Assembly (NCBI GenBank): GCA_937896565.1
Contig: CALBOV010000309.1
Location: forward strand, 1-33,826
Direction: 5' to 3'
DNA length: 33,826 nucleotides
From: an uncultured Salinisphaerales bacterium
Lineage (GTDB): Bacteria; Pseudomonadota; Gammaproteobacteria; Nevskiales; OUC007
Every line of letters begins with the position of its first letter. Within the stretch, counting starts at the first letter, position 1. Of this stretch, positions 1 to 33,826 are shown piece by piece. Both the position numbers and the translations under genes were made by a program. The notes under the pieces were generated by a model, which was not told the DNA's origin, ran no database searches, and worked only from the letters and a program-made list of their open reading frames with translations.

Positions 1-2
1 AA

Positions 3-290
3 CGGGTCGCCATCGCGCGCGCCGTGCTCAAGCGGCCGGGCATTCTGGTATTCGACGAGGCCACGAGTTCGCTGGACTCCGAATCGGAGCGTTCCGTGGT
101 GCAGGCGCTGAGGGAGGTGGCCGCGGACCGCACGACACTGGTGATAGCGCACCGGCTGTCCACCGTTGCCGACGCCGACCGGATCCTGGTGCTGGATGCT
201 GGTCGCGTGGTGGAATCCGGCGCGCACGCGGATCTGCTGGCGCGTGGCGGACGTTACGCCTCGCTGTGGCGACTGCAGCAGACGGACTGA
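3..290 (+). CDS. ABC transporter ATP-binding/permease protein, C-terminal fragment (Atm1/HMT-like exporter type)
   Basis: The gene enters from the left edge and its first full codon is at 3. What is visible is the last part of a nucleotide-binding domain: the tail of the signature helix (RVAIARAVL), Walker B with catalytic Glu ([12 protein letters not shown]), and the H-loop (VIAHRLSTV), followed by the usual short C-terminal helix. The spelling VAIARA rather than the common IAIARA, together with FDEATSSLD, is typical of half-size exporters of the Atm1/heavy-metal-tolerance group, in which membrane and ATPase domains are fused. The membrane domain lies outside the window, so substrate and exact subfamily cannot be told. 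The stop is TGA at 288-290. The next gene, pgl, converges on it with a 10-bp gap and no clear hairpin. Confidence 0.9.
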
Positions 291-300
291 GGCGCGGGTC

Positions 301-993
301 TCAGGGCGCCCAGTAGACCTGCAACCTGGGGCCCCGCTCGTAGATCACGGAGCGTACCGGCATCTCCTGGATATCACGGCCTGCGGCCGCCTGCTCGAAG
401 GTCTCGCGCTTGTCCTCGCCCTCGATGTGCAGGAACTGGTGCCGGGCGTTGTTGAGCGCAACCGGAGTCAGCGTCATGCGGGCCGTGGGCTGGCTGGGCG
501 GCCGCACGACCTCGCAGGCGTGTTCGCTGTCCAGCACGCCATGCAGTTCCGGGGCGTCCGGGAACAGCGAGGCAGTGTGACCATCCGTGCCCATCCCGAG
601 CACGACCACATCCAGCGGAAAACCGACCTCGGCGACGCGGGCCTCGCTGACCATCTGGCCGGACTCGGGCAACGAATGCCCCGTCTTGAGCGAGATCACA
701 TGGGCGTTGGCGGCCTCGTCGCGGGCGAGTTCGCGGCGAATCAGCCCGACATTGCTGGCGGGTTCGGATTCATCGACCCAGCGTTCGTCGGCCGGCAGCA
801 CGTGCACGCGCGACCAGTCCAGCGGCTGTGCCGCAAGCTTGCCGAACAGGCGGACCGGGGTGCGGCCGCCTGAGACGACCAGCGAGGCACGTTGTCGGGT
901 TTCGATGGCGTTCCGGAGTATGTCGGCGACGGTGTCGGCCAGCGATTGCGCCAGAGCATCCCTGTCGTCGAACGCAATCCAGTCATGGGCCAT
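301..993 (-). CDS. pgl: 6-phosphogluconolactonase (DevB/Pgl type)
   Basis: Hydrolyses 6-phosphogluconolactone to 6-phosphogluconate in the cytoplasm, the second step of the pentose phosphate and Entner-Doudoroff routes. The 230-residue product matches the bacterial family length (about 230-240) and carries the family landmarks: the substrate-binding SGGRTP loop near residue 40, ADERWV in the middle, and LGMGTDGHTASLFP with the conserved Asp/His. The ATG at 993 is chosen because GAGGAGG sits 6-7 nt upstream and the protein then starts just like relatives (MAHDWIAFDDRDALA). A longer open frame reaching 1155 lies wholly inside zwf and has no support. The gene overlaps the end of zwf by 11 bp on the same strand, so the two are probably translationally coupled. 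Confidence 0.95.
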   Translation of the reverse strand: MAHDWIAFDDRDALAQSLADTVADILRNAIETRQRASLVVSGGRTPVRLFGKLAAQPLDWSRVHVLPADERWVDESEPASNVGLIRRELARDEAANAHVISLKTGHSLPESGQMVSEARVAEVGFPLDVVVLGMGTDGHTASLFPDAPELHGVLDSEHACEVVRPPSQPTARMTLTPVALNNARHQFLHIEGEDKRETFEQAAAGRDIQEMPVRSVIYERGPRLQVYWAP

Positions 994-2461
994 CCTCGAC
1001 CTCCTCATGCCACGCGTATCCATCCCGGGCCAGCAGCGAAACGGCTGACGACGGGCCCCAGCTCCCCGCGTGGTAACCGCGCGGGTGCTCACCATCCTCG
1101 TGCCAGGCGGCCAGGATCGGATCGACCCAGCGCCAGGCAGCTTCCAGTTCATCATTGCGCATGAACAGCGTGAGGTTGCCGCGAATCACTTCCGTCAGCA
1201 AACGCTCGTAGGCATCCAGCGGCCGAACCTTGAACGTGCGGGCGAAATCCAGCCGCAGACTCACCGGTTTGAGCCGCATCGCCGGGCCGGGCCGCTTGGC
1301 CAGCACGCTGAGGCTGACGCCTTCGTCCGGCTGCAGGCGGATCACCAGCCGATTGGCCGGCAGATCGCCCAGGTCCTCGCCGAAGATGTTCAGCGGCACC
1401 GGGTGGAAGTTGATGACGATTTCCGCGCGGCGTTCCGCCAGGCGCTTGCCCGTGCGCAGGAAGAACGGCACGTCCGCCCAGCGCCAGGTGTCGATATGCG
1501 CCTTGATGACCGCGAAGGTCTCGGTGGTGCTGTGAGGCGCCACGCCGTCTTCCTCAAGATAGCCCGGCACCGACTGTCCGTTGATGACGCCGGCCCGGTA
1601 CTGGCCGCGCACGGTTTCCTTGATCGCCTCGTAGCCCTTGAGTGGCTTGAGTGCGCGCAGGACCTTCAGCTTTTCATCGCGCACCGCGTTCGGCTCGGTG
1701 GCGGTGGGTGGCTCCATCGCGACGATGCAGAGCAGCTGCAACAGATGATTCTGGATCATGTCGCGCATCGCGCCGGTGTGCTCGTAGTAGCCGGCCCGGC
1801 CTTCCAGGCCGACCTGCTCGGCCAGCGTGATCTGCACGTCGTTGATGTTGGTGCGGCGCCAGAGCGGCTCGAACAGCGCGTTGCCGAAGCGCAGCGCCAT
1901 CAGGTTCTGGACGGTTTCCTTGCCCAGGTAGTGGTCGATGCGAAAGATCTGGTCCTCGCGGAACACCGCGCCCACCCGCGTATTGATCTCGGTGGCGGAT
2001 TGCAGGTTCGTGCCCAGCGGTTTTTCCAGCACGACGCGCGAATGCGCGGTGTTGAGTCCGGCCTCGCCCAGTTTTTCGCAGATGCCGGCGAACAGCTTTG
2101 GCGATGTGGCCAGGAAGTAAACGCGGCAGCGGTCCGGGTCGCCTCGATTGAGCGTCTCCGCCAGCTCGGAGAAATCCTCGCTCGAGCTGGCGTCGACGCG
2201 CTGGTAGAACAGCCGCTCCAGAAACGCTCGCAGTGCGTCGTCGTCGAGGTCGGAATCGCGCACGTGACGTCGGCAGGCCTCCTCGGCGTGCTGACGAAAG
2301 GCGCTTTGTTCCATGTCCGAGCGGCCGGTGCCGATGATGCGGCTGCCGGCGACAATCTGTCCGTCGCGGTTGAGGTAGTAGAGCGCGGGAATCAGCTTGC
2401 GCGTCGCGAGATCACCCACGCCGCCAAAGATCACCATGTCGAATGTGTCGCCGCGCGTCAT
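983..2461 (-). CDS. zwf: Glucose-6-phosphate 1-dehydrogenase
   Basis: Oxidises glucose-6-phosphate to 6-phosphogluconolactone with NAD(P)+, the entry step to the Entner-Doudoroff and oxidative pentose phosphate pathways. The 492-residue length is normal. The N-terminal Rossmann motif is visible (FGGVGDLATRKLIPALYYL), as is the catalytic signature RIDHYLGKE with its His and Lys. Further family blocks include FLRTGKRL. The start ATG at 2461 follows AGGAGG 5 nt upstream; the reading frame remains open to 2689 but that extension runs through the shared promoter region. It is the first gene of a leftward zwf-pgl unit, divergent from edd-eda-ppc. No HexR-type site is recognisable between them. Confidence 0.97.
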   Translation of the reverse strand: MTRGDTFDMVIFGGVGDLATRKLIPALYYLNRDGQIVAGSRIIGTGRSDMEQSAFRQHAEEACRRHVRDSDLDDDALRAFLERLFYQRVDASSSEDFSELAETLNRGDPDRCRVYFLATSPKLFAGICEKLGEAGLNTAHSRVVLEKPLGTNLQSATEINTRVGAVFREDQIFRIDHYLGKETVQNLMALRFGNALFEPLWRRTNINDVQITLAEQVGLEGRAGYYEHTGAMRDMIQNHLLQLLCIVAMEPPTATEPNAVRDEKLKVLRALKPLKGYEAIKETVRGQYRAGVINGQSVPGYLEEDGVAPHSTTETFAVIKAHIDTWRWADVPFFLRTGKRLAERRAEIVINFHPVPLNIFGEDLGDLPANRLVIRLQPDEGVSLSVLAKRPGPAMRLKPVSLRLDFARTFKVRPLDAYERLLTEVIRGNLTLFMRNDELEAAWRWVDPILAAWHEDGEHPRGYHAGSWGPSSAVSLLARDGYAWHEEVEDGP

Positions 2462-2623
2462 AGCGCCTCCTGTCTCGCCGCCGATGCGTGATGCAGGCCG
2501 TCGGCGCACTGTTTGCATGATCCACGCCAAGGGCGCGTTGGCGCCGGGCGTCTCACCCGATTGAAACACAGCGGGGGGATGCTCACGTGACAACCCCCTG
2601 TGAGTGTGGTGTGGTTTGGGACC

Positions 2624-2656
2624 CGATTCCGGGACGATGCCATCGCGCCGGAATCG
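2624..2656. promoter_or_regulatory. Nested palindrome in the zwf/edd divergent control region
   Basis: The 231-bp gap between the zwf and edd starts contains a 33-bp near-symmetric element. The outer arms CGATTCCGG (2624-2632) and CCGGAATCG (2648-2656) match perfectly, and inner arms CGATG (2635-2639) and CATCG (2641-2645) flank a single central base. It lies 37-69 bp before the edd ATG, so it could be a repressor operator or a hairpin in the edd leader RNA. It bears no resemblance to the known HexR site. No convincing -35/-10 pair was found. The role is inferred from position and symmetry only. Confidence 0.5.
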
Positions 2657-2692
2657 ATCGGCATCGATCACCGGTGGAGCAAGGAGCAACGC

Positions 2693-4501
2693 ATGGTTGA
2701 ACCGCTACACCCGACCGTGGCGGAGGTGACGGCGCGCGTCGAGGAACGCAGTCGCGACTTGCGCGGGGGCTATCTGGAGCAGTTGGCCGCCGCCCGCGCA
2801 GGCGGCCGGACTCGCGGTCGGCTGTCCTGTACCAATCTGGCCCATGGCATGGCCGCGGCCGGTATCGATCAGCCGCCGCTGGCCGACATGAAATGGCCGA
2901 ATCTGGCCATCGTCTCCGCCTACAACGACATGCTGTCCGCGCATCAGCCGCTGGAACGGTTCCCCGCGCTGATCAAGGCTGCCGCGCGCGAGGTCACGGC
3001 CACCGCGCAGTTCGCCGGCGGCGTGCCGGCGATGTGCGATGGCGTGACCCAGGGTCAGCCGGGCATGGAGCTGAGCCTGCTCTCGCGTGACGTGATTGCC
3101 ATGGCGACGGCCATCGCGCTGTCGCATGACATGTTCGACGGCACGCTGGCGCTGGGCGTCTGCGACAAGATCGTGCCGGGGCTGGTGATCGGTGCGCTCA
3201 GCTACGGGCATTTGCCGACGGTCTTCGTCCCCGCCGGCCCGATGACCTCCGGTCTGGCGAACGACGAGAAATCCCGCATCCGCCAGCAGTTCGCGGAGGG
3301 CAAGATCGGCCGCGCGGAACTGCTGGATGCCGAATCGAGGGCTTACCACGGCCCCGGGACCTGCACCTTCTACGGCACCGCGAATTCCAACCAGATGCTG
3401 ATGGAGGTGATGGGCCTGCACCTGCCCGGCGCGGCCTTCGTGAACCCGAATACGCCGCTGCGTGATGCGCTGACCGCGGAGTCCGCCCGTCAGTGCGGCC
3501 GGTTGGCCCGCGATGGTGCCCCGGGCATCGGCGAGCTCCTGGATGCCCGTTCGTTCGTCAATGCGATCGTGGGGTTGCTCGCCACCGGTGGCTCGACGAA
3601 TCACACGCTGCACCTGGTGGCGATGGCGCGCGCGGCCGGCATTGTCGTGACCTGGGACGACTTCACCGACCTGTCGGCAGTGACACCGCTGTTGGCCCGG
3701 ATTTACCCGAATGGCAGCGCCGACGTGAATCATTTCCATGCCGCCGGTGGCATGGGCTTTCTGACGCGTGAGCTGCTGCGTGGCGGATTGCTCAACGGTG
3801 CGGCGGGTTCGATCTACGGACAATCGCTGGCCGATTACACCTGCGAGCCGCATCTGAGTTCCGACGGCCGGGTGGAATGGGTCGAGGCGCCACAGCGCAG
3901 CGGTGACGAAGCCGTGCTGCGGCCGCTGGACAACCCGTTCGCGGCATCCGGCGGCTTGCGCGTGCTCGACGGCAATCTGGGCCGCGCGGTCATCAAGGTG
4001 TCCGCGGTCAAGCCGGAGCACCGCGTGGTCGAGGCGCCGGCGATGGTGTTCGACGACCAGCAGTCGCTGATCGACGCCTTCCAGGCCGGGCGCATGAACC
4101 ATGACCTGGTCGCCGTCGTGCGCGGGCAGGGTCCCAAGGCCAACGGCATGCCGGAGTTGCACAAGCTCACGCCGCAGCTGGGCGTGCTGCAGGACCGCGG
4201 CCACGCCGTGGCGCTGGTGACCGACGGACGCATGTCCGGGGCATCCGGCAAGGTGCCGGCGGCGATCCATGTCACCCCCGAGGTGGCGGACGGCGGGCCG
4301 CTGGGCAAGGTTCGCGATGGCGACATGATTCGCGTCGATGCCGAGACCGGCGTGCTGGAAGCGAAGGTCTCGTCGGCGGTCTGGGACATGCGGGAGGTGG
4401 CGCCGGTGCAGACCGGGGCCATCGGTTATGGTCGCGAGCTGTTTGCCGCGCTGCGTGCGGCAAACAATGGCGCCGAGGCTGGTGCCGCCAGCCTGTTCTG
4501 A
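2693..4501 (+). CDS. edd: Phosphogluconate dehydratase
   Basis: Dehydrates 6-phosphogluconate to 2-keto-3-deoxy-6-phosphogluconate (KDPG), the committing Entner-Doudoroff step. The 602-residue product matches E. coli Edd (603) throughout. Shared blocks include [11 protein letters not shown]-type (here [17 protein letters not shown]), [59 protein letters not shown] and [16 protein letters not shown]. The cysteines in the CDG, VCDK and GTC motifs are the expected ligands of the oxygen-sensitive iron-sulfur cluster of the IlvD/Edd family. Start ATG 2693 has AAGGAG 6-7 nt upstream; the frame is open further up but runs through the palindrome. It is the first gene of an edd-eda-ppc unit, with 14 bp to eda. 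Confidence 0.97.
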
Positions 4502-4515
4502 GCGAGGGACGCGCG

Positions 4516-5223
4516 ATGACATTGAAGGAACTGCTTTACAGCTCGCCGGTGATCCCGGTGCTGGTGATCGATTCGCTGGATGACGCCGTGCCTCTGGCCC
4601 GTGCGCTGGTCCGCGGCGGGCTGCCGAATCTGGAGATCACCTTGCGCACCGACGTGGCGCTGGAGGCGGTCAGAAAGATTGCCCGCGAGGTTCCGGATGC
4701 GCAGGTGGGTGTCGGCACGGTGCGCACGGTCGACGACATCCGGAGGGCCTGGGATGTCGGCGCCACGTTCGCCGTGTCGCCCGGGCTGACGCCGGCACTG
4801 CTCGACCTGGAGCATTCCATCCCGCTGCTGCCGGGGGCGATGACCCCGACCGAAATCATGACCGCGTTCGACGCCGGATTTCGCTGCCTGAAGCTGTTTC
4901 CCGCGTCCTTCGCCGGTGGCGCCGATTTCCTCCGCGCGATCGCCGGCCCGCTGCCGGATGTCACCTTTTGCCCCACCGGCGGCATCCGCGAGGATGATCT
5001 GCTTCGCTATCTGTCGATGCCCAACGTGGCCTGCGTCGGCGGCACCTGGATCACGCCCAAGGATGCCGTGGCGCGCAAGGACTGGGACATGATCGAGACG
5101 CTGGCGCGCCGCGCCGTCGCGATTGCCAACGAACAGCCCACCGCCGCCGGCCGCTCGGGTTCGGCCGCGCCCGAGGCCGGGGAGGAAGACCCCGGCGCCG
5201 CACTGGAGAGTCTGCGTTCATGA
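4516..5223 (+). CDS. eda: KDPG aldolase (2-keto-3-deoxy-6-phosphogluconate aldolase)
   Basis: Class I aldolase that splits KDPG into pyruvate and glyceraldehyde-3-phosphate. The Schiff-base lysine is Lys126 in FRCLKLFPA, the general-base Glu40 lies in LEITLRT, and the phosphate loop is PTGGI. The core corresponds to E. coli Eda (213 residues). The 235-residue product adds a tail of about 25 residues rich in Gly, Ala, Ser and Glu that looks disordered and has no known role. The start is supported by GAGGGA 7-9 nt upstream. The TGA stop overlaps the ppc ATG (ATGA, 5220-5223), so ppc translation probably depends on ribosomes finishing eda. Confidence 0.96.
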
Positions 5224-7979
5224 ACGACCTGTCACTGGATCCCGAGGACTTCGCGCTCCGCGCCCGCGTCAAGCTGCTGGGCAAGCTGCTGGGCCAGGTG
5301 ATCGCCGAACATGCCCGCCCGGGTGTGTTCGAGGTGGTCGAGGAATTGCGCACCGGGTTTATCGCGCTGCGCAACGGCGAGGTGGATCACGCCGCGCCGC
5401 TGGACTCGCTGATCCGCTCGCTGGATGCGGAAACCCTGATGCAGGTGGTTCGCGCGTTCACGATCTACTTCCAGCTCGTCAACATTGCCGATGAGCTCTA
5501 TCAGCACCGGGGGCGCCGGCGTCAGGTGGCCCAGGGTGGGCGGCTGTGGGTCGGGTCGTTCGACGAGTCGCTGGCGACCGCCGTGGAATCCGGGCTGGAT
5601 GCCGTCGCCGTGTCCAGCATGCTGGGGAGAATGCGCTACAACCCGGTGTTTACCGCGCATCCCACGGAGGCGAAGAGCCGGACCGTGATGGAGGCGCTGC
5701 GCCGGATCTTCGTGCTCAACGAACAGCTGGAGGAGGGTGAGAAGCCCGAGGTGATCGAGGCCATCGGGCGCGAGATCCAGACCTTGTGGAAGACCGAGGA
5801 ACTGCGTGGCCAGCGGCCCACGGCCGAGGACGAGATCCGCAACACGCTGCACTACTTCCACCAGTCGATCATCAAGGCCGTGCCGGTGCTGAGCCGGAAC
5901 CTGGAGCGCGCGCTGGGCCGGTCCTACGACCAGACCATTCGCTTTCCGCCGTTCCTGCGCTTTGGCTCCTGGGTGGGCGGCGATCGCGACGGTAACCCGT
6001 TCGTGACCGTCAACACGTCCTGGTACGCGCTGCGCATGCAGATCCGCGAGGTGCTGTCCTACTACCTGCGCGAGACGGATTTGCTGGCTGACGAGCTGTC
6101 CCACTCACGCCGCTGGTGCATGCCCACGCCGGCGTTCGAGGAATCGCTGGCCGAGGACGAGGCCGAGTATCTGAATCGCACCGGCGCCTTGCCGGAACGC
6201 TTTGCGCAGGAGCCCTATCGCCGCAAGCTGTATCTGATGCGTGAGCGGCTGGAGGCCATGGTCGGGCAGATCCAGGTCGAACTGGAGAATCGTGCCCAGC
6301 GCTCGCGTCGCGCCTCCGGTGGCTATGCGGTGGCGGCGGATTTCGTGGCCGATCTCAAGCTGATCCACGCCTCGCTTTGCAGCCATGGTGACGCCAACAT
6401 CGCCGACCGCCGGCTCAAGGACCTGATCTTCGCCGCCGAGGTGTTCGGCTTTTCCCTGGCGCGGCTGGACGTTCGTCAGGAATCGCCGCGGCATGAAGAG
6501 GCGATCGCCGATCTGCTGCGCGAGACCGGTCGCTGCGATGACTACGCGGCGCTGGACGAGGATGCGCGGATGGAACTGCTGGCATCGGTGATCCGCAATC
6601 CGCCGTCCCCACCGCCCATGGAGTTCTTCAGCGACTCGGTGCGCCACGTGCTCTCTCCGGTGCAGATGATGGCGGAGGCGCAGAACGTCTTCGGCGAGGA
6701 GACCTTTGGTGCCTACGTGATTTCCATGGCGCATACGGCCAGCGATGTCATGGAGGTGCTGGCGCTGGGCTCGGTCTACGGACTGACGGGCTACCGCAAG
6801 GAGGGCGCTGTGTGCCGCATGCGCATCTCCCCGCTGTTCGAGACCATCGAGGACCTGGCGCATATCCGCCCGGTGATGCAGGTGTTGCTGGCCGATCCGG
6901 TGTACCGGGAGATGCTCGATGCCTCCGGCGGTGATCAGGAAGTGATGCTGGGTTACTCCGATTCCTGCAAGGACGGCGGCATCCTGGCGTCGAGCTGGAA
7001 TCTCTACAACGCCCAGCGCGAAGTGACGCAGCTGTGTCGCGAGCAGGGGGTGGGCTGTCTGCTGTTCCATGGTCGCGGTGGCACCGTGGGGCGCGGCGGC
7101 GGTCCCACCCACGCGTCGATTCTGGCGCAGCCGCCCGGCACGGTGAACGGACGCATCAAGTTCACCGAACAGGGCGAGATGATCTTCTACCGCTACAACA
7201 ACCTGGAAACGGCGGTCTACGAGCTCACCGTTGGTGTCTCGGCGTTGATCAAGCATGCGCTCAATGAGGACGACGCGCCGCAGGCCTACCTGGAGACCAT
7301 GGCCAAGCTCGCCGGTGACGGCGAGGCCTGGTACCGCGAGATCACCGAACACACCGAGGGCTTTTTCGACTATTTCTACGATGCCACGCCTGTCGCCGAC
7401 ATTGGCTCGCTGAACATCGGGTCACGGCCCAGTCACCGCAAGAAGGCGGAGCGGGGCAAGTACTCGATTCGCGCCATTCCCTGGGTGTTTGCCTGGGCTC
7501 AGTCGCGGCACACGCTACCGGCCTGGCTGGGTGTTGGCACGGCGCTGGAGACCTTCCAGCGAGAGGTGCCAGATGCCACCGAGCAGTTGCAGGAAATGGC
7601 CAGGCGCTGGCCGTATTTCGCGAATTTCCTCAACAACACGCAGATGTCTCTGACCAAGGCGGACATGGACATTGCACGCCGCTATGCCGATCTGGCGCCG
7701 GACCGCGAACGCGCGGATTCGATCTTCGGCGTGATCTGCGAGGAGTACGAGCGCGCCAGGCGGGAGATTCTGCGCATCACCGGGCAGGATCATCTGCTGG
7801 GTGAGGACCCGGCCCTGGCGCGGTCGCTGGAACGTCGGCGGCCGTATCTGGATCCGCTCAACGCCATCCAGACCCTGTTGATCGAGCGCTGTCGTGAACG
7901 CCCCGGCGAAGCGGTTTGGAAAGAAGCGCTGCTGCGATCAATCAACGGCATTGCGGCCGGGATGCGCAACACGGGTTAG
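5220..7979 (+). CDS. ppc: Phosphoenolpyruvate carboxylase
   Basis: Carboxylates PEP to oxaloacetate with bicarbonate, refilling the citric acid cycle. At 919 residues it is slightly longer than E. coli Ppc (883). Visible signatures are the catalytic His147 in FTAHPTEAKSR, the bicarbonate/PEP site GGDRDGNPFVT, GYSDSCKDGG, the glycine-rich loop FHGRGGTVGRGGGPTHAS, TEQGEMI, NIGSRPSHRK, RAIPWVFAWAQ and the invariant end AGMRNTG. The start is the ATGA overlap with eda. Placing ppc last in an Entner-Doudoroff operon is uncommon: it would match oxaloacetate supply to sugar-acid flux. A terminator-like hairpin follows at 8013-8044. The protein is presumably allosterically regulated like relatives, but effector residues were not checked. 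Confidence 0.98.
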   Translation: MNDLSLDPEDFALRARVKLLGKLLGQVIAEHARPGVFEVVEELRTGFIALRNGEVDHAAPLDSLIRSLDAETLMQVVRAFTIYFQLVNIADELYQHRGRRRQVAQGGRLWVGSFDESLATAVESGLDAVAVSSMLGRMRYNPVFTAHPTEAKSRTVMEALRRIFVLNEQLEEGEKPEVIEAIGREIQTLWKTEELRGQRPTAEDEIRNTLHYFHQSIIKAVPVLSRNLERALGRSYDQTIRFPPFLRFGSWVGGDRDGNPFVTVNTSWYALRMQIREVLSYYLRETDLLADELSHSRRWCMPTPAFEESLAEDEAEYLNRTGALPERFAQEPYRRKLYLMRERLEAMVGQIQVELENRAQRSRRASGGYAVAADFVADLKLIHASLCSHGDANIADRRLKDLIFAAEVFGFSLARLDVRQESPRHEEAIADLLRETGRCDDYAALDEDARMELLASVIRNPPSPPPMEFFSDSVRHVLSPVQMMAEAQNVFGEETFGAYVISMAHTASDVMEVLALGSVYGLTGYRKEGAVCRMRISPLFETIEDLAHIRPVMQVLLADPVYREMLDASGGDQEVMLGYSDSCKDGGILASSWNLYNAQREVTQLCREQGVGCLLFHGRGGTVGRGGGPTHASILAQPPGTVNGRIKFTEQGEMIFYRYNNLETAVYELTVGVSALIKHALNEDDAPQAYLETMAKLAGDGEAWYREITEHTEGFFDYFYDATPVADIGSLNIGSRPSHRKKAERGKYSIRAIPWVFAWAQSRHTLPAWLGVGTALETFQREVPDATEQLQEMARRWPYFANFLNNTQMSLTKADMDIARRYADLAPDRERADSIFGVICEEYERARREILRITGQDHLLGEDPALARSLERRRPYLDPLNAIQTLLIERCRERPGEAVWKEALLRSINGIAAGMRNTG

Positions 7980-8012
7980 GCGCTTTTGACGGCTGTCCCG
8001 GACATGTCAGCG

Positions 8013-8044
8013 GGCCAGCCGGTGATGTCGGCGGGGCGTTTTTT
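8013..8044 (+). terminator. Probable intrinsic terminator of edd-eda-ppc
   Basis: About 35 nt after the ppc stop, CCAGCCG and CGGCGGG form a stem with a single A-G mismatch around loop GTGATGT. A run of six T follows at 8039-8044. The stem is imperfect, so termination may be partial; a much stronger terminator lies 200 nt further on. Confidence 0.55.
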
Positions 8045-8141
8045 CTGGCGAACGGTCCGCGCTGACGGGACGTCGATGGGCATTGTTGCCCAAAAATGAC
8101 ATAAGTCGATGGCGATGTCCGGATTTTCGGCCATCTTTCGT

Positions 8142-8147
8142 TTTAAT
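8142..8147 (+). promoter_or_regulatory. Possible -10 element of the small RNA candidate
   Basis: TTTAAT lies six bases before G8153, the first base of a perfect stem that begins the small RNA candidate. No good -35 hexamer is found 16-18 bp upstream, so the promoter would be weak or need an activator. The assignment rests mainly on its position relative to the RNA structure. Confidence 0.35.
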
Positions 8148-8152
8148 GCATT

Positions 8153-8271
8153 GACGCGTGTGGTTCCCAGAGGTCCTCCGGTCTCTGACACGCGTCGGGA
8201 CGTGCGGGGATTGCCTTGGTGATCCTCGTTCCCCTGATTCCGGCGGTGGTGGCGACCACCGCCGGTTTTTT
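8153..8271 (+). ncRNA. Candidate small RNA downstream of ppc
   Basis: This non-coding stretch has the layout of a free-standing bacterial small RNA of about 119 nt. Stem-loop 1 pairs GACGCGTGT (8153-8161) with ACACGCGTC (8188-8196), with an inner stem CAGAG/CTCTG (8168-8172, 8183-8187) and a pyrimidine-rich loop. Stem-loop 2 pairs GCGGGGAT (8204-8211) with ATCCTCGT (8222-8229), including two G-U pairs. A single-stranded TCCCCTGATT linker leads to an 11-bp terminator hairpin ending in six T. It is not recognisable as 6S, 4.5S, tmRNA or RNase P RNA. It could instead be a structured 3' end of the ppc message if the first terminator leaks. No protein frame with a ribosome site fits here. Confidence 0.55.
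8240..8271 (+). terminator. Strong Rho-independent terminator
   Basis: A perfect 11-bp stem, CCGGCGGTGGT (8240-8250) with ACCACCGCCGG (8255-8265), has loop GGCG and is followed directly by six T (8266-8271). It works only in the rightward direction. It is the end of either the small RNA candidate or of ppc read-through. Confidence 0.9.
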
Positions 8272-8531
8272 GAATCGGCGGTTTGTCCTTTCGGCGCCGT
8301 TGCCCGTCGCAGATGCCTGCAAGCGATCAAAGGTCGTTTCGGCAGGACGGGCGGGGCGGGATGCATCGCCTGGATGCGATGAACTTCTCGAAATGTTGAC
8401 CCGTCATCCTTTACTCTAAGCGTCGTTCGACAGCCGCTGAACAATGGTTGGCGGCCACAGGTCGAACCCCCTCGAAAACCTGACCCGGCAGGGTCTTCAA
8501 CGGCTTCGCTTCCGCGGGGCGGGATTGCGTA
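8272..8531. other. Non-coding leader before the exported beta-barrel protein
   Basis: There is no gene in this 260-bp stretch. The only possible signal is GAACTT at 8381-8386 followed 17 bp later by TCATC (8404-8408), which loosely resembles an envelope-stress (sigma-E type) promoter upstream of the exported protein gene. TTGACC at 8396-8401 lacks a matching -10. No strong terminator, repeat or riboswitch was seen. Confidence 0.3.
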
Positions 8532-9722
8532 GTGTTGCACCGACCGGTGGCGGCACGTCGCACAAGGTGGACGATCGGTATCGCGCTGGCTCTGGTGTTC
8601 GGACCGGGGTGGGCCGCCGGCGAACAGCCTATCGGCGTGCAATGGATTCAGCAGCTCAACGGCTCAGCCCTGCGGCTGAAGGCCGACGGCTGGGAGGCCG
8701 GTCTGCAATCCCAGGCACGCGAGCCCGACCGGGTCTGGCTGGAGCCCGGCGCCGGTTCCGACTCCGATGTGACGCTGGCCGGTGACTTCGCCTGGCGTGA
8801 GGACGATCTGAGTGTCATCACGCGATTCGACTACCACGCGCTGGCGCCGCGCGCGGCCTTCAACGGCGACGAACGCGACGGGTCCAGCGTGCAGACATCG
8901 GTTCAGCAGCGGATCGGCAAGACGCGGCTATCGCTGGACTGGCAGGAGGATGGCGAGGACTACGCGCTGCCCACCGACATCTGGTTCGCCGGTGATCGCA
9001 AGCGACGGGCGCTGCGGCTGGAGCGCCCCTGGGCTGGCGGCCAGTTGATGGCCGGGTTGGCCAAGCAGGAGCGCAACCGATCCAAGCCGCACCGGATGAG
9101 CGTCGAGCGCCGCTGGGTGGGGTGGCATGGCGTGAATCGCTCCGGCGGAACCTTTCGCGTGGAGTTCGAAGTGCTGGACCGCACGCCCACCGGTTCGCAG
9201 CACTGGTTCGACGGGCAGTCCGAGGCCCGCCTGCGGGTCGGCCTGGGTCGCCAGCTTGGCCGGATTCTGGTCACGCTGAATTCGGAAATCTTCCGCCAGA
9301 CCACGCTGCGCGGGCAGGAGTTGAACGGCACCCAGGCCGGCATCCTCAATCTGGCCGCCGAAACCCGGCTGGCGTCGACGCGGTTCCGGGCATGGACCAC
9401 GGCGTCGAACTTCGAGCTGGAAAACGGACATGACGCGGCGGTTCACGCGGGGTTCCAGGCCATCGCCGACACCTTGTGGCAGGACGTGTTCGTCGAGATC
9501 GGTATCGACCGCGCCTATCGCAGCTACGCTTGGTCGGCCGCGCCGATCTCGGAATCACATGCCAACGGCCGGCTGCGCTGGACGCCCCGGCACCTCGCGC
9601 CCTACCTGCCGCCAAACACCGAGCCATCCCTCGAGCTGGTGGCTGATCTGCGTGAGCATCGCAGCGGCGGTGAAGCCGAGCTCGCGGATCCGACGTTCAT
9701 GCTCATCTGGACCGTGCGCTGA
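8532..9722 (+). CDS. Exported protein, probable outer-membrane beta-barrel, unknown function
   Basis: Not assignable to a named family. The 396-residue product begins with a signal peptide: RRTRW, a hydrophobic core (IGIALALVFGPG) and a likely cleavage after WAA near residue 29. The mature part has no long hydrophobic helix but many strands of alternating polar and apolar residues (for example LSVITRFDYHAL, RVGLGRQLGRILVTLN, FRVEFEVLD), rich in Arg, Trp and Tyr. It ends in a short beta-like segment (TFMLIWTVR). That pattern suits an outer-membrane barrel, although the final residue is Arg rather than the usual Phe. The GTG start at 8532 is uncertain because upstream GGGGCGGG is a poor and distant ribosome site; TTG 8535 is an alternative. 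The next gene on the strand, after 108 bp, encodes a sigma factor. Confidence 0.7.
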   Translation: MLHRPVAARRTRWTIGIALALVFGPGWAAGEQPIGVQWIQQLNGSALRLKADGWEAGLQSQAREPDRVWLEPGAGSDSDVTLAGDFAWREDDLSVITRFDYHALAPRAAFNGDERDGSSVQTSVQQRIGKTRLSLDWQEDGEDYALPTDIWFAGDRKRRALRLERPWAGGQLMAGLAKQERNRSKPHRMSVERRWVGWHGVNRSGGTFRVEFEVLDRTPTGSQHWFDGQSEARLRVGLGRQLGRILVTLNSEIFRQTTLRGQELNGTQAGILNLAAETRLASTRFRAWTTASNFELENGHDAAVHAGFQAIADTLWQDVFVEIGIDRAYRSYAWSAAPISESHANGRLRWTPRHLAPYLPPNTEPSLELVADLREHRSGGEAELADPTFMLIWTVR

Positions 9723-9830
9723 CGCACAGACCGCCCCAGACCCGTACGGCGGGTTGAGACCCAGTTCCGGTTGCATGCTGTCGACGCGCTAGGATGTGCG
9801 GCGGATCTTCAATGGAATGAACCGGACGTC

Positions 9831-10370
9831 GTGGACCAGCCAATTCGCACGGAAACACTGGTCAGCCTCTGCTACAGCCGTCTGAAGCATACGGCGCGGC
9901 GTGAATTGCGCCGCTGGCCCGGCGTGCTCAATCCGCAGACCACCGAACTGGTGCACAGCGCCTATCTGCGGCTGGCGTCGGATCATCAGTGGCGGACGGT
10001 CGAGGACTTCATGGCGGCCGCAGCGAATTGCGTGCGCCAGGTGCTCGTGGACGAGGCCCGTGCCCGCACGGCGATGAAACGCGGCGGCAGATCGCAGGCC
10101 TTGTCGCTGGACGCCATTGGCGATGTCAGCAGCGACGAGGACCAGGAACTGGTCGAACTGGACCAGGCGCTGTCGCAGCTCGAGGCACTGGATGAACGTC
10201 TCGCGAGGGTCGTCGAATGCCGGTTCTTCGCCGGGTTTTCCAACGCCGAGACCGCGAGCATCCTGGGGCTGACCGAGCGGACCATTCGCCGCGACTGGAT
10301 CAAGGCACGCGCCTGGCTGCGTTTGGTGCTGAATGAATCCGCGACGCCGGACGTGGTCGCGGCAGGCTGA
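9831..10370 (+). CDS. ECF-like RNA polymerase sigma factor (TIGR02999 type)
   Basis: A 179-residue alternative sigma factor of the ECF-like group. Region 2 shows NPQTTELVHSAYLRLAS, which matches the TIGR02999 hallmark T.LVHEAYLRL. Region 4 shows ECRFFAGFSNAETASILGLTERTIRRDWIKARAWL, a helix-turn-helix whose recognition helix is TERTIRRDWIKAR. The N-terminus is shorter than usual: the 'GD..ALD.L' portion of region 2.1 seems missing. The start is uncertain: GTG 9831 is chosen on domain layout, and TTG 9771 in frame would add 20 unlike residues; neither has a good ribosome site. No anti-sigma gene is adjacent; the genes on the left and right encode an exported barrel protein and, convergently, a membrane protein. 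Its targets cannot be read from the sequence. Confidence 0.85.
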   Translation: MDQPIRTETLVSLCYSRLKHTARRELRRWPGVLNPQTTELVHSAYLRLASDHQWRTVEDFMAAAANCVRQVLVDEARARTAMKRGGRSQALSLDAIGDVSSDEDQELVELDQALSQLEALDERLARVVECRFFAGFSNAETASILGLTERTIRRDWIKARAWLRLVLNESATPDVVAAG

Positions 10371-10375
10371 TCCGG

Positions 10376-11224
10376 TCAGCCCGGTGATGAGCCGGTTGCA
10401 AGCGTGGTGACCTTGGCTCGCTCCGGAAGATTCTCCGCGCGCGCTTCGAAGATTTCGCGATACGCCACATAGATCACCACCGAGGCGAAGCCGAACCCCA
10501 GAATCGTGAAGGGGCCGGGCAACAGCGCCGCCAGCAGCATCAACGGCAGACCCACGTAGCAGCGCCGGATCGGCGCCAGATTGCGCTGCACGCCCAGCGC
10601 CGAAAGCTGCGTGGCATGCACGCGGTCGGATTCGGAGCGCATCAGGATGGGGATGGTGAACAGCTCCGCCAGCGCGATCGCTAGCGGTGATGCCAGCACC
10701 GCGTACCAGACGTGCTCGGCCAGACCGAACAGCAGCCAGGCGATGGCGCCATCGGGTTCGCCGGGCGGAGGGATTGGTTTCGCATCGTCGACGGGGACGA
10801 ACACGAACTGGGCGAGTGTCACCAACGCGACCTGAGCGCCGCACAGGATGCCGCCGTAGACGAGCATGGACCGCGCGCTGAGCGGTGCGATCAGCCGTCG
10901 GGACGGGCCGAGGATCAGATCACGCCACAGGGCATAGGCACTGCCGCCGTGATCCGCCGCGTACGCGGTGGCCATGATCGCCGCCATGAACCACGGCGTC
11001 GTCGCGCAGATCGCCAGGATCATCGCCAGCCAGGTCAACAGTCCCCAGGGGTCCGACAGCGTCGGGTTGCCGTGGTGGTCGATCAGTTCGATCACGCCGG
11101 CATACAGCGCGCAGGCCAGCAGCATCATCGCGAACTTGCGGCGAATCAGCAGCCAGGCCTGCCGCAGCCAGCGGTTGCGGATCACCTTGGGATCGCCGTC
11201 GACGCGGCGGGGCTCGAACTCCAT
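10376..11224 (-). CDS. Polytopic membrane protein of unknown function
   Basis: A 282-residue protein with about six predicted membrane helices: near residues 31-48, 63-85, 118-140, 160-185 (including a segment LAEHVWYAVLASPLAIALAEL) and two at 225-258. The N-terminus is basic (RNRWLRQAWLLIRRKF), and a basic cytoplasmic tail follows the last helix. The segment around FTIPILMRSESDRVHATQLS faintly recalls the BPSS1780-type membrane family, but I would not assign it. It lies 20 bp after mtgA on the same strand, so the pair probably form an operon, and it converges on the sigma factor gene with only 5 bp between stops. ATG 11224 lacks a clear ribosome site, consistent with coupling to mtgA. Confidence 0.7.
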   Translation of the reverse strand: MEFEPRRVDGDPKVIRNRWLRQAWLLIRRKFAMMLLACALYAGVIELIDHHGNPTLSDPWGLLTWLAMILAICATTPWFMAAIMATAYAADHGGSAYALWRDLILGPSRRLIAPLSARSMLVYGGILCGAQVALVTLAQFVFVPVDDAKPIPPPGEPDGAIAWLLFGLAEHVWYAVLASPLAIALAELFTIPILMRSESDRVHATQLSALGVQRNLAPIRRCYVGLPLMLLAALLPGPFTILGFGFASVVIYVAYREIFEARAENLPERAKVTTLATGSSPG

Positions 11225-11244
11225 CTGGGGTCAGGTCAGGGAGG

Positions 11245-12132
11245 TTAACGCCCCACGGTGGGGGGCATCTGGCTCAGAATCCAGTCGTGCTGTCCGCGGG
11301 TGTAGTTGGTGGGCGGATTGATCCGGTAGCGCTCGGGGGCCGGAAGCAGCACGGCCAGCCAGGCGGCATCGCTGCGGGAGAGCTGCGAGGCGGGTTTTCC
11401 GAAGTAGTGCCGGGACGCAGCCTCGACGCCGTAAATGCCGTCGCCGAACTGGGCCAGGTTCAGGTAGAGCTCCAGCGTGCGCTGCTTGGTCCAGACGAGT
11501 TCGGCGACCAGGGTCAGCCAGGCCTCGGCGCCCTTGCGGACCAGGCTGCGATGCGGGGTCAGCAGCAGGTTCTTGACCGTCTGCTGGGTGATCGTGCTGG
11601 CGCCGCGCAGCGCCTCCCCACGCTGGTGGGCCTCCCAGGCCTTGCGCATCGATTCGACATCGAAGCCGAAGTGCTCGTGGAAGCGCTGGTCCTCCGCGGC
11701 GATGACGGCGGCGGCGGCGGTGTCCGAGATCGCCTCCCAGTCCACCCAGGTCTGCGTGACCGGTCGGTCGTTGCGCAGGGCGTCCTGCACCATGAACGAT
11801 GACGTCGGAGGGTTGATGACGGCCCAGGGGGCGACCAGCGCGAGGCTGATCAGCACCATCGCCAGCAGTGTCCAGGCCAGCCAGCGGATCGGTGCCGGCA
11901 GTGTGCGTCTGACCTTGTAGATGGCGCGTGTCCGTGTGGGTTGGCGAGCGCTGGTGGTTGGCGGCGTTGCCCTGCGTGGCCGCTCGACGTCCGATGCCGA
12001 GGTGGTGGGGGCGTCGGAGGCGTCGACCGCCGTCTCCGGTTCCAGGAGACGGTCGCCGGGTTGGCTCGGCAACGGCTGGAAATGACTATCGTCGTCCAGT
12101 ACCGGGGCGACACGTGTTGGCTTGTCTCGCAT
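11245..12132 (-). CDS. mtgA: Monofunctional biosynthetic peptidoglycan transglycosylase
   Basis: Inner-membrane glycosyltransferase (GT51) that polymerises lipid II into glycan strands without a transpeptidase domain. The catalytic Glu147 lies in IAAEDQRFHEHFGFD, followed by GASTITQQTVKNLLL, LELYLNLAQFGDGIYGVEAA and the HYFGKPASQLS block, all classic GT51 motifs. A single membrane helix spans about residues 83-105. The protein (295 residues) is some 50 longer than E. coli MtgA (242). The excess is an N-terminal cytoplasmic tail of about 75 residues, rich in Pro, Thr, Asp and Arg and probably disordered. ATG 12132 is the likely start although its ribosome site is weak; the frame remains open to 12312, which would collide with the yceI gene. 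A membrane protein gene follows by 20 bp. Confidence 0.93.
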   Translation of the reverse strand: MRDKPTRVAPVLDDDSHFQPLPSQPGDRLLEPETAVDASDAPTTSASDVERPRRATPPTTSARQPTRTRAIYKVRRTLPAPIRWLAWTLLAMVLISLALVAPWAVINPPTSSFMVQDALRNDRPVTQTWVDWEAISDTAAAAVIAAEDQRFHEHFGFDVESMRKAWEAHQRGEALRGASTITQQTVKNLLLTPHRSLVRKGAEAWLTLVAELVWTKQRTLELYLNLAQFGDGIYGVEAASRHYFGKPASQLSRSDAAWLAVLLPAPERYRINPPTNYTRGQHDWILSQMPPTVGR

Positions 12133-12257
12133 CAAAAGGGAGTCCGTGAGCGGAAGGGACAGTTCAGGAAATTTGAAGTGAAATCGCTGATAGCTTCGCT
12201 TTTCTTCCGATGTGGCCTTCGCTACCTTGCGTGGGTCTTTTGAATCGGGAGTACCGC

Positions 12258-12836
12258 ATGATCCGCAACATGACCCTGGCGGCGGCCGGCCTGTTTTTTC
12301 TGGGCACCGCAATCGCCGCGCCCACCAAGTATAGCTTTGACCAGTCCCATACGGTGGTCAGCTTCGGCTGGAACCATCTGGGCTTCTCCAATCCCTCCGC
12401 CATCCTCACCGATTTCACCGGTGGCGTCGCGATCGAGGAGGATGATCTTGCCCGTTCCGTGGTTCAGCTGGACTTCCGCGTGGTCGACATCGACCCCGGA
12501 CACGGCGAGTTCTTCAAGCACCTGATGAGCGAGGATTTCTTCGATGCGAAGCAGTACCCGACCGGCAGCTTCGTTTCGACCTCGATCACCAGCACCGGGG
12601 ACAACACGTTCAAGATCATTGGCGATCTGACGCTACACGGCCAGACCCATCCGGTGACGCTGGATGCCACGCTGAACAAGCAGGGCAAGCATCCGTTCGC
12701 TGACGTGTACGTCATGGGTTTCGACGCCAGCGGCACGCTCAAGCGCAGCACCTGGGGCATCGACAAGTACGTGCCGGCGGTCAGCGACGAGATCACGCTG
12801 AGCATTACAACGGAACTGCACAAGCCGCTGAAATAG
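12258..12836 (+). CDS. YceI family periplasmic lipocalin-like protein (first copy)
   Basis: A 192-residue exported protein with a signal peptide (MIRNMTLAAAGLFFLGTAIAA, cleavage near residue 20) followed by the YceI beta-barrel domain. Family landmarks are YSFDQSHTVVSFGWNHLG at the N-terminus, the central DLTLHGQTHPVTLDATL strand pair, and the C-terminal STWGIDKYVP...SDEITLSI. Characterised YceI-fold proteins bind a long polyisoprenoid chain. The start is supported by GGGAG 7 nt upstream; the open frame reaches 12210 but without such a site. It precedes cytochrome b561 by 27 bp, the same pairing as E. coli yceI-yceJ, so a role around quinones in the periplasm is plausible. Confidence 0.93.
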   Translation: MIRNMTLAAAGLFFLGTAIAAPTKYSFDQSHTVVSFGWNHLGFSNPSAILTDFTGGVAIEEDDLARSVVQLDFRVVDIDPGHGEFFKHLMSEDFFDAKQYPTGSFVSTSITSTGDNTFKIIGDLTLHGQTHPVTLDATLNKQGKHPFADVYVMGFDASGTLKRSTWGIDKYVPAVSDEITLSITTELHKPLK

Positions 12837-12863
12837 CGGCTTGTCGAGACCGGAGGCTCCGTC

Positions 12864-13433
12864 ATGCCGATCCGAAACACGCCCGAGCGTTGGGGCTGGG
12901 TGGCCAAGTGGCTGCACTGGACCGTCGCGCTGGCCGTAATCGTGATGATCGGGCTCGGCTGGTGGGCGGAGCGCCTGCCCTTTGGCTCGCTCAAGGTGGA
13001 CGTGTTCTGGGTGCACAAGTCGCTGGGCATGCTGGTCCTGATCGCCATGGCCCTGCGTCTGCTCTGGCGGCTGCTGAATCCGGCGCCGACATTGCCGGAC
13101 ACGCTCAGGCCCTGGGAGCGCGGGGCGGCGCATCTGACCCACTGGGGCCTGTACGCGCTGCTGATCGCGATGCCGGTGTCTGGCTGGGTCATCAACTCCG
13201 CGGCCAACTTCCCGTTGTCGGTGTTCGGCTGGTTCGAGGTGCCGGCAATCGCGCCGGCCGATGACGACATCAAGGAACTGGCCGCGTCGGTACATGGCGC
13301 GCTGTCCTGGGCCATCATCGCGGTCGTGGGATTGCATGTGGCGGCGGCGCTCAAGCATCACTTCGTGCTCAAGGACGATGTGTTGCGGCGGATGCTGCCG
13401 TTCGGCCGCATCGAACGAGAGCATCGCGCATGA
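12864..13433 (+). CDS. Cytochrome b561 (YceJ/CybB type)
   Basis: A 189-residue di-heme inner-membrane cytochrome of the prokaryotic b561 family, about the size of E. coli CybB (176). It has four membrane helices near residues 14-33, 47-66, 89-108 and 144-163, with candidate heme-ligand histidines in KWLHWTVAL, VHKSLGM, LTHWGLYALL and VGLHVAAALKHH. The typical RYTPxxxxAKWLHW-like opening appears here as TPERWGWVAKWLHWTV. Members exchange electrons between quinol and periplasmic acceptors such as superoxide in the CybB case. A good ribosome site (GGAGG) lies 7 nt before the ATG. Its stop overlaps the next yceI-type gene by 4 bp (ATGA). Confidence 0.95.
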   Translation: MPIRNTPERWGWVAKWLHWTVALAVIVMIGLGWWAERLPFGSLKVDVFWVHKSLGMLVLIAMALRLLWRLLNPAPTLPDTLRPWERGAAHLTHWGLYALLIAMPVSGWVINSAANFPLSVFGWFEVPAIAPADDDIKELAASVHGALSWAIIAVVGLHVAAALKHHFVLKDDVLRRMLPFGRIEREHRA

Positions 13434-13990
13434 CGCGGCGCATGGGGCTGGTCGGTCTGGTCATGGTGTTGCTGACGCCAGCCGCCTGGGCCGGTGACTG
13501 GAAGATCGACCACGATCACAGCACGCTGGGGTTCGAAGCCACTCAGTCCGGCGCCCGATTCGGCGGCGAATTCGGATCCTTCGACGCGGTGATGCGCTTC
13601 GATCCGGAAACCCTGGATCAGGCGCTGTTCGACGTGACGGTTGATGTCACGTCGTTCGATTCCAACAGCAGCGATCGCGATTCCACCGTCGCCGGCAAGG
13701 ACTGGTTCTGGTTCAAGCGGTTTCCCGAGGCGAAGTTCGTCACCACCGAATTCCGTGCGCTGGGCGGAGACCGTTACGAGGCGGTGGGCGACCTGACCAT
13801 CAAGGGCATCGGCCAGTCCATCGTGCTCCCGTTCACCTGGGTCATCGATGGTGACCGGGCGACGATGGACGGTGGTGTGACGCTGACGCGCACCGACTTC
13901 AAGGTCGGCGAGGGCGAGTGGGCCAGCGGCAAGACTGTCGGACGGCAGGTCGACGTCAAGGTGCGGCTCAGGCTGACGCGGATCGATTAG
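13430..13990 (+). CDS. YceI family periplasmic lipocalin-like protein (second copy)
   Basis: A 186-residue exported YceI-domain protein with signal peptide (LVGLVMVLLTPAAWA, cleavage near residue 21). The domain runs DWKIDHDHSTLGFEATQSG, then the SFDAVMRFDPETLDQA and AVGDLTIKGIGQSIVLPF blocks and a final VGRQVDVKVRLRL. It is clearly a different branch from the first copy: alignable only at the family landmarks, and lacking the STWGIDKY ending. Translation is probably coupled to the cytochrome b561 gene through the ATGA overlap. Its end overlaps the convergent EamA transporter gene by 23 bp. Confidence 0.92.
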   Translation: MTRRMGLVGLVMVLLTPAAWAGDWKIDHDHSTLGFEATQSGARFGGEFGSFDAVMRFDPETLDQALFDVTVDVTSFDSNSSDRDSTVAGKDWFWFKRFPEAKFVTTEFRALGGDRYEAVGDLTIKGIGQSIVLPFTWVIDGDRATMDGGVTLTRTDFKVGEGEWASGKTVGRQVDVKVRLRLTRID

Positions 13991-14852
13991 CGGATGCCTG
14001 CCCGGCCGGTGTGCTCTGCCGGCAGATCAGAATGCCGCCCAGCACGATGGCGCCACCCAGTGCCTGCCAGGCCCCGAACGGTTCGGCGAGCAGCAGCCAG
14101 GCGAACACTGCGGCGGCGACCGGCTGGATCAGCAGGCTCACCGATGAGAACTGCGTGCTGAGATGGCGTAGCGACCAGGCGATCAGGCCCTGGCCGCCGA
14201 TGTGGCTGATCAGCGCCAGCCCGCCCAGCATGAGCCAGTCGGACCGGGACGTCGGCCAGAATGCCTCGCCGCTGGCCAGGGCGATCGGCGCCAACACCAC
14301 GGCTCCGACCAGCGTCGCCGCCGCCATCACGCTGACCACATGGTGACTGCGCCGTGCCGCGGCGACCGTGAGGATGTAACCGGCGTAGAAACAGGCGGTC
14401 AGCACGCCCAGCAGGTCACCACCGAAGTGCTCCAGTGACACGCTGAGGCTGTCCGCCATCAGGATGATCGCGCCGGACATCGCCAGCGCCAGCCCCAGCA
14501 CGAAGCCGCGGGACAGCCGCACTCCGAGGAACAGCACCGAGATCGCCGCGACGATGGCGGGTTGCAGATTCGCCAGCAGCGTCGCATTGGCCACGCTGGT
14601 GATGTGGATGGATTGATGCCACACCGCCAGATCGCCGGCGAACAGCAACCCCGGCCACAGCAGACGCCAGTGCAGGCGTTCCGGGCTTTGCGACCAGGCG
14701 AGCAACAGTAGTGGGCTTGCCAGCGCCAGACGCCAGAACGCGGCCGATGTCGGCCCGACTTCGGTGAGCCGAACGAAGATCGGCGCCAGGCCGATGCACA
14801 GCGCGCCGACGATCAGGCCGGCCAGCGGCCAGCGGGAGGATTCCGGGGACAT
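13968..14852 (-). CDS. EamA/DMT family membrane transporter
   Basis: A 294-residue protein with the ten-helix, two-repeat organisation of drug/metabolite transporters. Repeat one begins LAGLIVGALCIGLAPIFVR and contains FWRLALASPLLLL and ANATLLANLQPAIVAAISVLFLG. Repeat two begins GVLTACFYAGYILTVAAARR and ends SVSLLIQPVAAAVFAWLLLAEPF, a typical EamA closing helix pair. Substrates of this family (amino acids, metabolites, nucleotide sugars) cannot be predicted from sequence. ATG 14852 gives the usual short N-terminus; GTG 14888 upstream would add 12 residues, and a GGAGG between the two starts is too far from either. Convergent and overlapping with the second yceI gene by 23 bp. Confidence 0.9.
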   Translation of the reverse strand: MSPESSRWPLAGLIVGALCIGLAPIFVRLTEVGPTSAAFWRLALASPLLLLAWSQSPERLHWRLLWPGLLFAGDLAVWHQSIHITSVANATLLANLQPAIVAAISVLFLGVRLSRGFVLGLALAMSGAIILMADSLSVSLEHFGGDLLGVLTACFYAGYILTVAAARRSHHVVSVMAAATLVGAVVLAPIALASGEAFWPTSRSDWLMLGGLALISHIGGQGLIAWSLRHLSTQFSSVSLLIQPVAAAVFAWLLLAEPFGAWQALGGAIVLGGILICRQSTPAGQASANRSASA

Positions 14853-14945
14853 GCGCGCAGCATGCCCGATTCCGCCTCCGGCCCGCACTTGTTCACACGA
14901 TAAGGTCGAGGCAGTCTTGGTGGACTAAGGGGTGCGGGAAACACG

Positions 14946-15398
14946 ATGAAGTATTCGGAATCGATCGAGGTGAAGCTGCCGCGGGAACAGGTGGCCGCGT
15001 TGCTGAAGGATCCGGCGAACATGTCCGGCTGGCAGAAGGGCTTCGTTGCCATGGAACAGCTCAGCGGGGCGCCCGGCGAGGCGGGATCGACCGCGAAGCT
15101 GGATTACGCGTTCGGCAAGCGCACCATGTCCATGACCGAAACGCTGGTGTCGGCCAACTGGCCGGAAAGCTGGGTGGCGACCTACGAGGCCGGGGGTGTC
15201 TGGAACCGGCAGGAAAACCGGCTGGTGGCGGTGTCCGCGGACGTGACTCGCTGGGAATCCGATTGCGAGTTCCAGTTCTCCGGAATACCGATGAAGATCA
15301 TGGGATGGCTGATGCCGGGCGCGTTTCGCAAGCAGACGCGCGCCTATCTGGCCGATTTCAAGTCATTTGCCGAGACCGGCGAGGCGGCGCAGGCATGA
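14946..15398 (+). CDS. SRPBCC (START/polyketide-cyclase-like) domain protein
   Basis: A 150-residue single-domain protein with the SRPBCC hallmarks: an N-terminal strand and ligand-gate helix (YSESIEVKLPREQVAALLKDP), the turn NMSGWQKGF, alternating strands, and a long C-terminal helix (KQTRAYLADFKSFAETGE) that would line the hydrophobic pocket. It has no signal peptide, so it should be cytoplasmic. Members bind lipids or other hydrophobic ligands; the ligand here is unknown. The ribosome site (GGGG, 10-13 nt before the ATG) is modest. The TGA stop overlaps the ATG of the following lipoprotein gene (15395-15398), suggesting that the two are made together. Confidence 0.85.
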   Translation: MKYSESIEVKLPREQVAALLKDPANMSGWQKGFVAMEQLSGAPGEAGSTAKLDYAFGKRTMSMTETLVSANWPESWVATYEAGGVWNRQENRLVAVSADVTRWESDCEFQFSGIPMKIMGWLMPGAFRKQTRAYLADFKSFAETGEAAQA

Positions 15399-15736
15399 TT
15401 CAAATCTGTCGAGTGCTCGCGCTTGCATTGAGTGTCCAGCTCCTGATCGGGTGTGCTACGGCGACGCACAACACATTGGCTAATGGCGCGCCGGCCAGTC
15501 CGAAGATCATGTCGGGTACGCGTCTGAATGTCGCGGTCATCCAGAACGATGAGGAAACGCTGCAGGAATTTGCGAAGTACGGCATCTTTCCTCCGCGGCC
15601 AAAACTGCCGTTCTTCACTAGTCCCGAGCGAGTCGCCGCTGGTGATCTGGTTTGCAGTGCTCTCGCCGATGCCTTGCTGCTGCCGGCGACGGTTCCCTAC
15701 GCCGCATACCATCGCCTGATCAATCCGCCGGACTAG
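15395..15736 (+). CDS. Small lipoprotein, YceK/YidQ-like
   Basis: A 113-residue lipoprotein: hydrophobic signal LALALSVQLL followed by lipobox LIGC, with Cys20 as the lipidated residue. The mature part resembles the YceK/YidQ (DUF1375) group: SGTRLNVAVI corresponds to the 'YPGT.WD...' region, and LPFFTSPERVAAGDLVCSALADALLLPATVPYAAYHR to the '.DLP.SLV.DTLLLP.D...' ending. Residue 21 is Ala, not Asp, so export to the outer membrane is likely. Function of the family is unknown. Start ATG is the ATGA overlap with the SRPBCC gene. Its stop codon lies in the loop of a long inverted repeat shared with the convergent acyltransferase gene. Confidence 0.75.
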   Translation: MIQICRVLALALSVQLLIGCATATHNTLANGAPASPKIMSGTRLNVAVIQNDEETLQEFAKYGIFPPRPKLPFFTSPERVAAGDLVCSALADALLLPATVPYAAYHRLINPPD

Positions 15737-15754
15737 ATGGCGGTTGATCAGGCG
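15713..15754. terminator. Long hairpin spanning two convergent 3' ends
   Basis: CGCCTGATCAATCCGCC (15713-15729) pairs with GGCGGTTGATCAGGCG (15739-15754) through 16 base pairs with one bulged T; the loop is 9 nt. The stop codons of the lipoprotein gene (15734-15736) and of the acyltransferase gene (15748-15750) both lie inside it. No T-run follows on either strand, so it would act as an RNA-stabilising or factor-dependent end structure rather than a classic terminator. Confidence 0.55.
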
Positions 15755-16614
15755 TAGAAATCGCTGCTGCCGTCGGGCCGGCGGCGGAATCGCTTGTACC
15801 CCCACCAGTACTGATCCGGCAGGGCACGGATGCATTGTTCGACGCCCTGGTTCATCGCGTCGGTGGCCGTTTGCACGTCGGGATCGTGGATGCCGTCGGG
15901 GGCCTCGACGAAGCGCATGACGTAGCCGCGACCACGCGGCAGGCGCTCGCCGATGAAGAACAGCACCTCGGCGCCGGTGGACTTGGCCAGCTTGGCGATC
16001 AGCGTCGGCGTGTGCGCCGGGATGCCGAACAGCGGCGAGTAGATGCCGCGTCCCGGCGGCGGGTCCTGATCCGGCAGGATGTAGGCGATGTTGTTGCCGC
16101 GCAGCAGCGGCAGCAGCGAGCGCAGCACGATGCTGCCCTCGGCCGGAATCATCCTGCCGCCGAAGCGCGTGCGGCCTTGCAGCGACAGCTCCTCGAACGC
16201 GCCTTTCTGCCGCTTGTACAGCCCGGTCATCACGTGCTGTTTCGAGTAGACGATGGCCGGTGCCTCGAAGGAGCCCTGGTGCAGCGTCAGCAGGATCAGG
16301 CCCTTGCCCTTGGCGAGCGCCCGGTCGACCAGCTCGCCGTTGTCGATGCGGCGGATCATCCGCTCGACGCGACGTTCCGGACCGATCCACAGCAGCGGCA
16401 GTTCGGCAATGGTCTTCATCTCGTGGCCCAGAGCCTGCCGTGCCCGGCGCCGGACCTCGGCCTCGGAGAGCTCGGGGAAACAGCGGCGGATGTTGATCAG
16501 CGCAACCTTGCGCCGGTCATTGGGGATGATCCAGAGCAGCCAGCCGAGCAAGGCACCCACCCCGTGCAATACGGGGAGCGGGAACAGCGACAGGAATCGG
16601 AACAGCGCACGCAT
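15748..16614 (-). CDS. Lipid A type late acyltransferase (LpxL/HtrB family)
   Basis: A 288-residue inner-membrane acyltransferase of the LpxL/LpxM superfamily, which transfers a fatty acyl chain from acyl-ACP to Kdo2-lipid IVA on the cytoplasmic face. The catalytic HX4E pair is His112 and Glu117 in TLHQGSFEAP. Other family features are the N-terminal hydrophobic segment (residues 10-30), NIRRCFPELS, YKRQKGAFEEL, and the ending QYWWGYKRFRRRP. It is shorter than E. coli LpxL (306), and the DQD of the family motif is present in YILPDQDPPPGRG. Chain length and position specificity cannot be predicted. The start ATG is 12 nt after the trpE stop, with no strong ribosome site. It is the last gene of the rpe-trpE operon. 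Confidence 0.88.
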   Translation of the reverse strand: MRALFRFLSLFPLPVLHGVGALLGWLLWIIPNDRRKVALINIRRCFPELSEAEVRRRARQALGHEMKTIAELPLLWIGPERRVERMIRRIDNGELVDRALAKGKGLILLTLHQGSFEAPAIVYSKQHVMTGLYKRQKGAFEELSLQGRTRFGGRMIPAEGSIVLRSLLPLLRGNNIAYILPDQDPPPGRGIYSPLFGIPAHTPTLIAKLAKSTGAEVLFFIGERLPRGRGYVMRFVEAPDGIHDPDVQTATDAMNQGVEQCIRALPDQYWWGYKRFRRRPDGSSDFYA

Positions 16615-16626
16615 GACGGATTCAGG

Positions 16627-18090
16627 TCAGGCGTGACCCCGGCTGGCCTGCTGCGCGGCGCGGAGCACGGCACGGGCCTTGTTCATGGTTTCCTCCCACT
16701 CGGTTTGCGGAACCGAATCGGCGACGATGCCACCGCCCGCCTGTACGTGCATCTGCCCGTGCTTGATGACCGCCGTGCGGATGGCGATGGCCAAGTCCAT
16801 GTCGCCGGAAAAGGCCAGATAGCCGACGGCGCCGCCGTAGACGCCGCGTTTGACCGGTTCCAGCTCGTCGATGATCTCCATCGCCCGGACCTTGGGCGCG
16901 CCGGACAATGTGCCGGCCGGGAAGGTCGCCTTCAACGCATCCATGGCCGTCAGGCCTTCACGCAGCGTCGCGGTCACGTTGGAGACGATGTGCATGACGT
17001 GGGAGTAGCGTTCGATGACCATCTTGTCGTCGAGTTGCACGCTGCCGGTTTCGGCCACGCGGCCGACATCGTTGCGGCCCAGGTCGATCAGCATCAGGTG
17101 CTCGGCGATTTCCTTCGGGTCGCTCAGCAGGTCCTGTTCCAGTGCCAGATCCTCCTCCGGCGTGGCGCCGCGAGGGCGTGTGCCGGCGATGGGGCGCACC
17201 GCGACCTGACCGTCCTCCACGCGCACCAGAATCTCCGGCGAGGAGCCGACGACGTGGTGGTCGCCAAAGCGCATGAAGTACAGGTAGGGCGACGGATTCA
17301 TGCTGCGCAGCGCGCGGTAGACATCCAGCGGCTCGGCCTCGAAGGCCGTGGACAGCCGCTGGCTGGGCACGACCTGCATCACGTCGCCGGAGCGCGTGTA
17401 GGCCTTGATGCGCTCCACGGCGTCCTCGTAGCCGGCCTGGGTCAGGCCCGAGACGAACGAGGATTCGTCGATGGGTTCGGCATTCGGCGCGTCCATCTCC
17501 GGCATCGCCAGCGGCTGACGCAGTGTCTGGACCAGCGTGTCCAGCCGCGCACGGGCAGCGGCTTCGCCCTCCGCATCGGCCGGGTCGTAATGATCGATCA
17601 GATAGAGCTTGCCGGCCAGGTTGTCGAACACCGCCAGGCGCTCGGCCACCATCAGCAGGATGTCCGGATTGTCGATCGGGTCCGGCTTGGTCACGCCGGC
17701 CAGCCGGGGTTCGATCAGGCGCACGATGTCGTAGCCGAAGTAGCCCACGAGGCCGCTGGTCAGCCGTGGCAGACCCGGCAGGTCCGGCACCTGATAGGCA
17801 TCGGCGAACTGCTGGACCCAGCCCAGCGGATCGTCGGAGTCCAGGCGTGCGAGTTCCGCATCGCCACGGCGGTGCACGATGTGCTGTCCACGGACTTCCA
17901 GCGTTTCCTCGCAAGCCAGGCCGATGATCGAGTAGCGACCCCAGCGTTCGCCGCCCTGCACCGATTCCAGCAGGAAGGTCCAGGGCGCATTCGCCAGCTT
18001 CAGATAGGCCGAAAGCGGGGTGTCCAGGTCGGCGAGGATTTCCCGAACGACCGGGGTGCGCTGGCGCGTGGCCAGCGTGGGCGCGCTCAT
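16627..18090 (-). CDS. trpE: Anthranilate synthase component I
   Basis: Converts chorismate to anthranilate using ammonia from the glutaminase subunit TrpG, the first committed step of tryptophan synthesis. The 487-residue product has the tryptophan feedback site LLES (residues 40-43, in [16 protein letters not shown]), the chorismate-binding core [32 protein letters not shown], and [19 protein letters not shown]. The PIAGT spelling, rather than PIKGT with a catalytic Lys, separates it from the related PabB. The start overlaps the rpe stop by 4 bp (ATGA). Neither trpG nor the phosphoglycolate phosphatase gene that often sits between rpe and trpE is here, so TrpG must be encoded elsewhere. No leader peptide or attenuator was seen ahead of it. 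Confidence 0.96.
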
Positions 18091-18764
18091 GACGTTGCGG
18101 CCGCCAACTCGTCGCGCATGGCGGCAATGGTCGCGGCGTAGTCATCGGCGCCGAAGATGGCCGAGCCCGCGACGAAGGTATCCGCGCCGGCTTCGGCGAT
18201 CTGGCGGATGTTGTTCACCTTCACGCCGCCGTCGATCTCCAGGCGGATGTCGCGGCCCGAGGCATCGATGCGGGCGCGCACGTCGCGCAGCTTGTCCAGG
18301 GCCGAGTCGATGAAGCTCTGACCGCCGAAGCCCGGGTTCACCGACATGATGAGCACGAAGTCCAGCCGGTCCATCACGTAGTCCAGCACTTGCGTCGGCG
18401 TGCCCGGATTCAGCACCAGTCCGGCCTTGCAGCCGTGGCTGCGGATCAGTTGCAGGCTGCGGTCGACGTGCAGGCTGGCCTCGGGGTGGAAGCTGATCCA
18501 GGTGGCGCCGGCCTTGGCGAATTCGCCGATCAGCGCATCCACCGGCGTGCACATCAGGTGCACATCGATCGGCGCGGTGATGCCATAGTCGCGCAGGGCC
18601 TGGCAGATCGGCGCACCGAACGTCAGGTTGGGGACGTAGTGGTTGTCCATGACGTCGAAGTGCACGACATCCGCGCCAGCGTCGAGCACGGCTTGTACAT
18701 CGTCACCCAGGCGGGCGAGATCGGCGGACAGGATCGACGGCGCGATCAGCGGTGACTGGCTCAT
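18087..18764 (-). CDS. rpe: Ribulose-phosphate 3-epimerase
   Basis: Interconverts ribulose-5-phosphate and xylulose-5-phosphate in the pentose phosphate pathway. The 225-residue TIM barrel matches the family length and shows all metal and catalytic residues: [28 protein letters not shown] (Asp and His metal ligands), DVHLM, and [19 protein letters not shown] with the second catalytic Asp, then FVAGSAIFG for phosphate binding. The start has GAGG 10 nt upstream. It is the first gene of the leftward rpe-trpE-acyltransferase unit, with a 4-bp overlap into trpE, and diverges from purC across a 112-bp gap. Confidence 0.97.
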
Positions 18765-18789
18765 GGTGGTAACGCCTCAAACGGGCGCG

Positions 18790-18822
18790 AACTTTACCGG
18801 CTCGTGACGGCTGCATAAAGTT
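18790..18822. promoter_or_regulatory. Symmetric divergent promoter candidate between rpe and purC
   Basis: AACTTTA (18790-18796) and TAAAGTT (18816-18822) form a perfect inverted repeat. Read rightward, TTTACC (18793-18798), a 17-bp spacer and TAAAGT (18816-18821) make a plausible -35/-10 pair for purC. Read leftward, TTTATG and TAAAGT stand in almost the same relation for rpe. Both are weak matches to consensus. Overlapping divergent promoters or a repressor site are possible; no PurR-like operator was recognised. Confidence 0.4.
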
Positions 18823-18876
18823 CCGGCTCACGGCGCGACAACGCGTCAGGCTCACCGCAATCGGAAACCACCATCG

Positions 18877-19743
18877 ATGGAAGGCTTGCACACGCCGACG
18901 CTGGAACAGTTTGAACTGGTACACCGCGGCAAGGTTCGGGATGTCTACGCCGTTGACGAGGCGCGGCTGCTCATCGTCGCCACCGACCGGCTCTCGGCCT
19001 ACGACGTCATCCTGCCTGATCCAATCCCCGGCAAGGGCGAGATGCTGACCGGCATCTCGAACTTCTGGTTCAAGACCATTGCCGGTGAGCACAAGCATCA
19101 CCTGCTGGATGAGCCGCTGCCGGAAGGGTTGCCCGAAGGTTTTGCCAAACGCTCCGTGCTCACCCGCCGCCTCAAGCCGCTGCCGGTCGAAGCCATCGTT
19201 CGCGGTTACATCATCGGCTCCGGCTGGCGTGACTATCAGAAGACCGGCCGGATCTGCGGCATCGAACTGCCAGTGGGCTTGCGTCAGGGCGAGGTGCTGC
19301 CGGAGGCGATCTTCACGCCCAGCACCAAGGCGCAGGTCGGTGATCACGACGAGAACGTGAGCTTCGACGCCGTGGTCCAGGCCATCGGCCGGCCGATGGC
19401 CGAGCGGGTGCGCGAGGTCACGCTGGATGTCTACCAGCGCGCCGCCGAATACGCTCGCAGGCGCGGGATCATCATCGCCGACACCAAGATGGAGTTCGGT
19501 CTGGATGATGCCGGTGAGCTGTACATCATCGACGAACTGCTCACGCCCGATTCCTCCCGCTTCTGGCCGGTGGATCAGTACCAGGTCGGTATCAGCCCGC
19601 CGAGCTTCGACAAGCAATACGTGCGCGATTACCTCGACACGCTGGACTGGAACAAGACCGCGCCGGGCCCGTCGCTGCCGGCCACGGTGATCGCCAACAC
19701 CGTGGACAAGTACCGGGAGGCCTACCGGCGGCTGGTGGGCTGA
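18877..19743 (+). CDS. purC: Phosphoribosylaminoimidazole-succinocarboxamide synthase (SAICAR synthetase)
   Basis: Joins aspartate to CAIR with ATP in de novo purine synthesis. The 288-residue product is the long (yeast Ade1-like) form rather than the 237-residue E. coli form. Visible motifs are [12 protein letters not shown] at the N-terminal ATP site, [50 protein letters not shown] and [14 protein letters not shown], all conserved in this branch. The ribosome site is weak (CGGAA at 10-14 nt). It is 12 bp upstream of a 5'-nucleotidase gene in the same direction, so purine synthesis and nucleotide breakdown genes share a transcript. Confidence 0.97.
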
Positions 19744-19755
19744 GGGGCGACGCCC

Positions 19756-20685
19756 ATGGCTTATGAACTCGACAAGCGACTCGTCGTCGGGCTGGCATCC
19801 AGCGCGCTGTTCGACCTGACCGATCCGGATCGCGTCTTCCGCGAGCAGGGTGAATCGACCTACCGCGAGTTCCAGCGTGAACACGAGCGTGAGCCGCTGA
19901 AGCCCGGCGTGGCGTTCCCGTTCATCAAGCGCCTGTTGTCCCTAAACGAAATCCGTCCCGACGATCCGCCCATCGAAGTCGTGCTGCTGTCGCGGAATGA
20001 TCCGGACACCGGCATGCGGGTGATGCGATCGATTCAGCACCACGGCCTGAACATCACCCGGGCGGCGTTTCTGCAGGGGCGCAATCCGCACAAGTTCATT
20101 CCTGCGTTCTCGGTGAACCTGTTCCTGTCCGGCAACGAGGACGACGTCAACCAGGCGATTGCCGAGGGCTACCCGGCCGGTCAGGTGCTCAGCGCCGACC
20201 ATGTCGACGACGAGGATGATCACGAGTTGCGGATCGCCTTCGACTTCGACGGGGTGCTGGCCGATGACGAGTCCGAAACGGTTTACCAGGAGTCCCGGGA
20301 TCTGGAGACCTTCAACGAGCATGAACGCCAGCACATCGATGTGCCGCACAAGCCCGGTCCGCTGAAGGTGTTCCTGGACAAGCTGTCCGAGGTTCAGGCG
20401 CTGGAGGAGGCGCGGGCCGCGGAGGATGCGGACTACACGCCCAAGCTGCGCATCGCGATCGTGACGGCACGTGGCGCGCCGGCGCACGAGCGGGTGATCA
20501 ACACCATGCGAACCTGGGGGATTACGGTGAACGAGGCGCTGTTTCTCGGCGGTGTCGAAAAGCGGCGGTCACTGGAAGTGCTAAAGCCGCACATCTTCTT
20601 CGACGACCAGCGCTCGCACCTGGTCGAGACGACCGGCGTGCTGCCGTCGGTTCATGTGCCGTTCGGGATCGCCAACCGGGCTTAA
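19756..20685 (+). CDS. 5'-nucleotidase (cytosolic NT5C1-like family)
   Basis: A 309-residue enzyme of the bacterial '5-nucleotidase' family (PF06189), related to animal cytosolic 5'-nucleotidase IA. The HAD-type nucleophile motif is IAFDFDGVLADDESE (Asp163 nucleophile, Asp165), with IVTARGAPAHERV as motif II and FFDDQRSHL as the metal-binding end. The N-terminal part LVVGLASSALFDLTD and VVLLSRNDPDTGMRVM is also characteristic of this family. Expected reaction: removal of phosphate from nucleoside 5'-monophosphates in the cytoplasm. The ribosome site GAGGGG is 8 nt upstream. It sits 12 bp after purC, suggesting a role in balancing purine nucleotide pools. Confidence 0.93.
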   Translation: MAYELDKRLVVGLASSALFDLTDPDRVFREQGESTYREFQREHEREPLKPGVAFPFIKRLLSLNEIRPDDPPIEVVLLSRNDPDTGMRVMRSIQHHGLNITRAAFLQGRNPHKFIPAFSVNLFLSGNEDDVNQAIAEGYPAGQVLSADHVDDEDDHELRIAFDFDGVLADDESETVYQESRDLETFNEHERQHIDVPHKPGPLKVFLDKLSEVQALEEARAAEDADYTPKLRIAIVTARGAPAHERVINTMRTWGITVNEALFLGGVEKRRSLEVLKPHIFFDDQRSHLVETTGVLPSVHVPFGIANRA

Positions 20686-20718
20686 GATTCAAGCAGACGG
20701 TCCGCCGGCTGCTGTGCT

Positions 20719-21705
20719 TCAACCGGTGAGCCGATGGCGGATGGTATCGCCCGCCGCGAACTCGGCCGCGCTGTTCAGCGTGGTTTCGGCGATGGTCCGC
20801 AGGGCTTCCCGGGTCAGAAACGCCTGGTGGCCGGTGACGACGACGTTGGGGAAGGTCATCAGGCGTTCGAAGCGATCGTCCAGGATGATGTCGCTGGAGT
20901 GATCCGAGAAGAACAGGCCGGATTCCTCTTCGTAGACATCGATGGCCAGCCCGCCGAGCTTGCGGCTCTTCAGCGCCTCGATGACCGAGCTGCTCTCGAT
21001 CAGCCCGCCGCGGCTGGTGTTGATGAGGATGACCCCATCCTTCATTCGGTCCAGCGCCGCGGCGTCGACGAGGTGGTGGGTGTCCGGTGTCAGCGGGCAA
21101 TGCAGGCTGACGATATCGGCTTCGCGCCAGAGCGTGTCGAGATCGCAGGCGGCCGCGGGCGGAGTCACTGATTTGGCGAAGGGGTCGTACACGAGCACCC
21201 GGCAGCCAAAGCCTCCGAGGATGCCGCAAAGCACCCGACCGATGGCGCCGTAGCCTATGACCCCGACGGTCTTGCCATGCAGATCGAATCCGACCAGGCC
21301 ATCCAGAGAGAAATTGCCCTCGCGCACACGGTTGTAGCTCTTGTGAATCTTGCGGATCAGGCACAGCAGGATGGCGACCGTGTGCTCCGCGACGGCATAA
21401 GGCGAGTAGGCCGGCACGTTGGCTACGCAAAGCCCCCGCTGCCGGGCCGCGTCCAGATCCACGTTGTTGACGCCGGTGCAGCGCATCAGCACCAGGCGCA
21501 CGTCGAGGTCAGCCAGCTCGTGGACGACCTCGGCATCGCAACGATCGTTGACGAACAGACAGATCGCATCCGCGCCTCCGGCCAACGCTACGGTCGTGGG
21601 ATCGAGAGCAGCCTCGAAATACTCGATTTCGAATCCGTGCTGGCGGTTGGCGTCCGCCATGCATGACCGGTCGTAGGATTTCGAGGAAAAGACCCGGATT
21701 TTCAT
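20719..21705 (-). CDS. ldhA: D-lactate dehydrogenase (fermentative, LdhA type)
   Basis: Reduces pyruvate to D-lactate with NADH in the cytoplasm. The 328 residues align along the whole length with E. coli LdhA (329). Shared stretches are KSYDR, FFVNDxx-like CLFVNDRCDAEV, RCTGVNNVDLDAA, VPAYSPYAVAEH, the NAD-binding VGVIGYGAIGRVL, ISLHCPLTP-like VSLHCPLTPDTHHL, NTSRGGLI with the substrate Arg, DVYEEESGLFF with the catalytic Glu, and VTGHQAFLTREAL with the catalytic His. The ribosome site is weak. It converges on the 5'-nucleotidase gene. A small imperfect hairpin (arms AGCAG/CTGCT) lies in the 33-bp gap but has no T-run. Confidence 0.94.
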   Translation of the reverse strand: MKIRVFSSKSYDRSCMADANRQHGFEIEYFEAALDPTTVALAGGADAICLFVNDRCDAEVVHELADLDVRLVLMRCTGVNNVDLDAARQRGLCVANVPAYSPYAVAEHTVAILLCLIRKIHKSYNRVREGNFSLDGLVGFDLHGKTVGVIGYGAIGRVLCGILGGFGCRVLVYDPFAKSVTPPAAACDLDTLWREADIVSLHCPLTPDTHHLVDAAALDRMKDGVILINTSRGGLIESSSVIEALKSRKLGGLAIDVYEEESGLFFSDHSSDIILDDRFERLMTFPNVVVTGHQAFLTREALRTIAETTLNSAAEFAAGDTIRHRLTG

Positions 21706-21802
21706 CGCCGCCAGTCGCTTGGATGCCTGATCGGCAACATACCATCGTCGGGAGACGTTCCGATCTGGCGGACCAGCTTGATGTGGTCTGGTTACCCGAG
21801 GA

Positions 21803-22005
21803 TCAGGCGTCCAGATTCGGAATCATCATCGACTCCAGTCGTGCGATCGCATCCTTGAGTTGCAGCTTGCGCTTCTTGAGGCGGCGCAGTTCGAGCTGGT
21901 TGCAGTAGAGCTGCATTTCCATCTCGGTGATGGCGAGGTCGAGTTGGCGGTGTTCGGCCCGCAGGTCGCAGACCTTGGCGCGAATCTCGGTGCGGGTGTA
22001 CTGGA

Positions 22006-22009
<4 letters not shown>
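21803..22009 (-). CDS. YdcH family (DUF465) small coiled-coil protein
   Basis: A 68-residue, charged, all-helical protein: [19 protein letters not shown], then [29 protein letters not shown]. The H-x-LD and L-R-RLKK-KL-LKD-I pattern is the YdcH/DUF465 signature. Function is unknown; members form short helical hairpins. Its ATG overlaps the uvrA stop (ATGA, 22006-22009), so it is probably translated after uvrA from the same message. This is the last gene of that unit, with ldhA starting 97 bp further on the same strand. Confidence 0.85.
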
Positions 22010-24843
<2,834 letters not shown>

Positions 24844-24950
24844 AGGGGGCGGAAACCTGTCGCCGGAGGGAACGGGAAAGCGCGAAAGTTTAGCAGCGTG
24901 TCGGGTGATACCATGCACACGCGTTTCGTTCTTCTTGTATTGCCTTCCGG

Positions 24951-26114
24951 ATGAATTCCCTCGAACGCCGCGCCGTGGGTGGCCTGGCGCTGGTCTATTG
25001 GCTGCGCATGCTGGGCCTGTTCATGGTGCTGCCGGTGCTGGCCGCCTACGCCGATGACTATGCCCGCGCCACGCCGGTTCTGGTGGGGCTTGCGGTGGGT
25101 GTCTACGGCCTCACCCAGGCCGTGCTGCAGCTACCGTTCGGGCTGGCCTCCGATCGACTGGGGCGGATTCCGGTCATCGTGTTCGGCCTGGTCGTGTTCT
25201 TTGCCGGCAGCCTGGTCGCCGCCTCGGCGGAGTCCATCGAGTGGCTGATCGTCGGGCGGGCCTTGCAGGGTGCCGGCGCCGTTGCCGCGGCGGTCAACGC
25301 ATTGCTGGCCGATTTGACCCGACCGGCCGTGCGCACGACCGCAATGGCGATTCTGGGCATTTCGATCGGCATGGCGTTCCTGGTGGCGCTGATGATCGGT
25401 CCGGTGCTGACCGCATGGCTGGGCCTGGCTGGCGTGTTCCGGCTGGCGGCGGCGTTCGCCTTCCTCGCGATTCTGGTCCTGCTGGTGCTGATTCCCCGGC
25501 CGGAGCGGCGCGAGCCGACGACCTTGGTCAGCGGGCTGAACGCCGCGCTGCGCGACACGCGTCTGCATCCCCTGTACGCGGGCATTTTCGTGCTGCATGC
25601 GGCGATGACCGCAGTGTTTGTCGCGGTCCCCGTGCTGCTCAGCCGGCGGCTGGGCGTGGATGCCGGCGAGCAGTGGTCGGTGTTCGCCCCGGCCATGCTG
25701 GTGTCCATTCTGCCGTTGCCGATCCTGATCTGGTTGGCCGAGCGGCGCGGGCATCAGGCCGCAGTCGTGCTTGTTTGCATTGCCATCGCGGCGGTGTCGC
25801 TGGTCGGCATGACGCGGGTGGTCGCAACCGGTTCGATGTTCCTGGCGCTGAGCGTCTACTTCGCCGGCTTCAACCTGCTGGAGGCGACCATGCCGTCGCT
25901 GGTCTCGCAGGCCGCGCAGGTCGAGGCGCGCGGCGCCGCGCTGGGCATGTACTCCACGGCCCAGTTCCTCGGTGCGTTCACCGGCGGCGCGGCCGGCGGC
26001 TGGATCATGGCCGGCTGGGGGCTCAATGGCGTGCTGGTCGCCGCGGGTGGCCTGCTTGCGAGCTGGCTGCTGTTTGCGCCGCGTACGCCGTGGCGAACAC
26101 TCAAGGCAGCCTGA
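24951..26114 (+). CDS. Major facilitator superfamily transporter
   Basis: A 387-residue, 12-helix MFS protein. Motif A between helices 2 and 3 reads [11 protein letters not shown]. Helix 1 ([23 protein letters not shown]) and the motif-C-like [18 protein letters not shown] are typical of drug:H+ antiporter-like members. Substrate cannot be assigned. The gene order uvrA (divergent), MFS, ssb is the same as in Pseudomonas aeruginosa (PA4234-PA4232), which supports orthology with that uncharacterised transporter. The upstream ribosome site is weak (CCGG only), and the 107-bp region to uvrA shows no clear promoter. Confidence 0.92.
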
Positions 26115-26196
26115 TGATTCGGGCGCTGTGGTCAGCATGACCCGACTGCGGGTACGCTAACCGGCTTCTTCAAACCAGCTTTTCGGGGACTCTCGC

Positions 26197-26715
26197 ATGG
26201 CACGTGGCATCAACAAAGTCATTCTCGTCGGCAACCTCGGGGCGGACCCGGAAACCCGGCGCATCCCGAGCAGCGGTGCGCAGGTCACCAATATCCGGAT
26301 CGCCACGTCCGAGACCTGGCGCGACAAGCAGTCCGGCGAGCAGAAGGAACGAACCGAATGGCACAGCGTGGCGTTCTTCGGCCGTCTGGCGGAGATCGCC
26401 GCCGAATATCTGCGCAAGGGTTCACAGGTCTACGTCGAAGGCTCGCTGCGTACCCGCAAGTGGCAGGGCAATGACGGCCAGGACCGCTACACCACCGAAA
26501 TCATCGCCAACGAAATGCAGATGCTCGGCGGGCGCGGCGGTTCGGGCGGTGGTGGTGGTGGCTTCGGAGGCGGTTCCTCGTCCGGTGGCGGCTACGGCGG
26601 CGGCGGTGGTGGCGGCGGCAACTACGGTGGCGGCCGATCCGGCGGTGGCAATGGCGGCAACGCGCCGTCGCCGCAGCCGGTTGATGACTTCGGCGACGAC
26701 GACATTCCGTTCTAG
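26197..26715 (+). CDS. ssb: Single-stranded DNA-binding protein
   Basis: A 172-residue SSB that coats single-stranded DNA in replication, recombination and repair. The N-terminal OB fold runs from [18 protein letters not shown] through [21 protein letters not shown] and [12 protein letters not shown] to about residue 110. A glycine-rich linker of about 45 residues (runs of G with S, Y, N, R) follows, then the acidic tip DDDIPF that recruits partner proteins. GGGG 10-13 nt upstream of the ATG is the only ribosome site. The 82-bp gap to the MFS gene may hold its own promoter, but no hexamers are convincing. Confidence 0.98.
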
Positions 26716-26719
26716 AGCC

Positions 26720-27397
26720 TCAGGCGTCCAGCCAGCGTTCGGCCACGCGGGGCACATGCTCGCAGGCATTGCCCCGCAACCAGTCGAACCCGTCCGGGCA
26801 GCGGGCCAGTTCCGGCGCGACGATCACCCGTTCGCCGGCGTTGACGGCGTGATGCACCCAGTCGGCCACCGGCCAGACCTGCAGCGAGGTGCCGACGACG
26901 AGAAAGCGATCGGCGGCGCGGATGCGGTCCAGGCTGTCATCAATGTGCCGCACCGTCTCGCCGAACCAGACCACGTCCGGACGCAACTGGGCGCCGTCTT
27001 CGGCGAGATCGCCCAGACGGATGTCGCGATCCTGCATGGCCAGCTTCAATGACGGCGTGCGGCTGCTGCGGGCGGTCATGATCTCGCCGTGCACATGCAG
27101 CACGTCGGTCGAGCCGGCGCGCTCGTGCAGGTTGTCGACATTTTGCGTGACCACCGTGACCTGATGGCGCTGTTCCAGCGCGGCCACGGCCCGGTGCGCG
27201 GCGTTGGGCTCGGCATCGCGCACCATGGCGCGGCGAAAGTTGTAGAAATCGAGCACCCGCTGCGGATCATCGGCGAAGGCCTCCGGAGTGGCCAGGGTTT
27301 CGGCGCGAACACCGTTCCACAACCCGCCCGCGCCTCGGAACGTGGGCAGGCCGCTTTCGGCGCTGATGCCTGCGCCGCTGAGTACAACAATCTTCAA
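26720..27397 (-). CDS. cobB: SIR2 family NAD-dependent protein deacylase lacking zinc cysteines (class III sirtuin)
   Basis: A 225-residue sirtuin. The NAD site is clear (GAGISAESGLPTFRG, TQNVDN), as is the catalytic His103 in LHVHGE and the later VWFGE and VVGTSLQVWPVA. Tyr52 and Arg55 in FYNFRR match the YxxR pair of class III enzymes (CobB/SIRT5 type), predicting activity on succinyl-lysine as well as acetyl-lysine. Unusually, there is no Cys between HGE and WFGE, where four normally hold a structural zinc; the stretch is short and reads TARSSRTPSLKLAMQDRDIR. The start is TTG 27397, preceded by GGGAGAAGAAG; no ATG gives the conserved KIVVLSGAG opening. It converges on ssb with a 4-bp gap. 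Confidence 0.9.
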   Translation of the reverse strand: MKIVVLSGAGISAESGLPTFRGAGGLWNGVRAETLATPEAFADDPQRVLDFYNFRRAMVRDAEPNAAHRAVAALEQRHQVTVVTQNVDNLHERAGSTDVLHVHGEIMTARSSRTPSLKLAMQDRDIRLGDLAEDGAQLRPDVVWFGETVRHIDDSLDRIRAADRFLVVGTSLQVWPVADWVHHAVNAGERVIVAPELARCPDGFDWLRGNACEHVPRVAERWLDA

Positions 27398-27560
27398 GAG
27401 CTTCTTCTCCCGACCTGGTGACACGGGTTTCGATCGCCCCTCCCATTGGAACCCGCGTCGTCCTTCGGCGCGACCGCTTGCCACGATATGCCTCCCTTGA
27501 CTACGGTCATGCACAGGGGCGCGTGCGCTGGTGATGCCGCGCCGGAACAGGCAGGGAAGC

Positions 27561-27977
27561 ATGTTTCATCGCGTGAATCGATCTTGGCGATCGCCGTCGC
27601 TTGGTGCGGTGGCCCTGCTGCTGGGCGGCATGGGGTTGCTGGCCGGCTGCGACGGGCTGGCCGCCACGCAGGCGTCGGAGATTCCCAAGGGCTTTCGCGG
27701 GGAATGGAATCTGCATTTCGAGGACTGTGGCAGCGGCCGCAACGACACGCGGCTTCGCGTCGATGCCGAGAAGATCCAGTTCTACGAGAGCACCGCCTAT
27801 GTGCAGGCCGTGGAGCGCATTTCGCCGCAGGAGATTCGCGTGGACCTGCGATTCAGCGGTGAAGGCGATTTCTGGAGCCGGACCTACCACTACCGGCTGT
27901 CCAACAACCGCCAGGCGCTGATTGACCTGAGTGGCGAGAGCGAACTGCGCCGCTACCGTTGCGCTCAGGCTGGTTAG
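27561..27977 (+). CDS. Small lipoprotein of unknown function
   Basis: A 138-residue predicted lipoprotein. The signal peptide has a basic start (HRVNRSWRS) and hydrophobic core, and ends in lipobox LLAGC with the lipidated Cys near residue 30 followed by Asp-Gly. An Asp next to the Cys would favour retention at the inner membrane by the E. coli rule. The mature domain (about 108 residues) reads as beta-strands: FRGEWNLHFEDCGSG, TRLRVDAEKIQFYEST, ERISPQEIRVDLRF, and RTYHYRLSNNRQALIDL, which resembles small lipocalin-like or META-like barrels without a clear match. Two Cys could form a disulfide. ATG 27561 follows AGGGAAGC; an upstream ATG at 27531 is possible. Divergent from the sirtuin gene. 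Confidence 0.65.
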   Translation: MFHRVNRSWRSPSLGAVALLLGGMGLLAGCDGLAATQASEIPKGFRGEWNLHFEDCGSGRNDTRLRVDAEKIQFYESTAYVQAVERISPQEIRVDLRFSGEGDFWSRTYHYRLSNNRQALIDLSGESELRRYRCAQAG

Positions 27978-27983
27978 TCGCGG

Positions 27984-29138
27984 CTACTCGGCGTAACCGA
28001 AACGCGCGGCGGTGGGCCAGGTGATCCGGCTGATCAGGTCGAGTTCGCTGGCTTCGAAGGCCGGTTGGTAGTAGCCCGGCAGCTTCAGTCGCGCCGCGGC
28101 GGCCTCGATGACGGGGTGGTCGATGTCCAGCCCGCAGTGCGTGTAGGCGGACTCCAGCACTGGTTCGGAATCCTTGCAAAGTGCTTCGTAGCGGATGACC
28201 TGACAGGCGTCGCGCAGCGCCGGATTGGCATCGAGCTGGTCGGCCACGGTGCTGTAGACCATGGCCCAGTACTTGGCCCAGCCTTCCACCTCGCGCCCGC
28301 GCGCCCACAGGTCCTGCACTTCAAGAATCGCGTCGTCGTCACCGGTGTGCATCGGCCGCCGGTCCAGGCCGAACTCGAAATGGCCGACGCGGCGCATGTG
28401 GTCCAGCGAGCGTGGATGGGCCTGTTCGCCAGCCTCGAACAGAGTCTGCTGCTTCATCAGCGAGGCGATGTGCCACACCGGATCACGGATGGGCAGCAGA
28501 AATCTGGCGTCTGGAAACAGCTTGAGGATGTATTCCAGGCGCATCAGGTTGTAGTTGCCCTTGGCGACGTAGCGCGCAGCGCCGCGAATGGCCAGCAGCT
28601 TGCGGATGTGCTCGCGGTAGAAGGCCTCGAACGGCGGGTGCCGTGTGCTGTCGTTGAGCACGTTGCTGTGGGCAGGGTTGTGCGTCTCCGGAAAGAACGC
28701 CATCCACAGCACCTCCTCGAAGGCTTCTGGGCTGCGCGAGGTGACGCTGATGCCGTCGCCATGCGCGCGCTCCTTGGCGTCTTCCTTCGGTTCCGGCACG
28801 CGCGACAGCCAGCGATCCCACAGCCAGGGCGTCATCACCGGCGGGAAGTCCCGGTACTGGTGCGTGCCGACATCGGCGTGCTCGGCCAGCAGCTCCAGCA
28901 GGATGGTGGTCCCGGAACGCGCCAGGCCGGCGATGTAGATCGGCGCCTTGATCTCCACGCTGGCGATGGCGTCCTCGGCCATCCGCGTGTCGAAGTTGCC
29001 GAGGCCGATGGCCGACTCGGGATGGTTGTGCTGCCAACCGCTCATCCAGTGCATCCAGGTCGGCACGGCAAAGCTGCCGACGGCGGCCTCGCTGGGTTTG
29101 GATCGGGCGGTGCGTTGGGGTGTATGGATATCGTTCAT
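27984..29138 (-). CDS. PAPS-type sulfotransferase family protein (Sulfotransfer_3-like)
   Basis: A 384-residue cytoplasmic protein with the 5'-phosphosulfate-binding P-loop-like motif IAGLARSGTTILLELLA (residues 69-85) and a 3'-phosphate region FPDARFLLPIRDPVWHIASL (about 209-228) with conserved Arg219, Asp220. The intervening QYRDFPPVMTPWLW and EEVLWMAFFPETHN blocks are shared by a large bacterial group annotated Sulfotransfer_3. The expected reaction is transfer of a sulfuryl group from PAPS to an unknown hydroxyl acceptor. Its ATG overlaps the stop of the upstream membrane protein gene by 4 bp (29135-29138). It is the last gene of the four-gene sulfotransferase operon. Start selected by the overlap; the frame remains open further upstream. 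Confidence 0.85.
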   Translation of the reverse strand: MNDIHTPQRTARSKPSEAAVGSFAVPTWMHWMSGWQHNHPESAIGLGNFDTRMAEDAIASVEIKAPIYIAGLARSGTTILLELLAEHADVGTHQYRDFPPVMTPWLWDRWLSRVPEPKEDAKERAHGDGISVTSRSPEAFEEVLWMAFFPETHNPAHSNVLNDSTRHPPFEAFYREHIRKLLAIRGAARYVAKGNYNLMRLEYILKLFPDARFLLPIRDPVWHIASLMKQQTLFEAGEQAHPRSLDHMRRVGHFEFGLDRRPMHTGDDDAILEVQDLWARGREVEGWAKYWAMVYSTVADQLDANPALRDACQVIRYEALCKDSEPVLESAYTHCGLDIDHPVIEAAAARLKLPGYYQPAFEASELDLISRITWPTAARFGYAE

Positions 29139-29851
29139 TGGATTTTTGCCCAGCGGTACATCAGCAGGGAAACGACGAACATGACGGGCATGAACACGGC
29201 CAGCCAGGATCGGAGCCATTCCGGTCCGAACGGCAGCACATGCCGCTCGGGCAGCGCGATCCACACCTGCTCGACCGGCCCGTCCTCGGGGAGATAGCCC
29301 AGCGGGTTGTCCGCCAGCCAGTGCCACCACGGCCGCTTGGTGACGATGCCTACCGGCGCGGTCATGTCGATCTCGGCGACAACCCGCGAGCCTTCGAGCA
29401 CCAACAGTGAGGCGGGTTGGCTGCCGCCATCCCAGCGGGTCACGGCACCCTCGGGCACGGTGCGCACCGTCGGCGGATCATCCGGCGGCGGCAGGCGATG
29501 GCCGTAATAGGTCTCCGCCCACAGCAGCAGGCTCAGCAGTGGCACGATGGCCAGCAACGTGCCCGGCACGACCAGACCGACATGGCGCAGCGCGGTCGAG
29601 AACTGCTGCTTGATCAGCGGTCCGGCATCGGCGAAGTCCCCGTCGAAGGCGTTCAGCCGCGCCCGCGCCTCACGGGCCTCGGTCTTGGCTTCGGCGATGC
29701 GCGACTGCGGCGACAGCCACTTGTAGAGCAGCATGGTCACGATCGCGGCCAGCCCGGCCCAGATGACCAGGCGCAGCCAGTCGGGCAGCGCGGTGGCCAT
29801 CAGCCGGTCCGCTGTCGAAAAGACCGGAGCCGGCGAGTCGAAGATGCCCAT
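29135..29851 (-). CDS. Integral membrane protein resembling EMC3/TMCO1 (DUF106) architecture
   Basis: A 238-residue protein with three membrane helices at about 26-45, 92-111 and 215-233. A charged helical stretch (QSRIAEAKTEAREARARLNAFD, about 50-70) follows helix 1 and would be cytoplasmic by the positive-inside rule. The segment GPLIKQQFSTALRHVGLVVPG leads into helix 2, then comes a periplasmic domain of about 100 residues (112-212) with strands and several Trp. The helix, coiled coil, helix order and the PLIKQQF-type block recall the archaeal and eukaryotic DUF106/EMC3/TMCO1 relatives of YidC/Oxa1; the large loop before helix 3 is atypical. This resemblance is inferred by eye. A coupled sulfotransferase gene follows. 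Confidence 0.6.
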   Translation of the reverse strand: MGIFDSPAPVFSTADRLMATALPDWLRLVIWAGLAAIVTMLLYKWLSPQSRIAEAKTEAREARARLNAFDGDFADAGPLIKQQFSTALRHVGLVVPGTLLAIVPLLSLLLWAETYYGHRLPPPDDPPTVRTVPEGAVTRWDGGSQPASLLVLEGSRVVAEIDMTAPVGIVTKRPWWHWLADNPLGYLPEDGPVEQVWIALPERHVLPFGPEWLRSWLAVFMPVMFVVSLLMYRWAKIQ

Positions 29852-29875
29852 GGATGACTCCCTTTCGCGGGTGGG

Positions 29876-30196
29876 TCAGGCCGTGCGCCCGGATTCCGGG
29901 CCCTGCGGCTGGCGGACGTCGGCGGCCGGCTCATCCGGTGTCTCGTCCATGGCCTCGGCCTGCTCCGCCTGGGCGGCCAGCCTGCGGCGACGGCGCGCGC
30001 GGCGGATGGGCCACAGCAGTACGAACAGCACGGCGGCGCCCAGCGCGGCGATCAGCCCCCACAGCGCGCCCAACAGGCTCAGTCCGGCGCCGGGTCCGAC
30101 ATAGGCCTGGGCCGCGGCCATCGGGGCGATGCACGCCAGCATCGCCAGCGCGACTTGCAGGCTTCGGTGGTTGGTTTGCTCGGGTTTGTGGTGCAT
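29876..30196 (-). CDS. Small membrane protein with YVGPGAGL motif
   Basis: A 106-residue protein with an N-terminal signal peptide (LQVALAMLACIAPMAAAQA, likely cleavage near residue 31) leaving AYVGPGAGLSLLGALWG at the mature N-terminus. A single membrane helix (about 38-62, LIAALGAAVLFVLLWPIRR) follows, then an Arg-rich patch RRARRRRRL and an acidic, probably disordered cytoplasmic tail. The Y-[VI]-GPGAGL motif recurs in short uncharacterised bacterial membrane proteins. Spacing is 24 bp from the gene downstream and 3 bp from the arylsulfotransferase-type gene upstream (30200), so it is co-transcribed. Function unknown. Confidence 0.7.
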   Translation of the reverse strand: MHHKPEQTNHRSLQVALAMLACIAPMAAAQAYVGPGAGLSLLGALWGLIAALGAAVLFVLLWPIRRARRRRRLAAQAEQAEAMDETPDEPAADVRQPQGPESGRTA

Positions 30197-30199
30197 GGC

Positions 30200-31540
30200 T
30201 TAGCTCCTGGTTGCGGATTGCAGGCGTGCGCGGAATGCCGGTGTCAGTTCGTCCGGCGTCAGGCGCTGTCCGGAGGACACGACGGGAATGAACTGGTCGT
30301 TGTCGCCCCCGCGGACGGGGTTGATGAACTCCCAGACGATCTCGCCGTCCGGCGAGACTTCCAGCAGGCGGCCACCATCGGATTCGGTGATCAGGTAGTT
30401 GCCGTTGGGAAACTTGGTCACGGCCGCGCGCAGCTTGCTTTCCAGCGGCTTGTCGGCGCTGCCCGCGTAGGAGAAAACGGCGCCACCGGTGCTCGGGTCG
30501 ACTTCGAGAATCCGGCTGCGGTCGCCGTCGGTGTAGTGCCCGTAGTTGTCGAACACGGTGAAGTTGCCGTTCGGCCAGGCCTGGATGGAATGCTGGCCAT
30601 GCCAGGGACCCTTGGTGGCCCAGGTCATTTCGCCGGAGTCCAGGTCGATCAGCGCGGGCGCGGCGGGGTGGCGCATCGAGATCAGCACCTGATTGCCCTT
30701 GCCTCGGGCCGGCGCGAAGACCGCTGCGAGCTCGTCGTCGATCAGCTGGATGCTGTTGGTGTGCAGCGGATCTTCCAGCGCGAAATAGGGAATCGCGGTC
30801 AGAATGATCTGGTACTTGGAATCGTAGAACGCATCGAAGACCGAGATTTGCTGTTGCGGCTGCCCGGTCTCGCCATCGATGACGACCACCTGGTCGTCGA
30901 GGAACGGCTTGGCCAGCGAGGAGAAGACCTCGTAGCGGGTATCACGAAAGCCGTGGGTGAGCGCCAGCACACGGCCGTCGGAGCCGAGGTCGAAGTCGTG
31001 ATGCACGGCGCCGTGGTACGACCAGATCACCTCGGAGTCGGCGTTGAGCTTCACCATGCCGTAGCCCCAGGGCGTGTCGGCCGCGGCGATGTAGATCGCG
31101 ATCAGGTCACCATCGGGCTCCATGATGGCCTTGCGCCAGTACATCAGGTCGTCTCGCTGCGCCGGGCGGCCATCGGGCGTGCTGTCCCAGAGTTCGCGGT
31201 ACGGCAGGCTCCAGCGGTGGACCTCCTGGCCGTCCATGTCGATCAGGTGAGCGCTGGTGCTGCCGCCGCGGGTATAGAGGGTGTAGCCCTGATAGGCCTG
31301 GGCCGGGTCATGGATCGTGGTGCCGCGGGCATCGGTGCGCGCCTCGCGCCACTGGTCCGTCTGCACGTAGGAGTTCTCGATCTCGCGCCGGAGCAGTAGC
31401 GCGCGGCCCGCCTTGTAGGCATTGGTCAGCGGTTCGGCCGGGAAGACCTTCGTCAGCATGACCGCCGCCCCGCCGAGGAAGGCGAGGAACAGGCATGCAA
31501 CGAAAAACGCGGCAAAGCCGAGGCGGTCCGAATTGTCCAT
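30200..31540 (-). CDS. Membrane-anchored arylsulfotransferase (ASST) family protein
   Basis: A 446-residue protein with an uncleaved N-terminal helix (about 8-30, FAAFFVACLFLAFLGGAAVML) and a periplasmic beta-propeller-like domain of the Arylsulfotransf_2 type. The propeller repeats are visible as SGEMTWATKGP, TGGAVFSYAGS, DGEIVWEFINP. Candidate active-site residues, by analogy with E. coli-type ASST, are His180-His181 (HHDF), His260 (LHTNS), Arg290-His291 (MRHPA) and His317 (GQHS). Such enzymes move sulfate from one phenolic sulfate to another without PAPS. ATG 31540 has GAGGG about 9 nt upstream, inside a small inverted repeat. It is the first gene of the operon. Confidence 0.85.
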   Translation of the reverse strand: MDNSDRLGFAAFFVACLFLAFLGGAAVMLTKVFPAEPLTNAYKAGRALLLRREIENSYVQTDQWREARTDARGTTIHDPAQAYQGYTLYTRGGSTSAHLIDMDGQEVHRWSLPYRELWDSTPDGRPAQRDDLMYWRKAIMEPDGDLIAIYIAAADTPWGYGMVKLNADSEVIWSYHGAVHHDFDLGSDGRVLALTHGFRDTRYEVFSSLAKPFLDDQVVVIDGETGQPQQQISVFDAFYDSKYQIILTAIPYFALEDPLHTNSIQLIDDELAAVFAPARGKGNQVLISMRHPAAPALIDLDSGEMTWATKGPWHGQHSIQAWPNGNFTVFDNYGHYTDGDRSRILEVDPSTGGAVFSYAGSADKPLESKLRAAVTKFPNGNYLITESDGGRLLEVSPDGEIVWEFINPVRGGDNDQFIPVVSSGQRLTPDELTPAFRARLQSATRS

Positions 31541-31545
31541 GCAGA

Positions 31546-31700
31546 GAACCCTCGTTCTGGGTTCCCCCGCCCGTCGCGGTCCCTGACAGGCCCGCGACGT
31601 CTCCTTGCCTGCTCAGACTCTGCCCGATTTCATTTGGTTCCACGGCGATGTTCACGCCGCGTGGGACGAAGCTTTGGTATTCTCCGCGCCCGCGACGGGC
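31546..31700. promoter_or_regulatory. Inverted-repeat-rich divergent region before the sulfotransferase operon
   Basis: The 205-bp gap between the arylsulfotransferase and phosphatase genes holds several matching arms. GAACCC/GGGTTC (31546-31551, 31559-31564) covers the ribosome site of the leftward gene. GCCCGTCGCGG (31569-31579) can pair with CCGCGACG (31592-31599), or more fully with CCGCGACGGGC (31690-31700). CCACGGCG (31640-31647) pairs with CGCCGCGTGG (31655-31664) with a two-base bulge. The alternatives are mutually exclusive, as in attenuator-like leaders, but high GC makes chance pairing possible. No clear promoter hexamers were found on either strand. Confidence 0.35.
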
Positions 31701-31745
31701 AGCCCGCCGCCCGGTTTGTATGAATCTCCAAGCGCGATCATTTCG

Positions 31746-32183
31746 ATGTTCAACCGTTTTCTTGTTGTCTGCACCGGCAATATCTGCCGAAGCCCCATGG
31801 GCGAATACCTGCTGCGCGAGCGTCTGGCGGACCGGCCGAACGCGGTCGTGGAGTCCGCGGGCATCGGTGCGCTGGTTGGTCACCCGGCCGATCCGCTAGC
31901 GCTGGAGGTGATGCAGGAGAACGGTCTGGATGCCAGCGCGCATCGCGCCCGGCAGATCGACAAGGACATGATCGCCCACTCCGATCTGGTGCTGGTGATG
32001 GACAAGGGCCACCTGCAGTGGATTCACCAGAATTTCCCGATGTCGCGTGGCCGCGTGCACCTGATCGGCCGCTGGCGCAACAACGCCGAGGTGGCCGATC
32101 CGTACCGCCGGCCGCGTGAGGCCTTCGAGCAGGCCTGGCGTGACACGGTGGCGTCCGTGGATGACTGGATGACCAAGGTCTAG
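31746..32183 (+). CDS. Low-molecular-weight protein-tyrosine-phosphatase
   Basis: A 145-residue cytoplasmic phosphatase. The active-site P-loop is [14 protein letters not shown] (nucleophile Cys9, Arg15, Ser16), and the general acid Asp118 is in VADPYRRP. The [14 protein letters not shown] stretch and [18 protein letters not shown] are also standard. The closest named relatives are Wzb/Etp-type enzymes that dephosphorylate the tyrosine kinase of exopolysaccharide export, but no wzc or capsule gene is nearby, so the substrate is open. ATG 31746 gives the standard family start and has no recognisable ribosome site. Divergent from the sulfotransferase operon. Confidence 0.93.
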
Positions 32184-32202
32184 CCAACGCGTATCCGTCC
32201 AG

Positions 32203-32221
32203 GCCGCCGCATGGCGGTTTT
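32203..32221 (+). terminator. Short intrinsic terminator after the phosphatase gene
   Basis: GCCGCC (32203-32208) pairs with GGCGG plus a closing T (32213-32218) around loop GCAT, followed by four T (32218-32221). The stem is short but G-C rich and lies 20 nt after the stop at 32183. Confidence 0.5.
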
Positions 32222-32246
32222 GCGCCAAAGCGCCACATCATTCCCT

Positions 32247-32252
32247 TATACT
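32247..32252 (+). promoter_or_regulatory. -10 element candidate for miaB
   Basis: TATACT lies 29 bp before the miaB ATG, just after the terminator-like hairpin of the previous gene. It matches the sigma-70 -10 consensus in five of six positions. A clear -35 hexamer is not present 16-18 bp upstream. Confidence 0.45.
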
Positions 32253-32280
32253 GCCCGGTTCCTTCGAGCCCAGATGCGTC

Positions 32281-33624
32281 ATGCCGCACGGCAAGCTATA
32301 CATCAAGACTTTCGGCTGTCAGATGAACAGCTACGACTCGGACAAGATGGCCGATGTCCTCGCGCGTTCCCATCAGCTGGAACGAACGCATGATCCCGAC
32401 GAGGCGGACGTGCTGCTGCTCAACACCTGTTCCGTGCGCGAGAAGGCGCAGGAAAAGGTGTTTTCCGAGCTGGGACGGTTGCGGCCGCTGAAGGACGGCA
32501 AGCCCGATCTGCTGATCGGCGTGGGTGGCTGCGTGGCTTCGCAGGAAGGTGACGCGATTGCCGAGCGGGCGCCGTTCGTGGACCTGGTCTTCGGGCCGCA
32601 GACCGTGCACAGACTGCCGGAGATGGTCGATCAGGCGCGCGCGAAACGCCGCACCATCGTCGACATCTCGTTCCCCGAGATCGAGAAATTCGACAACCTG
32701 CCCGAGCCGCGTGCGGACGGTCCAACCGCGTTCGTGTCGATCATGGAGGGCTGCAGCAAGTACTGCACGTTCTGCGTGGTGCCCTACACGCGCGGCGAGG
32801 AGATCAGCCGCCCGCTGGACGACGTGCTGACCGAGGTCGCGCAGCTCGCCGAGCAGGGCGTGCGCGAAATCACCTACCTGGGCCAGAACGTCAACGCCTA
32901 CCGCGGCGCGATGGCCGACGGCGCCACGGCCGACCTGGCGCTGCTGATTCACTACACCGCCGAGATGCCGGGCATCCAGCGCATCCGCTTCACGACTTCG
33001 CATCCGGCCGAGTTCACCGACGACCTGATCGCCGCCTACGCCGAGGTGCCAAAGCTTGCGGGCTATCTGCATCTGCCGGTGCAGGCCGGCTCCGACCGCA
33101 TTCTTGCGATGATGAAACGCGGCCACACCGCGGCCGAGTACCTGGACAAGATCGCCCGGCTGCGAGCCGCGCGTCCGGACATCGCGCTGTCCACCGACAT
33201 CATCGTCGGATTCCCGACCGAATCGGATTCGGATTTCGCGGCGACGATGAACGTGGTCCACGAAGCCGGTTTCGACCACGCGTTTTCGTTCAACTACAGC
33301 CCGCGCCCGGGCACGCCGGCGGCCAATCTGGCTGACACGGTGCCGGCCGAGGAAAAGTCCAAGCGCCTGCAGATTCTCCAGAACCGCGTGCGCCAGCAGG
33401 GTATGCGCTATGCCGAATCGCTGGTCGGCAGCACGCAGCAGGTGCTGGTCGAGCGGGCGTCGGTGAAGTCCCCCAACCAGATGGCCGGACGTGCCGGCAA
33501 CAACCGCTGGGTCAACTTCGATGGCAGCGCGGCGCTGATCGGGCAGATGGTCGATGTCGTGATCACCGAGGCGCTGCCGAACTCATTGCGCGGCCGGCTG
33601 GTTGCCGCGAGCGCGGCGGCCTGA
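32281..33624 (+). CDS. miaB: tRNA-2-methylthio-N6-dimethylallyladenosine synthase
   Basis: Radical-SAM enzyme that adds a methylthio group to i6A37 of tRNAs reading UNN codons. The 447 residues match the family (E. coli 474). N-terminal UPF0004 cysteines are Cys13 ([10 protein letters not shown]), Cys50 (NTCSVREKA) and Cys84 (GGCVASQ), holding the auxiliary cluster. The radical-SAM triad is Cys158, Cys162 and Cys165 (CSKYCTFC), followed by [18 protein letters not shown] and HLPVQAGSD. The C-terminal TRAM domain starts near residue 375. ATG 32281 is consistent with the family start, although the ribosome site is weak. A PhoH-like gene follows by 19 bp, the same order as miaB-ybeZ in E. coli. 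Confidence 0.97.
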
Positions 33625-33643
33625 GACGGTCGAACGGGTCAGG

Positions 33644-33826
33644 ATGACAGTGGTGACAGAGACCGACGCCGAAACCGAGCCGCGCGACGTGGTGCTCATG
33701 CCCGCGGACAACGTGCGGCTGGCCCGTTTGTGCGGGCCGCTGGACGCCAACCTGCGCGAGATCGAGCGGCGGCTGGATGTCGAGATCCGCAATCGCGGCA
33801 ACCGCTTCCAGATTCACGGTGACACC
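33644..33826 (+). CDS. ybeZ: PhoH-like ATPase (PhoL/YbeZ), N-terminal fragment
   Basis: The last 183 bp form an open frame of 61 codons running off the right edge. It shows the family N-terminus: LMPADNVRLARLCGPLD, then LREIERRLDVEIRNRGNRFQI, matching the PADN.RLA.LCG and IE.RLGV.I..RGN.F patterns of PhoL/YbeZ. The ATP-binding domain lies outside the window. Starting at ATG 33644 places a charged 20-residue leader before the conserved part; GTG 33653, just after AGGA, is an alternative. The position after miaB is the conserved miaB-ybeZ-ybeY arrangement involved in rRNA processing. Confidence 0.85.
   Translation, partial: MTVVTETDAETEPRDVVLMPADNVRLARLCGPLDANLREIERRLDVEIRNRGNRFQIHGDT

Follow-up and report, generated by a model that had tools for sequence, protein, structure and literature searches.

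Genes of the cassette

The window analysed in this study is a 33,826-nucleotide stretch of DNA from an uncultured Salinisphaerales bacterium (contig CALBOV010000309.1), and it carries a cassette of four genes on the minus strand. Reading leftwards, the first open reading frame (ORF; positions 30200..31540) encodes a protein of 446 amino acids with a match to the Pfam family PF14269 (5.9e-21, over the cut-off) and is referred to here as ASST. It is followed by YVG (29876..30196; 106 aa) and MB3 (29135..29851; 238 aa), two ORFs for membrane proteins that matched zero Pfam families over the cut-off, and by STF (27984..29138; 384 aa), which matched PF13469 (Sulfotransfer_3; 3.9e-20, 73.5 bits with a cut-off of 27). 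For STF, the ATG start at position 29138 suffices and the longer GTG-initiated ORF (27984-29330) is not needed. ASST and YVG are separated by 3 bp, YVG and MB3 by 24 bp, and the stop of MB3 and the start of STF overlap by 4 bp; the four leftward genes with spacings of 3, 24 and -4 bp given in a preliminary description of this DNA are therefore matched exactly by the ORF coordinates. A scan for promoters and terminators across the cassette gave no signal above that of shuffled sequences, and the relatives recovered in a plasmid search were all below 43% identity and mostly annotated as aryl-sulfate sulfotransferases.

Conservation and natural fusions of the four genes

Comparison of genomes showed that the four-gene set is kept across Gammaproteobacteria, Alphaproteobacteria and one Sumerlaeota genome, and its gene order recurs in many genera as well as in other families and classes. 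MB3 and high-scoring ASST proteins were found in the identical 7 of 274 gammaproteobacterial genomes and in none of the other 267, a co-occurrence with a chance probability of 1/C(274,7) = 5e-14, or 2e-10 when counted by genera, both of which ignore phylogeny. Given the recurrent gene order and this exact co-occurrence, we rejected a chance neighbourhood. The neighbourhood search that the preliminary description had proposed thus finds the set kept in relatives, and the lack of conservation that would have spoken against a link between the genes was not what we observed. When STF alone was used for searches in two other orders, STF had ASST and a homolog of YVG as neighbours in all 7 genomes recovered (YVG being cut or present as far as the contigs allow), and MB3 was present in 4 of them. 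The most distant cassettes carried a different small membrane protein in the MB3 slot, fused to STF, for which an hhalign comparison of five sequences with MB3 detected no similarity.

Several natural fusions join the membrane proteins to enzymes. MB3 is fused to STF in a Sumerlaeota locus (L056), a protein of the AlkP superfamily is fused to MB3 in another locus (L049), and YVG is fused to AlkP in several Woeseiaceae-type loci (Woeseiaceae and related MAGs). The AlkP-superfamily protein defines a second architecture, in which it takes the place of ASST: it was present in 9 of 30 MB3 genomes, eight of which lacked ASST, and the AlkP-free MB3 genomes that were checked all contained ASST. One genome (G336) harbored one AlkP cassette and one ASST cassette. 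Stand-alone close relatives of ASST that lack STF, MB3 and YVG also exist and count against the two-step sulfation complex proposed below. Overall, it is well supported by the comparative evidence that the four genes form a functional unit.

Active sites of the two sulfotransferases

The predicted structure of ASST (pLDDT 89.9) has the six-bladed beta-propeller of arylsulfate sulfotransferases, preceded by a membrane-anchoring helix (3-30) at the N-terminus, and the nearest solved structure identified by VIA was Cpz4 (Z 32.1), with the E. coli enzyme (EcAST) at Z 25.8. For EcAST, the catalytic His436 is listed together with His356, Asn358 and Arg374 (PMC13426309). In an hhalign alignment with E. 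coli AssT, residues H260, N262, R290 and H317 of the window ASST corresponded to His356, Asn358, Arg374 and His436, and these putative catalytic residues were invariant across 34 sequences. By its fold, family signature and catalytic residues the window protein therefore qualifies as an arylsulfate sulfotransferase, the activity itself being predicted. It has the six-bladed propeller and the His/Asn/Arg/His set in common with AssT of E. coli CFT073, but it is anchored in the membrane at its N-terminus and lacks the long N-terminal domain of that enzyme. The genetic context differs as well: downstream of assT, E. coli carries dsbL and dsbI, whereas the window ASST is partnered with a PAPS sulfotransferase and MB3.

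In STF, the residues of the 5'-PSB (PAPS) loop (R74/G76/T78) and of the 3'-phosphate site (R218/S226) were at least 97% conserved among 54 sequences. APS kinase, the enzyme that makes PAPS, is present in the genome from which the window derives (a 240-bit match), and its gene adjoins the cassette or sits close by in 8 loci from several lineages. APS kinase was present in 34 of 35 cassette genomes, compared with strong matches in about 160 of 274 gammaproteobacterial genomes by hand count; the cassette of the single genome without a match (G121) lies on a contig of 4.5 kb, which may have been misbinned. The profile match, the PAPS-binding residues and the host APS kinase together mark STF as a putative PAPS-dependent sulfotransferase. 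STF is predicted to be cytosolic and ASST periplasmic.

The preliminary description had also considered that the two 'sulfotransferases' might be catalysts devoid of this activity, in which case the catalytic residues could be gone from both. We rejected this reading because both active sites are kept: upon alignment, the residues were present in ASST and STF, and were invariant or nearly so.

MB3 is a remote relative of the Oxa1 superfamily

The structure model of MB3 (pLDDT 90, pTM 0.80) predicts a first transmembrane helix (TM1, 24-46), a cytosolic helical hairpin, TM2 ending at about residue 117, a periplasmic beta domain (about 129-198) and TM3 (216-235). A profile built from 48 homologs gave MJ0480 (5c8j) as its top PDB match (E 5.1e-7 over about 120 positions; E 0.1 when the same comparison was made with 12 rows). 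When the model was compared by VIA, ranks 1 and 2 were both TMCO1 (Z 10.8 and 9.0, the next rows being at or below 7.2), scores that are to be read together with the MJ0480 match, as helical rows can reach middling Z values by chance. Foldseek returned no significant match for the model, so the evidence for the fold rests on the VIA rows and the profile match. None of the 48 homologs exceeded any Pfam gathering cut-off and EMC3_TMCO1 was absent from the families listed; the commonest weak match was the YidC family PF02096 (5 of 48, best E 0.013). We therefore did not file MB3 under PF02096 or EMC3_TMCO1.

Nevertheless, the profile and the fold uphold the earlier 'EMC3-like' guess and make MB3, at the fold level, a distant member of the Oxa1/EMC3/TMCO1 superfamily, with putative insertase or lipid-scramblase activity through a hydrophilic groove. 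Like the archaeal DUF106/Ylp1 protein MJ0480, EMC3, TMCO1 and Get1, it combines TM1, a cytosolic helical hairpin, TM2 and TM3, but it differs from them in being bacterial, in carrying a beta domain between TM2 and TM3, and in its tie to a sulfotransferase through operon and fusion. YidC, in contrast, is a general insertase with 5 or 6 TMs, whereas MB3 has 3 and occurs in only 7 of the 274 genomes of the class. The second membrane protein, YVG, is small and has a signal-like N-terminus, a YVGPGAGL motif, one more hydrophobic helix and a basic C-terminus; a homolog adjoins nearly every MB3/STF locus.

A possible sulfuryl relay across the inner membrane

The preliminary description knew of no named pathway with this gene set. 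For the enzyme pair there is a precedent in caprazamycin biosynthesis in Streptomyces, where the PAPS-dependent Cpz8 makes an aryl sulfate that serves as donor for the PAPS-independent ASST Cpz4 (PMC4257720, PMC6731281); our literature searches turned up no example of this exact four-part version with its membrane proteins, and to that extent the earlier statement stands. Since a PAPS sulfotransferase is encoded together with an ASST in both systems, the cassette may work like the two-step sulfation of caprazamycin. It differs in lacking the type III PKS and nucleoside-antibiotic genes, in joining two dedicated membrane proteins to the enzyme pair and in its Gram-negative hosts. No type III PKS (PF00195) was found in the cassette, and the best match in the window's genome (88.5% complete) reached 21 bits where the cut-off is 27. 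We rejected a carrier made by a type III PKS, the caprazamycin solution, as PF00195 matches were mostly weak and also occurred in controls such as E. coli and B. subtilis. As no type III PKS was found, we did not file the cassette as a caprazamycin-type pathway.

We propose, with a probability of roughly one half, that the four proteins form one inner-membrane complex for two-step sulfation with a trans-membrane relay. STF, held by MB3 at the cytosolic face, would use PAPS to sulfate a lipophilic carrier, probably phenolic or quinol-like. MB3, helped by YVG, would then allow the polar, sulfated head of the carrier to pass through the membrane, in the way that superfamily insertases act on lipids: scrambling has been reported for YidC, Oxa1 and Get1 in vitro and for Emc3 and TMCO1 in silico (PMC10491306). 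The membrane-anchored, periplasmic ASST would accept the sulfuryl group at the histidine of its active site before handing it to an outside acceptor; in some lineages an AlkP-superfamily phosphodiesterase/transferase would occupy the ASST position. With the sulfuryl group relayed by the carrier, PAPS itself would therefore not need to cross the membrane. The earlier suggestion of a sulfated compound made inside and used outside is favored by the conserved set, the kept active sites, the predicted locations of STF and ASST and the fusions; we infer the carrier, the transport step, the direction and the acceptor. That MB3 was recruited from protein insertion to bring a sulfated lipid carrier from STF to ASST is a more tentative part of this proposal.

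MB3 and YVG might instead merely anchor STF beside ASST or AlkP, with a shared envelope molecule flipped by a protein encoded elsewhere and MB3 moving nothing. The MB3-STF and AlkP-MB3 fusions are compatible with such simple tethering, as are the distant cassettes in which an apparently unrelated small membrane protein is fused to STF, but a plain anchor would need neither an Oxa1-like core and cytosolic hairpin nor a conserved periplasmic beta domain, and we regard this explanation as rather doubtful.

We consider it improbable that MB3 inserts or holds a protein whose tyrosine is sulfated by STF before or during export and edited outside by ASST or AlkP. Relatives of MB3 are protein insertases (PMC8887752) and protein-tyrosine sulfotransferases appear among the weak PDB matches of STF (E about 1e-4), yet their similarity is confined to common PAPS motifs, a conserved candidate substrate protein is absent from the cassette neighbourhoods, and ASST substrates are mostly small phenols and sugars (PMC13426309). 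Equally hard to favor is a scheme in which ASST or AlkP strips or moves the sulfate of imported or environmental esters, STF independently serves a cytosolic metabolite, and only regulation is shared. It would suit the stand-alone ASST paralogs and the fact that characterised ASSTs are usually assayed with exogenous aryl sulfates, their natural substrates being mostly unknown (PMC13426309); however, the conserved order and the fusions of the membrane part, STF and AlkP imply a physical unit.

Implications

For most bacterial ASSTs, neither the natural substrate nor the role is known (PMC13426309). A conserved operon that links an ASST to a PAPS sulfotransferase of its own and to a membrane module makes this question directly testable, because the STF product should be the sulfate donor. 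If the proposed relay is true, MB3 would be a bacterial three-TM relative of EMC3/TMCO1 working outside general protein insertion and would offer a possible physiological role for the lipid scrambling reported in Oxa1-family proteins. Such a dedicated transmembrane sulfuryl-transfer machine might be to sulfate what lipid-linked export is to sugars. Because PAPS carries charge and is produced in the cytosol, bacteria face a general problem in sulfating extracytoplasmic material; a carrier relay, if true, would solve it.

Conservation of the four-gene cassette

The preliminary description of four leftward genes, with their sizes and spacings, was borne out at 27984-31540 of the window. On the minus strand lie ASST, a membrane-anchored arylsulfate sulfotransferase-type protein (30200-31540, PF14269 above cut-off); YVG, a 106-aa membrane protein with a YVGPGAGL motif (29876-30196); MB3, a 238-aa three-TM membrane protein (29135-29851); and STF, a PAPS-type sulfotransferase (27984-29138, PF13469 above cut-off), with YVG and MB3 belonging to no curated family. 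The genes are spaced by 3 bp and 24 bp, followed by a 4-bp overlap. Their neighbours, named from translations, appear to be ordinary genes (UvrA, an MFS protein, SSB, a sirtuin-like protein, a low-molecular-weight phosphatase and MiaB). A low-molecular-weight tyrosine phosphatase-like gene (31605-32183, plus strand) diverges from the cassette, as it does in the close relative G002 (locus L085, 1633-2070), and is absent from the gene clusters common to the other loci.

Searching 60 relatives and the window genome, we found ASST homologs in 17 genomes; the close homologs were followed by YVG, MB3 and STF, with the order kept, in nearly all cases where the contig permitted. An MB3 alignment search returned 45 loci from Gammaproteobacteria, Alphaproteobacteria and one Sumerlaeota genome, nearly all of which, given a sufficiently long contig, carried STF or YVG nearby. 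ASST was also present at 24 of the 45, the remainder being cut by a contig end, carrying an AlkP-superfamily protein (AlkP) in its place, or having ASST elsewhere in the genome. Among 274 gammaproteobacterial genomes, MB3 occurred in seven, and a high-scoring ASST (over 490 bits in this sample) in those same seven; in two (G144 and G267) the order was rearranged with the genes still together. Searches with STF only, in two further orders, yielded seven genomes, all with YVG and six with ASST beside STF, the contig of the seventh (G445) starting just upstream of YVG; MB3 was present in four and a different small membrane protein in three. Since stand-alone ASST relatives were found too, MB3 is the better predictor of the gene set.

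Three ASST-family ORFs are clustered on an 8.6-kb contig of G267 (C35; L087, 1126-6852), where MB3 and STF are absent. At L023 (10001-10714, the same locus as L005), an in-frame stop ends MB3 after residue 177 although similarity runs on to 238, which points to either gene disruption or an error in sequencing. The locus resembles Salinisphaera, despite a record title of Endozoicomonas sp. G2_2.

Variant cassettes and gene fusions

In more distant cassettes (G219, G394, G131, G021 and G323), ASST, YVG and STF are accompanied by a small membrane protein of another kind; it has its own gene in G131 and G323, whereas G219, G394 and G021 encode it as an STF fusion. It has hydrophobic helices around a cytosolic stretch, the same simple layout as MB3, to which no sequence similarity was detectable. 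An STF-attached membrane module is therefore recurrent even without MB3. The N-terminal membrane domain of the distant STFs encoded at L083 (9492-10949), L094 (6394-7908) and L107 (7116-8615), which likewise has no detectable similarity to MB3, spans about 130-150 aa; at L095 and L099 this type of domain is a separate gene occupying the MB3 slot.

The components are also fused in other combinations: MB3 with STF in a 639-aa protein (L056, Sumerlaeota), AlkP with MB3 in a 918-aa protein (L049) and probably also in a 1059-aa open frame (L061), and YVG with AlkP in a protein of about 700 aa at Woeseiaceae-type loci. In place of ASST, AlkP (PF01663) sits between YVG and MB3 in Wenzhouxiangella, Dokdonella, Woeseiaceae and similar genomes, with STF divergent. 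AlkP was present in nine of 30 MB3 genomes checked, eight of which had no ASST homolog; the ninth, G336, has two cassettes, one with AlkP and the other with ASST, STF, YVG and MB3. ASSTs were seen in the 21 AlkP-free genomes. Given this distribution, ASST and AlkP look like alternative outside partners of one membrane-STF core. Downstream of MB3, the AlkP-type loci L055, L057, L059, L060, L063 and L065 encode a PF00884 sulfatase-family protein with TPR repeats; that of L060 is probably not a formylglycine sulfatase, because its nucleophile motif is TTLPSH instead of CxPSR.

Both sulfotransferases retain their active sites

The ASST model (pLDDT 89.9) was closest to Cpz4 (9kf4/9kf6, Z 32.1), followed by E. 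coli ASST (Z 25.8). By hhalign, H260, N262, R290 and H317 align to His356, Asn358, Arg374 and His436 of E. coli CFT073 AssT (precursor numbering minus 27), a residue set that includes the transiently sulfated His436 (PMC13426309), and all four are invariant across 34 homologs. In STF, the PAPS loop and the Arg and Ser of the 3'-phosphate site are kept (54 sequences).

MB3 as a remote Oxa1 superfamily member

Against the whole PDB, the top match of an MB3 profile (48 homologs) was MJ0480 (E 5.1e-7, covering about 120 positions); TM3 also matched weakly and collinearly. MJ0480 is an archaeal DUF106 (Ylp1) protein, and archaeal members of this family have been described as three-TM relatives of Oxa1 (PMC8887752). 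The confident AlphaFold model (pLDDT 90, pTM 0.80) has the layout TM1, cytosolic helical hairpin, TM2, beta domain and TM3. The two top VIA rows were TMCO1 in translocon structures, the chains being identified from entry titles (Z 10.8 and 9.0, unrelated rows at most 7.2), with middling Z scores reachable by chance for helical proteins. PF02096 (YidC) was the commonest weak Pfam match among the homologs. As the Foldseek search alone gave no significant match and helical Z scores can arise by chance, we rely on several independent lines agreeing, the YidC match among them, and on that basis file MB3 as a remote Oxa1 superfamily member, outside every curated Pfam family.

PAPS supply

An APS kinase gene adjoins STF or lies near the cassette in eight loci, including Pseudomonas, Stutzerimonas, Chelatococcus and Inquilinus. 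APS kinase was found in 34 of 35 cassette genomes, compared with a strong match in about 160 of the 274 genomes of the class sample (hand count from listing; Fisher p about 1e-6, uncorrected for phylogeny); in the sole exception, G121, the cassette lies on a 4.5-kb contig. In the cassette-linked kinases of Pseudomonas and Stutzerimonas (L033, 11891-13378; L034, 11864-13618; L062, 11890-13380), the N-terminal fusion partner is a shortened CysN-like part whose typical GTPase motifs seem to have been lost; in L033, Pfam matches only GTP-eEF1A_C and APS_kinase.

A possible two-step sulfation across the inner membrane

In caprazamycin biosynthesis, a small aromatic carrier is first sulfated by the PAPS-dependent Cpz8; Cpz4, which is PAPS-independent, then moves the sulfuryl group to the final acceptor (PMC4257720, PMC6731281). 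As the window ASST is Cpz4-like and encoded with its own PAPS enzyme, the most economical reading is that the two-step chemistry is the same. From the ASST anchor and the missing export signal on STF, we infer that the two enzymes would lie across the inner membrane from each other, with MB3 joining them. Proteins of the Oxa1 family scramble lipids via a groove, as seen in vitro for YidC, Oxa1 and Get1 and in simulations of Emc3 and TMCO1 (PMC10491306), and MB3 with YVG may pass a sulfated lipophilic carrier outward. The comparative evidence supports the predicted chemistry and the cassette as a physical unit; carrier, transport, direction and acceptor are what we infer. Type III PKS, which supplies the carrier for caprazamycin, had no match over cut-off in the window genome; naming a quinol or another phenolic lipid as the carrier here is therefore no more than a guess. 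In two Alphaproteobacteria (L047 and L048), dTDP-sugar and polysaccharide genes lie upstream of YVG, beside YVG-MB3-STF, which may hint that the acceptor is a surface glycan.

We found no description of the four-gene set in the open-access literature searched. Its parts are of known kinds and the relay already has a precedent; a reading in which an Oxa1-type protein serves a dedicated transmembrane sulfuryl relay would be categorically new, and we assign it a probability of about one in three.
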